Assembly (NCBI RefSeq): GCF_003002815.1
Contig: NZ_PVTF01000009.1
Location: 186,001 to 250,000, forward strand
Reading direction: 5' to 3'
From: Umezawaea tangerina
Lineage (GTDB): Bacteria > Actinomycetota > Actinomycetes > Mycobacteriales > Pseudonocardiaceae
Length of the DNA: 64,000 nucleotides
Numbering within the stretch: the stretch's first letter is position 1; each line of letters opens with the position of its first letter. The position numbers and the translations under genes are program-made. Shown here piece by piece: positions 1-64,000 of this stretch. The notes under the pieces are model-generated. The model made no database searches, had not been told where the DNA came from, and saw only the letters and a program-made list of their open reading frames with translations.

Positions 1-257
1 AGCGCGCCGGCGTAGGCGGCCAGTGAGCGGTTGTAGCGGGTGAGGTGCGGCGCCAACGCCGTGAGCGCCATCGCGACACCTTCCCGTTCCCGGCCGACGC
101 CGGTCAGCGCCAGCGCCAGGAAGGCGCGGACGGCGTCGTCGAGGTCGTCGGGCCGCTGCTCCAGCTTCGCCGTCTCGGCGAGGAAGTCGTCCTCCGCGCG
201 CTCGTCGAGCGAGTCCCACAGCAGCGCGAGCCGCCGCCCCCAGTCGGCCTCGTCCAT
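1..257 (-). CDS. Partial hypothetical protein (N-terminal part)
   Basis: A reading frame starts at an ATG (255-257) on the minus strand and runs open to the window edge, giving about 85 residues beginning MDEADWGRRLALLWDSLDER. It is acidic and alanine/leucine rich, and reads as a run of helices (for example VRAFLALALTGVGRERE) resembling a helical repeat (TPR-like) protein. I do not recognise a family with certainty. It is divergent from the SRPBCC gene, with only about 23 bp between the two starts, so both promoters must overlap. The C-terminal part lies outside the window, so function cannot be called. Confidence 0.6.
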   Translation of the reverse strand, partial: MDEADWGRRLALLWDSLDERAEDDFLAETAKLEQRPDDLDDAVRAFLALALTGVGREREGVAMALTALAPHLTRYNRSLAAYAGA

Positions 258-280
258 GGTCGTGATCCTAAGCTGGTCCC

Positions 281-688
281 ATAGCCACCATCAGCCACAC
301 CTTCGGCGTCCACGCCCACCCCGACCACGTCTGGGAGGGCCTGCGCGACGTCGGCGCCGTGCACGAGCGGCTCATCCCCAGCTACGTCGCGGACACCCGG
401 ATCGACGGCGTCCACCGGTACCTCACGATGGCCGACGGCTGGGTCGTCCACGAGGTGATCGTGGGCATCGACGACGAGACCAAACGGCTCGCCTACGCCG
501 TGGTCGAGGGGTCCCGTCCGGAGCTGGCCCACCACCACGCGTCGTTCCAGGTGTTCGCCGACGGCCCGGACCGCAGCCGGGTCGTGTGGACCACGGACCT
601 GCTGCCGGACGAGCACGCGCCGCAGGTCCGGCTGCGCGTCGAACGCGGCTCCGAGGTCATGGCCCGGGCGCTAGCACGAATTCCCTGA
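281..688 (+). CDS. SRPBCC (polyketide cyclase/START-like) family protein, atypical start
   Basis: The product is about 135 residues of the SRPBCC helix-grip fold, a small ligand-binding family. Family-like features are GLRDVGAVHERLIPSY near the N-terminus and the late strand SRVVWTTDLLPDE. The puzzle is the start. The family-like N-terminus reads ATISHTFGVHAHPDHVWEG from codons at 284 on, but the codon where Met is expected (281-283) is ATA, and an in-frame TAA lies at 269-271. The first legal start is GTG at 359, which would remove the first strand and helix of the fold. I give the full homologous extent. Either translation starts at a non-canonical codon, the gene has lost its start, or a shorter protein is made. 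Confidence 0.65.
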   Translation: MATISHTFGVHAHPDHVWEGLRDVGAVHERLIPSYVADTRIDGVHRYLTMADGWVVHEVIVGIDDETKRLAYAVVEGSRPELAHHHASFQVFADGPDRSRVVWTTDLLPDEHAPQVRLRVERGSEVMARALARIP

Positions 689-798
689 CCGGACCAGGTC
701 CCGCCGCCCGCCGTCCCGCATCGCGGACGTGGCAGCGCTCCGGCCTCCCACCGGGTAACCCTGATGAGGACAGGGAGTTCGGGTGAGAAGAGGACGGC

Positions 799-1962
799 AT
801 GCCAGGCACGTCACCACTGCACCTCGCGGTCGCCCTCGACGGCGCGGGCTGGCACCCCGCGGCGTGGCGCGAGGCCGACGCACGGCCGCGTGAGCTGTTC
901 TCCGGGCGGTACTGGACCGACCTGGTGCTGGAGGCGGAACGCGGGCTGCTGGACTTCGTGACCATCGAGGACTCGCTGGGACCGCAGTCGACCGCGCTGG
1001 ACGGGTTCGACGACCGCGTCGACCAGGTCCGCGGGCGGCTCGACGCGGTGCTCGTCGCCGCACGGGTCGCGCCGAGCACGTCGCGCATCGGGCTGGTGCC
1101 GTCGGCGATCGTGACGCACACCGAGCCGTTCCACCTGTCCAAGGCGGTCGCCACGGTGGACCACGCGAGCAGGGGGCGCGCGGGGTTCAGGCCGGTCATC
1201 TCCGCGCGGGCCAGCGACGCCAAGCACTTCGGCCGCCGGGACGTCCCGGTGCTGGAGCGCCTCGACGACCTGGAGGACCGGCTGCTGCTCGACCTGTTCG
1301 AGGAGGCGGCCGACTACGTCGAGGCCGTCCGGCGGCTGTGGGACAGCTGGGAGGACGACGCGGAGATCAGGGACGCGGCCACCGGGCGGTTCGTGGACCG
1401 GGAGAAGCTGCACCGGATCGACTTCGAGGGCCGCTGGTTCTCCGTGCGCGGACCGTCGATCACGCCGCGGCCGCCGCAGGGGCAGCCGGTCGTGAGCGTG
1501 CTGGCCCACGTCGCCCCCGCCTACGAGCTGGCGGTCCGGGCCGCGGACGTCGTGCACGTCACCCCGTTCGACAGCTCCGACGTGCACCGCATCCTCCGCG
1601 AGGTGCGCGGGGTGCCGCACGTGTTCGGCGAGCTCGTGGTGTTCCTGGACGACCGGCCGGGCGCCGCGGCGTCCCGCAAGGCGCGGCTCGACGAGCTGGC
1701 GGGCGCCGAGTACCGGTCCGACGCCCTCGTCTTCACCGGCACCGCGGGCGAGCTGGCCGACCTGCTGCTGGGCTGGCGGGAGGCCGGCCTGAGCGGGTTC
1801 CGGCTGCGACCGGGCGCCGTGCCGCACGACCTGGAGGCGATCACCCGCGCCCTGGTGCCCGAACTGCAGCGGCGCGGCGCGTTCCGCACCGAGTACGAGG
1901 CCGACACCCTGCGCGGGCTGCTCGGCCTGCCCCGCCCCGTCAACCGCTACGCCCCCGCGTGA
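799..1962 (+). CDS. LLM class flavin-dependent oxidoreductase
   Basis: A 387-residue cytosolic luciferase-like monooxygenase that would use reduced FMN and O2 on an unknown small substrate. The TIM-barrel start LHLAVALDGAGWHP, the early DFVTIEDSLG segment and the C-terminal tail RRGAFRTEYEADTLRGLLGL are typical of the NtaA/SnaA/DszA branch; the tail closely matches that of the next gene. An AGAAGAGGA ribosome site precedes ATG 799. The next gene starts 7 bp after the stop, so the two are probably one operon with the acetyltransferase that follows. Family certain; substrate unknown (sulfonate, sulfone or amine-type compounds are the family's usual range). Confidence 0.88.
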   Translation: MPGTSPLHLAVALDGAGWHPAAWREADARPRELFSGRYWTDLVLEAERGLLDFVTIEDSLGPQSTALDGFDDRVDQVRGRLDAVLVAARVAPSTSRIGLVPSAIVTHTEPFHLSKAVATVDHASRGRAGFRPVISARASDAKHFGRRDVPVLERLDDLEDRLLLDLFEEAADYVEAVRRLWDSWEDDAEIRDAATGRFVDREKLHRIDFEGRWFSVRGPSITPRPPQGQPVVSVLAHVAPAYELAVRAADVVHVTPFDSSDVHRILREVRGVPHVFGELVVFLDDRPGAAASRKARLDELAGAEYRSDALVFTGTAGELADLLLGWREAGLSGFRLRPGAVPHDLEAITRALVPELQRRGAFRTEYEADTLRGLLGLPRPVNRYAPA

Positions 1963-1969
1963 GGACGAG

Positions 1970-3316
1970 ATGACCAAGCCGCGCAAGCAGGTCCACCTGG
2001 CCGTGCACTTCCCCGGCGTGAACAACACGACGGTGTGGAGCGACCCGCGGTCGGGCAGCCACATCGACTTCAGCTCGTTCCGGCACCTCGCGCAGACCGC
2101 CGAGCGCGCCAAGTTCGACTTCCTGTTCCTGGCCGAAGGGCTGCGGCTGCGCGAGTACGCCGGGCAGATCCACGACTTGGACGTGGTGGGCAGGCCGGAC
2201 ACGTTCACCGTGCTGGCGGCGCTCGCCGCGGTGACCGACCGGCTCGGGCTGGCGGGCACGATCAACTCGACGTTCAACGAGCCGTACGAGGTGGCCCGGC
2301 AGTTCGCGTCGCTGGACCACCTGTCCGACGGGCGGGCGGCGTGGAACGTCGTGACGTCGTGGGACGCGTTCACCGGCGAGAACTTCCGGCGCGGCGGGTT
2401 CCTGCCCGCCGATCAGCGCTACGAGCGGGCCGAGCGGTTCATGCGGACGGCCTGGGAGCTGTTCGACTCGTGGCGGCGCGACGCGGTCGTGGCGGACAAG
2501 GAGTCCGGGCGGTTCCTCGACGACCCGGCCGCGGGGACCTTCGCGCACCAGGACGCGCACTTCGACATCGCGGGCCGGTTCGGCGTGCCGCGCAGCCCGC
2601 AGGGCCGTCCGGTGATCTTCCAGGCGGGCGACTCCGACGGCGGCCGCGAGTTCGCCGCCGCGACGGCGGACGCCATCTTCAGCAGGCACAGCGAACTGGA
2701 GGCGGGCAAGGCGTTCTACGCCGACGTCAAGGGAAGGCTCGCCAAGTACGGCCGCACCCCGGACCAGCTGCTGGTGCTGCCCGCGTCGACGTTCGTGCTG
2801 GGCGACACCGACGCCGAGGCGCAGGACATCGCGGCGGAGGTGCGCAGGCAGCAGGTCAGCGGCCCGACCGCGATCCGGCACCTGGAGGAGGTGTGGAACC
2901 GCGACCTGACCGGATACGACCCGGACGGCCCGCTGCCCGACGTCGACCCGATCGCGGGCGAGAACACCGTGGTGAAGGGCCGGGCCAGCGTCCGGCAGCA
3001 CCGGGACCCGTTCGCCGTGGCCAAGCAGTGGCGTGAACTCGCGGAGGCGAAGGGACTGTCCATCCGGGACCTGGTCATCCACGTGTCCGGCAAGCAGACC
3101 TACATCGGGTCGCCGGAGACCGTCGCCGAGGCGATCGACCACTCCGTCCAGGAGGACGCCAGCGACGGCGCGATCCTCGTCCCGCACATCACCCCCGGTG
3201 GCCTGGACGAGTTCGCGGACCGGGTGGTGCCGCTGCTGCAGGAGCGGGGCGTGTTCCGCACCGAGTACGAGGGCACGACGCTGCGTTCGCACCTCGGTCT
3301 GGCAGACCTGCCGTGA
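1970..3316 (+). CDS. NtaA/SnaA/DszA-family FMN-dependent monooxygenase
   Basis: A 448-residue flavin-dependent monooxygenase, the usual length of the nitrilotriacetate monooxygenase component A / DszA group. It begins KQVHLAVHFPGVNNTTVWSD and has the family segments FDFLFLAEGLRLREY, SDGRAAWNVVTSWD and GRPVIFQAGDSDGGREFAA (flavin-phosphate region). The tail RGVFRTEYEGTTLRSHLGL matches the upstream paralog. It would need a separate flavin reductase, and none is adjacent. Its last codons overlap the next start (GTGA at 3313), so it is translationally coupled to the acetyltransferase. Substrate not determinable. Confidence 0.88.
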   Translation: MTKPRKQVHLAVHFPGVNNTTVWSDPRSGSHIDFSSFRHLAQTAERAKFDFLFLAEGLRLREYAGQIHDLDVVGRPDTFTVLAALAAVTDRLGLAGTINSTFNEPYEVARQFASLDHLSDGRAAWNVVTSWDAFTGENFRRGGFLPADQRYERAERFMRTAWELFDSWRRDAVVADKESGRFLDDPAAGTFAHQDAHFDIAGRFGVPRSPQGRPVIFQAGDSDGGREFAAATADAIFSRHSELEAGKAFYADVKGRLAKYGRTPDQLLVLPASTFVLGDTDAEAQDIAAEVRRQQVSGPTAIRHLEEVWNRDLTGYDPDGPLPDVDPIAGENTVVKGRASVRQHRDPFAVAKQWRELAEAKGLSIRDLVIHVSGKQTYIGSPETVAEAIDHSVQEDASDGAILVPHITPGGLDEFADRVVPLLQERGVFRTEYEGTTLRSHLGLADLP

Positions 3317-3981
3317 CGGCGCGACCGCCCGCGGACCCCGTCCTGGCCTCGCTGACCACGACGCACGCGCACCTGGCCGAGTCCAAGGGGCGGGCCTACC
3401 GCTTCCAGCCGGAGGTCGCGGGGTTCACGGCCGTGGCGGGCCCTCGTGACGCCGAGGCGTGGTCCGACCTGGCCGACCTCGTCGGACCGGGCCAGGAGGT
3501 GTCGATCGCCGACCCTCCCGCCGACTGGGAGGTGCTGTTCTCGGCCACCGGGGTGCAGATGGTGGCCGTGGCGCTGGAGACGGCCCCGTTCCCCCAGGCC
3601 CGCGAGCTGGGCCCGGCCGACGTGCCCGCGATGCTCGACCTGGTCGCCCGCACCGAACCCGGCCCGCTGCGGCCGCGCACCATCGAGCTGGGCACCTACC
3701 TCGGCGTCTTCGAGGACGGGGCGCTCGTCGCGATGGCGGGTGAACGCCTCCGGCCGCCGGGGTGGACCGAGATCAGCGCCGTCTGCACCGACCCCGCGTT
3801 CCGCGGTCGCGGCCTGGCCAGCGCACTGGTCAGGGCCGTGGCGCACGGCGTCGTGGCACGGGGCGACCGGCCGTTCCTGCACGCGACGTCCACCAACACG
3901 CCCGCCATCAGGCTGTACACGGCGATGGGGTTCGAGCTGGTGGCGCGCCGCAACTTCAGCGTGGCGCGCACACCGGCGTAG
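3313..3981 (+). CDS. GNAT family N-acetyltransferase
   Basis: A 222-residue acetyl-CoA-dependent N-acyltransferase. The acetyl-CoA-binding loop motif is visible as FRGRGLASALVRAVAHG, preceded by the strand TEISAVCTDPA and followed by LHATSTNTPAIRLYTAMGF, the standard C-terminal half of FR47-like GNAT proteins. The N-terminal ~100 residues are less conserved, as usual in this subgroup. The GTG start overlaps the stop of the upstream monooxygenase by 4 bp, so it is the last gene of a three-gene operon. It may acetylate a substrate or product of the two monooxygenases; this is inference from position only. Confidence 0.88.
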   Translation: MTARPPADPVLASLTTTHAHLAESKGRAYRFQPEVAGFTAVAGPRDAEAWSDLADLVGPGQEVSIADPPADWEVLFSATGVQMVAVALETAPFPQARELGPADVPAMLDLVARTEPGPLRPRTIELGTYLGVFEDGALVAMAGERLRPPGWTEISAVCTDPAFRGRGLASALVRAVAHGVVARGDRPFLHATSTNTPAIRLYTAMGFELVARRNFSVARTPA

Positions 3982-4007
3982 GGGGCGGGTCGTGGTAAGC
4001 AACGGGC

Positions 4008-4745
4008 ATGCGTGTTCTTGTGCCCTTGCCGGACCGGGACTTCGACGTGACGGAGGTGGCGGTGCCGTGGCGGATGCTGCGGGACGCGGGCCACAAGGTC
4101 GTGTTCGCCACCGAGGAGGGTGGTCGTCCGGAGGCTGATCCGCTGCTGCTGACCGGTGTCCTGTTCGGGCAGCTGGGCGCCGATCCCGAGCCGAAGGCGT
4201 TCTACCGCGAGCTGCTGGCCGACGAGGCCTACCAGAAGCCGTTGACGTGGGCCGACGTGGAGCCCGCGGACTACGACGGACTGGTGCTGCCGGGCGGGCA
4301 CGCGCCGGGGATGCGGCAGTACCTGGGCAGCGAGGTGCTGCGGGACAAGGTGGCGCGGTTCTGGGCGCTCGACCGGCCGGTGGGGGCGATCTGCCACGGT
4401 GTCCTCGTCCTGGCCCGCGCGCTCGACCCGGCGACGGGGGCGTCGGTGATCGCCGGGCGGCGGACGACGTGCCTGCCGAAGTACATGGAGCGCGGCGCGT
4501 ACTTCCTCACGGCGTGGCGCCGGGGCCGGTACTACCGCACGTATCCGGCGTACGTGCAGGACGAGGTGGTCGCGGCGCTCCGCGACCCCGACCAGTTCCA
4601 GCGCGGTCCGACGGAGCTGTCCCGCCGTGGCACCGCGACCGATGACGGGCCCGCGTTCGTCGTGCGGGACGGCAACTACGTGTCCGCGCGGTGGCCGGGT
4701 GACGCGTACCTGTTCGCCAGGCGGTTCCTCGAGCTCTTGGGCTAG
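4008..4745 (+). CDS. DJ-1/PfpI family protein (type 1 glutamine amidotransferase-like)
   Basis: A 245-residue DJ-1/PfpI-fold protein. The glycine-rich loop GLVLPGGHAPGMRQYLGS and the nucleophile elbow AICHGVLVLAR (Cys near residue 129) are clear. Members act as glyoxalases, chaperones, proteases or amidases, and the sequence does not distinguish these. It has its own leader 26 bp after the acetyltransferase stop and may be co-transcribed with it. The C-terminal third (YYRTYPAYVQDEV, then WPGDAYLFARRFLELLG) is typical of the actinobacterial homologs. Confidence 0.85.
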   Translation: MRVLVPLPDRDFDVTEVAVPWRMLRDAGHKVVFATEEGGRPEADPLLLTGVLFGQLGADPEPKAFYRELLADEAYQKPLTWADVEPADYDGLVLPGGHAPGMRQYLGSEVLRDKVARFWALDRPVGAICHGVLVLARALDPATGASVIAGRRTTCLPKYMERGAYFLTAWRRGRYYRTYPAYVQDEVVAALRDPDQFQRGPTELSRRGTATDDGPAFVVRDGNYVSARWPGDAYLFARRFLELLG

Positions 4746-4750
4746 TACTC

Positions 4751-4764
4751 CACTCGATCGAGTG
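4751..4764. promoter_or_regulatory. 14-bp perfect palindrome
   Basis: CACTCGATCGAGTG is a perfect dyad with no spacer, between the stop of the DJ-1/PfpI gene and the start of the following membrane protein (4830). It is short for a terminator and has no T-run, so an operator is as likely. No regulator can be assigned. Confidence 0.35.
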
Positions 4765-4829
4765 AATGCAGGGCCTTCAGGTCGGGAAAGCGGCCATTTT
4801 TGTCGGTGCCCGTCCGCAGGATCAGCGGC

Positions 4830-5480
4830 ATGTTCAAACGCAGGATCGGTGGAGCGGGTGGCGGTTCCGACAAGGGCGGCGGTGGTTTCGCCCTGGTCGG
4901 CATCGTCGTGGTGGCGTTCGGCGCTCTCGGCGCCACGGGTGGGGTGGTCGGCACCGGCGGGGTGGCCGGTACCTCGGTGGGCGAGAGCGTCACCGTGCGC
5001 AAAGCGGACGCGAAGAAGTCCGCTCGGAGCGGTGACTCCGAGGCGGCCTGGCGTCGGATGGGCATGCGCGAGGCCAAGAAGGTGTCGCGGAAGGACGCGG
5101 AGTGCGTCGCCGCTTCGCACGACCAGGTCCAGGAGTTCTTCCTGCGCACGCCCTGCACGTCGCTGGACCGGATGGTGCTGGCCCTCGACGACGGCGCGGG
5201 CAACAGCGCGGTCGTCTCCGTGGTGTGGGTGGGTTTCCGCGGCAGCACCGACGTGTCCCGGTTCAAGTCCGTCGTGGACCGGCACGGCAGCGGCGACGTC
5301 TACCCGCTCGGCACGGCTCTGCTGGAGATGGCCGACATCCACTTCACCGGGCTCAACTACGACTCCGAGCCCAACGGGAAGAGCATCGCGATCGCCGAGA
5401 CCGAGACGGCCCGCGGCAGTCTCGACCCCGAGCTGCTCGACGCCTTAGCCGAGGTCGCCTCGCGGTTCCCCAGCCCCTGA
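4830..5480 (+). CDS. Hypothetical single-pass membrane protein (paralog A)
   Basis: A 216-residue protein of unknown family. The N-terminus is basic and glycine rich (MFKRRIGGAGGGSDKGGGGF), followed by a hydrophobic segment at about residues 20-44, a charged linker, and a domain with CVAASHDQVQEFFLRTPC and WVGFRGSTDVSRFKSVVD, ending in an acidic tail. The two Cys of the central domain could form a disulfide if it is exported. The degenerate gene at 6567-7090 on the other strand is a clear relative: both share GFR...TD...F...DR.GSGD..PLG.ALL and HFTGL.Y. The pair encloses a pentapeptide-repeat membrane protein, suggesting a shared role. ATG 4830 is chosen because it gives a compact N-terminus before the membrane segment. 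Confidence 0.7.
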   Translation: MFKRRIGGAGGGSDKGGGGFALVGIVVVAFGALGATGGVVGTGGVAGTSVGESVTVRKADAKKSARSGDSEAAWRRMGMREAKKVSRKDAECVAASHDQVQEFFLRTPCTSLDRMVLALDDGAGNSAVVSVVWVGFRGSTDVSRFKSVVDRHGSGDVYPLGTALLEMADIHFTGLNYDSEPNGKSIAIAETETARGSLDPELLDALAEVASRFPSP

Positions 5481-5493
5481 CCGGGTCGCGCGG

Positions 5494-6483
5494 TCAGGGA
5501 ACCGGGAGAGCGAGGCGGCCGGTGTCGAAGGCGGTCGGCCAGGTGGTGGTGTCGTCGGCGAGCGCCCCGGCGAACGTCGTGTCCTCGACGCGAGCGCCGG
5601 TGAGGTCGGCGCCGCGCAGGTCGGCTCCGGTGAGGTCGGCGTGGCTGAGGTCCGCGTCGCGCAGGACGGCGTCGCGCAGGACCGCACCTCCGAGGTAGGC
5701 GGAGGTGAGGGTGGCGCCGGTCAGCACGGCGGTCTCGAGGTTCGCCAGGCGCAGGTCGGTCGACTTCAGGTCGCTGCGGTCCAACCGTGTTCCGGGTAGC
5801 CAGGCGCGGGCGAGGTTGGCGTAGCGGAGCTGGGTGTCCGTCAGCCTGCCGTTGTGGATCTGCACGCTCCGCAGGTCCACGCGGGAGAGGTAGAGGCGGG
5901 GCGAGCCCGGTGTGGACGGGCGGCGGGCGAGGATGCCCATCGCCGCCTGGATGTCCGGGGTCCGGATCTGCAACCACGGGAGGTGCATGTCGACTTCGGC
6001 GCTCGGGTGCACCGGGCCGTCCGGACCGCCCACGGTCCACCGGCTGTGGTTGCGGACGAACGCGGCGAGGAGGAACTGGACCGAGTCGCGGTCGGCGGAG
6101 GAGTTGCGGGCGACGCGTTCGAGCGCGTAGACGCCGCCGATGCGGACGTCGACGTTGTCGCTGCCCAGCTGCTCCACCGCACGGGTGAAGCGTTCGGTGA
6201 TCTGCCCTTCGCGGTTGACCTGCACCTGCCGCCAGGTCGCCGCCGCACCACCGATCACCAGCAGACCGGCGGTCAACTGCAACAGCGCGGACCGGACGCT
6301 GTTCTGCAGCTGGCCCTGCGCCTGCTGGAGCTGGATCCGCGCACCCGCGTCGGACACCGCGTGCAGGTCGGCCTCCGGCAGCGCCGGGTACAGCAACGAG
6401 GGGAGCACCGTCAGGGAACCGACCACGAAGGCCAGGAGGCCGAGAACGCCCACCGCCGCGAGCAACACCGTTCGACGCGTCAC
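5494..6483 (-). CDS. Pentapeptide repeat-containing membrane protein
   Basis: A 329-residue protein with two N-terminal membrane segments (about residues 5-29 and 67-86) followed by a cytosolic part. The linker ITERFTRAVEQLGSDNVDVR and GVYALERVARNSSADRD is characteristic of actinobacterial membrane-anchored pentapeptide proteins. From about residue 190 to 310 come A(D/N)LXX-type repeats (for example DLSHADLTGADLRGADLTGA), which fold as a right-handed quadrilateral helix. No enzymatic residues are expected; such proteins are thought to act as scaffolds or binding surfaces. It converges on paralog A, with 13 bp between the two stops. Confidence 0.85.
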   Translation of the reverse strand: MTRRTVLLAAVGVLGLLAFVVGSLTVLPSLLYPALPEADLHAVSDAGARIQLQQAQGQLQNSVRSALLQLTAGLLVIGGAAATWRQVQVNREGQITERFTRAVEQLGSDNVDVRIGGVYALERVARNSSADRDSVQFLLAAFVRNHSRWTVGGPDGPVHPSAEVDMHLPWLQIRTPDIQAAMGILARRPSTPGSPRLYLSRVDLRSVQIHNGRLTDTQLRYANLARAWLPGTRLDRSDLKSTDLRLANLETAVLTGATLTSAYLGGAVLRDAVLRDADLSHADLTGADLRGADLTGARVEDTTFAGALADDTTTWPTAFDTGRLALPVP

Positions 6484-6566
6484 GGATGCGGATCATCCTC
6501 CCGTGCCCGGTCGGGGCGGAACGCTTTCGGGGAGGTGAGCCGATCGTCACGGTCCGGGTGACCGGA

Positions 6567-7090
6567 TCAGAGTGGAGGGAGGCGGGCCTCGACCTCGGCG
6601 AGGCCGTCGGGGGTGTCGGGGCTGTCGGGGTCCACGAAGCCGGTGGCCGTCTCGGCCTCCGCAACGGTGAGCGAGGTGCTGTTGGCGTCCGTGCCGTTGG
6701 TGTCTGTGCCGTTGGTGTCTGTGCCGTTGGTGTCTGTGCCGTTGGTGTCTGTGCCGTTGGTGTCTGTGCCGTTGGTGTCTGTGCCGTAGTCGAGGCCGGT
6801 GAAGTGGGTGTCGCCGAGCCCGAGCAGCGCACTGCCCAACGGGTGGAGGTCGCCGCTTCCGGGGCGGTCGATCAGGGTCGTGAAGTCCTGCCTGTCGGAG
6901 GTGGTGCGGAACCCGGTCCAGGCCACGGAGGTGCTGGCGCCTTCCGCAGCCAGCAGTCCTTCTGCGCCTCCGCTGATGGCGAACAGGCTGACGACCAGGA
7001 CACCGGCGGCCGGCGTGGGCCCGCTCTTGCGGTGGTCGGTGAACTTGCCCGCCAGGCAGGTCAGCCGGATCGGAGGGAGAAGGGTCTCAT
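6567..7090 (-). pseudogene. Degenerate paralog B of the 4830-5480 membrane protein
   Basis: The frame ending in TGA at 6567 contains a membrane segment (AAGVLVVSLFAISGG) and a C-terminal domain homologous to paralog A (VAWTGFR, DRPGSGDLHPLGSALL, DTHFTGLDYG). The roughly 70-residue middle region of paralog A, including its two Cys, is missing. I see no in-frame ATG, GTG or TTG between the end of the upstream Lrp gene and the membrane segment. The ATG that overlaps the Lrp stop (7088-7090, ATGA) enters a different frame that stops after nine codons. A frameshift near the start is therefore likely. A six-copy TDTNG insertion sits in the loop that reads DSEPNG in paralog A. Start and status are uncertain; it could still be made by coupled or in-Lrp initiation. 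Confidence 0.5.
6676..6789 (-). repeat. 15-bp tandem repeat encoding Gly-Thr-Asp-Thr-Asn
   Basis: Six perfect copies of gtgccgttggtgtct (6691-6780) are flanked by one diverged copy (6676-6690) and a 9-base partial copy (6781-6789). On the minus strand each unit encodes five residues of the repeat (GTDTN)n, so copy-number change keeps frame. The array lies inside the coding frame of paralog B. Confidence 0.95.
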
Positions 7091-7569
7091 CTGCGGCGGC
7101 GGGCCGGGGTGGCGGGTTCGATGACAGGGCTGCGGATGTGTTCGTAGACGACGCTGGTGCGGACGTCCGCGACCTCGGGGCGTTGGGTGAGGCGGTCGAT
7201 GACGAAGGCGTAGAGGAACTTGTTGTCCGGGACGGCGACGTGGATGAGGAAGTCCTCGCCACCGGACACGACGAACACGCCGACGGTCTCGGGCAGCCGG
7301 GAGGCCCATTCGCGGAAGGCCTCGATGTTCGCGCGGGACGGTGGGCGGATGCGGACGGCGATCAGCGCCTGGACGGGGCGGCCGACCTCCTCCAGGTCGA
7401 GGTCGACGAGGAAGCCGCGGATGACGCCGCGCTCGCGGAGCGAGCGGACGCGCTCCAGCGAGGTGGACGGGGAGACCCCGGTGGCGGCGGCGAGCTCGCG
7501 GTTGGTGCGCCGTGCGTCGCGCTGCAGTTCCCGCAGTAGTGCCTGATCTAGTTCGTCCAACTCGGCCAT
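7087..7569 (-). CDS. Lrp/AsnC family transcriptional regulator
   Basis: A 160-residue regulator. The N-terminal helix-turn-helix is LDQALLRELQRDARRTNREL and AAATGVSPSTSLERVRSLRE (about residues 5-45). The C-terminal RAM effector domain includes VQALIAVRIRPPS and VGVFVVSGGEDFLIHVAVPD. Members bind amino acids or related small molecules and act as octameric repressors or activators. It is divergent from the DUF2000 gene with about 125 bp between starts containing several dyads, which makes that gene its likely target. Its stop overlaps an ATG (ATGA) belonging to the degenerate paralog B region. Confidence 0.92.
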   Translation of the reverse strand: MAELDELDQALLRELQRDARRTNRELAAATGVSPSTSLERVRSLRERGVIRGFLVDLDLEEVGRPVQALIAVRIRPPSRANIEAFREWASRLPETVGVFVVSGGEDFLIHVAVPDNKFLYAFVIDRLTQRPEVADVRTSVVYEHIRSPVIEPATPARRRR

Positions 7570-7591
7570 CGGGGCCTCCTTGCCGAATTAA

Positions 7592-7680
7592 GTTCGACGT
7601 GGATGGAAACAGCGGGATGTTGACCCTAACATCGGCCACATCGATATCCCTTCTGCGGAGATGTCCGCACATCGTCGAAC
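7592..7680. promoter_or_regulatory. Divergent Lrp/DUF2000 operator region with three dyads
   Basis: The gap between the Lrp and DUF2000 starts contains GATGTT-gaccct-AACATC (7616-7633), TGCGGA-gatg-TCCGCA (7654-7669) and a wider pair GTTCGACG (7592-7599) / CGTCGAAC (7673-7680). All arms are perfect. Lrp/AsnC proteins bind multiple phased sites, so the layout suits autoregulation and control of the DUF2000 gene. Confidence 0.5.
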
Positions 7681-7695
7681 GAATGAGGAGTTTCA

Positions 7696-8163
7696 GTGTC
7701 CGTCGCGCTCACCTTGGCACCCGACGAGATCCGCACCGACCTGCCGACCCGTCACGCCAAGCTCAAGTGGGTCATGGTCGTCGACGTCGCGCTCGGGGCC
7801 GGGCTGATCGCGAACGCCGCCGTGTGCATGGCGGCCGCCGTCGGCAACGCCGTGCCGACCCTGCTCGGACCCGGCACCACCGATGCCTCCGGCAGCCACC
7901 ACCCCGGCCTGCCGTGGACCGGCTGCTCGATCCTGGCCGGGGACGCCGACAAGGTGCGGGAGATCCGGGCCAAGGCGGCGTCCAAGGAGGGGCTGCTGGT
8001 CGTCGACATGCCGGAACAGGCCCAGACCAGCCGCGTGTACGACGAGTACCTGGCCGCCGTCGCGGGCACCGAGGCGGCGGACCTGACCTACTACGCGGTG
8101 AGCGTCGTGGGGCCGCGCAACAAGGTCGACAAGCTCGTCGGCGGCCTGCCGCTACTGCGCTGA
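7696..8163 (+). CDS. DUF2000 domain-containing protein
   Basis: A 155-residue protein that fills the DUF2000 family length. Recognisable segments are DLPTRHAKLKWVMVVDVALG, GLIANAAVCMAAAVG, HPGLPWTGCSILAGD and LTYYAVSVVGPRNKVDKLVG. The family has a peptidyl-tRNA-hydrolase-like fold and no firmly established activity. It is often the divergent partner of an Lrp/AsnC regulator, exactly as here, so it is probably induced by the effector of that regulator. Start GTG 7696 follows the ribosome site ATGAGGAG. Confidence 0.85.
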   Translation: MSVALTLAPDEIRTDLPTRHAKLKWVMVVDVALGAGLIANAAVCMAAAVGNAVPTLLGPGTTDASGSHHPGLPWTGCSILAGDADKVREIRAKAASKEGLLVVDMPEQAQTSRVYDEYLAAVAGTEAADLTYYAVSVVGPRNKVDKLVGGLPLLR

Positions 8164-8204
8164 CACGACCTCGGACCGCGACCGGGAGTCACAGGGGGCC
8201 GGGG

Positions 8205-8330
8205 GCCGGGCGTTGGGGACCGGGAGGTTGGGGACCGGGAGGTTGGAGGGCGGGAGGCTGGAGGGCGGACACGGTTGGGAGGCAGACGCGGTTGGGAGGC
8301 AGACGCGGTTGGGAGGGCGGGGAGCGTTGA
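8205..8330 (+). repeat. G-rich short tandem repeats in the 8164-8583 intergenic gap
   Basis: The 420-bp gap between the DUF2000 and DUF574 genes holds no credible gene. It contains direct repeats: two copies of gttggggaccgggag (about 8212-8241), diverged copies (gttggagggcgggag and gctggagggcgg), then about 2.5 copies of a 17-bp unit cggttgggaggcagacg (about 8272-8318). The plus strand carries many GGG runs, so G-quadruplex formation is possible. The rest of the gap is unusually G+T rich on the plus strand. Confidence 0.8.
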
Positions 8331-8583
8331 GGGGGGACTGGCCGGTTTGGTCGGGGGTGTGAGGTCTGGTGATAGCGGTTGCCGATGAGTGAGGTCGGCC
8401 TTGGTGATAACGGGGCGGGGTGGGGATCGATGTGCTGGTGACGGTTGCCGGTCATCGGGTCGTGGCCTTGCGGCTAGGAATGGCGCTGGTAGCGGGTTGT
8501 GTCCGGATGGATGCGGTGAGTGGTCGTCAGTGCTGGTTCGGGGGTCGATAGGCTCCTGGGCCCCGACTAGTGCGAGGTGCGCG

Positions 8584-9381
8584 ATGAGCGATCGTCCAGC
8601 CTGGGTGCCGGACTCGATCAACACCGAGTTGCCCAGTGCCGCCAGGGTCTACGACTACCTGCTGGGCGGTGGGCACAACTTCGCGGTGGACCGGGTGGTC
8701 GGGGAGAAGGTGTTGCAGGCGCTGCCGAACGGGGGGCAGATCGCGGGGTCGAACCGGGCGTTCCTGCGGCGGGCGGTGTTGTTCATGATCGACCAGGGCA
8801 TCACGCAGTTCCTGGACCTGGGGTCGGGCATTCCGACGGTGGGCAACGTGCACGAGATCGCGCAGCAGGCGGACCCGAACGCGCGGGTCGTGTACGTGGA
8901 CTACGACGAGGTCGCGGTGACGCACAGCGAACTCCTGTTGCAGGGCAACGAGAACGCGACGGTGGTGGCGGCTGATGCGACGAAACCGGAACGAGTGCTG
9001 TCGGCACCCGCAGTGCGGAAGATGCTGGACTTCGGGAAGCCGGTCGGGTTGCTGATGGTGGCGGTGCTGCACTTCGTGCCGGATGAGAAGAAGCCGCACG
9101 AGGTGCTGGCGCAGTACATCGACGCGTTGCCGTCGGGGAGCCTGGTGGCGTTGTCGCACCTGACAGCGGACGGGAAGCCGGAGGAGATGGCGGCCGTCGT
9201 GGAGGCGATGAAGAACAGCCGGGATCCGATGTACTTCCGGAGTCATGGGGAGTTCTCGGGGATGTTCGAGGGGTTGGAGGTGGTGGAGCCGGGGGTGGTG
9301 AGCGCTCCGCACTGGAGGCCTGAGGTGGATTACGACACTAGTCCGGATGATGTGTATGTGGGGGTTGGGCGGAAGGTTTGA
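8584..9381 (+). CDS. SAM-dependent methyltransferase, DUF574 (Methyltransf_19) family
   Basis: A 265-residue class I methyltransferase of the DUF574 family, abundant in streptomycetes and relatives. It begins with the family hallmark PDSINTELPSAARVYDYLLG and GGHNFAVDR; the SAM-binding glycine motif is QFLDLGSGIPTVGNVHEIAQ, followed by VVYVDYDEVAVTHSELLL. Substrates are largely unknown and some members sit in natural-product clusters. ATG 8584 matches the family N-terminus although the frame is open further upstream. Codon use is unusually rich in G- and T-ending codons compared with most genes here, in line with the strand skew of this segment. Confidence 0.92.
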   Translation: MSDRPAWVPDSINTELPSAARVYDYLLGGGHNFAVDRVVGEKVLQALPNGGQIAGSNRAFLRRAVLFMIDQGITQFLDLGSGIPTVGNVHEIAQQADPNARVVYVDYDEVAVTHSELLLQGNENATVVAADATKPERVLSAPAVRKMLDFGKPVGLLMVAVLHFVPDEKKPHEVLAQYIDALPSGSLVALSHLTADGKPEEMAAVVEAMKNSRDPMYFRSHGEFSGMFEGLEVVEPGVVSAPHWRPEVDYDTSPDDVYVGVGRKV

Positions 9382-9541
9382 TTCTGGGGCCGTGTGCGTG
9401 GTGGATTGCGTTGCGGTGCCTGGCTTTGGTTGGGTGCTGCCTCGTGGTGAAGCTCGGTTCCGGCTCTCCCGCCGTGCGAGCCTGGCTCTCGGGCCTCCCA
9501 CCGACTGGCGAAGCCCAGCCCCCGGCGCGCGATTGTCTCAA

Positions 9542-9596
9542 TGCTTGATCTTGCTTGTCAAGACGATAGGGCTGTCTTGACAAGCAAGATCAAGCA
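9542..9596. repeat. Long perfect hairpin of repeat element copy 1
   Basis: A perfect inverted repeat with 23-bp arms (9542-9564 and 9574-9596) and a 9-nt loop. The inner 12 bp of each arm (GCTTGTCAAGAC / GTCTTGACAAGC) and the 9-nt loop length are shared with the hairpin at 58378-58438; the outer arm sequences differ but still pair perfectly. It lies downstream of the DUF574 gene and faces the convergent dehydrogenase gene, so a bidirectional terminator is one possible role. There is no T-run. Confidence 0.9.
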
Positions 9597-9630
9597 GGAG
9601 GGCGCTGTGGATCGGGGGCAGAGGGGAAGT

Positions 9631-9840
9631 CTGGCTTCGCCAGCATCGAGCTGCGCTCGACACTGCATCCTCGGCTTCGCCGTCGGACGGGGCATCCGCG
9701 CTTCGCGGCGGACAGGGCATCCTTGCTTCGCTGCGGACAAGGCCCCAGGCGCTTCGCGCCGGATGCGCGCTGGCGGGCTGCGCCCAGCTGTGGATCCTTG
9801 GCTGCGCCGTCGGACGGGCAGCCTCGCTGCGCGTCGGAGT
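9631..9840. repeat. Array of short dyads with ~25-bp period (repeat element copy 1)
   Basis: About nine units occur, each centred on GC-TTC-GC or GC-TGC-GC, with centres near 9637, 9653, 9677, 9703, 9728, 9754, 9780, 9804 and 9829 (spacings 16, 24, 26, 25, 26, 26, 24, 25). Several units form perfect mini-stems: CTGGC-TTC-GCCAG, TCGAGC-TGC-GCTCGA, CGGC-TTC-GCCG, GGCGC-TTC-GCGCC and GGGC-TGC-GCCC. Positions 9716-9775 match 58222-58281 (opposite strand) at 57 of 60 bases. Together with the hairpin this fills most of the 480-bp gap 9382-9861; no credible gene is present. Confidence 0.85.
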
Positions 9841-9861
9841 GGGTTGTGGGGTTGGGTTTGG

Positions 9862-10899
9862 TTAGGGGATGAGGACTAGGCGGATTGGGTTGTTGGTGCG
9901 GGTTGCTAGTTGGTGGACGGCGTCGGTGGCGTTTGTGAGGGGGATGTGGGCGCTGATGGAGTTGGTGAAGTCCAGGCGGTGGTAGGTGGTGAGGGCGACC
10001 AAGGCCTCTACGTCTTCTGGGGTGGAGCCGAAGTGGCCCAGTAGGCGTTGGTTGCGGACGCTGAAGCCGATGCCGTCGGTGAGGGTCAGGGGGCCGTTGG
10101 AGAGGCCGACCAGGACCAGGGTGCCGGAGAGGCCGAGGACTTTGGTGGCTTGGTCGTGGATGGTGGGGGTGCCTGCGAAGTCGAAGGCGTGGTCGAGGCC
10201 GCGGCCGGTGGTGGCGGTGAGGACGCGGTCGGTGAAGTCGGCGGCGGTCGGGTCGAGGGTGAGGTCGGCGCCGAAGGTGGAGGCTCTTGCGCGGGCTTCG
10301 GGGAGGGGGTCGATGGCGATGATGGGGGCGGCGCCGGTGAACCTGAGCAGTTGCACGGCGTGAGCGCCTAGGCCGCCGATGCCCCAGACGCCGACGGACT
10401 GGGCGGGGCGGACTTGGGCGGTGGACATGATGGCGGCGTAGGGGGTGGAGACGGCGTCGGGGATGATGGCGGCCTGGTCGAACGGCAGGTGGTCGGGAAT
10501 GGGGACGAGAGTGTCGTGCCTGGCCAGGGCGTACTGGGCCCAGCCGCCGTCGTAGTGCACTCCCCTGGTCCGGCCGTTGAGGCAAGGGCGTTGGCGCACG
10601 CACAGTTCGCACGCGCCGCAGGACTGACCGGCCTGCAGGATGACGCGGCGGCCGACCGTGACGGACGACGGGACGTCCGGGCCGATGACGGCGACGGTGC
10701 CGGACACCTCGTGGCCCAGGGTCAGCTTGGGGTGGTCGTTCTGCCAGACGCGGAGCGTGCCGTCGATCAGGTGCAGGTCGGACAGGCAGACGCCCGCCGC
10801 CGCGACGGCGACCAGGACCTCACCCGGACCCGGTACGGGGACGGGCACCTCCTCCACCGCGAAGTCCAACGTCGTGAGGTCGAGCCTTCCCGCGAGCAT
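9862..10899 (-). CDS. Zinc-dependent alcohol dehydrogenase (MDR superfamily)
   Basis: A 345-residue medium-chain dehydrogenase/reductase. Catalytic zinc ligands are visible in AAGVCLSDLHLIDG and LTLGHEVSG; the structural zinc site is CGACELCVRQRPC; the NAD(P)-binding Rossmann motif is VWGIGGLGAHAVQLLR. It should oxidise an alcohol or reduce a carbonyl compound, with unknown substrate. ATG 10899 is preferred over an in-frame start 15 codons earlier because GGAGGACGTG lies directly before it and MLAGRLDLTTLDF matches the family N-terminus. The 3' half has unusual codon choice: its plus strand is rich in G and T. Confidence 0.9.
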   Translation of the reverse strand: MLAGRLDLTTLDFAVEEVPVPVPGPGEVLVAVAAAGVCLSDLHLIDGTLRVWQNDHPKLTLGHEVSGTVAVIGPDVPSSVTVGRRVILQAGQSCGACELCVRQRPCLNGRTRGVHYDGGWAQYALARHDTLVPIPDHLPFDQAAIIPDAVSTPYAAIMSTAQVRPAQSVGVWGIGGLGAHAVQLLRFTGAAPIIAIDPLPEARARASTFGADLTLDPTAADFTDRVLTATTGRGLDHAFDFAGTPTIHDQATKVLGLSGTLVLVGLSNGPLTLTDGIGFSVRNQRLLGHFGSTPEDVEALVALTTYHRLDFTNSISAHIPLTNATDAVHQLATRTNNPIRLVLIP

Positions 10900-10971
10900 C
10901 ACGTCCTCCACCGTCCGAGTATGGGCGCCCGACCACCGGACCACCCGGCACCTAGGGGTGCTTTGGGGCCC

Positions 10972-12114
10972 CTACAAATCCCGCAGCAGCACGACCAGGT
11001 CGCGCGGGAGTCCGTGGGTCTCGTGCAGGTAGCGGAAGTCCTGCTCGGTCAACGGGTCCCGGTAGCGCGACACCACACCCCGCCCGCGGGTGACGAGCGA
11101 GCGGAAGCGGCGTTCTTCCTCCTCCAGGACGTCGAACACCCGGTCGCTGCGCTGGTCGAAGTGCGTCAACGTGCTCCGCACCAACGGTTCCGGCAGGTCG
11201 GACAGCGTGTACGAGCCGTTCTCGCGCCAGAGCGTCGTCAACGTCCGCCGCAGCAGCCTGCGCAGCACGTACCCGCGACCGGTGGTGGACGGGGTCACGC
11301 CGTCGCCGATCACCACGACGCCCGACCGCAGGTGGTCGACGACCAGCCGCGGCTCGGACACGTCCCACGGGAGCCCGTCCACCCACGGCGACAGCAGGTC
11401 CGTCTCGAACACCGAGCGCTTGCCCTGGAGGAACATCAGCAGGCGCTCCAAGCCCATCCCGGTGTCCACTGTGGAGTCCGACAGCGGGGTGAGGCCGCCG
11501 TCCTCGTGCCGCCGGTAGCGCATCATGACGTGGTTCCACACCTCCATCCACCGGTCGTCGGTGGTGGGAGTGCCGGTCGGCGGGCCGTCGCCGGTCCACA
11601 CGAACATCTCGCTGTCCGGCCCGCACGGCCCCGTGGGCCCGTTGGACCACCAGTTCTCCGACCCGGTCAGCTCGACGGGGACGCCGAGCGAGCGCCACGT
11701 CTCCAGGGAACCGACGTCCGGTCCGACCTGGTCGTCGCCGCCGAACACGGTGACGTGCAGCAGTCCGGGGTCGACGCCGAACCCGTCGCACAGCAGCTCG
11801 TACCCCCAGCGCAGGCTCTGCGGGCCGTCGTAGGAGCGCAGCGACCACGATCCGAGCATCTCGAACACGGTCAGGTGCGACGGGTCGCCGACCTCGTCGA
11901 GGTCGGTGGTGCGCAGGCAGCGCTGCACGTTGACCAGCCGTCCACCCAGCGGGTGCGGGCGGCCTTCCAGGAACGGGGTCAGCGGGTGCATGCCCGAGGT
12001 CGTGAACAGCACGGGGTCACCGGGTGGCGGCAGCAGTGAGCTGCCGGTGATCCGCTGGTGGCCGCGGGAGGTGAAGAAGTCGACGAACGTGTCGATGACG
12101 TGCCGGGTGTCCAT
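10972..12114 (-). CDS. Alanyl-tRNA synthetase catalytic-domain paralog (no editing domain)
   Basis: A 380-residue protein homologous to the N-terminal half of alanyl-tRNA synthetase. It begins with VIDTFVDFFTSRGHQRITGS and LLPPPGDPVLFTTSGMHPL, and has the class II segments SNGPTGPCGPDSEMF, EVWNHVMMRYR and the motif 3 region VDTGMGLERLLMFLQG. Full AlaRS is near 880 residues. The editing domain with its zinc-binding His/Cys motif and the C-Ala domain are absent, and the frame ends cleanly in a stop. It is therefore a stand-alone paralog rather than the housekeeping enzyme. Possible roles are alanyl-adenylate or alanyl-tRNA supply for a modification pathway, or resistance. Start ATG 12114 has AAGGAC upstream. 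Confidence 0.85.
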   Translation of the reverse strand: MDTRHVIDTFVDFFTSRGHQRITGSSLLPPPGDPVLFTTSGMHPLTPFLEGRPHPLGGRLVNVQRCLRTTDLDEVGDPSHLTVFEMLGSWSLRSYDGPQSLRWGYELLCDGFGVDPGLLHVTVFGGDDQVGPDVGSLETWRSLGVPVELTGSENWWSNGPTGPCGPDSEMFVWTGDGPPTGTPTTDDRWMEVWNHVMMRYRRHEDGGLTPLSDSTVDTGMGLERLLMFLQGKRSVFETDLLSPWVDGLPWDVSEPRLVVDHLRSGVVVIGDGVTPSTTGRGYVLRRLLRRTLTTLWRENGSYTLSDLPEPLVRSTLTHFDQRSDRVFDVLEEEERRFRSLVTRGRGVVSRYRDPLTEQDFRYLHETHGLPRDLVVLLRDL

Positions 12115-12486
12115 GGCGGGGTCCTTCCGGGGTGGGACGACCGGAAAGGGCCACGGCGGAACCGGACGGACCGTTTCCGGTCGCCGGTGGGGGTCGAACG
12201 AGGTCAGGCAGCGGCGGCGACCGACGAGCGGGGAGCTCGCGCGGCCGCGGCGACGTGCTGCGGTTCGACCGACATGCCTCGACCCTACGTCGCCGCGCAA
12301 GCGGTTTGGTCGTCCACAGTGGAACCGATGGGCCTTCCGGGTGAAGCCGCGCGGCGGCCAACCGGGCGAACCGACCGGTTTCGCCCGAGGTCAGGCGGCC
12401 CGCGACAAGATCCGTCCGGTAGCACCCGCGACACCGTCCGGACGCACCCCCGTTACGCCGAGGGGACCTGCCCCGATGTCACGGTC
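12115..12486. other. Divergent intergenic region
   Basis: This 370-bp gap separates the AlaRS-like gene (minus) from the membrane protein (plus). I see no convincing small gene. A perfect 11-base dyad TCCAC-a-GTGGA lies at 12313-12323. Otherwise it is GC-rich sequence that must hold both promoters; no clear -35/-10 pair is visible. Confidence 0.4.
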
Positions 12487-13227
12487 ATGCCGACCGGGAC
12501 GAACGACGCGAGGGGCAGCGGACGCGCGGAAGCCACCGCGCGGACCGGGGCGCGCGTCCGGGCCCGGCAGCGGCCGGACACGTTCGCGGTCGGCGGCGTG
12601 ATCGCGGTGCTGCTGCTCGCGAGCGTCTACGTGTGGGCATCGGTGCTGTCCCCGCAGGGCCGGGTCGCCGCCGTGACCAGCGTCGGGGTGAAGGGGTACT
12701 GCGAGTCGGGCTGGGTCGTGCCGGACGCGGGCGACGGGCCGATCCCGATGGCGGGCAAGCCCGCGGAGGCGGTGCTGGGCAGCGGCGGCTCGGTGACGGT
12801 CACGGTGCGGGGCCTGACCGGTGACGCGGTCGATCTCGAACCGCCGGTCGTCGAGGTGGTCAGCCGCAGGCCCGCGCTGCCGGGGGTGTTCCTGCCCTCG
12901 CCGTGCGGCGGCCCGGTGCCGACCGACGGGCTCACCGTGGACCTGGACCGCCCGACCACCGTCCTGGGGCCGGACGGCCGGCCCGCCGAGTTCCCGCACC
13001 GGGTCAGCGGGACCGAGCCCGGCCACGTCGTGATCCGGCCGCTCTCGACCACCGACGACGTCGAGTGGCGGCTGCGGATCCCGTGGTCCTCGGGGGTCGG
13101 CAGGGGTGAGCTCGTGGTCGACGACGACGGGAAGCCGTTGCGCACCACCGCGACGAGCGCCGCCCGGCCGTTCTGCGTCGAGGAGCCGTACAGCGCGCGC
13201 TGGGTCTCCTGTCCGGATATCGGGTGA
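12487..13227 (+). CDS. Hypothetical single-pass membrane-anchored protein
   Basis: A 246-residue protein. After a basic N-terminus (ATARTGARVRARQRPD) comes one membrane helix at about residues 32-54 (FAVGGVIAVLLLASVYVWAS). The rest is a presumably extracellular beta-rich domain with Cys residues near 72 (VKGYCESGWVV), in LPSPCGGPVPT, in RPFCVEEPYS and in WVSCPDIG, which could form two disulfides. I do not recognise a named family. ATG 12487 is the first start close to the basic stretch, though a purine-rich ribosome site is about 20 bases away, so the start is uncertain. Confidence 0.65.
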   Translation: MPTGTNDARGSGRAEATARTGARVRARQRPDTFAVGGVIAVLLLASVYVWASVLSPQGRVAAVTSVGVKGYCESGWVVPDAGDGPIPMAGKPAEAVLGSGGSVTVTVRGLTGDAVDLEPPVVEVVSRRPALPGVFLPSPCGGPVPTDGLTVDLDRPTTVLGPDGRPAEFPHRVSGTEPGHVVIRPLSTTDDVEWRLRIPWSSGVGRGELVVDDDGKPLRTTATSAARPFCVEEPYSARWVSCPDIG

Positions 13228-13260
13228 CCCGAACGGCCCCCGATGTGGCACGGTGGGGCG

Positions 13261-14352
13261 ATGTCCGATGCGGAGAAGCGACTGCAGGTCAAGCGCAGCT
13301 GTACCCGGTGGCTGTCCGGCCACGGTGAGTCGACCATGCGGGAGCGGCTGGCCGGGCTGATGGCCATGCCGGAGTCCGAGGGGTACCCCGACGTCTACGG
13401 TTCGGGCGACCCCGTGGCCCTGCTGGAGCGGCGGGTCGCCGAGCTGCTCGGCAAACCGGCGGCGCGGTTCGTGGTCAAGGGCGTGATCGCCCAGCAGGCC
13501 GCGCTGCGCACCTGGTCGGACGCGAGCCGGATCCACACCGTGGCGCTGCACCCGTTGAGCCACATCGACTCCGACGAGCTGGGCGCCTTCGAACGCCTGC
13601 ACCCGCTGCGCGCGGTCCGCCTCGACGGCGGGCGCGGGTTCGGCGTGGCGGAGCTGGAGGCGGTCGGCGAGCCGCTCGGGGTCGTCACGGTGGAACTGCC
13701 GCTGCGCAACGCCGGGTTCGCCCTGCCGGACTGGGACGACCTGGTCGCCGTGTCGCACTGGTGTCGTGGACACGGGGTGCCGCTGCACTTCGACGGCGCC
13801 CGGCTGTGGGAGTCGGCGCCGTACTACGGCAGGCCGCTCGACGAGATCGCCGACCTCGCCGACTCGCTGTACGTGTCGTTCTACAAAGGACTGAACGGGC
13901 TCGCGGGCTGCGCGCTCGTCGGCTCCGAGGACTTCCTCGCCCGCGCGACGCCGTGGCTGACCAGGCACGGGGCGAACGTGTACGCGAACTACCCGTACGC
14001 GCTGTCCGCGATCGACGGCCTGAACCGGTACCTGCCCAGGATGGCCGCCTACCGCGACCGCGCGGAGTCGCTCGCGCACGCCATCGCCCAGGTCCGCGGG
14101 GCGGGCGTGACCACCCCGCGGACGAACGGGTTCCGCGTGTTCCTGCCCGGCTCCCCCGACGCGCTGGCGGGCGCGCACCTGCGGCTCGCCGAGCGCACGG
14201 GCACCTGGCTGTTCAACCGCGGCGCCACCACGGACGTGCCGGGGCTCACCGCGGTGGAGGTGCAGGTCGGCGAGGCGACCGAGGCGATCCCCGACGACGA
14301 GGCCGCACGGCTGGTCGCCGACCTGCTGGACTCAGCCGAGGGTGACCGGTAG
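13261..14352 (+). CDS. Threonine aldolase-like PLP-dependent lyase
   Basis: A 363-residue fold-type I PLP enzyme of the beta-eliminating lyase / low-specificity threonine aldolase group. The PLP-binding Lys is in LYVSFYKGLNGLAG (Lys near residue 209), and the PLP-phosphate and cofactor-ring regions are VPLHFDGARLWESAPYYG and GKPAARFVVKGVIAQQAAL. It would cleave or form beta-hydroxy amino acids, or act on a related amino acid. ATG 13261 gives the family start MSDAEKRLQVKRSCTRWLSG. Its 3' end overlaps that of the convergent P450 gene by 21 bp. Confidence 0.85.
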   Translation: MSDAEKRLQVKRSCTRWLSGHGESTMRERLAGLMAMPESEGYPDVYGSGDPVALLERRVAELLGKPAARFVVKGVIAQQAALRTWSDASRIHTVALHPLSHIDSDELGAFERLHPLRAVRLDGGRGFGVAELEAVGEPLGVVTVELPLRNAGFALPDWDDLVAVSHWCRGHGVPLHFDGARLWESAPYYGRPLDEIADLADSLYVSFYKGLNGLAGCALVGSEDFLARATPWLTRHGANVYANYPYALSAIDGLNRYLPRMAAYRDRAESLAHAIAQVRGAGVTTPRTNGFRVFLPGSPDALAGAHLRLAERTGTWLFNRGATTDVPGLTAVEVQVGEATEAIPDDEAARLVADLLDSAEGDR

Positions 14353-15537
14353 CCGGTCGAAGCCGTACATGAACGGCGAGATCCGCTGCCGGAGCAGCGA
14401 CCGGTCGACGCCGAACCCGAGGTCGGGGAAGCGGCTGAACAGCGCCGTCAGCCCGATCCGCGCCTGCAGCCTGGCGAGGGCCGCGCCGACGCAGTGGTGC
14501 GGGCCGTGGCCGAACGACACGTGCGGCGGGCCGGACCGGGTGATCCGCACGCTGTCCGGGTCGTCGTAGACGGCCGGGTCGCGGTTGGCCGCGCCGACCA
14601 TCAACCCGACGGTGGCGCCCTGGGGGATGGTCGTGCCGTGCAGCTCGATCGGTTCGAACGCGAACCGGAACACCGGGGACAGCACGACCGGGCCGGAGTG
14701 GCGCAGCAGCTCCTCGACGGCCCGGTCGGAGACGTCCGGTGCGGTCGCGGCCAGCTGGTCGGGGTAGTCGAGCAGGGCGACGACGGCGTTGGCAAAGAAG
14801 TTGGCGGTCGTGTCGTACCCGGCGCCGAGCAGGTTCGCGGCGACCGCGCACACCTCGTCCTCGTCCAGCGTGTCCTCGCCCTCGGACGCCCTGAGCAGCA
14901 ACGACAGCAGGTCGTCGCCCCGCTGCCCGCGCTTGACCCCGATCTGCTCGCGGACGTAGTCGAGGGTGGCCAGCAGCGCCGCGCCGGAGGCCGCCCGGTC
15001 CGGGCTCGTCGCCGCGTCCGACCAGGCGCGCAGCCTGGCGTGGTCGGACTGCGGCGCGCCCAGCACCGTGCCCATGGTGGTGATCGCGAGCGGGTAGCCG
15101 AACGACCGCAGCAGGTCCGGCTCGTCTTCCTGGGCCATGGCGTCGAGCAGCGCCGCCGCCGTGTCGGCGATGACCGACTCCCAGCCCGCGATCACCCGCG
15201 GGGTGAGCGTCCCGCCGACCACCCGCCGCTGCCTGGTGTGGTCCGGCGGGTCCAGCACGAACGCCTTCTCCCAACCGGTCCCCACGCCCATCGCCAGCCC
15301 GGAGGCCAGGAACCGGTCGCTCGCCGAACGGGTGTCCGCGCTGAGCCGCGGGTCGGTGGACAGCGCCCGCACGTCGTCGTGCCGGGTGACCAGCCACAGG
15401 TCCAGGTCCGCGAACGGCAGTGCCACCTCGGCCACCGGCCGGTGCTCCCGCAGCCACGCCAGCGTGGGGAAGGGGTCGGCGTAGTACTCCAGGGAGAAGA
15501 TCTCGGGTAAGAGGCTCGGCTTCGCCGCGTTCGTCAT
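14332..15537 (-). CDS. Cytochrome P450
   Basis: A 401-residue soluble bacterial P450 of normal length. The I-helix oxygen-activation motif is LLGAGYDTTANFF, the ExxR region appears in DRAVEELLRHSGPV, and the heme-binding loop is FGHGPHHCVGAALAR with the axial Cys near residue 349. It needs external ferredoxin and reductase, and none is adjacent. ATG 15537 is chosen over an in-frame start 15 codons upstream because GGAGGAAGAGC lies just before it. It lies 69 bp downstream of the MFS exporter on the same strand and may be co-transcribed with it, so its product could be an export substrate (inference). Confidence 0.92.
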   Translation of the reverse strand: MTNAAKPSLLPEIFSLEYYADPFPTLAWLREHRPVAEVALPFADLDLWLVTRHDDVRALSTDPRLSADTRSASDRFLASGLAMGVGTGWEKAFVLDPPDHTRQRRVVGGTLTPRVIAGWESVIADTAAALLDAMAQEDEPDLLRSFGYPLAITTMGTVLGAPQSDHARLRAWSDAATSPDRAASGAALLATLDYVREQIGVKRGQRGDDLLSLLLRASEGEDTLDEDEVCAVAANLLGAGYDTTANFFANAVVALLDYPDQLAATAPDVSDRAVEELLRHSGPVVLSPVFRFAFEPIELHGTTIPQGATVGLMVGAANRDPAVYDDPDSVRITRSGPPHVSFGHGPHHCVGAALARLQARIGLTALFSRFPDLGFGVDRSLLRQRISPFMYGFDRLPVTLG

Positions 15538-15606
15538 GCTCTTCCTCCACCGTCGTCGGGTGTCCCCCCTGAGGCGCGGCAACCGGGTCCGGCGCCGTGT
15601 CCGGGC

Positions 15607-17151
15607 TCAGGCGGTCTGGCGACGGTCGCGAGGGTAGAGCGCGGCGAGGACGACGAGTACCGCCATCGCGACGGCCATCCCGGCGAACGCCCACTGCACC
15701 GCGCTCGCGTAGTCGGTGCGGACCGCGAGCATGATCTGGTCGCGCACGGCCGCCGGGGCGCCGCTGTCGCCACCCGCGCCGGTGACCAGGTCCACGGCCT
15801 TGCGGGCGTCCTCGGCGGTACCGCCCATGGCCTCGAACGACGTGGTCAGGCCGGTGGTCAGCCTGCCGGTGACGAGCGTGGTCAGCACGGCGAGGCCGAA
15901 CGCGCCGCCGAAGTTGCGCATGGACTGGGACAGCGCGGTGACCTCGCCGTAGGAGGCGCCGATCGCCCGGTTCACCGCGTCGGTGCTGACCGCGCTGAGC
16001 ATGAACCCGATGCCCGCGCCCGCCAGCGCGATCGGCCAGGTCTGCCGGTTGAAGAAGGCCTCGGCGTCGAAGTCGAGGTCGGTCACCGCGGTGGCGAGCC
16101 AGCCGAACCCGGCGGCACCGAGCACGCCGCCGATCGCGAGCACCGGACGCGCGCCGACGCGGTCGAACATCGACGAGCCGAAGCGGGAGGCGACCACGAA
16201 CCCGAGGAACAGCTTGAGGAACAGCAGACCGGTCATCGTGGCGGACAGGCCGAGCGACACCTGGCCGTAGACGCTGAGGAAGAAGAACACCGGGACGAAC
16301 GCGACCGACGCGAACAGGCTGCCCAGCGTCGCGAGCGTGAAGCCGCGGTCGCGGAACGCCCGCAGGTTCACCAGCGGCTCGTGGGTGCGGCGCTCGTGGA
16401 CCGCGAACGCGACCAGGAACGCGGCACCGCCGACCAGGGCCGCGAGCACGCCCGCGCTGGTCCAGCCCCAGCCGCTGGCCTGCTGGAGCCCGAACACGAC
16501 CAGGCCCATGCCCAGCGCGACCAGGCCCGCGGCGACCCAGTCGATCCGCTCGTCGCGGCGGGGTGACGGGGCGGCCGACAGCGCGACGACGACCAGCGCG
16601 GCGAGCGCGATCGGCACGTTGACCCAGAAGATCGAGCGCCACGTCCACGCGGTGAGGTAGCCGCCCGCGATCGGCCCGATGGCGGTCATCGCGCCGGTGA
16701 CCGCGAAGAACAGCGCCATCGCCTTGCCCCGGCCTTCGCGGGAGAAGGTCTGCACGACGATGCCGATGGCGGCCGGGAACATGATCGCGCCGCTGATGCC
16801 CTGCAACGCCCGCGCCGCGACCAGCCACGCCTCGGCGTACCCGCCCGCCGGTGCCAGGCCGCAGAGCAGCGACGTCACGCCGAACGCGGCGATGCCGACC
16901 AGCACCATCCGCTTGTGCCCGAACACGTCGGCGAGACGACCGCCGAGCAGGAAGAACGCGGCCGTGGCCAGCAGGTAGACGTTGACGGCCCATTGGATGC
17001 CGCCGTTCGAGAGGCCCAGCCGGCTTTGGATCGTCGGGGCGGACAGCGCGACGATCGTCTGGTCGATGGTGGTCATCGACACCGCGAGGATGAGGCCGGC
17101 GAGCGCGCGGACGCCTGTCTTGCCGGTGGTGCCGCTGGACAACGCGGTCAT
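15607..17151 (-). CDS. MFS drug exporter, DHA2 (EmrB/QacA, 14-TM) type
   Basis: A 514-residue integral membrane transporter of the proton-antiporter DHA2 family. TM1 carries the hallmark LAVSMTTIDQTIVALSAPTI; the loop 2-3 motif is GGRLADVFGHKRMV; motif C-like AVTGAMTAIGPIAGGYLT follows in TM5. ATG 17151 has GGAGAA upstream at good spacing. The divergent PadR regulator 88 bp away almost certainly controls it, a common arrangement for drug-inducible pumps. Substrate not predictable. Confidence 0.92.
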   Translation of the reverse strand: MTALSSGTTGKTGVRALAGLILAVSMTTIDQTIVALSAPTIQSRLGLSNGGIQWAVNVYLLATAAFFLLGGRLADVFGHKRMVLVGIAAFGVTSLLCGLAPAGGYAEAWLVAARALQGISGAIMFPAAIGIVVQTFSREGRGKAMALFFAVTGAMTAIGPIAGGYLTAWTWRSIFWVNVPIALAALVVVALSAAPSPRRDERIDWVAAGLVALGMGLVVFGLQQASGWGWTSAGVLAALVGGAAFLVAFAVHERRTHEPLVNLRAFRDRGFTLATLGSLFASVAFVPVFFFLSVYGQVSLGLSATMTGLLFLKLFLGFVVASRFGSSMFDRVGARPVLAIGGVLGAAGFGWLATAVTDLDFDAEAFFNRQTWPIALAGAGIGFMLSAVSTDAVNRAIGASYGEVTALSQSMRNFGGAFGLAVLTTLVTGRLTTGLTTSFEAMGGTAEDARKAVDLVTGAGGDSGAPAAVRDQIMLAVRTDYASAVQWAFAGMAVAMAVLVVLAALYPRDRRQTA

Positions 17152-17170
17152 GGACGTTTCTCCGTTCACA

Positions 17171-17226
17171 TGTCAGTAGTGACAGGTGGAAGGTAGAACT
17201 TCCTACACAGACATGTCAACAGTGAA
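17171..17226. promoter_or_regulatory. Candidate PadR operators between exporter and regulator
   Basis: Two similar sites in direct orientation, 43 bp apart: TGTCA-gtag-TGACA (17171-17184, perfect dyad) and TGTCA-acag-TGAAG (17214-17227, half-degenerate). Between them lies GGAAG-gtagaa-CTTCC (17188-17203). The first fits the PadR consensus type ATGT-N8-ACA. They sit across the divergent starts of the MFS and PadR genes, so they would allow joint repression released by drug. Confidence 0.55.
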
Positions 17227-17239
17227 GTATGCTGAGGTG

Positions 17240-17770
17240 GTGAGCCTGAAACACGCGACCCTCGGCCTGCTGTCGTTCGGCCCGGCCAGCGGGTACGACC
17301 TGCTCCAGACGTTCGGCGAGTCGTTGGCCAACGTCTGGCCCGCCACGCAGAGCCAGCTCTACGGGGAGCTGGGCAAGCTCGCCGACGCGGGACTGGTCAC
17401 CGTCGCCGCCGAGGGGCCCCGCGGGCGCAAGGAGTACTCGATCACCGACGAGGGCATGGCCGAGCTGCGGCACTGGCTCGGCGAGACCAAGCCCGCGCCC
17501 ACCAGGCGCAGCGAGATGCTGCTCAGGGTGTTCTTCCTCGGCCTGCTCACGCCGGAGCAGGCCGAGGCGTACCTGCACGACCGCGCGGCCGCGGCCACCG
17601 AGATGCGCGCGGGCATGCTGGAGATCGACAAGCAGCTCGAGCCCCAGGACGGCGACCTGGTGGTCTACGGCAGGCTCGCCCTGGAGTGGGCCCTGCGGTA
17701 CTCGGTCATGCAGCGGGAGTGGGCGGACTGGGCCGTCGAGGAACTGCGCCGCGCCCGCAAGGAGGAGTAG
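17240..17770 (+). CDS. PadR family transcriptional regulator
   Basis: A 176-residue PadR protein with the standard opening SLKHATLGLLSFGPASGYDL, the winged helix (VWPATQSQLYGELGKLADAG, then GRKEYSITDEGMAELRHWL), and the C-terminal dimerisation helices of the Vir_act_alpha_C type (residues ~90-175). GTG 17240 gives the canonical N-terminus; upstream in-frame codons would add an untypical extension. It is divergent from the DHA2 exporter and is the likely repressor of that gene. Confidence 0.92.
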   Translation: MSLKHATLGLLSFGPASGYDLLQTFGESLANVWPATQSQLYGELGKLADAGLVTVAAEGPRGRKEYSITDEGMAELRHWLGETKPAPTRRSEMLLRVFFLGLLTPEQAEAYLHDRAAAATEMRAGMLEIDKQLEPQDGDLVVYGRLALEWALRYSVMQREWADWAVEELRRARKEE

Positions 17771-17829
17771 TGCGGTGACCACGATCCCCGGCGGGGAGTT
17801 CCGGGCCGGGTTCGTGGCCACCGCACCGG

Positions 17830-20253
17830 TCACACCGCGGGCGTCAGCACCTCGACCGTCCCGCGGCCGCCGTCCACCCGCACCCGGTCGCCGGTGCGCA
17901 GCCTGGTGGTCGCGTTCCCGGTGCCGACCACAGCCGGGATGCCGAGCTCGCGGGCCACGATCGCCGCGTGCGACAGCGGTGCGCCGATGTCGGTGACGAC
18001 GGCCGCCGCGCGCGGGAACAGCGGCGTCCAGCCGATGTTGGTCACCGTCGTCACCAGCACCTCGCCGGTCTCCAGCGCCGCGCCGTCCGCGACCGACGCG
18101 AGCACGCGGACCACCCCCTCCACGACGCCCGCCGCGCCCGCGAACCCGGTGACCGCGTCGCCGAGCGGTGCCACGTCCCGCGTCTCGTCGAACACGTCGG
18201 AACGCCGGTCGGCGGCCGCGGCCCAGCGGAACGGGTCGAAGTGGCCGCGCACCAGCGTCGGGTAGGGAGGCAGCGCCGCGTACCGGCGGTGGGTCTCGCG
18301 GCGGGCGGCGACGTGGTCGAGCGCGCTCCGGTCGCCGTCCAGCAGCGCCAGCACCTCGTCCACGGCCAGGAAGAACACGTCCTCCCCCACCCCGGTCAGC
18401 TCGCCCGCGCGGAGCAGGAACGTCCGCAGCACCCAGAACGCCCGGATCACCTCGGACCTGCCCGCCTCACGTCCGCGCGCGGCCGCGGCGGCGCGCGCCA
18501 TCCGCCGTCGCAGCGTGCGGACCTTGCGCGGGTGCCGGGCGCGGAACCGGTCGAGCGCGGCGGCGCGGTGCTCCTGCTGACGGGCAAGCAGCGTCCGCAC
18601 GTCGGTCAGCGCGCCCCGGACGCCCTCGACCTCGCGGTCGAGCCACGCCGGGTCCTCCGCCGGTCGCGGCGCGGACACCTCGAACTCGTCCGGGCAGCGG
18701 TGGCCCCAGTCGCGGACGAACTCCTCGCGAGTGATCTCGCCGCGGGCCAGCCGGTCGAGCCCGACCACCGGCCCGAGGCTGGCCAGCGGTCCCGCGGTGG
18801 TGTGCAGGCCGGTGAGCAGCGCGTTCGCGTCGCTCTCGGCGACGAGCCCGAGCAGCCACGGGCGGATCCGGACCAGCCCGGCCCCGTCGAGCCTGGCTCC
18901 CGCGGCCAGCATCCGGCTGGTGTCGCGCAGCAGCGCGTCGACGTCCGCCCGCCACAGCCGGGCGAGCGCCGCGGGGTCCGTGGTCGCCGCGATCCGCGCG
19001 CGGGCGTCGTCGGACCGCTGCCGCGCGCCGTCCACGAGCGCGGGCAGATCCGTCTGGTACGGCCGGATGCGGCGCAGGAACCCCAGCGCGGTGGGCAGCA
19101 TGTCCCGCAGGACCGCCCACCGGGACAACGGCAGCCGCGGGACCTCCACATCGGACGGGATGCGCCCGAACGCCTGTTCGCTGGCCCGCCGCACGAAGCC
19201 CTCCAGGCCGAGCGCGGACCCGGCGGCCATCGTGACGCTGAGGTTGAGGTAGAAGCGGCCGCCGATGTTGCCGTCGAGCGGATGCCCGCCGAGGGTGGGG
19301 ACGGACATGACCTCGGACATGAAGATCCGCACCAGCGACCAGGTCGCGGGCGTCATCACGCTCGGGATCGCCTCACCGAGGTTCGCGCAGGTCCACAGGT
19401 AGTCGCCCACGAGGCTGGTGTTCCACTCCTCGTGCGCGGTGACCGTGATCGGCCGGGCCTGCACGATGGACACCTCGTCGTCGCGGACCGCCCACTCGAC
19501 GTCCATCGGCCGCCCGTAGAGCTCCTCGATCCGGCGGCCGAACCCGGCGAGCGCGAGTGCGACGTCGTCGGACAGCACGGGGTCGCCGCGCCGGTCGGTG
19601 ATGCCGCGGTCGTCGAGCACGACCACCTGCGGGTCGGCCGCGCCGGACACCAGGGCCTCCCCCAGTCCGCGCACCGCGTTGATGACGAGCCGGTCCCGCG
19701 CCCCGGTCACCGGGTCGGCGGTGAACAGCACCCCGGCCGCGGTCGCGGGCACCATCCGCTGCACGACGACGGCGATGGCCACGTCGGCCTGCGCGACGAC
19801 GTGCCGGGCGCGGTAGTCGACGGCCCGTTCCGTCCACAGCGACGCCCAGCAGCGCTTGACCGCGTCGAGCACCTCGGACGGGCCCTCGACGTCGAGGAAC
19901 GTGTCCTGCTGACCGGCGAACGACGCGTCCGGCAGGTCCTCCGCCGTCGCCGACGAGCGGACCGCGACCGCACCACCGCCCAGGTCCGCGTAGGCGTCCG
20001 AGATGGCGGTGGCGACGTCCGGCGGCAGTGGCGCGGCGGCGAACAGGTCCGCGACCTCCCGCTCGGACGCCCCGACGACCTTCGCGGCCAGGCCGTTGGC
20101 GGCCAGGAACTCCCGGTACGCGGCGGTGGTGACGTGGAAGCCGGGCGGCACCGGCAGCCCGGCGGCGGTGAGCCTCGCCAGCGACTCGCCCTTGCCGCCG
20201 ACCGCGAGCAGGTCGGCGGCCGGGTCGGCCATGTCCAGGACCGTCGCGCTCAT
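17830..20253 (-). CDS. PEP-utilising phosphotransferase, rifampin phosphotransferase-like
   Basis: An 807-residue enzyme built like rifampin phosphotransferases and PEP synthase: an N-terminal ATP-grasp domain (GGKGESLARLTAAGLPVPPG; VRSSATAEDLPDASFAGQQD; ASLWTERAVDYR; VEWAVRDDEVSIVQARPIT), a helical substrate domain, and a C-terminal swivelling His domain (LSHAAIVARELGIPAVVGTG, catalytic His near residue 762). Rph enzymes phosphorylate rifamycins using ATP. The middle domain sets specificity, so other substrates are possible. The ATG overlaps the stop of the upstream TetR gene (ATGA), so the two form an operon. Length is slightly below the usual ~860. Confidence 0.78.
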   Translation of the reverse strand: MSATVLDMADPAADLLAVGGKGESLARLTAAGLPVPPGFHVTTAAYREFLAANGLAAKVVGASEREVADLFAAAPLPPDVATAISDAYADLGGGAVAVRSSATAEDLPDASFAGQQDTFLDVEGPSEVLDAVKRCWASLWTERAVDYRARHVVAQADVAIAVVVQRMVPATAAGVLFTADPVTGARDRLVINAVRGLGEALVSGAADPQVVVLDDRGITDRRGDPVLSDDVALALAGFGRRIEELYGRPMDVEWAVRDDEVSIVQARPITVTAHEEWNTSLVGDYLWTCANLGEAIPSVMTPATWSLVRIFMSEVMSVPTLGGHPLDGNIGGRFYLNLSVTMAAGSALGLEGFVRRASEQAFGRIPSDVEVPRLPLSRWAVLRDMLPTALGFLRRIRPYQTDLPALVDGARQRSDDARARIAATTDPAALARLWRADVDALLRDTSRMLAAGARLDGAGLVRIRPWLLGLVAESDANALLTGLHTTAGPLASLGPVVGLDRLARGEITREEFVRDWGHRCPDEFEVSAPRPAEDPAWLDREVEGVRGALTDVRTLLARQQEHRAAALDRFRARHPRKVRTLRRRMARAAAAARGREAGRSEVIRAFWVLRTFLLRAGELTGVGEDVFFLAVDEVLALLDGDRSALDHVAARRETHRRYAALPPYPTLVRGHFDPFRWAAAADRRSDVFDETRDVAPLGDAVTGFAGAAGVVEGVVRVLASVADGAALETGEVLVTTVTNIGWTPLFPRAAAVVTDIGAPLSHAAIVARELGIPAVVGTGNATTRLRTGDRVRVDGGRGTVEVLTPAV

Positions 20254-20975
20254 GACTCTCCCCCGTCGGCGAGTCCGGTGGACTCGGCCAGCTCCCGCCG
20301 CGCGACGGCGTACGCGGCGTCGAAGTAGGTGGTGGTCGCGCGGGACAGCGCGGCGGGGTCGACGCCAGCGCCGAGCCCCAGCGTCCGGTCGACCGCGTCG
20401 GCGATCAGGTCGGCCTGCTCGTCGGCGGTCAGCCGCAGGTGCTCCGGCATCAGCGACGCCGTGGTCAGCACGCCGATGAACGACGCCGTGATCAGCGTCA
20501 GCTGGCCGCGCTCGTCCCAGTCGCCGCCGATGGCGTCGTGCTCGCGCAGCGTGTCGAGGTAGTCGGTGAACGTGGTGCGCCACCCCGTCGCGGACCGCAG
20601 CCGGATCGCCAGCCGTCCGAGGACGGCCAGGTCGTTGAGGAGCACGGCGCGCATCAGCGGGCGACCGATCAGCCCCGCCGCCAGGTGCCGGAACAGTGCG
20701 CGCGGACCCGGCTCCGGCTCCGCGGCGAGCCCGTCGCGGACGGCTTCGAGCAGCAGGACCCGCTCGCGGCGCAGCACCGCGACGAACACCTCGTCCTTGG
20801 TCTTCCAGTGCAGGTAGACCGTCCCCTTCGCGATGCCCGCGGTGCGCGCGACGTCGTCGATGGTGGTCTTGTCGTACCCCCACCGCGCGATCAGGTCCGC
20901 CGCCGCGGCCAGCACCGCCTCGACGCGGGCCCGACGCCCCTCGACGTCGTCCGTCCGCACCCGTCTGCCCGCCAT
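20250..20975 (-). CDS. TetR family transcriptional regulator
   Basis: A 241-residue TetR protein. The DNA-binding domain is VEAVLAAAADLIARWGYDKT, TIDDVARTAGIAKGTVYLHW and KTKDEVFVAVL (about residues 18-65), followed by a helical ligand-binding domain. It is the first gene of a two-gene operon with the Rph-like enzyme and overlaps it by 4 bp, so it probably represses the operon and responds to the enzyme's substrate. Dyads just upstream of the start are likely autoregulatory operators. Confidence 0.92.
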   Translation of the reverse strand: MAGRRVRTDDVEGRRARVEAVLAAAADLIARWGYDKTTIDDVARTAGIAKGTVYLHWKTKDEVFVAVLRRERVLLLEAVRDGLAAEPEPGPRALFRHLAAGLIGRPLMRAVLLNDLAVLGRLAIRLRSATGWRTTFTDYLDTLREHDAIGGDWDERGQLTLITASFIGVLTTASLMPEHLRLTADEQADLIADAVDRTLGLGAGVDPAALSRATTTYFDAAYAVARRELAESTGLADGGES

Positions 20976-20987
20976 CGAACCTCCTAA

Positions 20988-21020
20988 TTGACCAGATGAG
21001 GATATCCGGTCAACTGGTCA
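20988..21020. promoter_or_regulatory. Candidate TetR operator
   Basis: TTGACC (20988-20993) and GGTCAA (21008-21013) form a perfect interrupted dyad, and a second GGTCA copy follows (21016-21020), giving TGACCA ... TGGTCA as a wider dyad. It lies directly upstream of the TetR start, overlapping the expected promoter. Assignment is by position. Confidence 0.5.
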
Positions 21021-21259
21021 TCGCAATAGCCGTCCGCGTCCCAAGCTCGAAAAACGGGAGAAACCGCAGGTGGGAGAACCGCGTGCAGGGCAGGGTCCCG
21101 GGAGGAGTACGGACGGTCTATGGGCCCGGGACTGGTCAAGACGCGATCGTGGCGTCATCTCGCCAGAAGGACCCCTGATCACGGTCCGATGACGGTCTCC
21201 CCGGCCCGGGTGCACCTATGTTGTCGGCGATCGCTTACCCCATCCTTGGAGAATTGCTG

Positions 21260-21826
21260 ATGACTTCCGCTCGTCGTACCAGCACCAGGTTCGCGGCCGC
21301 CGCCGTCGCGGTGGCAGGTGGCGTGCTCGCGATGGCACCCGCCGTCGCCCAGGCGGCTCCCGACCTCGCACCGCCGTCGGTGCCCGCGGAGATCGCCGTT
21401 CCCGACGGCAACCACGTGACCGCGCGCTACGACGCGATCGGTTTCCAGGTCTACGAGTGCGGCACCGCGGGGACGTGGACGCTGCACGCCCCGAAGGCGT
21501 GGCTCAGCGGCAACGGCGACACCGGCGTCCACTTCGGCGGTGTCGACGCGAACCTGCCCGCGGGCCCGTACTGGCAGTCGAACCGCGACCACAGCCGCGT
21601 GCACGGCGGCAACGCGGTCAGCTCGCCCTCCCGCGAGGGCGCTGTCCCGCTGCTGCGCCTCACCGCGCTCGACACGTCGGGCACCGGCGTGTTCTCCGAC
21701 GTGACGTTCGTGCACCGCCTCAACACCGTCGGCGGCGTCGCTCCCGCGGGCACGTGCGACCAGGCCGACAAGTCGTTCAAGAACGTCTTCTACAGCGCCA
21801 CCTACTACTTCTACAAGAAGAACTGA
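21260..21826 (+). CDS. Secreted DUF3455 domain-containing protein
   Basis: A 188-residue exported protein. A signal peptide covers about residues 1-33 (basic SARRTSTRF, hydrophobic AAAAVAVAGGVLAMAP, then AVAQAAP as cleavage region). The mature part matches DUF3455: VPDGNHVTARYDAIGFQVYE, TWTLHAPKAWLSG, HFGGVDANLPAGPYWQSN and LLRLTALDTSGTGVFSDVTF, ending YYFYKKN. Biochemical role unknown. ATG 21260 is selected because GGAGAATTGCTG precedes it. Confidence 0.88.
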   Translation: MTSARRTSTRFAAAAVAVAGGVLAMAPAVAQAAPDLAPPSVPAEIAVPDGNHVTARYDAIGFQVYECGTAGTWTLHAPKAWLSGNGDTGVHFGGVDANLPAGPYWQSNRDHSRVHGGNAVSSPSREGAVPLLRLTALDTSGTGVFSDVTFVHRLNTVGGVAPAGTCDQADKSFKNVFYSATYYFYKKN

Positions 21827-21834
21827 CGCGTTGA

Positions 21835-21862
21835 GGCCCCGGGACCGCGCGGTTCCGGGGCC
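21835..21862. terminator. Terminator hairpin after the DUF3455 gene
   Basis: A 28-base near-perfect palindrome with 13-bp arms (GGCCCCGGGACCG / CGGTTCCGGGGCC, one G-T pair) and almost no loop, starting 9 bp after the stop. No T-run, as is common for actinobacterial terminators. Confidence 0.7.
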
Positions 21863-22005
21863 GCCGCGCGACATGCTTTTGGTCACATTGGTCACGAAGG
21901 TGTTGACACGGGGGCAGTGCGGATGGGTCTTTCGGGCAGAGTTCGGCCACTACCGCCAGGTACTGTGCTGGACTCGGTGCGCACCGGACCGAGGAGGCAC
22001 CCCTG

Positions 22006-22557
22006 ATGTCACGCGTTCCACTGCGCCGCAACGACAAGGCGGCCGACATGGGGCAGGCGCTGGCCTGGTACCGGAACCAGATGGGCTGGGACGTGCAGCT
22101 GGTCGACGGCGCTCCGGCGCTGTCCCTGACGCACGGCATGACCGGCTTCCTGTTCCCCCGCAAGTGGTTCCCGCTCGCCGCCTCGATGATGTCCACGATG
22201 GACGTGCAGGGCCCGGTCATCGGGTTCCTCGACGACGTGGAGCCCAAGGCCGTCGCGCTCGCCGACACCAACGACTGCGTGTTCAGCCAGTCCCAGATGC
22301 CGCCCGGCGTGGTGCTCCTGCGCACACCCGGTCAGGTGCCGCTGCCCCCGAAGGCCGGGTCCGACTGGCTGGTCGAGCCGCACAACGAGCGCCGCTGGCT
22401 GCCGTCGGCGACCGCCGTGCTGTCCGTGCTCCGGTCCGCCGCGCAGGTGCCGACCACCCCGGTCCGCGGCCGGGGACCGCTGCCCTACAACAGGATGCCC
22501 GCCACCCGCCCCGGCGTCGGCGGCCACCCTCAGATCGTGCGCCGCCGCACCGCCTAG
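22006..22557 (+). CDS. Hypothetical protein
   Basis: A 183-residue protein I cannot assign to a family. It begins SRVPLRRNDKAADMGQALAW followed by YRNQMGWDVQL, with a hydrophobic middle (FPLAASMMSTMDVQGPVIGF) and a basic, proline-rich tail (RGRGPLPYNRMPATRPG). The AlaTrpTyr-x-Gly-Trp start faintly recalls prim-pol N-termini, but the domain would be far too short. Start ATG 22006 follows GAGGAGGCACCCCTG. Its stop codon TAG lies in a CTAG that is the left target duplication of the MITE-like element. Upstream at about 21885-21905 two TTGGTCAC direct repeats may be regulatory. Confidence 0.7.
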   Translation: MSRVPLRRNDKAADMGQALAWYRNQMGWDVQLVDGAPALSLTHGMTGFLFPRKWFPLAASMMSTMDVQGPVIGFLDDVEPKAVALADTNDCVFSQSQMPPGVVLLRTPGQVPLPPKAGSDWLVEPHNERRWLPSATAVLSVLRSAAQVPTTPVRGRGPLPYNRMPATRPGVGGHPQIVRRRTA

Positions 22558-22718
22558 GGCGTGTGTCGAAGTCCGTGTTCGCGGTAGCCGGGCCTGAGGC
22601 GGCCCCTGGGGGCACGGCCGACTGGCCCGCATACAACAGCGGTATGCGGACCAGTCGGCCGCACCGCCAGGAACCACCTCAGGCGCGACTCCCATCGAAC
22701 GAGACTTCGACACACGCC
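22558..22718. mobile_element. MITE-like palindromic element with CTAG target duplication
   Basis: About 161 bp bounded by perfect 16-bp terminal inverted repeats (GGCGTGTGTCGAAGTC at 22558-22573 and its complement at 22703-22718). It is flanked by 4-bp direct repeats CTAG (22554-22557 and 22719-22722). The whole element is an imperfect palindrome: an inner hairpin has 20-base arms with one mismatch (22615-22634 / 22642-22661) around a 7-nt loop. There is no coding capacity. A YTAR-type 4-bp duplication is typical of IS5-family insertion, so an IS5-like transposase elsewhere could mobilise it. It sits exactly between the stop codons of two convergent genes. Confidence 0.85.
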
Positions 22719-23558
22719 CTAGGGCGCGAACGCCTGGGTCCCCAGCACCCGCAGCAGGTCCAGCCGTTCGGCGGCGTCCGTGCCGGGCTGGGGGCGCAGC
22801 ACGACGAGCCGCCTTCCGGTGTCCGGGCTCAGCACCACGTCGCACTGCATCTCCAGCACCCCGACCTTCGGGTGCGTGTACGTCTTGCGCCCGGACCGCA
22901 TGGGCGACACCTCGTGCAGCTCCCAGACCGCCGCGAACTCGGCGCTGACCTCGAGCAGGTCGGCGACCAGGGTCGCGGACACGGCGTCCTTGCCGCGGCG
23001 GACCGTCGACGCCCGCAGGTCCGCGACGAAAGCGCGCGCCAGCCGCTCGTGGTCGGCGGGCAGGTAGATGTCGCGCGACTCCGGTTCGGTGTACCAGCGC
23101 CACAACGTGTTGTCCGCCCGTCCCCCGGTCCCGGTGAACGGCCCGAAGAGCGCCGTGCCCAACGGGTTCTGCGCCAGGATCGTGCCGAGGTCGTCCGCCA
23201 CCACCGCCGGGACCGTCGTCAACGCGTCCAGCACGTGCATCAGGCCGGGGTCGACGTACCCGCTGGCGTGGTGCACGACCGGCGGCGCGTACCCCGCCAG
23301 CACGTACAGGTGGTCCCGCTCGTCGGTCGACAGCCGCAGCGCCCGCGCCAGGCAGGACACCATCGACTCCGACGGGTGCGGCCCCCGCGCCTGCTCCAGC
23401 CGCTCGTAGTAGTCGGTCGACATGTTCGCCAGCAACGCCACCTCCTCCCGCCGCAACCCCGGCGTCCGGCGCCGGGCACCCGGCGCCAGACCCACGTCGG
23501 CGGGTCGCAGCGCCTCGCGGCGGACGCGCAGGAACGAAGCCAGCTCAGACCGGTCCAT
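22719..23558 (-). CDS. XRE helix-turn-helix regulator with MmyB-like ligand domain
   Basis: A 279-residue regulator. The N-terminal XRE HTH carries the typical FLRVRREALRPADVGL and TPGLRREEVALLANMSTDYY, then ERLEQARGPHPSESMVSCL (residues ~8-75). The C-terminal PAS-like MmyB ligand-binding domain includes AVVADDLGTILAQNPLGTAL and HPKVGVLEMQCDVVLSPDTG. These regulators usually control a neighbouring dehydrogenase or reductase gene divergently; none is adjacent here. Its stop codon lies in the right CTAG copy of the MITE-like element. Confidence 0.9.
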   Translation of the reverse strand: MDRSELASFLRVRREALRPADVGLAPGARRRTPGLRREEVALLANMSTDYYERLEQARGPHPSESMVSCLARALRLSTDERDHLYVLAGYAPPVVHHASGYVDPGLMHVLDALTTVPAVVADDLGTILAQNPLGTALFGPFTGTGGRADNTLWRWYTEPESRDIYLPADHERLARAFVADLRASTVRRGKDAVSATLVADLLEVSAEFAAVWELHEVSPMRSGRKTYTHPKVGVLEMQCDVVLSPDTGRRLVVLRPQPGTDAAERLDLLRVLGTQAFAP

Positions 23559-23618
23559 GCCCCCGATTATCCGGGGGTTCCGATCACCCGTCCCCGGACT
23601 ACCGGTCCCCCGATGAGG

Positions 23619-24188
23619 TCACCGGTCCCGGTCCTCCAGGTAGCGGGTGTGGTCGGTCTGGCGACGGGCGTCGGCGGAGTGGAAGCCCTCGGCGGTGCGG
23701 ACCACGTCGGCGGCGAGGAGGTCGAGCTGGCGCAGGAGCTCGGAGTCGGCGTTCCTGGCGGCGGCGTACCACCACGGCATGGCGAGGTAGGTCTGGACGG
23801 CCAGGGGCAGGTCGGTGCCGATGACCCTGGTGGCGGTGTGCATCGCGTCCGGGTCGGCGCGGAGGTCGTGCGGGCGGTCGAGCAGGCCGCGCAGGACGTC
23901 GGCGACGCGGTCGAGGCGGGGCAGCGCCTCGGACGGGACGCGGGCGGTGCGGACGTGGGCGACCAGGGCTTCGAGGTCTTGGCGCAGGCGTTCGGCGTCC
24001 TGCGTCGGGTCGGTCACGAGGGTCACGCGGTCCGGTGGGGCGAGCAGGGCGCCGACGCCGTAGAGGCCGACGACCACCGCGAGCCAGTACGTGCCCGCGA
24101 CACCCGCGAAGTGCAGGCCGAGGCCGAGCAGGCCGCCGACGCAGCCGACGATGTTCCTCGTCGAGCCGAGGTAGCTACTGGTAGCCAC
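23619..24188 (-). CDS. Membrane protein of the TelA/VWA operon
   Basis: A 189-residue protein with two close N-terminal hydrophobic segments (about residues 10-30 and 32-50, NIVGCVGGLLGLGLHFAG and TYWLAVVVGLYGVGALLA), followed by a cytosolic helical region of about 130 residues (DAERLRQDLEALVAHVRT; LPRLDRVADVLRGLLDRP; ELLRQLDLLAADVVRTAEG). Family not recognised; it resembles the membrane/5-bromo-4-chloroindolyl-phosphate-type accessory proteins found near TelA, but this is not certain. The GTG start overlaps the VWA gene by 14 bp, so it is the last gene of a four-gene operon. Confidence 0.7.
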   Translation of the reverse strand: MATSSYLGSTRNIVGCVGGLLGLGLHFAGVAGTYWLAVVVGLYGVGALLAPPDRVTLVTDPTQDAERLRQDLEALVAHVRTARVPSEALPRLDRVADVLRGLLDRPHDLRADPDAMHTATRVIGTDLPLAVQTYLAMPWWYAAARNADSELLRQLDLLAADVVRTAEGFHSADARRQTDHTRYLEDRDR

Positions 24189-25788
24189 GGATCTCCTTGA
24201 ACGCCTCGGCGAGCGTGCGGCCGCGCGCGTCGAACACCTTGCCGCCGCTCATGGCGGCGACCTGCCGCATCTCGTCGTTGGCGCTCTCGCCGAACAGCAC
24301 GGGGAACACCGGCACGCCCTTCATTGCGGGGTCGAGTCCGCTGTGGAACGCGGCGAAGGCGGGGAACGCGTCGCCGGAGGTGTTCTCGCCGTCGGTCATC
24401 AGCACGATCGAGGTGAACCGGTCCGGGTCGTCGGCGGCCTGGGCGCGCAGCACGTCGTAGCCGCGCCGCAGGCTGCTGTAGATCGCCGTGCCCCCGGTGG
24501 CCTCCAGCCCCTCGGCGGCGGACCTGATCTGCCCCAGCTCGGCGTCGCCGGTGACGCTGAACCGCAGGGGCTCGCGGGGCGAACTGCTGAACGGGAGCAG
24601 CGTCACCTGCTCGCGGCCGTGGAACCTGCTGAACCTGCCGGACAGCGACGTGTCGGCCCCGGTAAGGCCGATGACGGCCTGGCGGAGGCCGTCGATCCGG
24701 TCGCCCTCCATCGAGCCGGACGTGTCGAGCACGTACAGCGTCCGCGACGGCCTGCGCAGCTGGTCGAAGTACGCGGTGACCAGGCCGTCCACCGCGGCCC
24801 CGGTGCCGGGGAACGGCAGCTCCACCAGGTCGCGCACGGCGAACCGGTCCCCCAGCGCGACCTGCGGGTTGGCCGGGCGGCGGCCGGTGACCTCGGAGAT
24901 CCGCCGCTGCACGTCGGGCGAGCGCAGGTACTCCGACAGCCGCTCGTGGACGCCGCGCGCGTCGGACCCGGCCGAGGTGAGCAGGGTCAACGGGTAGTCG
25001 GCGGTGACGACTCCGTCGTTCGGGTAGACCAGCGTCAGCGGCTCGGGCAGCAGGCCGGAGGCGTTGAGCGAGAGCAGCACGGACTCGTAGTTGACCAGGC
25101 CGTCGACCTCCGGACCGGGGTCCTCGCCGCGGGCGCGGCGCTGGTAGGCCTCGGACAGCCAACCGGACGAGCCCGCGGACAGGGTCTGGGCGGCGAAGAA
25201 GTCCTTGAGCCGCGGGGCGACCGAGGCGATCGCGGCCGCGTCGAGCGCGGAGCCGCTCCCGGCGAGCGCGGACGCGACGCCGACCAGTGCGGAGAACCCG
25301 GAGTTCGACGTGGACGGGTCGGTCATGCCGTAGGTGAACGCCTTGCGCCCGGCGGCCTCGGCGATCTCCGCCCAGCCGACGCGCCTGCCGCTCCAGCCCA
25401 GCTCCTCGACCTTGGACGTGGGCAGGCCGAGGACGACCGGGGAGCTCATGACCCTGGTCGGCGTACCGAGCCGCTTGGCGGCGTCGGGCAGGAGTTCGAG
25501 GTAGCGGTTGGAGGAGAACCAGAGCGCGTCGAACCCGGCCTCGGCCTGGCCGTTGGCCACCGACTCGGCGCCGTCGAGGGTGCCGGTGAAGCTCAGCTCG
25601 ACCGTGACGCCGGTGGCCTTGGCGGCCTCGTCCAGCACGGGTCGCAGGTCGGCCAGCTCGCTGCCCGCGAGCACGCGCAGCACACCGGGCCGGGGGTCGC
25701 CGACCGGTCGTGCGGGGGTGGCCGGGTCGGACGAGCACCCGGCCAGCAGGGCGGCGGCGAGGACGCCGACCAGGACACGGCGGATCAT
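24175..25788 (-). CDS. Lipoprotein with substrate-binding domain and C-terminal VWA domain
   Basis: A 537-residue protein with a lipobox at residues 15-18 (LAGC), then a periplasmic-binding-like domain (residues ~35-330: RPGVLRVLAGSELADLRPVL; GFDALWFSSNRYLELL; VNYESVLLSLNASG; LTLLTSAGSD). It is followed by a von Willebrand A domain from about residue 349 with an intact MIDAS motif (LYVLDTSGSMEGDRIDGLR; later IVLMTDGENTSGD). VWA domains bind partner proteins through a metal ion. The ATG overlaps the stop of telA (ATGA). Likely exported and membrane tethered, where it may sense or bind a ligand with the other binding-like protein of the operon. Confidence 0.85.
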   Translation of the reverse strand: MIRRVLVGVLAAALLAGCSSDPATPARPVGDPRPGVLRVLAGSELADLRPVLDEAAKATGVTVELSFTGTLDGAESVANGQAEAGFDALWFSSNRYLELLPDAAKRLGTPTRVMSSPVVLGLPTSKVEELGWSGRRVGWAEIAEAAGRKAFTYGMTDPSTSNSGFSALVGVASALAGSGSALDAAAIASVAPRLKDFFAAQTLSAGSSGWLSEAYQRRARGEDPGPEVDGLVNYESVLLSLNASGLLPEPLTLVYPNDGVVTADYPLTLLTSAGSDARGVHERLSEYLRSPDVQRRISEVTGRRPANPQVALGDRFAVRDLVELPFPGTGAAVDGLVTAYFDQLRRPSRTLYVLDTSGSMEGDRIDGLRQAVIGLTGADTSLSGRFSRFHGREQVTLLPFSSSPREPLRFSVTGDAELGQIRSAAEGLEATGGTAIYSSLRRGYDVLRAQAADDPDRFTSIVLMTDGENTSGDAFPAFAAFHSGLDPAMKGVPVFPVLFGESANDEMRQVAAMSGGKVFDARGRTLAEAFKEIRGYQ

Positions 25789-26936
25789 GGTGTGGGCTCC
25801 TCGTCGGCGCGCACGCGGGTCAGGTGGTCGTGGGCGCGCCGGATCTCGAAGTCCAGCGCGGAGACGGTGCCCGCCATGTTCTCGGCGGCACGCGCCTTGA
25901 AGGTGTCGATCGCGTCGATGGTCGCGTAGACGCGGTCGAACGAGGTGCGCAGCGCGTCGATCCCGACCGCGGGGGTGCTCGCGATGCGCTGGATGTCGTC
26001 GCCTTGCAGGGACAGCAGGTCCGCGTTGGTCCGCAGCAGCCCGTCGGTCAGCCCGCGCACGGCGTCGAGCTGGTCCACGACCTCGCGCTGGTCGGCCAGC
26101 GCCGCCGCGACCACCACCCCGATCCGCAGCGCGGCGACCGTGGTGCCGACCGCGCGTTCGACGCCCTTGACCAGCTCGTCGTTGCCGCGCCGGACGACGT
26201 CGAGCGCCAGGTACCCCTGGGCGCACACGGCCAGCTGCGTGACCAGGTCCTGGTGCCGCTGCCGGACCGGGTGCAGCACGTCGGCCCGCAGCTCGGTCGC
26301 CCGGCGCGGGTCGGACAGCTCGACGACCCGCGCCTGCCGGTCCACCGCCTCGTCCACCGCCGACGCCAGCACGGCGTCCGCCGACAGCCGGGTCATCACG
26401 CCCCAGAGCCGTTCCCGCTCACCGCGCACCGCCGCGTTGTCGCGCCGCAGGTCGTCCTGGCCCGCGCGCAGCCGGAGCACGACCTGGTCGAGCGGCTCGT
26501 TCGCGGCCCGGAACCTGGCCAGCAGGCGCCGGGCGCGGTTGCCCAGCGGGATGAGGCCGAGCACCTTGCGGCCGGTCAGCCCGCGCAGGTCCTTCGGGTC
26601 CAGCTCGCGCACGGTGCGCCGCAGCTCCCCCAGTCCCCCGGTGACCTGCCGCTGCGCGCCCGGCTCGGACAACGTGGCCAGCGAGCGGTCCAGCAGCCTG
26701 GACGCGACCTGCGCGGCGGCCCGCATGTCCGCCTCGCCGAGCAGCAGCACGCGGTCCAGCAGCCGGGCGAACTCCGGCGAGCGGGAGTCGACCGTGGTCA
26801 GCTCGGCGGCGAGCTCCTCCGCGCGCCGCACGGACTCCCGGCGGGTCTCCTCGTCGACCGGGACGAGCCCGGCGGCCCGGTCGGCCGGGACCGCGGCGAC
26901 CGGTTCCGGTGCGGTGAGGACGAAGTCGGGGTCCAC
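25785..26936 (-). CDS. telA: Toxic anion resistance protein TelA
   Basis: A 383-residue soluble, helix-rich TelA family protein. Typical segments are AEELAAELTTVDSRSPEFAR, VLGLIPLGNRARRLLARFR (the GxxPF/LG-type motif region), RLWGVMTRLSADAVLA, and the C-terminal VVAALRIGVVVAAALADQRE and FKARAAENMAGTVSALD. TelA proteins are linked to tellurite resistance, cell-envelope stress and some antibiotic responses; the mechanism is not settled. It overlaps the VWA lipoprotein gene by 4 bp and follows the first operon gene by 1 bp, so the operon is tightly coupled. Confidence 0.88.
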   Translation of the reverse strand: MDPDFVLTAPEPVAAVPADRAAGLVPVDEETRRESVRRAEELAAELTTVDSRSPEFARLLDRVLLLGEADMRAAAQVASRLLDRSLATLSEPGAQRQVTGGLGELRRTVRELDPKDLRGLTGRKVLGLIPLGNRARRLLARFRAANEPLDQVVLRLRAGQDDLRRDNAAVRGERERLWGVMTRLSADAVLASAVDEAVDRQARVVELSDPRRATELRADVLHPVRQRHQDLVTQLAVCAQGYLALDVVRRGNDELVKGVERAVGTTVAALRIGVVVAAALADQREVVDQLDAVRGLTDGLLRTNADLLSLQGDDIQRIASTPAVGIDALRTSFDRVYATIDAIDTFKARAAENMAGTVSALDFEIRRAHDHLTRVRADEEPTP

Positions 26937-26937
26937 G

Positions 26938-28017
26938 TCAGTACTGCTTCGCGATCGCTTCGAGCATCCGCTCCAGCGTCTCGTAGGAGGGTGGCTCGAC
27001 CACGTCTACGACGGTGTCCGGCACGGCCACCGCGTGCTCCTCGACGACCTGCCGGAAGTAGCGCGGGTCGGCGGTGCGGAACCCGAAGGTGGCGGCCAGC
27101 TCCCCGAGCTCCGGATCGCCGGTGAGCAGCTCGCCGACCTTGTCGCCCGCGGGCTTCAACGGCACGAGGGTGTGCTTGGACAGCACGGTCGGCGCGGGGT
27201 AGAGCAGCGTCATGCCCGGCCGGATCGTCGAGTCGCCGCGCACGACCCGGTCGACGAACTGCGCCTCGTACGCGAGCACCAGCGGCGTCTTGCCCATGCC
27301 CGCGGACAGGTAGTCCTCGAACGGGCCGTCGGTGCTGCTCTGCGTGTACCCCTGCTCCAGGAACAGCTTCCCGACCACGGGCAGCACCTTCGCCTCGGCG
27401 TCGGGTGAGCTGACCACGCCGCCGTTGGCCACGAACGACGTGATCGCCAGGTACATCGCCGCGGAGTTGGAGTCGCGCGGGTCGGTGGTGGTGACCAGCA
27501 GGTTCTTCCGCGCCGGGTAGTCGGTGTTGGCGGGCAGCTGGTCCCAGCGGGTGCCGACCGCGGTCAGCTCCAGGTACCGCGCCACGTCGAACACCCGGTA
27601 TCGACCCGGCCCCTGGCGGACGACGCCCTGCGCGGTCAGCAGCTCCACGATCGGGTCGAACGTGGCAACGACCATCGGCGACGAGAACGGCGCGTACGTC
27701 CTGGCCGCGCCGCGGGCGCGCTGGAGCTGCTCGGCCGCGGGGGCGCTGGAGGGGAACGCGAAGTCGTAGCGGTCGAGGTCGACCGAGGTCGCGATCTGCC
27801 GCGAGCCCGCCGGGTCGACCTCGACCCGCAGCCCGTGCCGGGCGAAGGCGTCCTTCACCCGCCGGTCGGCGAAGAACGCGAGCTTCTCCGACCCGATCAC
27901 CCCGCGCACGGTCTCCAGGTCCGGCGAGCCCGCCTCGTCGGACCGACCGCGCACCACCGCGAACACCACACCGACCAGCAGGACCACCGCGAGCGCGATG
28001 CCCGACAAGCGCTTCAC
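26938..28017 (-). CDS. Membrane-anchored substrate-binding-like protein, first gene of TelA operon
   Basis: About 359 residues: one N-terminal membrane helix (LSGIALAVVLLVGVVFAVV) and an extracytoplasmic domain resembling periplasmic binding proteins (VIGSEKLAFFADRRVKDAF; DRYDFAFPSSAPAAEQL; FSSPMVVATFDPIVELL; RDSNSAAMYLAITSFVANGG; VLAYEAQFVDRVV). There is no VWA domain, unlike the partner two genes downstream. GTG 28017 is preferred because GAGGTG lies upstream and it places the helix at the N-terminus; an ATG at 28056 in frame is the alternative. Ligand unknown. Confidence 0.75.
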   Translation of the reverse strand: MKRLSGIALAVVLLVGVVFAVVRGRSDEAGSPDLETVRGVIGSEKLAFFADRRVKDAFARHGLRVEVDPAGSRQIATSVDLDRYDFAFPSSAPAAEQLQRARGAARTYAPFSSPMVVATFDPIVELLTAQGVVRQGPGRYRVFDVARYLELTAVGTRWDQLPANTDYPARKNLLVTTTDPRDSNSAAMYLAITSFVANGGVVSSPDAEAKVLPVVGKLFLEQGYTQSSTDGPFEDYLSAGMGKTPLVLAYEAQFVDRVVRGDSTIRPGMTLLYPAPTVLSKHTLVPLKPAGDKVGELLTGDPELGELAATFGFRTADPRYFRQVVEEHAVAVPDTVVDVVEPPSYETLERMLEAIAKQY

Positions 28018-28242
28018 CTCAGCCACCTCGTGGAGTAGGTCACCGATCCGGATCATCCGCCGGTGGGACGCGCGGTGGTGCCGCTGCGACCCGGAAGGCG
28101 GGGTGAACGTTCGGTGAACGCCCGTGGGGTCCCGCCACGACCTCCTGCCACGTCACCGGCGGGGAGAGCACCGGGTGGTCGTGGTGCCCGCGGCCGCGCG
28201 GTGGACCCGCCGATGTCGGTGTCCGGTGTTAGCGTGCCGCGC

Positions 28243-29082
28243 ATGACCAGGTCAGCGGGGTGCCGCACGGTGGAGCTGATGGCGGAGGCGCCGTTCCCCG
28301 TGCTCGTCATGTACCCGTCCACGGCGCCCGAGAGGCCCGAGCCGTTCGGCCCGTACACCGCCGAGGTGGCCCTCGACGGCCCCGTCGAACCGGGGGCGCA
28401 CCCGCTCGTGGTCGTCTCGCACGGCACCGGCGGGTCGCACCTGCTCTACCGCACACTGGCCGCGCACCTGGCCCGCGCCGGGTTCGTCGTCGCGCTGCCC
28501 GAGCACCCGCTCAACAACCGCAACGACAACGAGCTGGGCGGCACGTCCGCGATCCTGGCCAACCGGCCGCGGCACGTCCGGCAGGTCGTCGACTGGGCCT
28601 CGGGCGCCTTCGACATCGGCCCGGTCGCCGTGGTGGGCCACTCGCTCGGCGGCTGCACCGGCCTGGCGCTGGCGGGCGGCACGCCGACCGCGTTCCCGCA
28701 CGAGACCCCCGACCGCCAGCCGCACCCGGTCGACGTCACCCCCGACGAGCGGGTGCGGGCGCTCGTGCTGCTGGCGCCCGCGACCGCGTGGTTCCAGCGG
28801 GCCGGGTCGCTCGCCGCGGTGGACGTGCCGGTCCTGATGCTGACCGCCGAGCACGACGAGCACACGCCGCCGTGGCACGCGGAGATCGTCACGACGGGTG
28901 TCGCCGACGTCGAGCACCGGGTCGTGCCGGGCGCGGGGCACTACTCGTTCCTGGCGCCGTTCCCCGAGCGGATGGCGAACCCGGCGTTCCCGCCCTCGCA
29001 GGACCCGCCGGGGTTCGACCGGCAGGCGTTCCACGAGGAGCTGAACGCCGAGGTGCTCGCCTTCCTGGGGAAGGTGCTCTAG
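28243..29082 (+). CDS. Alpha/beta hydrolase (dienelactone hydrolase / PAF-acetylhydrolase-like)
   Basis: A 279-residue alpha/beta hydrolase. The nucleophile elbow is VAVVGHSLGGCTGLALAGG (Ser in GHSLGG). An oxyanion-hole segment is PLVVVSHGTGGSHLLYRTLA, an acid candidate is MLTAEHDEHTPPWHAE, and the catalytic His is in VVPGAGHYSFLAPFPERM. It probably hydrolyses an ester or lactone. ATG 28243 starts MTRSAGCRTVELMAEAPFPV. Its TAG stop shares the CTAG 29079-29082 with the convergent sigma factor gene. Confidence 0.85.
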   Translation: MTRSAGCRTVELMAEAPFPVLVMYPSTAPERPEPFGPYTAEVALDGPVEPGAHPLVVVSHGTGGSHLLYRTLAAHLARAGFVVALPEHPLNNRNDNELGGTSAILANRPRHVRQVVDWASGAFDIGPVAVVGHSLGGCTGLALAGGTPTAFPHETPDRQPHPVDVTPDERVRALVLLAPATAWFQRAGSLAAVDVPVLMLTAEHDEHTPPWHAEIVTTGVADVEHRVVPGAGHYSFLAPFPERMANPAFPPSQDPPGFDRQAFHEELNAEVLAFLGKVL

Positions 29083-29582
29083 CCGGCGAGGAGCTCCCGC
29101 ATCGCCCGGCGCGCGGAGGTGGACCTGGACTTCACCGTCCCGATCGGCAGGTCGAGGATGTCGGCGGCCTCGGCCATGCTGCTGCCGTTGAGGTACACCT
29201 CCACCAGCACCTCCCGGTGCTCCGGCCGCAGCCGCACCAGCGCGTCCCGCACCACCACACCGTCCACCACGGACTTGGCGTGGTCACCCGCCGACGTGGC
29301 CTGGTCGGGTGTGATCGCCACCTCGGTCGGCCGAACCTTCCGCCGCCTCGACAGGTCGATCACGATGTTGGTCGCCGTGGTGAGCAGCCAGCCGCGCACC
29401 GACCCCTTGCCGTTCACCAGCGCGTCGCGGTGCTGCCACGCGCGGACCAGCGTCTCCTGCGTGACGTCCTCGGCCGCGCTCCTGTCCCTGGTCAGGATGG
29501 TGGTGTGCGCCAGGATGGCGCCTCCGTGCTCGGAGTAGAGCTGGCGGACCAACGCATCGGCCCCGTTTCGTCGCGACGTCAC
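29079..29582 (-). CDS. ECF-type RNA polymerase sigma factor
   Basis: A 167-residue sigma-70 family ECF factor. Region 2 is ALVRQLYSEHGGAILAHTTI and RSAAEDVTQETLVRAWQHRD; region 4 is LVRLRPEHREVLVEVYLNGS, MAEAADILDLPIGTVKSRST and SARRAMREL. No anti-sigma gene is adjacent, so activity may be controlled otherwise or from elsewhere. GTG 29582 with GGGGAGAACC upstream is the start; longer in-frame extensions lack family similarity. It overlaps the convergent hydrolase by 4 bp. Confidence 0.9.
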   Translation of the reverse strand: MTSRRNGADALVRQLYSEHGGAILAHTTILTRDRSAAEDVTQETLVRAWQHRDALVNGKGSVRGWLLTTATNIVIDLSRRRKVRPTEVAITPDQATSAGDHAKSVVDGVVVRDALVRLRPEHREVLVEVYLNGSSMAEAADILDLPIGTVKSRSTSARRAMRELLAG

Positions 29583-29810
29583 GGTTCTCCCCTGCTTCCG
29601 CCGTCCACGACCGGCGGACGTGCCGGTGCCGAACGGCCTCCCCTTGCCCTTGTGCTGACGGCGGTCCACCGGTTGAGACGCGCGGCGAGCGTTAATCCAC
29701 CGACTCGTATCCGACGCGTGCCGGGCCGCTCCTGTGTCTGGAGAAGGCCGACCACCGCTCGCAAACCGTAATTCGCCCGACTTGACACCCAATGACTAAA
29801 GTGTGACCAC

Positions 29811-32687
29811 GTGGCCCCCTTCGTGGGAGCCACCTACCCCGGCGGAGCGATGTTGTTCCCTGAACCAGCACGCAGCACCCTGCGACTGGCCGTTCTCGGC
29901 CCCCTCCGCGCGTGGCTGGACGGTGTCGAGGTGGAACTGGGGCCACCTCAGCAGCGTTCGGTGCTCGCGCTCCTGCTCGCCCACGGCGGGCAGCCGGTGA
30001 GCGTCGCCTCGCTCGTCGACGCCCTCTGGGGCGCCGACCACCCCGGCAGCGCAGTGAACCTCCTGCACCGGTACGTCGGCGCGCTGCGCCGCGCGTTGGA
30101 GCCCGAACTGGGCCACCGCGAGGCCGGGAGGTGGCTGATCAGAGGGGCGGGCGGGTACCGGTTCACCACCGACGCCGCGACGCTGGACCTGCTGCGCTTC
30201 CGCGACCTGATGACCAGGGCGCGGGCCGAGCGGGCGGCCGGGTCGGACCGGCAGGCCGTGCACACGTTCGCCGAGGCGCTGGCCCTGTGGGACGGGCCGG
30301 TGGCCGCTAACACGCCCGCGCCGGTGCGGGCGCACGCCGTGTTCACCGCGCTGGAGCGCGAGCACGTGGCGGCGGTGAACGAGGCGACCGACCTGGCGCT
30401 GCGCTGCGACCTGCCCAAACCGCTGCTGGTGCCGTTGCAGTGGGTGACCTCGCAGCACCCGTTCGACGAGCCGTCGCACTCCCGGCTGATCCTGGCGCTG
30501 GCCGCGGCGGGCTACCGGGCGGACGCGCTGGACGTGTACGCGGCCATCCGCACCCGGCTGGCCGACGAGCTGGGCATCGACCCCGGTGCCGAGCTGCGCG
30601 CGGCGCACGAGTCGGTGCTGCGCGAGGGGCCCGAGGCGCCCGCGGAGGTGCGGTTCGAGCCCGAGCCGCTGGTGGACGCGCCGATGCCCGCGCCCTCCGT
30701 CATGCCCGCCCAGCTGCCGCGCGACCTGGCCGTGTTCGCCGGGCGCAAGGACGAGCTGGACCACCTGCTGGCCGAGCACGACGACCCAGCGGGCTCGACG
30801 GCGGTCACGCTGATCCGGGGCATGGCCGGGGTCGGCAAGACGACGTTGGCCGTGCGCTACGTGCACCGGATCGCGCACCTCTACCCGGACGGCCAGCTGT
30901 ACCTGAACCTGCGCGGGTTCGACCACACCGGCGACGTCGTGCAGCCCGAGGACGCCGTGCGGCGGTTCCTCGACGAGCTGGGCGTGCCGTCGGCGCGGAT
31001 CCCGGTCGGGTTCGACGCCCAGGTCAACCTCTACCGCAGCGTGCTGGCCGAACGCCGCGTGCTGGTGGTGCTGGACAACGCCCGCGACGCCGAGCAGGTG
31101 CGTCCGCTGCTGCCCGGCGCGACCGGCTGCCACGTCGTGGTGACCAGCCGCAACCAGCTGTTGTCGCTGGTCGCGGTGGAGGGCGCCCGGCCGCTGCTGC
31201 TCAGCCCGCTGTCGAAGGGCGACTCGCGCGAGTTCCTGGTCCGCAGGTTGGGCAGCCGGTCGGCGGCGTCCGACCCGGCGGCGGTGTCGGAGATCATCGA
31301 GCTGTGCGCGGGGCTCCCGCTGGCGCTCGCGATCGTCGCCGCCCGCGCCGCGCTGCAGCCGCTGCACCCGTTGAGCGCGGTCGCCGCCGCGCTGCGCGAC
31401 ACCAAGGACAGCCTGGACAGCTTCGCCGACGCGGACTCGATCATCGACGCGCGGGCCGCGTTCACCTGGTCCTACCAGGCGCTCGGCCCGGCCGCCGCGG
31501 AGATGTTCCGGCGGCTCGCCCTGCACCCCGGCCCGGAGGTGCCAGCCCGCGCCGCCGCGGCCCTGCTCGGCGTGCCCGTCGCCAAGGCCGTGCCGCTGCT
31601 CGACGAGCTCGAACGCGGCCACCTGGTCTCCCAGTACGCGCCGCGCCGCTACACGATGCACGACCTCGTCCGGGTCTACGCGAACGAGCTCGCGGAGGCC
31701 GTGGACACCGTGGGCGTCCGGCGCGCCGCCCGCGGCCGGGTGCTGGACCACTACCTGCACAGCGCTTTCCTGGCCGCCGGGCTGATCGACCCGCACCGGC
31801 CGCCCATCGCGCTGCCGCCGCTCGGCGAGGGCGCGGTCGTCGAGCCGATCGCGGACCGCGCGGCCGCGCAGGCGTGGACGAACACCATGTCCCCCACGCT
31901 GTTCGCGGCGATCGAGATGTCCGCCGAACACCGCTTCGACGAGCACACCTGGCGCCTGGGCTGGACGTTCGACCCGTTCCTGGACCGCAACGGGCACTGG
32001 CACCAGAAGGTCACCGCGCAGGAGGCCGCGCTCGCCGCGACCGGCCGCACCGGCGAACGCGCGGGCCGGGCCTACGTGCACCGGAGCCTCGGGTACGCCC
32101 ACAAGCACCTCGGCAACCTGGTCCGCGCCGCCGGGCAGTTCCGGTCGGCGCTGGAGCTGTACGTGGAGCTGGGGAACCTGCGCGGCGAGGCGCGCACGCA
32201 CCAGAACATCGCGGACCTGTGCGGCCGGCAGAACATGCACCAGCAGGCGCTGGAGCACGAGATCCGGGCGCACGAGATCAGCAGGCTGCTCGGCGACCGG
32301 CTGATGGAGGCCGACTGCATCAACAACCTCGGGTGCGCGCACAGCGACCTCGGGGACCACGAGCAGGGCGTCCTGCTGTGCGAGAAGGCCCTGCTGATGT
32401 CGCGGGAGCTGGAGAACCGGTCGCTCGAGGCCGCGGCCCAGGACAGCCTGGGCACCATCCACGACCGCGCGGGCAGGCACAGCCGCGCGATCCTGTGCTA
32501 CCGGCAGGCGCTGGAGGTGCACCGGGACCTCCAGGACCTCTACAGCGAGGCCGTGACCCTGCGGAACCTGGCCGCGGTCCACCTGGGCACCGGCGACACG
32601 CGGGCAGCGGAGGAGTACACCCGGCAGGCCGCCGCCGTGCTCGGCCAGCCGGTGCGGTTCGAGCTGTCGGCGGCCAGCGCGAGCTGA
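29811..32687 (+). CDS. AfsR/SARP-family regulator (BTAD, NB-ARC, TPR)
   Basis: A 958-residue signal-transducing transcription activator of the AfsR type. Order: winged-helix DNA-binding domain (about 20-110: LRLAVLGPLRAWLDGVEVEL; QQRSVLALLLAHGGQPVSVA), bacterial transcriptional activation domain (~115-265, ending ADELGIDPGAELRAAHESVL), NB-ARC ATPase (P-loop IRGMAGVGKTTLAVRYVHR near 340; LVVLDNARDAEQVRPLLPG; TSRNQLLSL), then C-terminal TPR repeats (~740-940). Such proteins activate secondary metabolism genes. The immediate neighbour downstream is a methyltransferase, not an obvious cluster. GTG 29811 is the longest start and ATG 29850 the alternative; TTGACA at 29782-29787 is part of the probable promoter. 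Confidence 0.9.
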   Translation: MAPFVGATYPGGAMLFPEPARSTLRLAVLGPLRAWLDGVEVELGPPQQRSVLALLLAHGGQPVSVASLVDALWGADHPGSAVNLLHRYVGALRRALEPELGHREAGRWLIRGAGGYRFTTDAATLDLLRFRDLMTRARAERAAGSDRQAVHTFAEALALWDGPVAANTPAPVRAHAVFTALEREHVAAVNEATDLALRCDLPKPLLVPLQWVTSQHPFDEPSHSRLILALAAAGYRADALDVYAAIRTRLADELGIDPGAELRAAHESVLREGPEAPAEVRFEPEPLVDAPMPAPSVMPAQLPRDLAVFAGRKDELDHLLAEHDDPAGSTAVTLIRGMAGVGKTTLAVRYVHRIAHLYPDGQLYLNLRGFDHTGDVVQPEDAVRRFLDELGVPSARIPVGFDAQVNLYRSVLAERRVLVVLDNARDAEQVRPLLPGATGCHVVVTSRNQLLSLVAVEGARPLLLSPLSKGDSREFLVRRLGSRSAASDPAAVSEIIELCAGLPLALAIVAARAALQPLHPLSAVAAALRDTKDSLDSFADADSIIDARAAFTWSYQALGPAAAEMFRRLALHPGPEVPARAAAALLGVPVAKAVPLLDELERGHLVSQYAPRRYTMHDLVRVYANELAEAVDTVGVRRAARGRVLDHYLHSAFLAAGLIDPHRPPIALPPLGEGAVVEPIADRAAAQAWTNTMSPTLFAAIEMSAEHRFDEHTWRLGWTFDPFLDRNGHWHQKVTAQEAALAATGRTGERAGRAYVHRSLGYAHKHLGNLVRAAGQFRSALELYVELGNLRGEARTHQNIADLCGRQNMHQQALEHEIRAHEISRLLGDRLMEADCINNLGCAHSDLGDHEQGVLLCEKALLMSRELENRSLEAAAQDSLGTIHDRAGRHSRAILCYRQALEVHRDLQDLYSEAVTLRNLAAVHLGTGDTRAAEEYTRQAAAVLGQPVRFELSAASAS

Positions 32688-33175
32688 CCGGTTCCGGGGT
32701 TGTCAACCGGTCGCCGTCCACGGGTTCGGCACACCGAAAGGCGTCACGGGCACGGGACGGCGGACCGGGTCGACCCCGCCAGCCCCGGCACCGTCCACTC
32801 CGGACGGTCCTCGGCGCGCGCCGGACGTCCCACGAGGACCCGTCGCGGCTGGTCGGCGGCGGACGTCGGCTCCCGCTCCCGACCGGCACGGCCGCACGAC
32901 GCGGGCAGCGGAGGCCGACGGGAGCACCCCGCGCGGCCGACGAGCCGGCCGCGGACTCCTCGCGCTGGCACGGGGATTTGCGTAGGCTGTCCGCATTCCA
33001 CCCGGTACGTCCCGGCGCGACTCGACCTCGCACCGTCCGACCGGGCCCCCGGTGCGGACTGGGAGGCCGCCCGAGGACCCGCTGGTATCCGAAAAGGACC
33101 CGCAGCGCTTTCCGCGGTCGGGGCGCCGCCGACCTGCCGGGCACTCTCGCGCCGCAAGAGACCCAGGAGGTCCCG
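32688..33175. other. Intergenic region before the methyltransferase
   Basis: A 488-bp gap. A perfect 7-bp dyad ACCGTCC-actcc-GGACGGT (32790-32808) might end the AfsR transcript. Frames are open on both strands but show no family similarity or good start. A TAGGCT at about 32984 could be a -10 element for the methyltransferase gene. Nothing else is supportable. Confidence 0.4.
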
Positions 33176-34408
33176 ATGACCGCGAACGTCGTGAACGGGC
33201 ACGAAAGCGGTGTGCTGAACGTCTTCTACCGCTCCTTCCCCTACCCCTGGCCGCCCCGGCAGCTCGTCGCGCTGGACGACCCGGCGTTCTACACCAGGAT
33301 GATCGCGCAGGACGTCGGCGACTACGGGCACACCCGGCTGGCCCCCGATGCCTCGATCTGGGTCGCGGGCTGCGGCACCAACCAGGCGCTGATCACCGCC
33401 CTGCGCTTCCCCGGCGCGACGGTGCTCGGCACCGACGCCTCCGAGCGGTCGCTGGAGATGTGCGCGGCCAACGCCGCCCAGCTCGGCGTCACGAACCTGG
33501 AGCTGCGGCACGAGGGCATCACGCAGGCCGAGCACCGGGAGCGGTTCGACTACGTGCTGTGCACCGGCGTGATCCACCACAACCCGGACCCGCCCGCGTG
33601 CCTGCGCAGGCTGACCGCGGCGATGCGGCCCGACGCCGTGCTGGAGCTGATGGTCTACAACACCTTCCACCGCCAGGAGATCGTGCGGTTCCAGCAGGCG
33701 CTGACCGTGCTCGGCTACGACGACGTGGAGTCGTTGCAGGACAGGCTCTCGCTGGCCAGGAGGCTGTCGGAGTCGGTGCCACCGGGCGGTCAGGTGGGGC
33801 GCAGGCTGGAGCAGTACGAGTACATGGGCGACGAGGGCTGGGCCGACAGCTGGATGAGCCCGTTGGAGCACGACTACACCGTCGAGCAGTTCTGGGCGAT
33901 GGCGGAGGAGTGCGGGCTCACCGTGGAGGCGCCGACGGTCAACGCGTTCGACCAGGCGGGCGAGTCCTACCTGTGGGAGGTGCCGATCCGCGACCCCGAG
34001 GTGCGCGAGCGCTACGAGGGCCTGCCGGACCGGGAGCGCTGGCAGGTGTCGAACCTGCTGCTGATGGACAGCTCCCCCATGATGTGGTTCTACGCCGGGC
34101 ACGCGGCCCGCGGCAGGCTCACCGCCGCCGAGCACGACGAGGCGTTCCTGGACACCGTGTTCACGCCCACCTCGGCGCGGCGCAGGCGCTGGGTCCTCGA
34201 CGAGCAGGGCCGTTACAACGAGGTGCCGAACACCTCCGCGTTCCCCAACGCGCTCCCGCCCGCGCGGGTCCGGCCGATCCTGGCGGCGGTGGACGGGAAG
34301 CGCACCATGCGCGAGGTGTTCGCCGACTTCGACCCCGCCCTGGTGCGCACCGCCCGCGTCGAGCTGGCCACGAGCCTGTTCCCGTTCCTGACGAGCAGCC
34401 TGCCCTGA
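33176..34408 (+). CDS. Class I SAM-dependent methyltransferase with C-terminal extension
   Basis: A 410-residue protein. The N-terminal half is a Rossmann methyltransferase: IWVAGCGTNQALITALRFPG (motif I), VLGTDASERSLEMCAANAAQ (acidic residue binding SAM), FDYVLCTGVIHHNPDPPACL (motif IV/post). The C-terminal ~200 residues (DEGWADSWMSPLEHDYTVEQ; LLLMDSSPMMWFYAGHAARG; VDGKRTMREVFADFDP) resemble a PqqD-like or winged-helix extension seen in similar enzymes. Substrate unknown. AGGAGG at good spacing fixes ATG 33176. It lies downstream of the AfsR-like regulator on the same strand. Confidence 0.85.
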   Translation: MTANVVNGHESGVLNVFYRSFPYPWPPRQLVALDDPAFYTRMIAQDVGDYGHTRLAPDASIWVAGCGTNQALITALRFPGATVLGTDASERSLEMCAANAAQLGVTNLELRHEGITQAEHRERFDYVLCTGVIHHNPDPPACLRRLTAAMRPDAVLELMVYNTFHRQEIVRFQQALTVLGYDDVESLQDRLSLARRLSESVPPGGQVGRRLEQYEYMGDEGWADSWMSPLEHDYTVEQFWAMAEECGLTVEAPTVNAFDQAGESYLWEVPIRDPEVRERYEGLPDRERWQVSNLLLMDSSPMMWFYAGHAARGRLTAAEHDEAFLDTVFTPTSARRRRWVLDEQGRYNEVPNTSAFPNALPPARVRPILAAVDGKRTMREVFADFDPALVRTARVELATSLFPFLTSSLP

Positions 34409-34415
34409 GGACGAC

Positions 34416-34465
34416 GTCGACGGGCGGGTCCGGAACACGGCCTGGTCGGCGCCCGCCCCGTCGAC
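34416..34465. terminator. Terminator hairpin after the methyltransferase gene
   Basis: Arms GTCGACGGGCGGG (34416-34428) and CCCGCCCCGTCGAC (34452-34465) pair fully except for a one-base bulge, around a 23-base loop, 7 bp after the stop. No T-run. Confidence 0.65.
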
Positions 34466-34536
34466 ACGTCCCGGTCGGCCTGAGAGCGGCCGTCGGGCGG
34501 TCCTAGACTCGGGGTTCCACCACCGCGAGGAGCACC

Positions 34537-35640
34537 GTGCCCACCGCCGACGAACTGCTCGACGCCACCGCGGTCGCCGGGCTCGCCCGGTGCCTGGCCG
34601 GGCCGATGCCCGCGGTGCTCGCCGCCGCCTCCATGTTGGACGGTCTGGGCCTGCGGGAGCGCAGCGACCTGGTGCGCGACGCGCTGCTGGCCGACCTGCC
34701 GGAGGGCTTCGCGGAGTTCGAGGCCGCGGTGCGGAAAGCCCTGCCGGACAGCGGGTTCACCGGCTGGATGATCTGGCCGGTGACCGAGGCCGTCACCAGC
34801 CGCGCGCTGGAGGACGGCGGCGGCGAGGCGTTCGACCGGGCGTTGGCCCTGCTCGCCGAGCTGACCCCGAGGCTGACGGCCGAGTTCGGCATCCGGCGCC
34901 TGCTGGAGCACGACCTGCGCCGGGCCCTGCCGGTCGTGCTCACCTGGACCGCGCACCCGGACGAGCACGTGCGCAGGCTCGCCAGCGAGGGCACCAGGCC
35001 GCTGCTGCCGTGGGCGAAGCGGGTCCGCGCGATCTTCGACGACCCGGCCGCGGCGGTGCCGGTGCTGGACGCGCTGCACCGCGACCCGTCGGAGTACGTG
35101 CGGCGGTCGGTGGCCAACCACCTCAACGACATCAGCCGCCGCGACCCCGCGCTCGCCGCGGGTGTCGCGGCGCGCTGGCTGCGCGCCGACCCGGACGGTC
35201 CGACGCTCCGGCTGGTCCGGCACGGGCTGCGCACGCTGGTCAAGCAGGGGCACCCGGACGCGCTGGCGCTGCTGGGTTTCGGGCCCGCCGAAGGGCTCGT
35301 GGTGGACGGCGCGGAGCTGACGAGCGACACCGTGGCCGTCGGCGGCGAGCTGGGTTTCTCCTACACCGTGGAGAACACCGGCGGCGCGCCCGTGAAGCTC
35401 GCCATCGACTACGTGGTCCACCACCGCAAGGCCAACGGGTCGACCACGGCCAAGGTGTTCAAGCTGACCACGAAGACCCTGCCGCCCGGTGAGCGGCTCA
35501 CGGTCGCCCGCACGCACTCGTTCCGCCCCATCACGACCCGCGTCTACCACCCCGGCGAGCACGCGATCGAGCTCCAGGTGAACGGCGCGACGTTCGGCCG
35601 GACCCCGTTCGCCCTGGTGGCGGAACGGACATCCGGCTGA
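34537..35640 (+). CDS. DNA alkylation repair (AlkD-like) HEAT-repeat protein
   Basis: A 367-residue protein. The N-terminal ~245 residues are HEAT-like helices of the AlkC/AlkD superfamily, with the recognisable FTGWMIWPVTEAVTSRALED, LLAELTPRLTAEFGIRRLL, WTAHPDEHVRRLASEGTRP, LPWAKRVRAIFDDP and EYVRRSVANHLNDISRRDP. The C-terminal ~110 residues form a beta-rich domain (GELGFSYTVENTGGAPVKLA; VVHHRKANGSTTAKVFKL), a common fusion in this family. It should excise or bind alkylated DNA bases, without a helix-hairpin-helix. GTG 34537 follows GCGAGGAGCACC. Confidence 0.88.
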   Translation: MPTADELLDATAVAGLARCLAGPMPAVLAAASMLDGLGLRERSDLVRDALLADLPEGFAEFEAAVRKALPDSGFTGWMIWPVTEAVTSRALEDGGGEAFDRALALLAELTPRLTAEFGIRRLLEHDLRRALPVVLTWTAHPDEHVRRLASEGTRPLLPWAKRVRAIFDDPAAAVPVLDALHRDPSEYVRRSVANHLNDISRRDPALAAGVAARWLRADPDGPTLRLVRHGLRTLVKQGHPDALALLGFGPAEGLVVDGAELTSDTVAVGGELGFSYTVENTGGAPVKLAIDYVVHHRKANGSTTAKVFKLTTKTLPPGERLTVARTHSFRPITTRVYHPGEHAIELQVNGATFGRTPFALVAERTSG

Positions 35641-35701
35641 AATCCACCTCGTCGGGACCCCCGGATTTGGCGGTTCGATATGGATCTTGTATCTATCCTC
35701 C

Positions 35702-36616
35702 ATGAGAACACGCTCCGCGGTGACCAACGTCGTGTTCCTGCTGCCGCAACGGTTGTACCTCCTCGACCTGGCGGGCCCCGCCGAGGTGTACCAGGCCGCC
35801 ATCGACCAGGGCCTCCCCTACCGGTTGTCCTATGTGGCCGATGAGCCGGAGGTCGTCACCGCGGAGGGGCTGCCGATCCGGGTCGACACCGCGTGGCCCG
35901 AGCTGGAGCCGACCGACCTCGTGGTCGTGCCGGGGTCCCAGCTCACCGGGCTGGCGAAGGTGAAGGTCGGCAGGAACAGCCTCGACGTGCTGCGCCGCCA
36001 CCACCAGCGCGGCGGCCGGGTGGTCAGCGTGTGCGCGGGTGCCGAGATCCTCGGCCGGGCGGGCCTGCTCGACGGCAGGCGCTGCACGACGCACCACGAC
36101 CTGCGCCCGGAGCTCGCCCGGCGCTACCCGGCCGCGACCGTGGTCGACGACGTCCTCTTCGTGGTGGACGGCCGGATCGCCACGTCCGCGGGCATCGCGA
36201 GCGGCATCGACCTGGCGCTGCACCTGATCGCCCAGGCCCACGGGCCGGGCGCGGCGGCGCGGATCGCGCGGACCCTGGTGATCTTCACCCGGCGCAACGG
36301 CGACGAGAAGCAGACGAGCGTGCTGCTGCGCCACCGCCACCACGTGGACGACCTCGTGCACCGGTTGCAGGACCTGATCGAGGAGAGGTTCACCGAGCGG
36401 CTGCGGTTGGTGGGGATGGCGCGGGAGCTGGGGTGCAGCGAGCGGACCGTGACCCGGCACTTCCACCGGGCCACGGGGATGACGCCGCTGAGGTACCAGC
36501 AGCTGCTGAGGCTGGAGAGGGCCGAGCACCTGATCGGGCAGGGGTCGACGATGGAGGCGGCCGCCCGTGCGGTGGGGCTGACCGACGGGCGCGCGCTGCG
36601 GGCGCTGCGGGGATGA
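35702..36616 (+). CDS. GlxA-type transcriptional regulator (DJ-1 domain plus AraC HTH)
   Basis: A 304-residue regulator. The N-terminal DJ-1/PfpI-like domain includes TNVVFLLPQRLYLLDLAGPA, TDLVVVPGSQLTG and the elbow GRVVSVCAGAEILGRAGLLD. The C-terminal AraC DNA-binding domain covers LRLVGMARELGCSERTVTRH, MTPLRYQQLLRLERAEHLIG and MEAAARAVGLTDGRALRAL. The last helix is shortened compared with full AraC tails. ATG 35702 lacks a clear ribosome site; an in-frame TTG five codons earlier is less likely. Effector and target unknown; it may be autoregulated. Confidence 0.9.
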   Translation: MRTRSAVTNVVFLLPQRLYLLDLAGPAEVYQAAIDQGLPYRLSYVADEPEVVTAEGLPIRVDTAWPELEPTDLVVVPGSQLTGLAKVKVGRNSLDVLRRHHQRGGRVVSVCAGAEILGRAGLLDGRRCTTHHDLRPELARRYPAATVVDDVLFVVDGRIATSAGIASGIDLALHLIAQAHGPGAAARIARTLVIFTRRNGDEKQTSVLLRHRHHVDDLVHRLQDLIEERFTERLRLVGMARELGCSERTVTRHFHRATGMTPLRYQQLLRLERAEHLIGQGSTMEAAARAVGLTDGRALRALRG

Positions 36617-36707
36617 GGGCGCGGGAACCCCGGTGATCATCGGATGCCCGTAGTCACGACAGCCGGAGTTCGGCCGCGGTCCACCCGCGGCCGGTACAAC
36701 GGGAGGA

Positions 36708-38051
36708 ATGAGTCGATGGTTCGGTGCCGTCCCCCTGTCCGTGATCGCCCTCGCCGTGGCCGTGGTTCCCGCCGACGCGGCGCCGCTGCTCTCCCGTGAC
36801 CCGGTCGCGGTCGTCTACGCGCGCGACCACGCGCTGCACACCGCGAACGGCGGTGCCACGGACGACGACCTCCAGGCGCGGACCACCAAGCTGGCGGCCA
36901 GCGCGTGGGGGTTCTTCCGGGGCACGTCGCCGCTGTTCTACCGCGACCTCGGCGAGCTCGCGCCCTCCGCCTACGCCACGGCGGCGGGCGACGTGTGGAT
37001 CACCGGTGACGCGCACCTGGAGAACACCGGGGCCGACAAGGGCGCCGACGGGACCGCCCAGTTCCAGCTCACCGACACCGACGACGCCTGGCGCGGGTCG
37101 TGGACGTGGGAACTGCGCCGGGAGGCGGTCTCGGTGGTGCTGGCCGAACGCGCGAACGGGCGAAGCGCGGCGAAGATCACCACTGACCTGAACACCCTGG
37201 TCGCCGAGTACGCGCAGTGGATCGGCAAGTTCCACGGCACCGACGACGAGCTGACCTACCGGCTGACCGCCTCGACCTCGTCGGACCTGACCGAGGAGCT
37301 GATCGACAAGGCCGCGGGCGACAAGCGGTCCGACCTGCTGGCGAAGTGGACGTCCGGTGGCGCGTTCAAGTCCGACCCGCAGCTCCAGGCCGTGTCGGCG
37401 GCGACCCGTGCCGACGTGGTCGCCGCGGTGGCGGCGTACCGGACGACGGCGTCCGCGCCGCTGACGGCGCAGGCCGCGACGGTGAAGGACGTCCGGCGCA
37501 GGCTCGGCGCGGGGACCGGCAGCCTCGGCCGCTACCGCTGGTACGCACTGGTGGAGGGTCCGACGACGAGCAACGCCGACGACGTGCTCCTGGAGCTGAA
37601 GCAGGAGGTCGACCCGGCGCCGAAGCCGCTGGCACCCACCGCGACCTCGTTGACCGGCGGTCAACGACCGGCGCTGGCGATGCGGTGGCTGGTGAACCAG
37701 TCCGACCCGCTGGCGGGTTGGGCGAGCGTGGGCGCGACGCCGGTGCTGGTGCGGGAGAAGTCGCCGTTCGCCGAGGACCTCTCGATCGACGACCTCGACT
37801 CGTCCGCGGTGTGGGACGACTCGGTGCGCGACGTGGCCCGGCTGCTGGCGGCGGCGCACTCGCGGGCGGACCAGGACATCGCGGGGACCGGGCTCGGCTA
37901 CTCGGCGGACGCGGCGATCGACGGCGCGATCACGTCGGTGTCCGGGCTGCAGGCCGAGACGCGGGCGTTCGCGACGGGCTACGCGGACCAGGTCACCAGC
38001 GACTGGCAGGCGTACGTGGCGGCGAAGAACGCCGGGCGGCCGCTCTTCTGA
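36708..38051 (+). CDS. Secreted DUF2252 domain-containing protein
   Basis: A 447-residue DUF2252 protein with an N-terminal signal peptide (PLSVIALAVAVVPADAAP, cleavage near residue 25). DUF2252 hallmarks are present: SAWGFFRGTSPLFYRDLGEL, VWITGDAHLENTGADKGADG and TDTDDAWRGSWTWELRREAV, then MRWLVNQSDPLAG and LLAAAHSRADQD. The GDAHLENxG and DxDD motifs are those of the kinase-like fold the family resembles. Family members are usually cytosolic, so an exported form is unusual. GGGAGGA lies directly upstream of ATG 36708. Confidence 0.88.
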   Translation: MSRWFGAVPLSVIALAVAVVPADAAPLLSRDPVAVVYARDHALHTANGGATDDDLQARTTKLAASAWGFFRGTSPLFYRDLGELAPSAYATAAGDVWITGDAHLENTGADKGADGTAQFQLTDTDDAWRGSWTWELRREAVSVVLAERANGRSAAKITTDLNTLVAEYAQWIGKFHGTDDELTYRLTASTSSDLTEELIDKAAGDKRSDLLAKWTSGGAFKSDPQLQAVSAATRADVVAAVAAYRTTASAPLTAQAATVKDVRRRLGAGTGSLGRYRWYALVEGPTTSNADDVLLELKQEVDPAPKPLAPTATSLTGGQRPALAMRWLVNQSDPLAGWASVGATPVLVREKSPFAEDLSIDDLDSSAVWDDSVRDVARLLAAAHSRADQDIAGTGLGYSADAAIDGAITSVSGLQAETRAFATGYADQVTSDWQAYVAAKNAGRPLF

Positions 38052-38122
38052 CCGGCGACGATGACTTTTCGGCGTGAGCGGTGTCCTACCTGCAGAGATC
38101 CCGACAACGGAGGCAGGGCGAC

Positions 38123-38911
38123 ATGGGCACGCTGAAGGTCGACGGCGCGACGCTGCACTACGAGGTCACCGGTTCCGGGCCGGTGCTGCTGCTCATCCCC
38201 GGCGGTCCGGCGGACGCGCACGCGTTCGCCGGGTTCGCCGAGGTGGTGGCCCGCGACCACGCGGTCGTCACCTACGACCCACGCGGGCTGTCGCGCAGCG
38301 CGGTGGACGCGCCGGGCCAGGTGTCGGTGCGGACGTTCGCCGACGACGCGGCGCGGCTGCTCGACGAGGTCGGCGGCGGGCCCGCCTACGTGCTGGGCAG
38401 CAGCGGCGGCGGGGTGGTCGGCCTTGAGCTGCTGGCGGCCCACCCGGACAAGGTGAGAGCCCTGGTCGCGCACGAGCCGCCCGCGGCCGGTGTGCTCGCC
38501 GACGTGGACGCGGGGTTCACCAGGATCCACGGCACCTACCTCGCCGACGGCGTCGGGCCCGCGATGGGGGTGTTCCTGAACGTGACCGGGCTGGCGGGGA
38601 CGTCCGCGCGGATGCCGGAGCCGCCGCCGGAGGCCATGGCCGGGATGATGCGGAACCTCGAGTTCTTCCTCGGCTCGATGATGGGGCCCATGCAGGACTT
38701 CCGGGTCGACGAGCGGGTCGCCGCCCTGCCGGTCGTCATCGCCGTCGGTGAGGAGTCCGAGGGGCAGCTGGCGCACCGGACCGCCGTGGCACTGGCCGAG
38801 TCGCTGTCCCTGAAGCCGGTCGCCTTCCCCGGCGACCACGGCGGGTACACCACGCACCCGGAGGAGTTCGCCCGACGGCTGCGCGAGGCGTTCGCCTCGG
38901 TGGAGCGCTAG
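38123..38911 (+). CDS. Alpha/beta hydrolase
   Basis: A 262-residue cytosolic alpha/beta hydrolase. It has VLLLIPGGPADAHAFAGFAE (oxyanion loop), VVTYDPRGLSRSA, the nucleophile elbow YVLGSSGGGVVGLELLAAHP (Ser in GSSGG), and a C-terminal His in FPGDHGGYTTHPEEFARRL. The arrangement is that of actinobacterial epoxide-hydrolase/peroxidase-like members. ATG 38123 follows GGAGGCAGGGCGAC. The TAG stop shares CTAG 38908-38911 with the convergent response regulator. Confidence 0.9.
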   Translation: MGTLKVDGATLHYEVTGSGPVLLLIPGGPADAHAFAGFAEVVARDHAVVTYDPRGLSRSAVDAPGQVSVRTFADDAARLLDEVGGGPAYVLGSSGGGVVGLELLAAHPDKVRALVAHEPPAAGVLADVDAGFTRIHGTYLADGVGPAMGVFLNVTGLAGTSARMPEPPPEAMAGMMRNLEFFLGSMMGPMQDFRVDERVAALPVVIAVGEESEGQLAHRTAVALAESLSLKPVAFPGDHGGYTTHPEEFARRLREAFASVER

Positions 38912-39561
38912 GGCGTCCCCGCGCGGACCAAGCCGCACTCGTAGGCGTGCACGACGGCCTGGACGCGGTCGCGGAGGCCGAGCTTGGCCAGGACGCGGCT
39001 GACGTGGGTCTTGACGGTGCCCTCGGACAGGAAGAGGTGGGTGGCGATCTCGTTGTTGGACAGGCCGCGGGCGATGAGGCCGAACACCTCGCGCTCGCGT
39101 TCGGTCAGCACGTCGAGCGCCTCGGACGGCGGCGGGGCGCCGGTGCCGATGTGGCGTTCGAGGAGGCGGCGGGTGACGCTCGGGGCGACGCAGGCGTCGC
39201 CGCGGGCGACCACGCGGACGGCGGACAGCAGGTCGGCGGCGAGGGTGTCCTTGAGCAGGAAGCCGCTCGCGCCCGCCTGGATGGCGGCGTAGACGTACTC
39301 GTCGAGGTCGAACGTCGTGAGCATCAGCACCCGTGCGCCGGTGTCGCCCGCGCAGATGCGGCGGGTCGCCTCGACGCCGTCGACCTCGGGCATCCGCACG
39401 TCCATCAGCACGACGTCCGGGCGCAGGTCGCGCGTCATCGCGGTGGCCTCGGCGCCGTCGCCCGCCTCGCCGACGACGCGCATGTCCCCGGAGTTCTCCA
39501 GGATCATCCGGAACCCGGTGCGCACCAGGGTCTGGTCGTCGGCGATCAGCACCCGGATCAC
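38908..39561 (-). CDS. NarL/LuxR-family response regulator
   Basis: A 217-residue two-component response regulator. The receiver has IRVLIADDQTLVRTGFRMIL, phospho-acceptor Asp in DVVLMDVRMPEVDGVEATRR (near residue 54), and LLKDTLAADLLSAVRVVARG. The LuxR HTH is LTEREREVFGLIARGLSNNE, IATHLFLSEGTVKTHVSRVL, AKLGLRDRVQAV. It overlaps the kinase gene by 4 bp, so the pair forms one operon. Confidence 0.95.
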   Translation of the reverse strand: MIRVLIADDQTLVRTGFRMILENSGDMRVVGEAGDGAEATAMTRDLRPDVVLMDVRMPEVDGVEATRRICAGDTGARVLMLTTFDLDEYVYAAIQAGASGFLLKDTLAADLLSAVRVVARGDACVAPSVTRRLLERHIGTGAPPPSEALDVLTEREREVFGLIARGLSNNEIATHLFLSEGTVKTHVSRVLAKLGLRDRVQAVVHAYECGLVRAGTP

Positions 39562-40835
39562 CTGGCGCTCCCCCGGATCGGCAGGGCGGCGTCGACCACG
39601 AACCCGCCGTCGGGGCCGGGTTCGGCGACGAGGCTGCCGCCGAGGAGCCTGGCCCGCTCGCGCATGCCGCGCAGCCCGTTGCCGCCCCCGGTGCGGGTGG
39701 CCGGGCCGCGGCCGTCGTCGCTGACCCTGATGGAGACCCCCTCGCGCACGTAGGACAGCACCACCTCGGCCTTCGCCCCCTTGCCCGCGTGCTTCATGGT
39801 GTTGGTCAACGCCTCCTGCACGATCCGGTAGGCCGACAGGTCCACAGTGGACGGGAGCGGCACGGTGGTGCCCTCGACCCGCAGCCCCACCGGGGTGCCC
39901 GCCTTGCGCACCTGGCCCACGAGCGCGGTCAGCTGGGCCAGCCCCGGCTGCGGGTGCCAGGTGTCCTCGACCGCGCCGACGGCCGCGAGCACCCGGCGCA
40001 TGTCGGCCAGCGACTCGCGGCCCGTGCGGACGATGGCGTCCAGCGCGGACCGGGTGTCGGCGGGCCTGCTGTCCAGCGCGGCGGCACCGCCCTGGGCCTG
40101 GATCACCATGACGGACAGCCCGTGCGCCACCACGTCGTGCAGCTCGCGGCTGATCCGGCCGCGTTCGGCGGCCACCGCGAACGCCGCTTGGAGGTCCCGG
40201 TCGCGCTCCAGCTCACTGGCCCGCGCGCGGAGCTCGTCGAGGTGCGCCCGCCTGCTGCGCGTGCCGAACCCGATGGCCCAGGCGGCGAGCAGCGCCGAGG
40301 CGCACACGAGCAGCTCGTCCCACGAGGTGTCCCAGGCGCTGTCGTCGGGCGGCACGGGCGGGGGAGGGCGCATGGGCTCGCCGCGGCCGGGGACTGGGGC
40401 GACCACCCGTGTGGTCTCCGGCGGGGCGACGACCCGGCGCGGGGCGAACGCGTTGTGGGCGCTCCACCCGGCGGCCAGCAGCACCAGACCGCCGAGGACG
40501 GCGACCGAGACGACCCTGCGGTAGCGGACCGCGACCGTGTAGAGCAGGACCAGCAGGCTCAGGTCGACGACCGCGAGGGGCATCCCCGCGAGCAGGTGGG
40601 TGGCGACGGACGCGGCGGCGACGAAGGTCATCGGCACCGGCCAGCGGCGGCGCAACCCGACCGCGACCGCGGCCAGGACCGTGGCGCCCCACCAGACGAC
40701 CGCCTGCTTCTCCAAGGGGAAGCCGCCGTCGCCGGGCCCGAGGTCCACCGCGGTACCCGCCAGCAGGAACGCCACGGCCAACACCCCGTCGAGCACCGCG
40801 GGCAGACGTGGCCAGTCGCGGAGCCGCTTCGTCAT
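39558..40835 (-). CDS. NarL-type sensor histidine kinase (HisKA_3)
   Basis: A 425-residue membrane sensor kinase. Several membrane segments occupy residues ~10-180 (PAVLDGVLAVAFLLAGTAVD; VLAAVAVGLRRRWPVPMTFV; ELLVCASALLAAWAIGFG), with a proline-rich extracytoplasmic loop (PVPGRGEPMRPPPPVPPDD). The dimerisation/phosphoacceptor region is AERGRISRELHDVVAHGLSV (His near residue 237), and the ATPase domain has EALTNTMKHAGKGAKAEVVL, RVSDDGRGP and GNGLRGMRERARLLGGSL. The signal is unknown. It is paired with the downstream response regulator. Confidence 0.93.
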   Translation of the reverse strand: MTKRLRDWPRLPAVLDGVLAVAFLLAGTAVDLGPGDGGFPLEKQAVVWWGATVLAAVAVGLRRRWPVPMTFVAAASVATHLLAGMPLAVVDLSLLVLLYTVAVRYRRVVSVAVLGGLVLLAAGWSAHNAFAPRRVVAPPETTRVVAPVPGRGEPMRPPPPVPPDDSAWDTSWDELLVCASALLAAWAIGFGTRSRRAHLDELRARASELERDRDLQAAFAVAAERGRISRELHDVVAHGLSVMVIQAQGGAAALDSRPADTRSALDAIVRTGRESLADMRRVLAAVGAVEDTWHPQPGLAQLTALVGQVRKAGTPVGLRVEGTTVPLPSTVDLSAYRIVQEALTNTMKHAGKGAKAEVVLSYVREGVSIRVSDDGRGPATRTGGGNGLRGMRERARLLGGSLVAEPGPDGGFVVDAALPIRGSAR

Positions 40836-40980
40836 GACCCGCGAGCCTAGGACCCGGCGGTGTGCGCCCGCGTCAGTCGCAAGACGGATATCGGCGACCC
40901 GGTGTACCCCTCGCGACAGAGGTGGTCATGGGCGCGCAGACGGACGCGCGGCGCACGCGGGCGGCGCCAGCCTTGTCGGC

Positions 40981-42597
40981 ATGAGACGACAAGTGCTGAT
41001 GCGCAAGGGTTCCGCGGTGGCCGTCGCCGCCGTGGCGCTGACCTCGCTGGGCGTCGGTCCGGCCGAGGCGACCGGACGCGGCCCGACACCGCAGGTCGCC
41101 TGGAAGACCTGCCCCGCCTACTCCGACGAGGTGCTGCTGGCCATCGGCGTGCCCGACGACCGGCTGCCCGCGGTCCGGGCCCAGCTCGACCGGATGGAGT
41201 GCGGCACGGTCAGCGTCCCGCTCGACCACCGCGAGCCCGGCGGCAGGCGGATCGACGTGGCGATCACCAGGCTCAAGGCACTCGACCAGGCGCACCGGTT
41301 GGGCAGCCTCGCGGTCAACCCCGGCGGTCCGGGCGGCAGCGGATACCTGATGGGCGTCCAGATCGGCACCCTCACCAACGACGAGGCAGCGCGGCTGGGC
41401 GACCGGTACGACCTGATCGGCTTCGACCCGCGCGGGGTCGGCTACAGCACCCACGTGGACTGCGCACCGCCCCACCGCGAGGGCGAGCCGCCGACGGGCC
41501 CGATCACCAAGGAGGCGGCCAAGGCCGACTACGACCTCGAGGTCGCGTTCAACAAGTCCTGCGGCGACAGCGATCCGGAGTTCCTCCGGCAGCTCACCAC
41601 CGAGAACGTGGCCCGCGACCTCGACCTGGTGCGCGCCGCGCTGCACGAGCGGAAGCTGAGCTTCCTTGGCGTGTCCTGGGGGACGTGGCTGGGCGCGGTC
41701 TACCGCAGCGAGTTCCCGGCCTCCGCGGGCCGGGTGTTCCTGGACAGCGTCGCGCCGCCGCACTTCCGGATCGACGAGTTCGAGGACGGCCGCGCCATGG
41801 CCGCCGAGCGCGACTCCACCCGGCTGGTGGCGTGGCTCGCCCGGTTCGACGACACCTACGGCCTCGGCGCGACCCCGGAGCGGGTGCGGGCCACGATCCT
41901 GGCCATGGTCCGGGACTTCGACGCCAACCCCAGGCACTACACCGACCTGCCGAGGGCGGTCGACGGCGAGATCATCGCCGTGAGCGCCGCGCAGCCCTCC
42001 AGGGCGTGGCCGCTGGTGGGCCAGGTGCTCAAGGCGCTGCGGGAGTCGACCGGCCCGACCGCGCCGCCGGTCTTCAAGGACGTCGTCGAGGGGCCGCCGC
42101 AGACCCCGCCCCCGCCTGGTGCGCCGGAGCCGGTGAACCGGACGATGAACCAGGCCGCCTTCTGCAACGAGGACCCGAGCAGGCTCGACTTCGAGCACGC
42201 CTGGGCCGACTTCCGGCAGCGCCTCGCGGCGAACCCGGTGACCGGCAGGTCCCTGCGGTTCTCGGCCGGGTGCGCGGGGTGGCCGCTGCCCGTCCAGGAG
42301 TACCGGCTCCGCCGCGGCACCGGGTCGCTGGTGCTCGTCGGACACCGCCACGAGAGCGTCTCGGTGTTCGAGTGGACCGCCGAGATGAAGGCGGCCGTGG
42401 GCGGCAGGACCTACACCGTCGAGGACGACGTCCACGGGTCCGTCCTGCGGGTGCCCGAGTGCTCGGCCGACCTGGTCGAGTACTTCACCACGGGCCGGAT
42501 CGACGGCGGCTGCCAGGGCGTCCCGCTGCCCGACGGCCCGGACGCCCCCGGACCGACGGGCCTCACCGCGGCGGGACTCGACCTGACGACCGGCTGA
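40981..42597 (+). CDS. Secreted alpha/beta hydrolase (tripeptidyl aminopeptidase-like)
   Basis: A 538-residue exported serine hydrolase of the S33 type common in actinomycetes. A signal peptide covers residues ~1-31 (KGSAVAVAAVALTSLGVGPA). It has the family segments MECGTVSVPLDHREPGGRRI, LAVNPGGPGGSGYLMGVQI (oxyanion hole), YDLIGFDPRGVGYSTHVDC, nucleophile SFLGVSWGTWLGAVYRSEF, and a C-terminal cap-associated tail (CAGWPLPVQEYRL). Likely releases N-terminal peptides. The normal His region lies near VEDDVHGSVLRVPEC. It is divergent from the histidine kinase. Confidence 0.85.
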   Translation: MRRQVLMRKGSAVAVAAVALTSLGVGPAEATGRGPTPQVAWKTCPAYSDEVLLAIGVPDDRLPAVRAQLDRMECGTVSVPLDHREPGGRRIDVAITRLKALDQAHRLGSLAVNPGGPGGSGYLMGVQIGTLTNDEAARLGDRYDLIGFDPRGVGYSTHVDCAPPHREGEPPTGPITKEAAKADYDLEVAFNKSCGDSDPEFLRQLTTENVARDLDLVRAALHERKLSFLGVSWGTWLGAVYRSEFPASAGRVFLDSVAPPHFRIDEFEDGRAMAAERDSTRLVAWLARFDDTYGLGATPERVRATILAMVRDFDANPRHYTDLPRAVDGEIIAVSAAQPSRAWPLVGQVLKALRESTGPTAPPVFKDVVEGPPQTPPPPGAPEPVNRTMNQAAFCNEDPSRLDFEHAWADFRQRLAANPVTGRSLRFSAGCAGWPLPVQEYRLRRGTGSLVLVGHRHESVSVFEWTAEMKAAVGGRTYTVEDDVHGSVLRVPECSADLVEYFTTGRIDGGCQGVPLPDGPDAPGPTGLTAAGLDLTTG

Positions 42598-42701
42598 ACG
42601 GGTGCGGTGACCGCGGGTCCGGGCGCGCGCGCCACGCCGACGGTCGTGCGGACAGGCGGCCTGCTGGGGGTCGTCCGGACCCGACCGGTGTCACCGCGAG
42701 G

Positions 42702-42736
42702 GCGGCCGGGGTGGCTCGTGGAGCCACCCCGGCCGC
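42702..42736. terminator. Perfect terminator hairpin after the peptidase gene
   Basis: Perfect 16-bp arms (42702-42717 and 42721-42736; GCGGCCGGGGTGGCTC and its complement) around a 3-nt loop, in the 220-bp gap between convergent genes. No T-run. Confidence 0.8.
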
Positions 42737-42767
42737 GTGCCCGGCGGTAGGCGAGCCGCCCGGCACG

Positions 42768-42809
42768 GCGGGGACGGGGCGACGCACTCCGAGGCGTCCC
42801 CGTCCCCGC
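42768..42809. terminator. Second hairpin between the convergent genes
   Basis: Perfect 12-bp arms GCGGGGACGGGG (42768-42779) and its complement (42798-42809) with an 18-base loop. It lies just after the 3' end of the PRC-barrel gene read on the minus strand, so probably terminates that transcript. Confidence 0.65.
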
Positions 42810-42818
42810 GGGAACGCC

Positions 42819-43715
42819 TCAGCGCTTGCGGTCGCCGGGCGTCTGCCTGGAGTCGTCCACGACGTCGATCCGCTCCTTGCGGACCTCGCCGCCCACGGTC
42901 CGCTCCTCGGTCACCGTCTCCTTGCCGAGGCCGACGCGCTCGACGGCGACGGTCTCCTTCCGCACCACGGGCCGCTCCTCGTGCAGCACGAGCTCGGTCT
43001 CGTCGTCCTGGAAAGCCTTGCCGCCGCGGGCGGAGGTGTCGTTGGGGTCGACGGGCTCGCGCACCACCCGCACCTCCTCGTGCGACACCGGCACCGTGAT
43101 GTTCTGCTGCTCGGTGACGGTGTGCTTGACCAGGCGCACGCGGCCGGTCTCGACCTGCTCCTTGCCGACCCTGAGCTGCTCCTCGGACCGGGTCATGCTC
43201 TGCCGGTCGGTCCCGCGCTCCCGCTGCCCGGTCGCCCGGTCCTGCTCGCGGCCCATCCGGTCGCGGGTACCGGTGGCGTCCTGCAGACCCGCCGTGCGCC
43301 GGCGCTCGGCCACCCGCTGCTGGTCGGTCATCCGGTCCTGCCCGGCCATGTGGTTGCCGGAGCGCTGCGGCAGCCGGTCGTGGTCACCGCTGTTCGCGGC
43401 CGGGATCATGCCGTAGTACTCGTAGAGACCGGCCTGCTCGGCGTCGGACAGCCTGCCGCCCGAGGCGTCGACCTCCGGGGCGTCCTTCACCTTCTGCTTC
43501 TCGACCGGGACGGTGATGTGCTTGTCCTTGACCTGTGCGTCCTGGATCGGGACGAAGCTCTCGCGCATCCCGAAGAGTCCGGTGTGGACGGACGCCCAGA
43601 TCGGCTGCCCGCTCGCCTCGTCCAGCCAGACCTGCTTGACGGAACCGATTCGGTCACCCCGCGCGTCGATGACATCGCACTCGTACAGGCGCTCCACCGA
43701 TTTCTGGTCGATCAT
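42819..43715 (-). CDS. PRC-barrel and DUF2382 (YsnF/AvaK) stress protein
   Basis: A 298-residue protein. An N-terminal PRC-barrel (LYECDVIDARGDRIGSVKQV; GLFGMRESFVPIQDAQVKDK) is followed by a linker rich in Arg/Gln/Asp (residues ~115-190, repeats of DRM/RDR) and a C-terminal DUF2382 domain (RLVKHTVTEQQNITVPVSHE; ELVLHEERPVVRKETVAVER; VTEERTVGGEVRKERIDVVD). These proteins are linked to general stress and DNA- or membrane-surface association; no enzymatic activity is known. ATG 43715 lies after AGAGAGG. Confidence 0.9.
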   Translation of the reverse strand: MIDQKSVERLYECDVIDARGDRIGSVKQVWLDEASGQPIWASVHTGLFGMRESFVPIQDAQVKDKHITVPVEKQKVKDAPEVDASGGRLSDAEQAGLYEYYGMIPAANSGDHDRLPQRSGNHMAGQDRMTDQQRVAERRRTAGLQDATGTRDRMGREQDRATGQRERGTDRQSMTRSEEQLRVGKEQVETGRVRLVKHTVTEQQNITVPVSHEEVRVVREPVDPNDTSARGGKAFQDDETELVLHEERPVVRKETVAVERVGLGKETVTEERTVGGEVRKERIDVVDDSRQTPGDRKR

Positions 43716-43962
43716 CGGACAACCTCTCTCCCGAATGGACTGACATCCTCGCCAGGACGGGCTACCCGTCCCGCCGGCGTCCACGCGCCACCGGACCCGA
43801 AGCCACCCGGACGGGAAACGCCCCGACTCTGCGTAGCGGGACGGCCCTCGTGGACCGCCGCGCCGGACCGCACGTCCGAGGGACGCCCGACATCGGCGCG
43901 GTCACACCGGGTGTCGGCGGGAGGTCTTGGGGAACGGCCGTCCGCCGGGCATGATCGGGGCC

Positions 43963-44379
43963 ATGTACGGCATCGGCTCCGAACCCCGTCCGGTCTCCCG
44001 GACGAGCACCCGCGTGCTGCGCTTCCTCGCGTTCAGCATGGTGGTGGGCTGGGTCGTGTTCATCGCGCTGTGGATCCACGCCGAGCCACCGCCGGGCGCG
44101 CCCTCGCCCGACGAATTGGCGCGCGCCTACGAGTCGGCGCTGAACAACCGGCAGCCCGACGGGGTCGTCACGCTGCTCGGCGGGCCGGTCGAGGGCAGCG
44201 ACGAGGTGGCGAAGTACCTCGTGGGCCAGCCGCACGACGGCAGGTGGCACGTCTCGGTCGTCGTGCTGGACGGCGACACGTTCCTCGCCGTGAACGACGA
44301 CCGCGGCCTCACCGCGCACCTGCCCACCACGAACGTCGACGGCCACTGGCAGGTCAACCCGCTCGTGTCGCCGCGCTGA
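43963..44379 (+). CDS. Small single-pass membrane protein
   Basis: A 138-residue protein. The N-terminal basic region RTSTRVLRFL leads into one membrane helix at about residues 20-40 (LAFSMVVGWVVFIALWIH). The external domain (SPDELARAYESALNNRQPDG, VEGSDEVAKYLVG, WHVSVVVLDGDTFLAVNDDR) looks like a small alpha-beta fold similar to accumulation-associated SnoaL/NTF2-type domains, but I cannot confirm this. ATG 43963 is chosen; an ATG four codons upstream is equally legal. Function unknown. Confidence 0.65.
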   Translation: MYGIGSEPRPVSRTSTRVLRFLAFSMVVGWVVFIALWIHAEPPPGAPSPDELARAYESALNNRQPDGVVTLLGGPVEGSDEVAKYLVGQPHDGRWHVSVVVLDGDTFLAVNDDRGLTAHLPTTNVDGHWQVNPLVSPR

Positions 44380-44401
44380 TCCCGCGACGGGTCCGTGGAC
44401 G

Positions 44402-44439
44402 GACACCGGCCCGACGCCAGTGGGCGCCGGGCCGGTGTC
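44402..44439. terminator. Bidirectional terminator hairpin
   Basis: Perfect 12-bp arms GACACCGGCCCG (44402-44413) and CGGGCCGGTGTC (44428-44439), extended inside by CGCC/GGCG after one mismatch, between the convergent membrane protein and CopC-like genes. Confidence 0.75.
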
Positions 44440-44465
44440 GGAACCCGGTGGTCCTTGCGGGGCGG

Positions 44466-45092
44466 CTACTCCGGCTTGGTCTCCGGGTCGACCGGGGCCT
44501 CCGGCTCGGACTTGGTCCTGCCCAGCCGCGTCGCGCCGAACGCGCCCGCGCCGACCAGCACGACGGCACCCAGGATCCACACCCACACCGGTACCCCGCC
44601 GCCACCGGCGGGCGCGTCCGCGGACGGCGCGGCCGCCGGGGTGCTCGTCGTCGTCGTGGTGGTGGTCGCGGTCGTGTCCTCGGGCGTGCTCGTGTTCGCC
44701 GCGGAGGACGTGGGCACCGCGGCGGGTGCCGTCAGCGAGAAGCGGATCTTGTCGCCGACCTCGTCGCCGTCGTCGGAGATCACCTTGTAGTCGATCACGT
44801 ACTCCCCCGACGGCCCGGCGGGGATGACCGGTGCGGTGATCACGGCACCGGCGACGGTCACCTGCCCCACCTTCCAGGTCGCCCCGTCGGGCCCGGTCAC
44901 CGTGATCGGGTTCTCCGGGAGCCCGACCGGCTCGGCGAACGTGAGCTGGATCCGCGTCGGCGCGGCGGGCAGCGCCGCGCCCGCCGCCGGGTCGCTGCTC
45001 AGCAGCTCGGCGTGGGCCAGCGCGGGGGTCGCGGTTCCCGCCAGGGCGAGGCCGGTCAGCAGCAGCGCGGCGCCGAGGCGTCGGAGGTTCAT
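44466..45092 (-). CDS. CopC-domain copper-resistance-like membrane protein
   Basis: A 208-residue exported protein. The signal peptide (residues ~1-26, LGAALLLTGLALAGTATPAL) ends at AHAELLSSDPAAGAALPAAP, where the His after cleavage is the CopC copper ligand. The CopC beta-sandwich continues through IQLTFAEPVGLPENPITVTG and YVIDYKVISDDGDEVGDKIR. A Thr-rich linker (about residues 140-155) leads to a C-terminal membrane helix (VPVWVWILGAVVLVGAGAFG). The usual partner CopD is not adjacent. It probably binds Cu(II) at the outer face of the membrane. Confidence 0.88.
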   Translation of the reverse strand: MNLRRLGAALLLTGLALAGTATPALAHAELLSSDPAAGAALPAAPTRIQLTFAEPVGLPENPITVTGPDGATWKVGQVTVAGAVITAPVIPAGPSGEYVIDYKVISDDGDEVGDKIRFSLTAPAAVPTSSAANTSTPEDTTATTTTTTTSTPAAAPSADAPAGGGGVPVWVWILGAVVLVGAGAFGATRLGRTKSEPEAPVDPETKPE

Positions 45093-45190
45093 CAGGTGGC
45101 CCTTCGTGGTCCGGTCGGCATGGCGGAGGAGATCATCCTCCAGGTAGTCGTGCCGAGGACCCCATCGGTTCCCGCGAATCCCCCGATCCG

Positions 45191-46024
45191 CTACGGCAGC
45201 AGGCCCAGCGACTTGGCGCGCAGCACCGTGGCGAGCCGGTCGGTGGTGCCGAGCTTGCGGTACAGGTGCTGGAGGTGCCGGTGGACGGTGCGCGGGGAGA
45301 TGTCCAGCCGCCTGGCGATGGCGTCGGCGGTGAGCCCTTCCGCCAGCACCTGGAGCACGGTCAGCTCGCGCTGGGTCAGCCGGTGCCCGCCCGCGTCGAC
45401 CAGGCGGACGACCGGCGCGAGGGTGTCCGGGCAGCGGTGGCGTTCGGCCTCGGCCAGCACCGCCGCGAGGGCGGCGGGCACGGGGTGCGGGTCGTGGGCG
45501 AGCACGAGGACGACCGGGGTGCGCGGGCCGCGGCGGACCAGGTGGTCGAGCAGGGCCAGCGAACCCTCGTCGGCGCGGTGCACGTCGTCGAGCAGGAACA
45601 CCGTCCCGTTGGGCCCGGACATCGTGTCGAGCGTCGTGCACACGGCGCGGTGGTGGTCGTTCCCGCGCGCCCACCCCGGTTCGGCCAGCGACCGGAACAG
45701 ACCGCGCAGCACCAGGTTCGCGTCCTGCTCCACCGGCGTGAACGGCTCCGGCGCGGCGGCCGCGCGGTCGAAGGCGTCGGCGAACAACCCGTACGGCACG
45801 GGCCGCTCCGGCGCCCGGCCGCGCACCACCGGCAGCTCGTGCGCGTTCGCCAGCAGCGCGTACGCGTCGAGCGTGCACGCGCGCGCGAGGTCCGAGCGCC
45901 CCGTCACCGCCACCACGTGGACGCCGGGTCTGTCGTCGTTCGCGATCAGGGTCGCGAACCGGTCCGAGTGGGCGTCGACCGGTCGACCGGCGGACTCGTA
46001 CCCGTCGTGGACCGCGATGCTCAT
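45191..46024 (-). CDS. LuxR-family regulator with reduced ATPase domain
   Basis: A 277-residue regulator. The C-terminus is a clear LuxR HTH (LTQRELTVLQVLAEGLTADA; IARRLDISPRTVHRHLQHLY; RKLGTTDRLATVL). The N-terminal ~190 residues look like a fragment of a LuxR-LAL/MalT ATPase: VFLLDDVHRADEGSLALLDH reads as Walker B and RTPVVLVLAHDPHPVP follows. No Walker A GxxxxGK is visible and the whole is far shorter than LAL regulators (~900 residues). It may be a reduced, nucleotide-independent form. Targets unknown; it precedes the CopC-like gene on the same strand with about 100 bp between. Confidence 0.8.
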   Translation of the reverse strand: MSIAVHDGYESAGRPVDAHSDRFATLIANDDRPGVHVVAVTGRSDLARACTLDAYALLANAHELPVVRGRAPERPVPYGLFADAFDRAAAAPEPFTPVEQDANLVLRGLFRSLAEPGWARGNDHHRAVCTTLDTMSGPNGTVFLLDDVHRADEGSLALLDHLVRRGPRTPVVLVLAHDPHPVPAALAAVLAEAERHRCPDTLAPVVRLVDAGGHRLTQRELTVLQVLAEGLTADAIARRLDISPRTVHRHLQHLYRKLGTTDRLATVLRAKSLGLLP

Positions 46025-46213
46025 CCCAGTCCCCCATCAAGCTCGTGGAAGGGCGTACCACCAGGAAAGGAGCGGCCGGACGGGTGATAAATACGTGTTC
46101 GGGCCACCCGAGACGCGCGGTTGTGCGGAAGCGCCTCACCGCCGAGGTCCAGGGCGTCTCGTGATCACCAGTGAGCGCCGAATTCGGTTGCGCCGCGGTG
46201 CCAGGCTGGACGG

Positions 46214-46978
46214 ATGGACGACTTCGAGGAGTTGCTGGCGGAGGGGTCGGCCGTCCCCACGGAGGGCTGGGACTTCTCCTGGTTCGAGGGGCGGGCGACC
46301 GAGGAACGGCCCTCCTGGGGCTACGCGGGGCTGCTGGCCGACCGCATGGCGAAGGCGGAGGCCGCGCTCGACCTGCAGACCGGCGGGGGCGAGGTGCTGG
46401 CGACCATCCCGCACCCGCCGCCGGTGCTCAGGGCCACCGAGTCGTGGCCGCCGAACCTGGAGATCGCCCGGCGCACCCTGGCGCCGCTGGGCGGGACGGT
46501 GGTGGAGTCGGCGGACACGGCGGACCTGCCGTTCGAGGACGGCGCGTTCGACCTCGTCGTGAGCAGGCACCCCACGGCGGTGCTGTGGCACGAGATCGCC
46601 CGTGTGCTCAAGCCGGGCGGCACCTACCTGTCGCAGGGGATCGGCGCGGGGTCCAACCGGGAGCTGAGCGAGGCCATGATGGGGCCCCTACCCGCGCCCA
46701 CCGACGAGGGGATCGCGGAGTCCGCGGACGCCGCCGGGCTCGATGTCATCACCCTTCTGCACGAATCGCTGAGGGCCGAGTACTACGACATCGGGGCGAT
46801 CGTGCACTTCCTCAGGAAGGTCCTGTGGACCGTGCCGGGCTTCACCCCAGAGCGCTACCGGCCCCAACTGATCGGTCTGCACGATCGGATCCGATCGGAG
46901 GGTCCGTTCGTCTCCCACGCACGACGCTACCTGCTGGAAGCCCGGAAACGGGCACCCGTACAGACCCCCTGGACATGA
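46214..46978 (+). CDS. Class I SAM-dependent methyltransferase
   Basis: A 254-residue methyltransferase of the YcgJ/UbiE-like type common in actinomycetes. SAM-binding region: ALDLQTGGGEVLATIPHPPP; then TVVESADTADLPFEDGAFDL and VVSRHPTAVLWHEIARVLKP, GGTYLSQGIGAGSNRELSE. The C-terminus has LRAEYYDIGAIVHFLRKVLW and PGFTPERYRPQLIGLHDRI. Motif I is LQTGGGE instead of DxGxGxG but keeps the glycines. Substrate unknown. ATG 46214 is the first start; the gene is divergent from the LuxR gene. Confidence 0.88.
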   Translation: MDDFEELLAEGSAVPTEGWDFSWFEGRATEERPSWGYAGLLADRMAKAEAALDLQTGGGEVLATIPHPPPVLRATESWPPNLEIARRTLAPLGGTVVESADTADLPFEDGAFDLVVSRHPTAVLWHEIARVLKPGGTYLSQGIGAGSNRELSEAMMGPLPAPTDEGIAESADAAGLDVITLLHESLRAEYYDIGAIVHFLRKVLWTVPGFTPERYRPQLIGLHDRIRSEGPFVSHARRYLLEARKRAPVQTPWT

Positions 46979-46988
46979 AGGTTATTCA

Positions 46989-47020
46989 CTAAAAAACACC
47001 GTCAGATAACACTGTTTTAG
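46989..47020. promoter_or_regulatory. AT-rich imperfect dyad upstream of the oxidoreductase
   Basis: In a locally AT-rich stretch, CTAAAAAACA (46989-46998) pairs imperfectly with TGTTTTAG (47013-47020). It lies 10 bp after the methyltransferase stop and 109 bp before the next start, so it could be a weak terminator or a promoter-linked site. Confidence 0.35.
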
Positions 47021-47128
47021 GGGTGGGCAGGGGTAGGAGGGGAGGGGTTGGGGGAGGAATCTCAGTGGGGTGCCCTTACCGGAGAGCAGCGCCCACAGGG
47101 GTTGCTCCGATCTTCGAGCGGAGTCGCG

Positions 47129-48817
47129 TTGACGACACAACGAAGTGACTGGGATGCCATCGTCGTCGGTGGAGGTCTCGGCGGCCTGACGACCGCCTCG
47201 TACCTGGCCGCCAGCGGACGCAAGGTGCTCGTCCTCGAGCAGCACGACTGGGCGGGTGGCAACAGCCACGTGTTCCGCAGGCGTCGTCGGTACGAGTTCG
47301 ACGTCGGTGTGCACTACCTCGGCGACTGCGGCGAGGACGGGATCATCCCCACCGTCCTGCGCGGCCTGGGCGCCGAGGACCGCGTGGAGTTCCACCAGCT
47401 CAACCCCGAGGGGTTCGACAAGATCGTCATCCCCGGCATGGTGTTCGACGTGCCGTCGGACTGGGAGGAGTACCAGAGGCGCCTGGAGGAGGCCTTCCCC
47501 GACGAGGTGGAGGGCATCCGCGAGTTCTGCACGGTCACCAAGGCCACCGGCGAGGAGCAGCACTGGGCGCTGAGCTGGTCGCCCGACGTCCCGTTCGAGC
47601 AGATCATCGAGGGGACGCAGTACCTGCAGGGCTGGGGCTGGCACAAGCTGTCCACCCTGTTCGACCACTGCAAGCTCTCGACCAGGCTGCGCACCGTGCT
47701 GGCCGCCCAGTCCCCCAACTACGGGCTCGGGCCGACCGAGGTGTCGGTGGCGACGCACTCCATGGTCACCGACCACTACATCCGCGGCGCCTACCACCCG
47801 GTCGGTGGCGGCCAGATGATCGCGGCGACGCTGACCGAGGTCATCGAGGCGCACGGCGGCGAGATGCGCACCAACAGCCAGGTCGACCGCATCCTCGTCG
47901 AGGACGGGAGGACCAGGGGGGTGCTGCTGCACGACGGCACCGAGGTCACCTCACCGATCGTCATCTCCAACGCCGACTACCGGCGCACGATCCTGGACCT
48001 CGTCGGCGGTGAGCACTTCCCGCCCGAGCTCGTGCAGGACACCCGCGAGGCCTCCATGGGCCTGCCCTTCGCGACCGTCTACGTGGCGCTCGACCGGGAG
48101 CTGGACACGCGCCCCGAGGACGCGAACATGTGGTGGTACGCCGAGGACAACATCGAGCACCTGTACGAGACCCTGCACAACGACGGGCAGCCGGAGGAGA
48201 TCAAGCACCTGTTCATCTCGTTCGCCTCCCGCAACGAGGCCGACTCGCGGCACATGCACCCGGCGGGCCACTCGACGTTCCAGCTGATCACCCTCTGCCC
48301 GCCCGGCTACTCGGGCTGGGGCGTGGAGAACGGCCCGGTCGACGGCGAGAAGTACCGGCGCAACCCCAAGTACCTGGCCGAGAAGGAGCGCTTCACCGAG
48401 GCCGTCGTCAAGGCGGGCGAGCGCGCGCTCGGCCCGTTCCGCGACAGCATCGTGCACCTGGAGATGGCCACGCCGCTGACCCAGGAGCGCTACACCCGCT
48501 CGTCGGGCGGCACGCCGTTCGGCATGTCCAAGTGGGGCGACGCGGGCCAGCGGCCGGTGTTCGAGACCGGCGTGGAGGGCCTCTACGTGGTCGGCCAGAG
48601 CACCCAGTTCGGCAGCGGCATCACCGGCGTGATGGCGGGCGGGATCGTGTGCGCGGGCCAGATCATCGGCAGGCCCCTGCTGTTCGGCGAGGTCGTCAAG
48701 GGCGCCGTCGTCGGCAACCGGGAGCTGATGCCGGAACGGTCCGCGGGGTGGGACCCGGTGGCCGTGTCCCGCGGTCGCGCGCGGGCGAACGCCCGCGGTC
48801 TCGCCACCCTGGCCTGA
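47129..48817 (+). CDS. FAD-dependent oxidoreductase, carotenoid desaturase/isomerase-like
   Basis: A 562-residue flavoprotein of the phytoene desaturase / retinol saturase / CrtISO superfamily. The dinucleotide-binding N-terminus is DAIVVGGGLGGLTTASYLAA and GRKVLVLEQHDWAGGNSHVF; the C-terminal FAD signature is GVEGLYVVGQSTQFGSGITG, VMAGGIVCAGQI. Intermediate blocks YEFDVGVHYLGD and YHPVGGGQMIAATLTEVIEA fit the CrtISO branch. The substrate could be a carotenoid, retinoid or other polyene. TTG 47129 (GGAG six bases upstream) gives the family N-terminus; a longer in-frame start at 47048 would add untypical residues. Confidence 0.85.
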   Translation: MTTQRSDWDAIVVGGGLGGLTTASYLAASGRKVLVLEQHDWAGGNSHVFRRRRRYEFDVGVHYLGDCGEDGIIPTVLRGLGAEDRVEFHQLNPEGFDKIVIPGMVFDVPSDWEEYQRRLEEAFPDEVEGIREFCTVTKATGEEQHWALSWSPDVPFEQIIEGTQYLQGWGWHKLSTLFDHCKLSTRLRTVLAAQSPNYGLGPTEVSVATHSMVTDHYIRGAYHPVGGGQMIAATLTEVIEAHGGEMRTNSQVDRILVEDGRTRGVLLHDGTEVTSPIVISNADYRRTILDLVGGEHFPPELVQDTREASMGLPFATVYVALDRELDTRPEDANMWWYAEDNIEHLYETLHNDGQPEEIKHLFISFASRNEADSRHMHPAGHSTFQLITLCPPGYSGWGVENGPVDGEKYRRNPKYLAEKERFTEAVVKAGERALGPFRDSIVHLEMATPLTQERYTRSSGGTPFGMSKWGDAGQRPVFETGVEGLYVVGQSTQFGSGITGVMAGGIVCAGQIIGRPLLFGEVVKGAVVGNRELMPERSAGWDPVAVSRGRARANARGLATLA

Positions 48818-48830
48818 TCGTTACCCAATA

Positions 48831-48874
48831 CCGCCCCCGCCGTACCGCAGCCGCGGTTCGGCGGGGGCGGTTTT
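48831..48874. terminator. Strong intrinsic terminator
   Basis: Perfect 12-bp arms CCGCCCCCGCCG (48831-48842) and CGGCGGGGGCGG (48859-48870) with a 16-nt loop, followed by TTTT, 13 bp after the oxidoreductase stop. One of the few hairpins here with a T-run. Confidence 0.85.
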
Positions 48875-48912
48875 CGGCATCCGGAGGAGTCGCCCGAAAT
48901 GGTGATGTCCGC

Positions 48913-48925
48913 TCAACAATGTTGA
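48913..48925. promoter_or_regulatory. 13-bp dyad upstream of the Scr1-type regulator
   Basis: TCAACA-a-TGTTGA is a perfect dyad in the AT-richer 250-bp leader of the Scr1/DUF397 operon. It is a candidate operator, possibly for autoregulation. Confidence 0.4.
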
Positions 48926-49073
48926 TAACCACTTTTCGCCGCGTAGTGTTCACGCATTCGAGGGGGAGCCAGGCGACCAAACTGTTTAACCACATTGAAT
49001 ACCAGTCTAACTCAGCGGAGTGGCCTGCTACGTTCCGTCATCACAAGTTACGCTCACGGACCACGGAGGGCCG

Positions 49074-49922
49074 ATGACCGCCGCCATCCCCAAGCGCGTC
49101 GTCAACATCATCATCGGGCGGAAGCTCGAAGCGCTGAGGATCGCCTGCGAGATGAGCCAGGCCCAGGCGGGCAAGCTGCTCGACTGCACGCAGAACAAGA
49201 TCGGCAACATCGAGCGCGGCGACAGCGGGGTCAAGATCCCCGACCTGACCACGCTGCTCGACGGCTACGGCCCCGACATCTCCACCAGGCAGAACCTCGT
49301 CGACATGGCCCGCGGCCGCGAGGGGCGGTACTCGCCGAAGTCCCTGCGCGCCCGGTTCCACGGCACCATGCGCGAGGTCGTCGACCTGGAGACCAGCGCG
49401 CACTACCAGTGGCAGCACACCGCGATGACGATCCCCGGCCTGCTGCAGACCGAGGCCTACATCCGCCAGCTGTTCCGGTCGGTGCGCCCGTCGATGACGC
49501 CCGAGGCGATCGAGCGCGAGACCGTCAACCGGCTGGAGCGCCAGCTCGTCCTGGACGACCCCGGCAAGAAGTTCTGGTTCATCATCGACCAGGCCGCTTT
49601 CGAGCGGATGGCGAACATGTCGGGCAGCAACGCAATTCGGCGTGGCCAGAAGGAGCACATCGCGGAGATGATCGACCGCCCCAACCTGGAGGTCCAGGTG
49701 GTCCCCTGGGAAGTGGGGTACTACTGGGGGCAGGAGTCGAATTTCGCGATATTCGGATACAAAAGCGATCCACAGGTTCAACTGGTCCACGTCGAGGGTA
49801 TCGAGGACGGCGACGTCACCTCCGAGCAGGAAGAGGTATCCGTCTACCTCAAGGTGTGGAAACAGCAGATCGCCGTAGCTCTCGGCCCTGAGCAGTCACG
49901 CACCTTCCTGCTCGCGAGGTGA
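49074..49922 (+). CDS. Scr1-family helix-turn-helix regulator (XRE plus DUF5753)
   Basis: A 282-residue regulator. The XRE HTH is LEALRIACEMSQAQAGKLLD and CTQNKIGNIERGDSGVKIPD, LTTLLDGYG (residues ~15-65). The DUF5753 sensor domain follows with LETSAHYQWQHTAMTIPGLL, QTEAYIRQLFRSVRP, FIIDQAAFERMANMSGSNAI and VQVVPWEVGYYWGQESNFAI. Such regulators pair with DUF397 proteins in filamentous actinomycetes and affect development and antibiotic production. GGAGGG fixes ATG 49074. The DUF397 gene follows after 24 bp. Confidence 0.92.
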   Translation: MTAAIPKRVVNIIIGRKLEALRIACEMSQAQAGKLLDCTQNKIGNIERGDSGVKIPDLTTLLDGYGPDISTRQNLVDMARGREGRYSPKSLRARFHGTMREVVDLETSAHYQWQHTAMTIPGLLQTEAYIRQLFRSVRPSMTPEAIERETVNRLERQLVLDDPGKKFWFIIDQAAFERMANMSGSNAIRRGQKEHIAEMIDRPNLEVQVVPWEVGYYWGQESNFAIFGYKSDPQVQLVHVEGIEDGDVTSEQEEVSVYLKVWKQQIAVALGPEQSRTFLLAR

Positions 49923-49946
49923 GAACCCAGGAAGGAACGTGACCGC

Positions 49947-50201
49947 ATGGCCGACATCCGCCCGACGCTCCAGGAGGACGAGTTCTCCGGGTGGCAGAAG
50001 GCGAGCTACAGCAACCCCAACCAGTCCTGCGTCGAGATCGGGTGGCGCAAGGCGAGCTACAGCGGGCCCGACATGGCGTGCGTCGAGGTCCAGCACACCG
50101 GTGCCGCGGTCGGTGTGCGCGATACGAAGAACCACGGCCACGTGCTCGAGTTCCCGTCGAGCACGTGGGCCAGGTTCCTGTCGGACGTCACGCGGTCTTG
50201 A
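49947..50201 (+). CDS. DUF397 protein with duplicated N-terminal motif
   Basis: An 84-residue DUF397 protein, the usual partner of Scr1-type regulators. The DUF397 core GVRDTKNHGHVLEFPSSTWA is normal. The family's single W(R/K)(K)SSYS...CVE motif is present twice in tandem: GWQKASYSNPNQSCVEI and GWRKASYSGPDMACVEV. This accounts for the slightly long N-terminus. AGGAAGG precedes ATG 49947. Its 3' end overlaps the convergent NACHT gene by 14 bp. The function of the pair is probably regulatory, with DUF397 modulating the Scr1 protein. Confidence 0.88.
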   Translation: MADIRPTLQEDEFSGWQKASYSNPNQSCVEIGWRKASYSGPDMACVEVQHTGAAVGVRDTKNHGHVLEFPSSTWARFLSDVTRS

Positions 50202-52467
50202 CCAGCTCGGCGCGGCGGCGTTCGACCGCCGCGCCGAGTTCGGCCGGGTCGCACGAGGCCAGGTGGTCGCGCACCAGCGCGTGCGCGAAGCGGTACTCCC
50301 CTTCGACGTGCAGCAGCAGCATCCGGTCCCCGGCGAAGTGCAGCAACGCCTTGCGCCGCAACGGGAGCTCGCCCAGCACCAGCGGCCGGGCGAGCAGCTC
50401 CGCCATGCCGGTCGAGATCAGCTCGAACGGCAGCAGGTGCTCGCGCGCCGACGTGGGGGCGCTGAACAGCCCGATCAGGACGCCGGTCATCGGCGCCAGC
50501 ACGGCGGTCGTGAGCGGTGCGCCCAGCCAGAAGGCGAGCCCGGTGCCGAGCAGAGTCCCGGCGACGCCCATCGGCACCGCGACCCGCAGCCACCAGCGGC
50601 CCCGACCCTGCAGCGAGGTCCACTGCTCGACGTGCAGGGCCCGCCAGACGCCGAAGAACCCGCTGACGAACAGGCTCGTCGCGAGCCCGGCGAACAGGCC
50701 GATGCCCAGTCCCACCAGCAGCTCCCGCGACGGACCCGTCCACACCATGACGGCGGCGGGCAGCAGCGACACCGCGACCGCCCAGTACGGGGCGTCCTTC
50801 ACGGCCTCCAGGTGCACGCTCGCGCTCAACGCCACCAGGAACGTGATCACGATGACCGCGGCGAATCCCAGGATCGTCGGCAGCTGCGCCAGCAGCAGCC
50901 CGAGCCAGCCGCCGAGCACCCCGAGCACCAGCCCGGTCACGGCCCCGACCAGCAGCCCGATGGCCGCGGGCAGCACACCCCACGACTTGGTGCCGGGCGG
51001 CCGCCGGAACACGAACAGGTGCGTCACGAGGAAGTGGTTGACCACGACCACCAGCGCGGTGAGGCACAGTCCCGACAGCAACCCGGACAGCAGGCCGAGC
51101 TTCAGGCCGATCACGGTCGCCAGCGCGCCCACCGCCCCGGCCAGCACGGCGGGCTGCACGCGCAGGAACAGCAGCCAGATCGGCTTGGCGGGCAGCAGCT
51201 CCAGCCAGGCCACCCGGCTGGGCAGCCTGCCGCGCGCCACCAGGTCGTTCCACAGTGGACTCGCGGCCAGCCTGGCCAGGAAGCGCAGCGAGCGGAAGGC
51301 GCGCTCGGCCGAGGGTGCGCCGCCGGTCGAGTCACGGGCGACCATCTCGACCAGGTAGGTGTCGAGCAGCGCCCGTTCGCCGCCGGTCGACACGTCGTCG
51401 CCGGGCTTGCCGGTGCGGTAGGTGAGCGCGAGCAGATCCAGCATCAGCGGCGTCCGCACCGAGCTCCACAGCTCGGGGTCGCGTTCCAGCGCGTGGCGCA
51501 GGCCGTCGAGCCGCGGGCTGACGGTCTCCAGGTACTCCTCGACCTGCTCGCGGTCGAACGGCTCGACGCGCACGGCGTGGTGGGACCGCAGCGTGGCGCT
51601 GAGCCGTTCGTAGTCGGCGGCCCGGCTGGCGACCGCGATCCTCGGCACGGCCGAGCGCTCCCCCAGCGCGTTGATCTGCTCGACGCAGCGGTCGCGGTCG
51701 TCGGCGGCGACCTCGTCCAGCCCGTCCAGCAGCAGCGCCAGCCTGCCCTCGGCGAGCCAGGCGCGGCCGACCGGGACGGCGATCCGGTAGCGGGTGGAGA
51801 CCTCGCGCAGCAGCCACTCCACGAAGTCGTCGGGTTTGGTCGACCGGCCGCGCCCCTTGGGCTTGAGCGCCGTGGTGGACCAGTTCGCCAGGTCCAGCAG
51901 CACCGGCACCGGCTGCTCGTTGTCCGCGCGGGCCCGGCTCAGCAGGTCGGCGCACAGGTCGATCAGCAGGGTGCTCTTGCCCGAACCGGGGGCGCCCAGC
52001 ACGAGCAGCACCTGCTGCGTCTCGGCGAACACCTCGGCGATCCCCGACGGCGGCTCGTCCGGGTCGGGTCGGGTGGCGGGGTCCATCCGGTGCAGCACGG
52101 GGTGCGGCGGCGCGGCCAGCCCGAGCTTGAGCACCAGCTGCTCGGCCAGCGAGCCGTGCCTGCGCCGCAGGACCTCCAGCTCGACCCGGTCGACCGCGTT
52201 GACCCGGTGCGACGGGTGGCCGGGGCGGCGCGGGATGATCCGCACGCCCTGTCCGCTGCCGCGGTCCCAGACCACCAGCCCCACCATGATCGCCGACAGC
52301 ACGATGATCAGCGGCCAGAGCCAGTCGACCAACGGCCCCAGCACCGCGGGCGCGGTCCCGCCGGTGGCCACGTTGATGGCGACGGGCAGCAGCCCCAGGA
52401 TCGTCACGACACCCAGGATCGCGAACGCGACGACCCTCAACGTCCTGGCCGCGGCTCTCCACACCAT
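50188..52467 (-). CDS. Membrane NACHT-domain STAND ATPase
   Basis: A 759-residue protein. Two membrane helices lie at residues ~8-32 and 42-62 (VVAFAILGVVTILGLLPVAI; LVDWLWPLIIVLSAIMVGL). A NACHT ATPase follows with Walker A VLLVLGAPGSGKSTLLIDLC and Walker B GRLALLLDGLDEVAADDRDR, then sensor-like SRAADYERLSATL and TPLMLDLLALTYRTG. The C-terminal ~280 residues contain about eight more membrane helices (AVLAGAVGALATVIGLKLGL; LPAAIGLLVGAVTGLVLGVL; LFAGLATSLFVSGFFG), ending with a short cytosolic HFAGDRMLLLHVEGEYRFAH segment. GGGAGGTGATC sets ATG 52467. NACHT ATPases include phage-sensing proteins, but regulatory roles are equally possible. Confidence 0.88.
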   Translation of the reverse strand: MVWRAAARTLRVVAFAILGVVTILGLLPVAINVATGGTAPAVLGPLVDWLWPLIIVLSAIMVGLVVWDRGSGQGVRIIPRRPGHPSHRVNAVDRVELEVLRRRHGSLAEQLVLKLGLAAPPHPVLHRMDPATRPDPDEPPSGIAEVFAETQQVLLVLGAPGSGKSTLLIDLCADLLSRARADNEQPVPVLLDLANWSTTALKPKGRGRSTKPDDFVEWLLREVSTRYRIAVPVGRAWLAEGRLALLLDGLDEVAADDRDRCVEQINALGERSAVPRIAVASRAADYERLSATLRSHHAVRVEPFDREQVEEYLETVSPRLDGLRHALERDPELWSSVRTPLMLDLLALTYRTGKPGDDVSTGGERALLDTYLVEMVARDSTGGAPSAERAFRSLRFLARLAASPLWNDLVARGRLPSRVAWLELLPAKPIWLLFLRVQPAVLAGAVGALATVIGLKLGLLSGLLSGLCLTALVVVVNHFLVTHLFVFRRPPGTKSWGVLPAAIGLLVGAVTGLVLGVLGGWLGLLLAQLPTILGFAAVIVITFLVALSASVHLEAVKDAPYWAVAVSLLPAAVMVWTGPSRELLVGLGIGLFAGLATSLFVSGFFGVWRALHVEQWTSLQGRGRWWLRVAVPMGVAGTLLGTGLAFWLGAPLTTAVLAPMTGVLIGLFSAPTSAREHLLPFELISTGMAELLARPLVLGELPLRRKALLHFAGDRMLLLHVEGEYRFAHALVRDHLASCDPAELGAAVERRRAELVKTA

Positions 52468-52760
52468 GATCACCTCCCACGTCGGAAACCGACCGTAGTG
52501 GCGAACCGGCCGTCGGTGGTAGGTGCTCGCCGCGTCGATAGCCCGAATGGCCGCAGGAACGGACATCACGGACGGTGGACGACTACTCGCCCATTGTCCA
52601 CAACCGCCGTTCTGCGACGTCAACCCCTATCCGGGCAGCCGGTACCCGAGTCGCCCGCGACCCTCCGCGGTCGCCGCCCGGCCTCGGCGTCCAGCCCAGC
52701 CCGTTCCGCGCTTCGGCGGCGGTGGGCGGCCGGTCGGGCCGCCCCCGTCACCCGCGGGTC

Positions 52761-53450
52761 TCAGGCGGTGAGGCCGCCGTCCACGACGAGGTCGACCCCG
52801 TTGAGGGCGCGGTTCTCCAGCAGCAGGACGGACGCCTCGACGACCTCGGCCATGGTGACCAGCCTGCCGGTCGGCGTCTGGGCGCGCGCGGCGTCGAGCG
52901 CGCCGTGCTTGTCCTTCCAGAACGGGCTGTCGCCGACCGCGCCGGGGTGGATCGCGTTGACCCGCACGGGCTTCAGCTCGTGGAGCATGGTCTTGACCAT
53001 GCCCACCACGCCCGCGTTGACGATGGTGGTGTTCGTGGAGCCGGGGTAGGGCCGGTCCTTGGCCATCCCGCCGTAGAGCAGCACGGACGACTCCGGGGTG
53101 AACCGGCCCGCCAGCGCGTGCACGACGGTCGTGTAGCCGACCAGCTTCAGCGTCACCAGGCCGACGGCCTTGGCCACGTCGTACTCGCCGATCGTGTTGA
53201 GGTCGCGCTCGATGGCGACCAGGACCAGCCGGTCCACCTGCCCGAGGTCGGCCAGCGCGTCCACCAGCTCGTGCGGGCGGGTGAGGTCGAGGGCGATGCC
53301 CCGCGTCCGCCCACCCACCTCCGCGGCGACCTTCTCGGCGCGTTCGGCGTCACGCCCGGACAGCACGACCGAGTGGCCCAGCCCGGCGTAGTGGGCGGCC
53401 AGCTCGCGACCGAGTCCGGCCGTTCCACCGATGACGACGACGTTCGACAT
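52761..53450 (-). CDS. Atypical short-chain dehydrogenase/reductase
   Basis: A 229-residue SDR. The NAD(P) loop VVVIGGTAGLGRELAAHYAG and the end SVLLLENRALNGVDLVVDGG are clear, and VNAIHPGAVGDSPFW is the post-catalytic segment. The usual catalytic YxxxK is not visible: the matching region reads GSTNTTIVNAGVVGMVKT, with no Tyr, and the upstream catalytic Ser is in PESSVLLYGG. It may be catalytically inactive or use other residues. ATG 53450 is preferred, with GAGGGG upstream. Neighbours are unrelated. Confidence 0.85.
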   Translation of the reverse strand: MSNVVVIGGTAGLGRELAAHYAGLGHSVVLSGRDAERAEKVAAEVGGRTRGIALDLTRPHELVDALADLGQVDRLVLVAIERDLNTIGEYDVAKAVGLVTLKLVGYTTVVHALAGRFTPESSVLLYGGMAKDRPYPGSTNTTIVNAGVVGMVKTMLHELKPVRVNAIHPGAVGDSPFWKDKHGALDAARAQTPTGRLVTMAEVVEASVLLLENRALNGVDLVVDGGLTA

Positions 53451-53651
53451 CCCGTTCACCCCTCAAGATCGACTGCTTTCGCAGCGTAGTGACCGGCCTG
53501 CCGAGCCGTCCCGGATCCTGGCGGTCGCACACCTCACAGCCGTGGCGGGAACAACGGAGGCCCCGCGGGTGTCGACCTCCGCCGCTCGGCCGACGGCGGG
53601 GTCGGCGCACCGGCATCGACGGAGGGGGCGTCTCCCGACGATACTTCGGCG

Positions 53652-54575
53652 ATGCTGCTGCGCCAGCTCGAATACCTCGTCGCGCTCGCCCGCGAACGCC
53701 ACTTCGGGCGGGCCGCACAGGCGTGCCACGTCTCGCAGCCGTCGCTGTCCGGGGCGATCAGGACCCTGGAGCGCGAGCTGGACGCGCCGCTGGTCAACCG
53801 GGGCAGGCGGTTCGACGGGCTGACGCCGGAGGGCGAGCGGGTGCTGCTGTGGGCGCACCGGATCCTGGCCGAGCGCGACGGTCTCGTGGACGACCTGGCG
53901 GCGATGCGGCAGGGCCTGACCGGGACGTTGCGGATCGCCGCCATCCCGACCGCGCTGACCGCCGCGTCGCTGCTGACGGCGCCGTTCTGCCAGCGACATC
54001 CGCATGCTCGTGTGTCGATGCAGTCGCTGTCCTCGCGGGAGATCGCGCACGGGCTGGCGGAGTTCGAGCTCGACGTGGCGCTGACCTACCTGGACGGGGA
54101 GGAGCTGGGGCGGGTGCGGCGGCTGCCGGTGTACGAGGAGCAGTACCTGTTGCTGGCGCCGGACGACAGCGCGCTCGCACGGCAGGGTGGTGCCACGTGG
54201 GAGCAGGCCGCCGCGGTGCCGTTGTGCCTGTTGTCGCAGGAGATGCGGAATCGGCGGATCCTCGACGAGGTGTTCGCGGCGGCCGGGGCGACGGTGACGC
54301 CGGCGATCGAGACCGACTCGGTGGCGGCGCTCTACGCGCACGTGGCCACGCGGAACTGGTACAGCGTGGTGTCGCACGCGTGGCTGCACATGTTCGGCGT
54401 GCCCGCGGGGATGCGGGCGCTGCGCCTGCAAGGGGCGCCGCAGGCGCCGCGGATCGGGCTGGTCACCGCGCGTCGGAACCCGGAGTCGGTGTTGGCGAAG
54501 GCGTTGGTGGAGGTCGCCCGGCAGGTCGACGTGCGGGCCGTGTTGGCGCGGCTGGTCGACGAGCACGCGGGCTGA
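53652..54575 (+). CDS. LysR family transcriptional regulator
   Basis: A 307-residue LysR regulator. The winged HTH is LRQLEYLVALARERHFGRAA, QACHVSQPSLSGAIRTLERE, LDAPLVNRGRRFDGLTPEGE; the effector domain starts TGTLRIAAIPTALTAASLLT. It is directly upstream of an NAD-dependent formate dehydrogenase, on the same strand. This is an FdsR-like arrangement, so formate or a related one-carbon signal is a plausible effector. A 19-bp dyad that overlaps its own stop codon is the likely binding site for control of the dehydrogenase. Confidence 0.92.
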   Translation: MLLRQLEYLVALARERHFGRAAQACHVSQPSLSGAIRTLERELDAPLVNRGRRFDGLTPEGERVLLWAHRILAERDGLVDDLAAMRQGLTGTLRIAAIPTALTAASLLTAPFCQRHPHARVSMQSLSSREIAHGLAEFELDVALTYLDGEELGRVRRLPVYEEQYLLLAPDDSALARQGGATWEQAAAVPLCLLSQEMRNRRILDEVFAAAGATVTPAIETDSVAALYAHVATRNWYSVVSHAWLHMFGVPAGMRALRLQGAPQAPRIGLVTARRNPESVLAKALVEVARQVDVRAVLARLVDEHAG

Positions 54576-54591
54576 TAGCCGTCGCCTATCA
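54573..54591. promoter_or_regulatory. LysR-type operator before formate dehydrogenase
   Basis: TGATAG-ccgtcgc-CTATCA is a perfect 19-bp dyad of LysR-box type, which begins in the stop codon of the LysR gene and lies 86 bp before the formate dehydrogenase start. Position and form suit activation of the dehydrogenase by the adjacent regulator. Confidence 0.65.
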
Positions 54592-54676
54592 GGTGACAGG
54601 GAGGAACGCTTTGACCACGCCGGGTCACCGGAGCAGCGTGATGGGCACCAGATCAGCGCGGAAGAGGAGTCCTCCC

Positions 54677-55831
54677 ATGGCGAAGGTGCTGTGCGTGCTC
54701 TACGACGACCCGACCGACGGCTACCCGAAGACCTACGCCCGCGACGACCTCCCGCTGATCGAGACCTACCCCGGCGGCCAGGCGCTGCCGACCCCCAAGG
54801 CGATCGACTTCACGCCCGGCGCGCTGCTCGGCAGCGTCACCGGCGAGCTGGGCCTGCGCGCGTTCCTGGAGGGCCGCGGCCACACGCTCGTCGTCACCTC
54901 GGACAAGGACGGCCCGGACTCGGAGTTCGAGCGCGAGCTGGTCGACGCGGACGTCGTGATCTCCCAACCGTTCTGGCCCGCCTACCTGACCGCCGAGCGG
55001 ATCGCGAAGGCGCCGAACCTCAAGCTCGCCGTCACGGCGGGCATCGGGTCGGACCACGTCGACCTCGCCGCCGCCATCAAGCGCGGCATCACGGTCGCCG
55101 AGGTGACCTACTGCAACAGCGTCAGCGTCGCCGAGCACGCGGTGATGATGATCCTGTCGCTGGTGCGCGACTACCTGCCCGCGCACCGGATCGTCCTGGA
55201 CGGCGGGTGGAACATCGCCGACGCCGTCGCCCGCTCCTACGACGTCGAGGGCATGCACGTCGGCACGGTCGCCGCGGGGCGCATCGGGCTCGGGATCCTG
55301 CGCAGGCTCAAGCCGTTCGACGTGCACCTGCACTACACCGACCGGCACCGGCTGCCCGAGGACGTCGAGCGCGAGCTCGGCCTGACCTTCCACCCGGACG
55401 CCGCCTCGATGGTGCCGCACTGCGACGTCGTCACGATCAACGCGCCGCTGCACCCGGAGACCGAGGGCCTGTTCGACGAGGCGCTGCTCGGCCGCATGAA
55501 GCGCGGCGCCTACCTGGTCAACACCGCGCGCGGCAAGATCGTCGACCGCGACGCCGTGGTGCGGGCGCTGGAGTCCGGGCACCTCGCCGGGTACGCGGGC
55601 GACGTCTGGTTCCCGCAGCCCGCGCCCGCCGACCACCCGTGGCGGACCATGCCGCACCACGGCATGACCCCGCACATCTCCGGGTCCTCGCTGTCCGCGC
55701 AGACCCGGTACGCGGCGGGCACCCGCGAGATCCTGGAGGACTTCCTCGACGGCGAGCCGATCCGCGACGAGTACCTGATCGTCGACGGCGGGAAGCTCGC
55801 GGGCACCGGGGCGCACTCCTACTCCAGCTGA
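54677..55831 (+). CDS. fdh: NAD-dependent formate dehydrogenase
   Basis: A 384-residue D-2-hydroxyacid-dehydrogenase-type formate dehydrogenase, oxidising formate to CO2 with NAD+. It follows the Pseudomonas-type FDH closely from start to end: MAKVLCVLYDDPTDGYPKTY, DADVVISQPFWPAYLTAERI, TAGIGSDHVDLAAAIKRGI, VTYCNSVSVAEHAVMMILSL, HVGTVAAGRIGLGILRR, HYTDRHRLPEDV (the Asp prefers NAD), NTARGKIVDRDAVVRALESG, and MTPHISGSSLSAQTRYAAGT with the catalytic His. The C-terminus ends at GAHSYSS, about 15 residues shorter than the Pseudomonas enzyme. Likely supplies NADH from formate under LysR control. Confidence 0.95.
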   Translation: MAKVLCVLYDDPTDGYPKTYARDDLPLIETYPGGQALPTPKAIDFTPGALLGSVTGELGLRAFLEGRGHTLVVTSDKDGPDSEFERELVDADVVISQPFWPAYLTAERIAKAPNLKLAVTAGIGSDHVDLAAAIKRGITVAEVTYCNSVSVAEHAVMMILSLVRDYLPAHRIVLDGGWNIADAVARSYDVEGMHVGTVAAGRIGLGILRRLKPFDVHLHYTDRHRLPEDVERELGLTFHPDAASMVPHCDVVTINAPLHPETEGLFDEALLGRMKRGAYLVNTARGKIVDRDAVVRALESGHLAGYAGDVWFPQPAPADHPWRTMPHHGMTPHISGSSLSAQTRYAAGTREILEDFLDGEPIRDEYLIVDGGKLAGTGAHSYSS

Positions 55832-55838
55832 CCGGGGC

Positions 55839-55866
55839 GCGGGGAGCGCGGTCGCGCGCTCCCCGC
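55839..55866. terminator. Perfect bidirectional terminator hairpin
   Basis: Perfect 12-bp arms GCGGGGAGCGCG and its complement around a GTCG loop, 7 bp after the formate dehydrogenase stop and 11 bp before the convergent lysyl-oxidase-like gene end. Confidence 0.85.
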
Positions 55867-55877
55867 GGCACCGGTCG

Positions 55878-56852
55878 TCAGGAGCAGCGCGCTCGGCCGG
55901 GGCAGCTGCGCAGGAGCTGGACCCTCGGTGGCACCGCCAGCGGGCCGACCTCGTCGATCCACTTGATGGAGATCGACACCGACGAGGAGTTGTTGCCGTA
56001 GTCCTTCTCCAGCAGCGTCCGGTCGGGGTTCGCGGTGTGCACCAGGTCGTAGACCCCGGACGGGACGTGCGTGATGTCGAGCCACTGGAAGTCCACTTTG
56101 TACTGGTAGTCGTCGCCGGAGCCGACCGAGACGCCCTCGACGACGTCCAGCGCCTCCGGGGCGTGGTGCCCGCACATGTTGCCGTCCAGCAGGTCCGCGA
56201 CCCGGCCCGCGGCCGTGCCGTCCTGCGGGGTGTAGGGCAGCCTGCCGACGTCGTGGGTCGCGTAGCGGTCACCGAGGCAGAAGCCGTTCTTGCGGTCCGT
56301 GGCCAGCTCGTCGCCCGCCGGCGTCCGCAGCTGGAAGCGCTCGAACCCCATGAGGTGCCAGTGCTCGTGCGACTGCGCGGGCTCGTAGTAGGCGAACGCC
56401 GTCGTCGCGCGCTGGGCGGTGGCGTAGCCGTCCGGGATCGGACCGTCCACACCGGACTGGAAGGCCTGGCGCACCCGCATGGTCGGCTCGTCCGCGCTCT
56501 CGCGGCGGCCGAACAGCAGCAGCGGGCCGTCGCCGATGTTGTCCACCGAACTGGTGAACCGGATCCGGACCGCCTTGGCCGGACCGGACCTCAGGCACTC
56601 GCCGCGCGGCGCCGCGGGGTCCGCGACCATGCACACGTCCCAGTCCTCGCACCTCACCGGGTTGCCGCCGTACCCGCCGAGGCACCCCACCGGGCCCTGG
56701 CGCAGGTCCGGCAGCATCGGCGAGGCCTCGGCGCCCGCGCGCGGCGCGGCCACGGCGAACGCGGCGGCCATGACGACGCCTGCCAGCGCCCCGTACTTTC
56801 TCAACACGCTGAACGTCCCATTCCCGGTTGTCTTCGATCCCTTGCCCACCAA
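55878..56852 (-). CDS. Secreted lysyl oxidase-like protein
   Basis: A 324-residue exported protein. The signal peptide (residues ~18-42: KYGALAGVVMAAAFAVAAPR) precedes a domain with the lysyl-oxidase copper motif SHEHWHLMGFERFQL (His cluster near residue 162), and GLRSGPAKAVRIRFTSSVDN-like beta strands. It also has CLGDRYATHDVGRLPYTPQD, DFQWLDITHVPSGVYDLVHT and DYGNNSSSVSISIKW. Lysyl oxidases use copper and a lysine-tyrosyl quinone to oxidise lysine amines; bacterial members are poorly characterised. Several Cys would support disulfides. Confidence 0.85.
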   Translation of the reverse strand: MVGKGSKTTGNGTFSVLRKYGALAGVVMAAAFAVAAPRAGAEASPMLPDLRQGPVGCLGGYGGNPVRCEDWDVCMVADPAAPRGECLRSGPAKAVRIRFTSSVDNIGDGPLLLFGRRESADEPTMRVRQAFQSGVDGPIPDGYATAQRATTAFAYYEPAQSHEHWHLMGFERFQLRTPAGDELATDRKNGFCLGDRYATHDVGRLPYTPQDGTAAGRVADLLDGNMCGHHAPEALDVVEGVSVGSGDDYQYKVDFQWLDITHVPSGVYDLVHTANPDRTLLEKDYGNNSSSVSISIKWIDEVGPLAVPPRVQLLRSCPGRARCS

Positions 56853-56983
56853 CCCTAGAGAGCACCCCGTCCACGCCTTGCACGCGAACGCGGTCGTTCA
56901 CCCGATGGGCTGAGGTATGCGGGTTCGGGGTGCCCTCGTCAGTAGCGTGGCGGTTCGACGTTGGGGCGAAGGGAAAACACCGA

Positions 56984-58081
56984 GTGATCACCATGGTGTG
57001 CGGGACACGGCCCGAGCTGATCAAGCTCGCTCCGCTGCTCCGGCACTTCGGCCAGGACGCGGCGCTGGTCTACACCGGACAGCACTACGACCGGTCGATG
57101 TACTCCCAGATCCTCGACGACCTCCCGGAACCCGGCCGCTTCCACGAGTTCGCCGTCGGCGGGGTCGGCCGGGGAGCCCAGCTGTCGCAGGCGGTCCGGG
57201 TGGTCGACGAGGTGCTGCGGGCGTTCGGCGCCGGCGCCGTGCTGGTGCAGGGCGACACCACGTCGGCGCTGGCGGGGGCGTTGGCCGCCAACGCGAACGG
57301 CGTTCCGCTCGTGCACGTCGAGGCCGGGCTGCGCAGCCACGACCGGGCGATGCCCGAGGAGCACAACCGGGTGATGATCGACCACATCGCCGACCTGTGC
57401 TGCGTGCCCACCGAGCTCAACCGGCGCAACCTGCTGGCGGAAGGCGTTGCGGCGGAACGGATCGCGCTCACCGGCAACACCGTCGTCGAGGCGCTGGACG
57501 CCGCGCTGCCCGACTCCGACGAGCAGCAGGCCGTGCTGGACCGGCACGGGCTGGCCGTCGACGGGTACGCGGTCGCGACGATCCACCGCCCGGAGAACGT
57601 CGACGACCGGTCGAACCTCGAGACCGTCCTGCGCGAGCTCGCCCGGCTCCCCCTGCCCGTCGTGCTCCCGCTGCACCCGCGCACGGCCAAGCGGATCGCC
57701 GAGTTCGGCCTCGGGCACGTGCTCGCCGGGCTGACCGTCGTCGAACCGCAGGCCTACCCGGCGTTCCTGGCCCTGGCCAGGGGCGCGGCCGTCGTGGTGT
57801 CCGACTCCGGCGGCATCCAGGAGGAGGTCAGCGTCCTCAAGCGACCGGTCGTGGTCGTGCGCCGGAGCACCGAGCGCCCGGAGATCGAAGGCACCTTCGG
57901 CACCCTCGTGACCCCGGACCGCCTGCACGCCGAGGTGCTGCACTGGCTCCACGACATCCCCGGCCACCGCACCCGACTGGCCCGCATCCCCTCACCCTAC
58001 GGCGACAACTCCACCTCGAAGCTCATCGCCATGGCAGTAGAACGCCTAGTCGCCCACGCCCCCGCGCTAGCCGCGCCGTAA
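56984..58081 (+). CDS. wecB: UDP-N-acetylglucosamine 2-epimerase (non-hydrolysing)
   Basis: A 365-residue WecB-type epimerase converting UDP-GlcNAc to UDP-ManNAc for polysaccharide synthesis. Hallmarks: MVCGTRPELIKLAPLLRHFG, LVYTGQHYDRSMYSQI, VLVQGDTTSALAGALAANAN, VHVEAGLRSHDRAMPEEHNR, VATIHRPENVDDRSNLETVL, and SDSGGIQEEVSVLKRPVVVV with RRSTERPE. GTG 56984 fits the family start; the frame is open further upstream without similarity. It stands at the left edge of an exopolysaccharide region and ends before the second repeat element. The last codons lie in the C/A-rich skewed stretch. Confidence 0.93.
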   Translation: MITMVCGTRPELIKLAPLLRHFGQDAALVYTGQHYDRSMYSQILDDLPEPGRFHEFAVGGVGRGAQLSQAVRVVDEVLRAFGAGAVLVQGDTTSALAGALAANANGVPLVHVEAGLRSHDRAMPEEHNRVMIDHIADLCCVPTELNRRNLLAEGVAAERIALTGNTVVEALDAALPDSDEQQAVLDRHGLAVDGYAVATIHRPENVDDRSNLETVLRELARLPLPVVLPLHPRTAKRIAEFGLGHVLAGLTVVEPQAYPAFLALARGAAVVVSDSGGIQEEVSVLKRPVVVVRRSTERPEIEGTFGTLVTPDRLHAEVLHWLHDIPGHRTRLARIPSPYGDNSTSKLIAMAVERLVAHAPALAAP

Positions 58082-58214
58082 CCCCAAGCAGCAACAGCAA
58101 CAGCAACACAAGCACAAGCCACCTCAAGAAAAACACGCACCGACGGCGCAAAACCACAGCACAACACGGCACTGGCCGCCAACCACAAACCACCGCGACC
58201 ACAGAACAACGATG

Positions 58215-58330
58215 GCGAAGCCGCCAGCGCGCATCCGGCGCGGAGCGCCTGGGGCCCTGTCCGCAGCGCAGCAAGGATGCCTGGTCCGACGCGCAGCGAG
58301 GATGCCCTGTCCGTCGCGGAGCGTCGGATG
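58215..58330. repeat. Array of short dyads with ~25-bp period (repeat element copy 2)
   Basis: Five units with centres near 58218, 58243, 58269, 58294 and 58319 (spacings 25, 26, 25, 25), each GC-NNN-GC with centre GAA, GGA or GCA (the complement of the TTC/TGC type in copy 1). The unit GGCGC-GGA-GCGCC is a 5-bp mini-stem. Positions 58222-58281 match the complement of 9716-9775 at 57 of 60 bases, so this is the same element in opposite orientation. Confidence 0.85.
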
Positions 58331-58377
58331 CCCTCCCCACCCACACCCCCCCCACCCACCCCGACGAGAAGCCATCT

Positions 58378-58438
58378 CTATGCCCACTCCCGCTTGTCAA
58401 GACAGCTTCACCGTCTTGACAAGCGGGAGTGGGCATAG
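58378..58438. repeat. Long perfect hairpin of repeat element copy 2
   Basis: Perfect 26-bp arms (58378-58403 and 58413-58438) around a 9-nt loop. The inner 12 bp equal those of the hairpin at 9542-9596, while the outer arms are different yet fully complementary. It lies between the convergent epimerase and FAD-oxidoreductase genes; together with the array it fills the 480-bp gap 58082-58561, in which no gene is visible. Confidence 0.9.
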
Positions 58439-58561
58439 AACACTCGGCGAGCCGGGGTGGAACCCCTCACCCCACACCCACCCAAGGGTCCCCCACCCGC
58501 GAAGCCCCCCCAACGCACAAGGTACTCACCAGGTCCGACAACTCCCGGCCACCGAACCCCC

Positions 58562-59881
58562 TCAAGCCGAAACCCCCACCCCCACCCCGGCCGCCAAAAC
58601 CTTCCCCGCCACCGACTCCGCCAACCCCACACTCGAATTCCAACTGGTCACATCCGGGTACACGTGCGCGGTCGTCGCCAACAACACCGACGTCCCCCCG
58701 ACCTCCACCCCTGGCCGGCTCTCCCGGAACCCCAACGGGTAAACAGGTTCCACGAACGGCGCCTTGAACACCCGCACCTCGTCCACGTCCGCGGCCGTGA
58801 CCCCGACCCCCCGGTACAGCTCCAGCAGCTCCCCGGTCCACCGCGAGGCGATCACCTCCGCCTCCTCCCCGTACAGCTCCGACGCCCGATCCGTGTACCG
58901 CATCACGTAGACCAGGTGCCGTCCGCCGTACACCTCGGTCCCCGCCAACGCGGACATCTCGATCACGCCGTCGAACTCGGTGCCCGACCGCAGCACGGGC
59001 GCCCAGTAGTTGCCGGACAGCGGTCGCCGCAGGAAGAACAGCGCCGTCACCACGCCCTGGTAGGACAACGACAGCACCGGCAGCCGGTCCGCCAGGTCGG
59101 CGTCCGCCACGCCGCGCAGCAGCGGCAGCGGCACGGTCGACACGACCTGGTCCGCCTCCAGCACCTCGCCACCGGCCAGGGTCACGGAGGAACGGGTCGG
59201 TCCGCTGCGCAACCCGACCACGGGCGAGGACGTGCGCACGACACCGCCGGCACCCTCGATCGACCCCTGCAGCGCGTCGATGACGGACTTGTACCCACCG
59301 GCGGGGTACCCGCGGGTGGCCACGTTGCTCTCGCGCCCCAGCCGCTGCCACAGGTACAGCGCGGGCACGTCGCCGAAGGCGGCACCGAACTTGGAGCCGA
59401 ACATGGGGGCGAAGAGCTGGGTCCAGATGACGTCGCCGTAGAGCTTGCGCAGCCAGTCCTCGGTGCGCAGGTTGTCGAGGTCCTTGCCCTTGCCCAGCCT
59501 GCGCAGCAGCACGGACACCACGCCGAAGCGGACGCGGTCGCGCAGTCGCAGGGGCTTGAAGCGGAGCAGGTCGAGGGCGGAGTTGAAGCGGTAGTGGGTG
59601 CCGTCGACGACCATGCCCATCGACGTGGAGCGCCAGCGGACGTCGTCGCGCAGGCCGAGCTCGTCCAACAAGGACAGCAGGGCGTCGTCGGTGGGCATGA
59701 CGCAGTGGTAGAAGCGCTCCACCCAGCGGTCGCCGGTGGGGAAGAACGTCCCCAGGCCGCCGAGCTGGTCGCTCGCCTCAAGCAGGGTCACGCGGGTACC
59801 GGAGCGGGAGAGGCGGTGCGCGACGGCGAGGCCGCAGATGCCGCCGCCGACGACCACGACGTGGCGGGTCTCGTTCGTCAC
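58562..59881 (-). CDS. FAD-dependent oxidoreductase of the exopolysaccharide locus
   Basis: A 439-residue flavoprotein of the amine oxidase / UDP-galactopyranose-mutase-like group. It starts with the FAD motif VVVVGGGICGLAVAHRLSRS and has GTRVTLLEASDQLGGLGTFF; later FAPMFGSKFGAAFGDVPALY, PAGGYKSVIDALQGSIEGAG, and near the end YPDVTSWNSSVGLAESVAGK. The typical UGM catalytic signatures are not certain. Homologs commonly accompany GT2 enzymes in polysaccharide loci. GTG start; 4 bp after the GT2 stop, so translationally coupled. Its 3' end is G/T-rich on the coding strand like the adjoining repeat region. Confidence 0.85.
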   Translation of the reverse strand: MTNETRHVVVVGGGICGLAVAHRLSRSGTRVTLLEASDQLGGLGTFFPTGDRWVERFYHCVMPTDDALLSLLDELGLRDDVRWRSTSMGMVVDGTHYRFNSALDLLRFKPLRLRDRVRFGVVSVLLRRLGKGKDLDNLRTEDWLRKLYGDVIWTQLFAPMFGSKFGAAFGDVPALYLWQRLGRESNVATRGYPAGGYKSVIDALQGSIEGAGGVVRTSSPVVGLRSGPTRSSVTLAGGEVLEADQVVSTVPLPLLRGVADADLADRLPVLSLSYQGVVTALFFLRRPLSGNYWAPVLRSGTEFDGVIEMSALAGTEVYGGRHLVYVMRYTDRASELYGEEAEVIASRWTGELLELYRGVGVTAADVDEVRVFKAPFVEPVYPLGFRESRPGVEVGGTSVLLATTAHVYPDVTSWNSSVGLAESVAGKVLAAGVGVGVSA

Positions 59882-59885
59882 GGTG

Positions 59886-60728
59886 TCACAGCTTCCGGAA
59901 GGGCGCGGGGCTGAGCCGGTCGCGCGCGAGCAGCTTCACGTACTGGCCGACCGTGCGCCGCAGCCGCAGCTTGCTGGCGCCCTGCTTGCGGTCGTAGCGC
60001 AGCGGCAGGGGGATCTCGGCGATCACCGGGTCGCAGTGCCGCAGCTTGAGCAGCAGCTCGACCATGCAGGCGAAGCCCTGCTCCTCGACGAGCCGCTCGC
60101 CCCAGTGGTCGGCGGCGCGGCGCAGCAGGCTCGCGCGGTAGGCGCGGAAGCCGCTGGTGAAGTCGCGGACGCCCTCGACGTCGAGGGTGTGGCGGAACAG
60201 GGCGCCCGCGCCGCGCGAGAGCATCCGGCGGCCGAACGGGGCCGTCGTGTCGTCGCCGCCGTCGACGAACCGCGAGCAGATCACGACGTCGGCGCCCGCG
60301 GCGATCTCCTGCTGCAGCAGCGGGATGAGGCCGGGGTCGTGGGTGTCGTCGGCGTCCATGACGACGACCACGTCGTCGGTGCCCGCGTCCTCCAGGGCGG
60401 CGCGCAGGCCGGACTGGACCGCGCGGCCGAGGCCGAGGTTGACCGGGTGGCGCACGAGCCGGACGTCGAGCCCCTCGACACCGCGCTCGGCGGTGGCCGC
60501 GGTGGCGTCGCGCGAGCCGTCGTCGACGACCCAGACGGTCAGCCCGCCCGCCAGCGAGAGCGCCGCGAGCCTGCCCAGCAGCGGCGGCAGCGAGCCCTCC
60601 TCGTTGTACGCGGGCAGCACGACGTGCGCCCTCCCGGCGGTCAGCGTCGCGCTGCCCGCCAGCGGAACGACCGACACCGGTCTGATCCGCACCTCGGCCT
60701 CTTCGAGTGCCACAGTGCCCCTCACCAT
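59886..60728 (-). CDS. Family 2 glycosyltransferase (polyprenyl-phosphate mannosyltransferase-like)
   Basis: A 280-residue GT2 enzyme with a GT-A fold. The nucleotide-binding start is AHVVLPAYNEEGSLPPLLGR and LTVWVVDDGSRDATAATAER; the metal-binding DxD is VVVMDADDTHDPGLIPLLQQ; RFVDGGDDTTAPFGRRMLSR and GVRDFTSGFRAYRASLLRRA follow. It resembles dolichol-/polyprenyl-phosphate mannose synthases without the C-terminal membrane domain. It is the first gene of a two-gene operon with the FAD oxidoreductase, divergent from the sugar transferase. Confidence 0.9.
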   Translation of the reverse strand: MVRGTVALEEAEVRIRPVSVVPLAGSATLTAGRAHVVLPAYNEEGSLPPLLGRLAALSLAGGLTVWVVDDGSRDATAATAERGVEGLDVRLVRHPVNLGLGRAVQSGLRAALEDAGTDDVVVVMDADDTHDPGLIPLLQQEIAAGADVVICSRFVDGGDDTTAPFGRRMLSRGAGALFRHTLDVEGVRDFTSGFRAYRASLLRRAADHWGERLVEEQGFACMVELLLKLRHCDPVIAEIPLPLRYDRKQGASKLRLRRTVGQYVKLLARDRLSPAPFRKL

Positions 60729-60877
60729 TGTTCGCCAATCGGACGGCGGGGCGGAATTGCCCGCCCGCGTCGTGAGTCATATTCGGCTACGTTCCGTGTT
60801 TTCTTTAACCTGGTGACGGCGAGCGTCGTAACCAGACCACAGGACGCTCAAACACCCGTCACTCGAAGGAGGGTTTT

Positions 60878-60943
60878 TTGTCATCCGGAAGCGTGATTGT
60901 TGCCGATGAGTTTGCCGTTTTCCCGGTCGAGGACGCTCGATAG
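60878..60943 (+). CDS. Possible 21-residue leader ORF
   Basis: Following GAAGGAGGG, a TTG (60878) opens a short frame reading MSSGSVIVADEFAVFPVEDA plus Arg and a TAG stop. The strong ribosome site in an otherwise low-coding leader is the only evidence. It could regulate the sugar transferase by translation, or be chance. Confidence 0.25.
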   Translation: MSSGSVIVADEFAVFPVEDAR

Positions 60944-61084
60944 TACCTACCGGGTGAACTCCATCGGGTGTCCTGTGCTGGCAAGGGAACGGCTGTTCGG
61001 GACAGCCGCCGAGCCGAATGCGGAGAGGAAGTCGTTCGGGATGTGGCATGGCGCGGCGTGGCTGCCGCCGCGGAGACCGAGTAG

Positions 61085-61102
61085 ACCGCACTGGAGTGCG
61101 GT
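61085..61102. promoter_or_regulatory. 18-bp perfect dyad before the sugar transferase
   Basis: ACCGCACT-gg-AGTGCGGT is perfect and lies 29 bp upstream of the sugar transferase start, in a 403-bp divergent leader (60729-61131) that is AT-richer than its surroundings. An operator or a translation-affecting hairpin is plausible. The rest of the leader must hold the two divergent promoters. Confidence 0.5.
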
Positions 61103-61131
61103 GTGGAGTTCCCACGAAAGGGTGAATTTCG

Positions 61132-62553
61132 ATGACTGAACTGGTTTCGGCCGTCGTGTCCCCCGATCTCCCGAAGAACCGGTTGGCCCGCAAACCGGAA
61201 AGCGGGTCGCCCGCGCGGCCCTTGTCGGCGCGGGTGAACGCGGTCACCGTGGCGCTGGTCGCCGTGGACCTCGCGGCGCTCGTCGCGGGGGCGGTGCGGA
61301 CTGCGCCGGGCTGGGGAGCGGCGCTGGTCGCGGGCACCCTGCTGCTGGTCGTCCGGTCGAGCAGCCGGGTCTACCGCAGGAGGCTGTGGCTGTCCTGGCT
61401 CCAGGACGTGCCGCGCTCGCTCGGCGCGACCGCGACCGCGTTCGCACTGCTCACCTGCTGGACACTGCTCACCGGGCAGCCCGCGGCGGTGTCGACCGCC
61501 CTGCAGCAGCTCGTGCTCGTCTTCACCGCGTGCGGCGAGCCCGCCCGGTTCACCGCCTTCTGGCTCGGGCGCTGGGGGCGCCGCCGGTTCGGCCGCTGCG
61601 ACCGCACGCTCGTCGTCGGCGCGGGCAAGGTGGGCGCCGACCTGGTGCACACCATGGTCGAGCACCCGCAGTTCGGGCTGCGGCCGGTCGGGTTCATCGA
61701 CTCCGAGCCCGTGCTCGACCGGGACGACCTGCCGGTGCCGCTGGTCGAGGAGGAGCTGGGCGAGGCCATCACCCGGCTCGGCGTCGGCACCGTCATCCTC
61801 GCGTTCTCCGACACCCGCGACACCTCGGCCGTCGACGCGGCGATCACGGCGCACCGACTGGGCTGCACGACGCTGGTCGTGCCGCGGATGCTCGAGCTGT
61901 ACCAGGACAACCACGACGTCGAACGGCTGCGCAGCTACCCGCTGATGCGCCTTGGCACCGCCCCGACGAGCAGGCCCAGCTGGTGGGTCAAGCGCGTGGT
62001 CGACGTCCTGCTGGCCGCCGTCGCGCTCGCCGTGCTCGCACCGGTGATCGGGCTCTGCGCCGTGGCGGTGCTCGTGGAGAGCGGCCGCCCCGTGATCTTC
62101 CGCCAGGTCCGGATCGGGCTGGACGGCCGCAAGTTCCGCATCTACAAGATCCGCAGCGTCCGGCCGGGCGGCGCGGACGACTCGCAGACGCGCTGGTCGG
62201 TGCGCGGTGACGCCAGGGTCGGCCCGGTCGGCCGGTTCCTGCGCCGCACCTCGCTCGACGAGCTGCCGCAGCTGTGGAACATCGTGCGCGGCGACATGTC
62301 GATCGTCGGACCGCGGCCGGAGCGGCCGGTGTTCGTGCGGGAGTTCTCGGCGATCCACGAGCTGTACTGGGCGCGGCACCGGGTGCCCGCGGGCCTGACC
62401 GGGCTGGCGCAGGTGCACGGGCTGCGCGGCGACACCTCGATCGCCGACCGGTCCCGGTACGACAACTACTACATCGCCAACTGGTCGTTGTGGCTGGACC
62501 TGAAGATCCTAGTGCTGACGGTGGGTGAATTGGTATGTCGCGAACAACGGTAG
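61132..62553 (+). CDS. Exopolysaccharide polyprenyl-phosphate sugar transferase
   Basis: A 473-residue membrane initiating glycosyl-phosphotransferase (WbaP/CpsE type). An N-terminal half with three to four membrane segments (VTVALVAVDLAALVAGAVRT; AALVAGTLLLVVRSSSRVYR; ATAFALLTCWTLL) is followed by a Rossmann-like CoA-binding region (DRTLVVGAGKVGADLVHTMV). The C-terminal bacterial sugar transferase domain is VKRVVDVLLAAVALAVLAPV, FRQVRIGLDGRKFRIYKIRS, RRTSLDELPQLWNIVRGDMS, IVGPRPERP. It transfers a hexose-1-phosphate to undecaprenyl phosphate, starting repeat-unit synthesis. The next gene overlaps its 3' end by 19 bp. Confidence 0.93.
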   Translation: MTELVSAVVSPDLPKNRLARKPESGSPARPLSARVNAVTVALVAVDLAALVAGAVRTAPGWGAALVAGTLLLVVRSSSRVYRRRLWLSWLQDVPRSLGATATAFALLTCWTLLTGQPAAVSTALQQLVLVFTACGEPARFTAFWLGRWGRRRFGRCDRTLVVGAGKVGADLVHTMVEHPQFGLRPVGFIDSEPVLDRDDLPVPLVEEELGEAITRLGVGTVILAFSDTRDTSAVDAAITAHRLGCTTLVVPRMLELYQDNHDVERLRSYPLMRLGTAPTSRPSWWVKRVVDVLLAAVALAVLAPVIGLCAVAVLVESGRPVIFRQVRIGLDGRKFRIYKIRSVRPGGADDSQTRWSVRGDARVGPVGRFLRRTSLDELPQLWNIVRGDMSIVGPRPERPVFVREFSAIHELYWARHRVPAGLTGLAQVHGLRGDTSIADRSRYDNYYIANWSLWLDLKILVLTVGELVCREQR

Positions 62554-63800
62554 CCCGATGCGGTGGCGCCTCCCGGACCAGGCGGGCGGTCACCGGGGTG
62601 GCCACGGTCGCCGCGCTCATGTCCGCGCAGGCGTGCGCGTTCAGCTCGGCCGCGCAGGACGACTACGGGCCGCCGCCGAAGGCCACCGCGCCGTGCGCGT
62701 GGTGGTACGGGATCGGGGACAGCCCGACGGCCAGGGACATCCGGCTCGCGGCGACCCGGTACGACGTGGTGGTGCTCAACGCCATGGAGACCGCGGCCAT
62801 GCGGCAGCTGCACCAGCTGAACCCGAAGATCAAGGTGCTGGTGTACAAGGACCTCTCCAGCACCCGCAACTACCCCGGCGCGGTGAACGGCGACCAGGAC
62901 GCGTCCTACCTGCCGTCCGGGCTGGGCTACAACACCTCGCAGCGCGAGCACCCCGAGTGGTTCGCGCTGGACACCGCGGGCAAGCGCATCGAGTGGTCCG
63001 GGTACCCGAAGCACTGGCAGATGGCGGTGTGGGACAAGGCCTACCAGATGGCGTGGACGAAGGCCGTGACCGCCGAGGTGACCCGCGAGGGCTGGGACGG
63101 GGTGCTGGCGGACAACGACTTCAACTCGCTGAGCCACTACTCCCCCGCCGTGCTCAAGGGCACCGCGGACGTCAAGGCCACCGACCGGCTGCTGCGCGAC
63201 GGGCTCGACGACTTCCTCGGGGTGACCGGCGAGGCGCTGGCCAAGGCCGGGAAGCTGTTCGTCCCCAACGTGTCCGAGACGCACCTGACACCCGGCCGCT
63301 GGACCGCGCACTCGCGGTTCGGCGGCGCCATGGAGGAGAACTTCGGCTTCCGCGACGACGGCGGCAACGGCGGCCTGCTCACCTTCCGCGGCAACGAGTT
63401 CAACGAGCTGCGCGCCCAGGCCGCGCTCGGCGAGTCGATGCTGCTGCTGGTGACCCGCACGAGGGAGGCCCGCGAGGACCGGGCGGGCTACGCCAGCGCC
63501 GCGCTGCTGGCGGGCCCCCGCACCTGCTGGACCCCGGCCACCACGGACGACTACCTCAACCCGGAGTGGTCGCCGTTGCAGGGATCCGGGCTCGGCGAGG
63601 CGATCGAGACCGCCAACCGCCGCTCGGACGGCATGTGGACCCGCCAGTTCACCAACGGCTGGGTCGCGGTCAACCCGACCGGGGGCGTCCTGAAGGTCAC
63701 CGCCCCCGAAGGCCTGGTCACCATCGAGGGCAGACCCGTCACGGCTCCCCTCGACCTGGCCGCCGCCGACGGCGTGGTCCTGGTGAAACCCAAGCCGTAA
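62535..63800 (+). CDS. Exported putative glycoside hydrolase (GHL15-like)
   Basis: A 421-residue protein. The N-terminus (RAVTGVATVAALMSAQACAF) looks like a lipoprotein or signal sequence with the Cys at about residue 34. The mature part is a TIM-barrel-like GHL15 domain: YDVVVLNAMETAAMRQLHQL, KIKVLVYKDLSSTRNYPGA, HWQMAVWDKAYQMAWTKAVT, REGWDGVLADNDFNSLSHYS (acidic pair DND), then FGGAMEENFGF. It probably trims or modifies the polysaccharide made by this locus. The start at 62535 overlaps the sugar transferase, so translation is coupled. Confidence 0.8.
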   Translation: MSRTTVARCGGASRTRRAVTGVATVAALMSAQACAFSSAAQDDYGPPPKATAPCAWWYGIGDSPTARDIRLAATRYDVVVLNAMETAAMRQLHQLNPKIKVLVYKDLSSTRNYPGAVNGDQDASYLPSGLGYNTSQREHPEWFALDTAGKRIEWSGYPKHWQMAVWDKAYQMAWTKAVTAEVTREGWDGVLADNDFNSLSHYSPAVLKGTADVKATDRLLRDGLDDFLGVTGEALAKAGKLFVPNVSETHLTPGRWTAHSRFGGAMEENFGFRDDGGNGGLLTFRGNEFNELRAQAALGESMLLLVTRTREAREDRAGYASAALLAGPRTCWTPATTDDYLNPEWSPLQGSGLGEAIETANRRSDGMWTRQFTNGWVAVNPTGGVLKVTAPEGLVTIEGRPVTAPLDLAAADGVVLVKPKP

Positions 63801-63821
63801 CGGCGTTCCCGGTCCGCAGAG

Positions 63822-63847
63822 GGGTAGTCCGGTCCGCCGGATTACCC
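63822..63847. terminator. Terminator hairpin between convergent genes
   Basis: Arms GGGTAGTCCGG (63822-63832) and CCGGATTACCC (63837-63847) pair with one G-T pair around a 4-nt loop. It separates the GHL15 gene from the convergent edge gene. Confidence 0.7.
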
Positions 63848-63858
63848 ACCCGCGACCG

Positions 63859-64000
63859 CTACGCCAGCAGCTCCTCGTAGAGCTCCAGGTGCTTGCGGGC
63901 GCAGGCCTCCGGCGTGAACCGGGCCCGTGCCCGCGTGGCCAGCTCCTGCCCCGTCCCGGCCGGGTCGGGGTTCGCGAACAGCGTCCGCAGCCGGTCGGCC
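63859..64000 (-). CDS. Partial glycosyltransferase (C-terminal end)
   Basis: The minus-strand frame ends with a TAG at 63859-63861 and is open to the window edge. The visible 46 residues include LRTLFANPDPAGTGQELATR and FTPEACARKHLELYEELLA. This is the typical C-terminal tail of family 4 glycosyltransferases (the Asn-Pro loop, then a final helix with KHLELYEELL). Donor and acceptor cannot be judged. It fits the exopolysaccharide context. Confidence 0.7.
   Translation of the reverse strand, partial: ADRLRTLFANPDPAGTGQELATRARARFTPEACARKHLELYEELLA

Follow-up and report, generated by a model that had tools for sequence, protein, structure and literature searches.

Several kinds of dispersed hairpins and paired repeats are known from bacterial genomes. 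REP hairpins carry a short conserved 5' tetranucleotide of the GTAG type at their foot, BIMEs bind gyrase or IHF, and the MITE-like ERIC, RUP and Correia repeats are dispersed and non-coding and have paired ends. Intrinsic terminators, including the bidirectional ones of convergent genes, place a hairpin at gene 3' ends and show compensatory pairs. REP/BIME elements with RAYT, described in enterobacteria and Pseudomonas, are high-copy intergenic hairpins in composite units (see also PMC2817692), and stem-loop repeat families have been described for 40 bacterial genomes (PMC2267715). In AICE cargo and defence islands, GntR/XRE, RepSA and FtsK genes lie beside defence genes (PMC11706625).

The window analysed here is a stretch of 64,000 nucleotides from the genome of Umezawaea tangerina, and it holds two copies of an element that is the same kind of object as the stem-loop families, to which we liken it by kind and not family by family. 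It belongs to a large and apparently undescribed family of structured intergenic elements. No description of it was recognised in the open-licence literature among the matches listed for Amycolatopsis, Umezawaea, Pseudonocardiaceae repeats, bidirectional terminators and AICE leaders; the words "hairpin", "non-coding" and "conserved intergenic" do not occur in the main text of PMC11706625, and the available part of the Kutzneria genome paper (PMC4210621) holds nothing on such an element. Our preferred reading, to which we assign a probability of about 45%, is that of a putative cis-acting hairpin working as RNA, which would stop or gate RNA polymerase on read-through transcripts. The parts of the two copies are as follows, the strand given being the one on which an earlier note on this DNA read the hairpin, hereafter the reading strand.

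9518..9524, plus strand: 5' half of the base stem P1 of copy 1, GCCCCCG, read from the sequence
9525..9541, plus strand: conserved 5' internal-loop strand of copy 1 (..CGATTGTCTCAA), with an A[TG]TGT block found in nearly all of 69 aligned rows
9542..9596, plus strand: hairpin of copy 1, perfect, 23 bp, with a 9-nt loop
9542-9554/9584-9596, plus strand: variable arm P2 of copy 1; 9555-9564/9574-9583: its constant tip stem P3; 9565-9573: its loop
9597..9612, plus strand: conserved 3' internal-loop strand of copy 1 (GGAGGGCGCTGTGGAT), from the aligned copies
9613..9619, plus strand: 3' half of P1 of copy 1, CGGGGGC, from the sequence and the pairing count over 69 copies
about 9630..9839, plus strand: mini-dyad array of copy 1, GC-TNC-GC (GC-GNA-GC on the minus strand), a separate layer
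58453..58459, minus strand: 5' half of P1 of copy 2, CACCCCG, read from the sequence
58377..58439, minus strand: hairpin of copy 2, perfect, 27 bp, with a 9-nt loop
58423-58439/58377-58393, minus strand: arms of copy 2; 58413-58422/58394-58403: its tip stem; 58404-58412: its loop
58357..58363, minus strand: 3' half of P1 of copy 2, CGGGGTG, read from the sequence
about 58206..58332, minus strand: mini-dyad array of copy 2, read from the sequence

The earlier note had reported a near-identical 60-base block in both copies, in which we count by eye 3 differences in 61 bases, and perfect hairpins with a 9-nt loop on opposite strands at the two loci, which we find as well (23 bp in copy 1 and 27 bp in copy 2). 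Its central observation, that the inner arms are equal while the outer arms differ and still pair, is true of both copies, whose common tip is CTTGTCAAGAC-N9-GTCTTGACAAG, and was found again in 279 copies and in a 69-row alignment. The proposal of a composite element is changed: the unit is the hairpin with its base stem, and of the hairpin-bearing genomes tested only two Umezawaea genomes have the terminal unit of the dyad array. We count the base stem P1 and both strands of the internal loop as parts of the element, whose core does not include the array.

From the outside inward on the reading strand, the element consists of P1, the 5' loop strand, P2, P3 and the loop, followed by the mirror arms and the 3' loop strand. 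P1 reads GCACCCCGA/TCGGGGTGC in Amycolatopsis copies and GCATCCC/GGGATGC in an Actinokineospora copy. The 5' loop strand is conserved as A[TG]TGT.. and the 3' loop strand as GGCTTCG.AT; the free arm P2 is mostly 13-17 bp long, P3 is TTGTCAAGRY, and the loop is mostly GGGAAAGAT or GATAGGGCT-like. Among 279 distinct copies (a set that includes 15 broken ones, and for which a version without those 15 was also computed), the tip is near constant and the outer 13 pairs are free in sequence. These outer arm positions hold 3496 Watson-Crick pairs, 22 G.T and 109 other combinations in 3627 cells (96.4% Watson-Crick), and most of them show all four Watson-Crick pair types, so that the outer-arm pairing is kept in copies other than the two that the earlier note compared.

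In the 69-copy alignment, 95.2% of the pairs are standard. Cells changed on both sides number 503, as against 154+-10 in shuffled alignments (0 of 500 shuffles reach this value), and the covariation score is 0.575, compared with 0.131+-0.007 shuffled and 0.084-0.131 slid. Three of five covariation measures beat all 500 shuffles; the other two, which count the pairs showing a change on both sides and the further pair types, show no excess over them (94 and 239 of 500). The base stem P1, which is helix 1 of this alignment, also covaries, with 84.8% of its cells paired and both-side changes in 5 of 8 pairs. Related copies are present in these pairing counts, which are therefore not counts of independent events.

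The Rfam search of the whole window gave 0 matches. At E up to 1, positions 9450-9900 gave 7 matches, all far under their gathering scores, and 20 low-copy loci at E up to 0.05 gave 1, which is below its gathering score and outside the hairpin. Other repeats were seen by eye beside some copies. In three Amycolatopsis loci (L094, L098 and L204), a second palindromic repeat with CCCCAATGTGGCATTGGGTGC... units and a CCTCACGG-type repeat lie downstream of the hairpin; in two A. jejuensis loci (L112 and L184), a CCTTCACGG-type repeat replaces its 3' flank; and in two further loci (L075 and L088), tandem repeats of about 34 bp (GGCTTCCCACAGGTGGGAGGGCAGGGCC) lie upstream of it.

The earlier note had asked for a search of the whole genome and of relatives, and this search returned many more copies. 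The U. tangerina genome (G000) has 176 sites for the tip pattern with up to 3 mismatches and 0 for the reversed pattern; a slightly looser core with 1 mismatch gives 177 sites. Two other Umezawaea genomes have 78 and 139 hairpin copies, and of 387 further genomes searched in the bacterial family, 18 have 1-87. With the strict core (1 mismatch), the element is found in 21 of 390 family genomes and 4 of 46 genera, at 1-177 sites per genome, and the reversed control gives 0 throughout. The named genera with the core, among the matches listed, are Amycolatopsis, Umezawaea and Actinokineospora, where we infer that our genus g16 is Amycolatopsis and g58 is Actinokineospora.

A covariance model of the element built on the 69 copies has matches in 128 of the 390 family genomes and 16 of the 46 genera (E<=0.001), the weakest of which may be due to chance; at most 8 candidates were scored per genome, so these copy numbers are floors. 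In a phylum-wide sample of 396 genomes, the model at E<=1e-4 matched only the element's own genome, under strict filters and 8 candidates per genome that can miss weak relatives. A phage origin was considered and rejected, since viral contigs gave 0 exact matches to the core pattern. Genome G113, of genus g22, has 45 model matches, among them the loci L359, L382 and L383. The one that was inspected is a different long perfect hairpin of 28 bp with the loop ACGCTTCACC, and the matches of this genome, which look like another hairpin on the basis of that one inspection, were left out of the analysis.

The dyad array has a much narrower distribution. Its terminal unit occurs 198 times in G000 and 82 times in a second Umezawaea genome (G002), and 0 times in U. 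endophytica (G001) and in three other hairpin-bearing genomes tested; of two genomes that lack the hairpin, one has it a single time, with a mismatch. Only Umezawaea genomes thus have the array among the hairpin carriers tested, and we treat it as a separate layer and not as part of the core. The spacing of 24-26 bp reported earlier is correct as a mode and incorrect as a strict period, the commonest spacings in Umezawaea copies being 26, 24, 16, 25 and 23. In 77 Umezawaea copies, 466 of 607 GC-NNN-GC words on the 3' side of the hairpin have a T-N-C middle, that is, GNA on the other strand; in a control section of the window (13.2-54 kb), the T-N-C middle is found in 32 of 683 words and G-N-A in 33 of 683. 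Array units with four bases, TNNC, were also seen by eye. The extraordinarily stable DNA mini-hairpins are defined by a GNA or GNNA loop on a closing stem of two or more G-C pairs (PMC4686876).

The element shares with REP sequences the character of a high-copy extragenic palindrome, with 177 sites in G000 and, among the copies studied for gene context, none inside a called gene. Conserved blocks lie at the foot of its hairpin. However, the Y1 transposase domain PF01797 is absent from all 80 genomes of genus g16 (inferred Amycolatopsis) and from all 3 Umezawaea genomes, and is found in 1 of 4 other hairpin-bearing genomes, in a search whose control gave matches in 5 of 14 named genomes. Unlike REP/BIME elements, the element is thus without Y1/RAYT in the 80 g16 and 3 Umezawaea genomes, and it has a longer stem of free sequence, a near-constant tip and loop, and a covarying base stem. 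On this transposase test we reject the REP/BIME membership that the earlier note had offered among its possible identities. The sole Y1_Tnp match among the 87 genomes searched is in G064 (contig 1, 3353181-3353546), where there is one hairpin core, unlinked to it.

With ERIC, RUP and Correia repeats, the element has in common that it is dispersed and non-coding and has paired ends; it differs in that copies at the same locus of two species have different arms, and no transposase ends were identified. With intrinsic terminators, it shares a stable hairpin at gene 3' ends and compensatory pairs. In contrast to them, it mostly lacks a T-run and has a sequence-conserved loop and internal loop: a run of at least 3 T within 15 nt 3' of the hairpin is found on the opposite strand in 0 of 279 copies, and on the reading strand T3-T5 follows the hairpin in 75 of 279, of which 45 have T4-T5. 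The canonical intrinsic terminator, also among the identities first suggested, hence does not serve as a general description of these hairpins.

The best-surviving alternative, which we consider rather unlikely, is a non-autonomous mobile single-stranded DNA hairpin, REP-like or MITE-like, that would be bound by a protein of a mobile element, such as an AICE RepSA initiator, and spread in trans. The patchy high copy numbers of the strict core speak for it, as do the homologues that adjoin RepSA and FtsK genes in the examples scanned and the array loops of the GNA type, a class of extraordinarily stable DNA mini-hairpins. The distribution of PF01797 given above speaks against it, and so does the gene neighbourhood: no recurrent mobiliser-like neighbour gene was seen by eye in a set of 181 copies, the biggest neighbour clusters resembling common paralogues, for example ABC transporters and parts of NRPS. 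Moreover, 21 of the 50 G002 copies compared have both flanks in common with one of the 113 G000 copies compared (of its 177), 20 of them in the same orientation and 1 in the opposite one, and recent jumping is therefore not the rule. The element was found flipped within the same intergenic gap of two species in L044/L213 and in L112/L123.

Retention at orthologous loci speaks for our preferred reading of a hairpin acting on transcripts, and the low-copy copies add a second context to it. We searched again 30 genomes with few covariance matches (one of which, G113, proved to have its 45) and took 20 low-copy regions of 12-14 kb, of which 18 were analysed and the two of G113 left out. In 16 of the 18 loci, a 27-nt block (CTTGATCCCATAGAGCCAAGTTCGGCA, up to 5 mismatches) lies 157-910 nt on the 3' side of the hairpin, the spacer between them being 228-287 nt in 11 of the 16. 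The orientation of three loci (L367, L374 and L375) was set from this downstream block. A same-strand ORF of at least 150 aa and low GC (<0.60) starts within 900 nt of the block in 15 of the 18 loci. The low-copy loci are largely related, and these counts are not counts of independent events.

The scan of first cargo ORFs covered 14 of the 15, and PADLOC models matched 9 of them at 1e-5, a raw count without a background control in which some matches are weak (L370, L371 and, in part, L384). At the same threshold, L366, L368, L376, L377 and L385 gave no match. The cargo includes PtuA/PtuB (E 7e-142 and 2e-39), LmuA/LmuB (6e-21 and 4e-100), NsnA twice (8e-65 and 3e-61), PD-Lambda-5_A (4e-189) and SoFic (8e-22), and the Pfam domains TIR_2, HEPN_Apea, SLFN_AlbA_2, GmrSD_N and Fic. 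Near single examples, Pfam gave RepSA and GntR in L373, FtsK in L370, L372 and L373, and an integrase fragment just under its cut-off in L371; the RepSA, GntR and FtsK domains in the examples scanned indicate AICEs, where such genes lie beside defence genes as they do here. The low-copy version has no fixed gene partner, five loci of the Amycolatopsis group sharing one place and the others differing.

The block itself is more widespread. In the form CTTGATCCYATAGAGSCRARTTCGGCA with 2 mismatches, it is present in 214 of 390 family genomes and 28 of 46 genera, with a reversed control of 0 and, among the matches listed, 1-6 sites per genome (family-wide, loci L366-L415). Of 30 further loci chosen for the block only, 3 have a hairpin-model match in the expected orientation upstream of it (L398 at 7e-6, L396 at 1e-3 and L401 at 1e-2), and 27 have none at E<=1. 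The longest ORF near the block is of low GC in 18 of the 30, and 10 of those 18 were scanned, with 4 PADLOC matches (AriAB/PtuA-like, DzbB weakly, MTase_II and AbiD).

This arrangement raises another alternative, that the element is a regulatory leader RNA, an attenuator or a sensor, for AICE cargo, and that the chromosomal copies are dispersed derivatives whose function has changed or been lost. The order of hairpin, spacer, conserved block and same-strand cargo in the 15 loci, the very different cargo behind the same leader, the cargo-sense bias of 39 G.U to 1 A.C described below and the diverged hairpins upstream of the 3 further blocks are all in its favour. Nevertheless, the spacer is longer than would be expected of an attenuator, the block extends over more genomes than the hairpin (214 of 390 against 128 of 390, the latter under strict filters), and most block loci have the block without a hairpin match, which means that block and cargo can do without the hairpin. 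We therefore hold the leader reading to be unlikely.

For the preferred reading, on which RNA polymerase would be stopped or gated, the genes around the high-copy copies are of direct interest. The gene context was taken from our own codon-bias gene calls and not from an annotation, for copies in called gaps of <1600 bp (112 in G000, 45 in G002 and 73 in other genomes), with gaps of 80-1600 bp for comparison. Convergent gaps hold 68 of 112 copies in G000 as against 6 of 102 other gaps, 22 of 45 in G002 as against 2 of 35, and 29 of 73 in the other genomes as against 21 of 194, and both window copies also lie between convergent genes by the home-made caller. Divergent gaps hold 3 of 112 copies in G000, compared with 57 of 102 other gaps. 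Where the flanking genes are co-oriented, the opposite strand is the transcribed one in 69 of 99 copies (p 1e-4), and in 70 of 100 in a second count. The view of the earlier note, that of an intergenic repeat family with conserved structure, covariation and a preference for convergent genes, is in agreement with these results. In the window, two adjoining ORFs on the minus strand, at 6567-7262 and 5494-6483, were seen by eye to have, one, many GTDTN and, the other, pentapeptide-like repeats.

The question of which strand folds was approached through the non-Watson-Crick cells, in which related copies are again not independent. In the low-copy stems whose strand is set by the block (16 of 18 loci, 13 pairs per copy), there are 157 Watson-Crick pairs, 39 G.U, 1 A.C and 11 others in the sense of the cargo. 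A count by tip orientation in 19 copies that partly overlap these, from 19 of the 30 low-copy loci with a tip matching the pattern, gave again 39 to 1. In the 279 high-copy copies, the opposite strand has 50 G.U, 22 A.C and 59 other cells. When copies are sorted by context (48 of the 279 could not be placed), the bias is weak in tandem copies with the opposite strand transcribed (12 G.U vs 8 A.C), and non-Watson-Crick cells are commonest in the few divergent copies, of which there are 12, with 16 such cells in 156, as against 50 of 1547 in 119 convergent ones.

In folding corrected by dinucleotide shuffles, the opposite strand has the lower z-score in 17 of the 19 low-copy copies (means -8.1 vs -6.2), in 16 of 25 sampled from 113 G000 copies (-9.7 vs -8.8), in 18 of 25 sampled from 50 G002 copies (-8.7 vs -7.6) and in 17 of 25 sampled from 102 other copies (-11.1 vs -9.6). 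Raw RNA folding energies point to the reading strand in the high-copy families: the opposite strand folds more stably in just 2 of 113 copies in G000, 14 of 50 in G002, 2 of 11 in G001, and 0 of 15 and 2 of 87 in the remaining high-copy copies. Base composition seems to account for this preference, which the z-scores reverse, though not in every copy. In the main Umezawaea type, the lower stem shows invariant G.T on the reading strand. Judged from the G.U bias, the strand transcribed in tandem copies, the array loops and the shuffle-corrected folding, the strand that folds is probably the one opposite to that of the earlier note; the raw energies, the invariant G.T and the T-runs given above speak against this. 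Since single-stranded DNA tolerates G.T as well, a strand bias by itself is no proof of RNA.

In the terminators of Bacillus cereus, G.U makes up 4.02% of the ancestral pairs, and substitutions of A-U and G-C pairs mostly yield G.U (PMC5381666). Such a role of G.U as the usual intermediate fits the AICE copies and, unlike in B. cereus, not the high-copy ones. Two-strand use between convergent genes, or template-switch correction, would explain the near-strict Watson-Crick pairs of the latter. If two-strand use were the reason, a sense-strand G.U bias would be expected in the tandem copies, where it is only faint (12 vs 8). An initial idea that the element acts as DNA only, G.U being as rare as chance among the non-Watson-Crick cells, was revised once A.C had been given a count of its own and the low-copy relatives had been taken into account.

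A DNA-level nucleoprotein site between convergent genes, comparable to gyrase- or IHF-binding BIMEs and with cruciform extrusion, is very unlikely in our estimation. It would be in keeping with the convergent bias, the near-strict Watson-Crick pairing of the high-copy families and the GNA-type loops; however, the conserved sequence sits in loop and internal-loop positions, and a one-strand G.U bias is unexpected for a cruciform, since G.T on one strand is A.C on the other.

The evolution of the arms was followed at the 21 loci shared by G000 and G002, where the tip stems have an identity of 0.96. Arm identity is 0.45 and 0.49, as against 0.42 and 0.45 in random cross-genome pairs, which leaves a slight trace of the locus (permutation p values of 0.06 and 0.009), and it is below the identity within a genome, 0.52-0.53 in G000 and 0.59-0.61 in G002. 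The G002 arms are less perfect, with 238 of 273 Watson-Crick cells at these loci, compared with 271 of 273 in G000. In pairs of copies differing at one arm position, which are not independent, both sides are changed in 375 and one side in 48. Orthologous sets of Amycolatopsis show a similar variety: L123, L149 and L168 all differ in their arms, L094 equals L098, both being unlike L135, and L202 equals L204; one A. jejuensis copy lies in the same gap in the opposite orientation. Locus and structure are kept while arm sequence is mostly replaced and copies of the same genome stay alike, a pattern of concerted evolution by conversion or repeated correction. Template switching has been proposed to keep hairpins perfect (PMC8794818), and here template-switch correction and selection probably act jointly to maintain the perfect arms. 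We give hardly any credence to arms without function, their pairing a by-product of such correction and the copies homogenised by ectopic gene conversion, as the excess of both-side changes and the likeness within genomes could suggest, because the tip, the loop and the strands of the internal loop hardly vary from genus to genus, unlike the free arms, and the low-copy relatives keep G.U and mismatches, so that the constraint is real, and because the gene context is non-random.

We therefore return to the putative RNA hairpin as the preferred reading. A transcript entering the element would fold the base stem, the conserved internal loop, the free-sequence stem and the constant tip, and the folded hairpin would stop or gate RNA polymerase directly or through a protein that reads the internal loop and the constant tip. 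Where the hairpin lies between flank and cargo, as in integrative elements, it could insulate the cargo or gate it; in Umezawaea and some Amycolatopsis species, it would have spread to many gene 3' ends, where the chromosomal copies may insulate neighbouring, mostly convergent, transcription units. Transcription of the element, its part in termination or insulation, a recognising protein and the mode by which copies spread are what we infer from structure and context. Taken as a whole, the comparisons describe a real and old family of structured elements without an Rfam match, with a putative job at the transcript level. A wider formulation, which we regard as doubtful, is that a structured RNA borne by mobile elements gates interchangeable anti-phage cargo throughout the family and has been co-opted in some genera as a genome-wide insulator, in up to about 180 copies, with a stem free to change if it stays paired.

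With hundreds of copies, a fixed tip, free arms and the same loci in sister species, the family is a rare natural experiment on the evolution of stems, and copy sets of this kind would make it possible to tell selection on RNA from bidirectional use and from template-switch correction. The connection with AICE cargo would give unrelated defence systems a shared, portable handle on their silencing or expression. The element may in this way serve as a sequence beacon for new defence systems, and the 27-nt block as a possible beacon for AICE defence cargo. For a group of antibiotic producers, the finding may add an element of transcription insulation.
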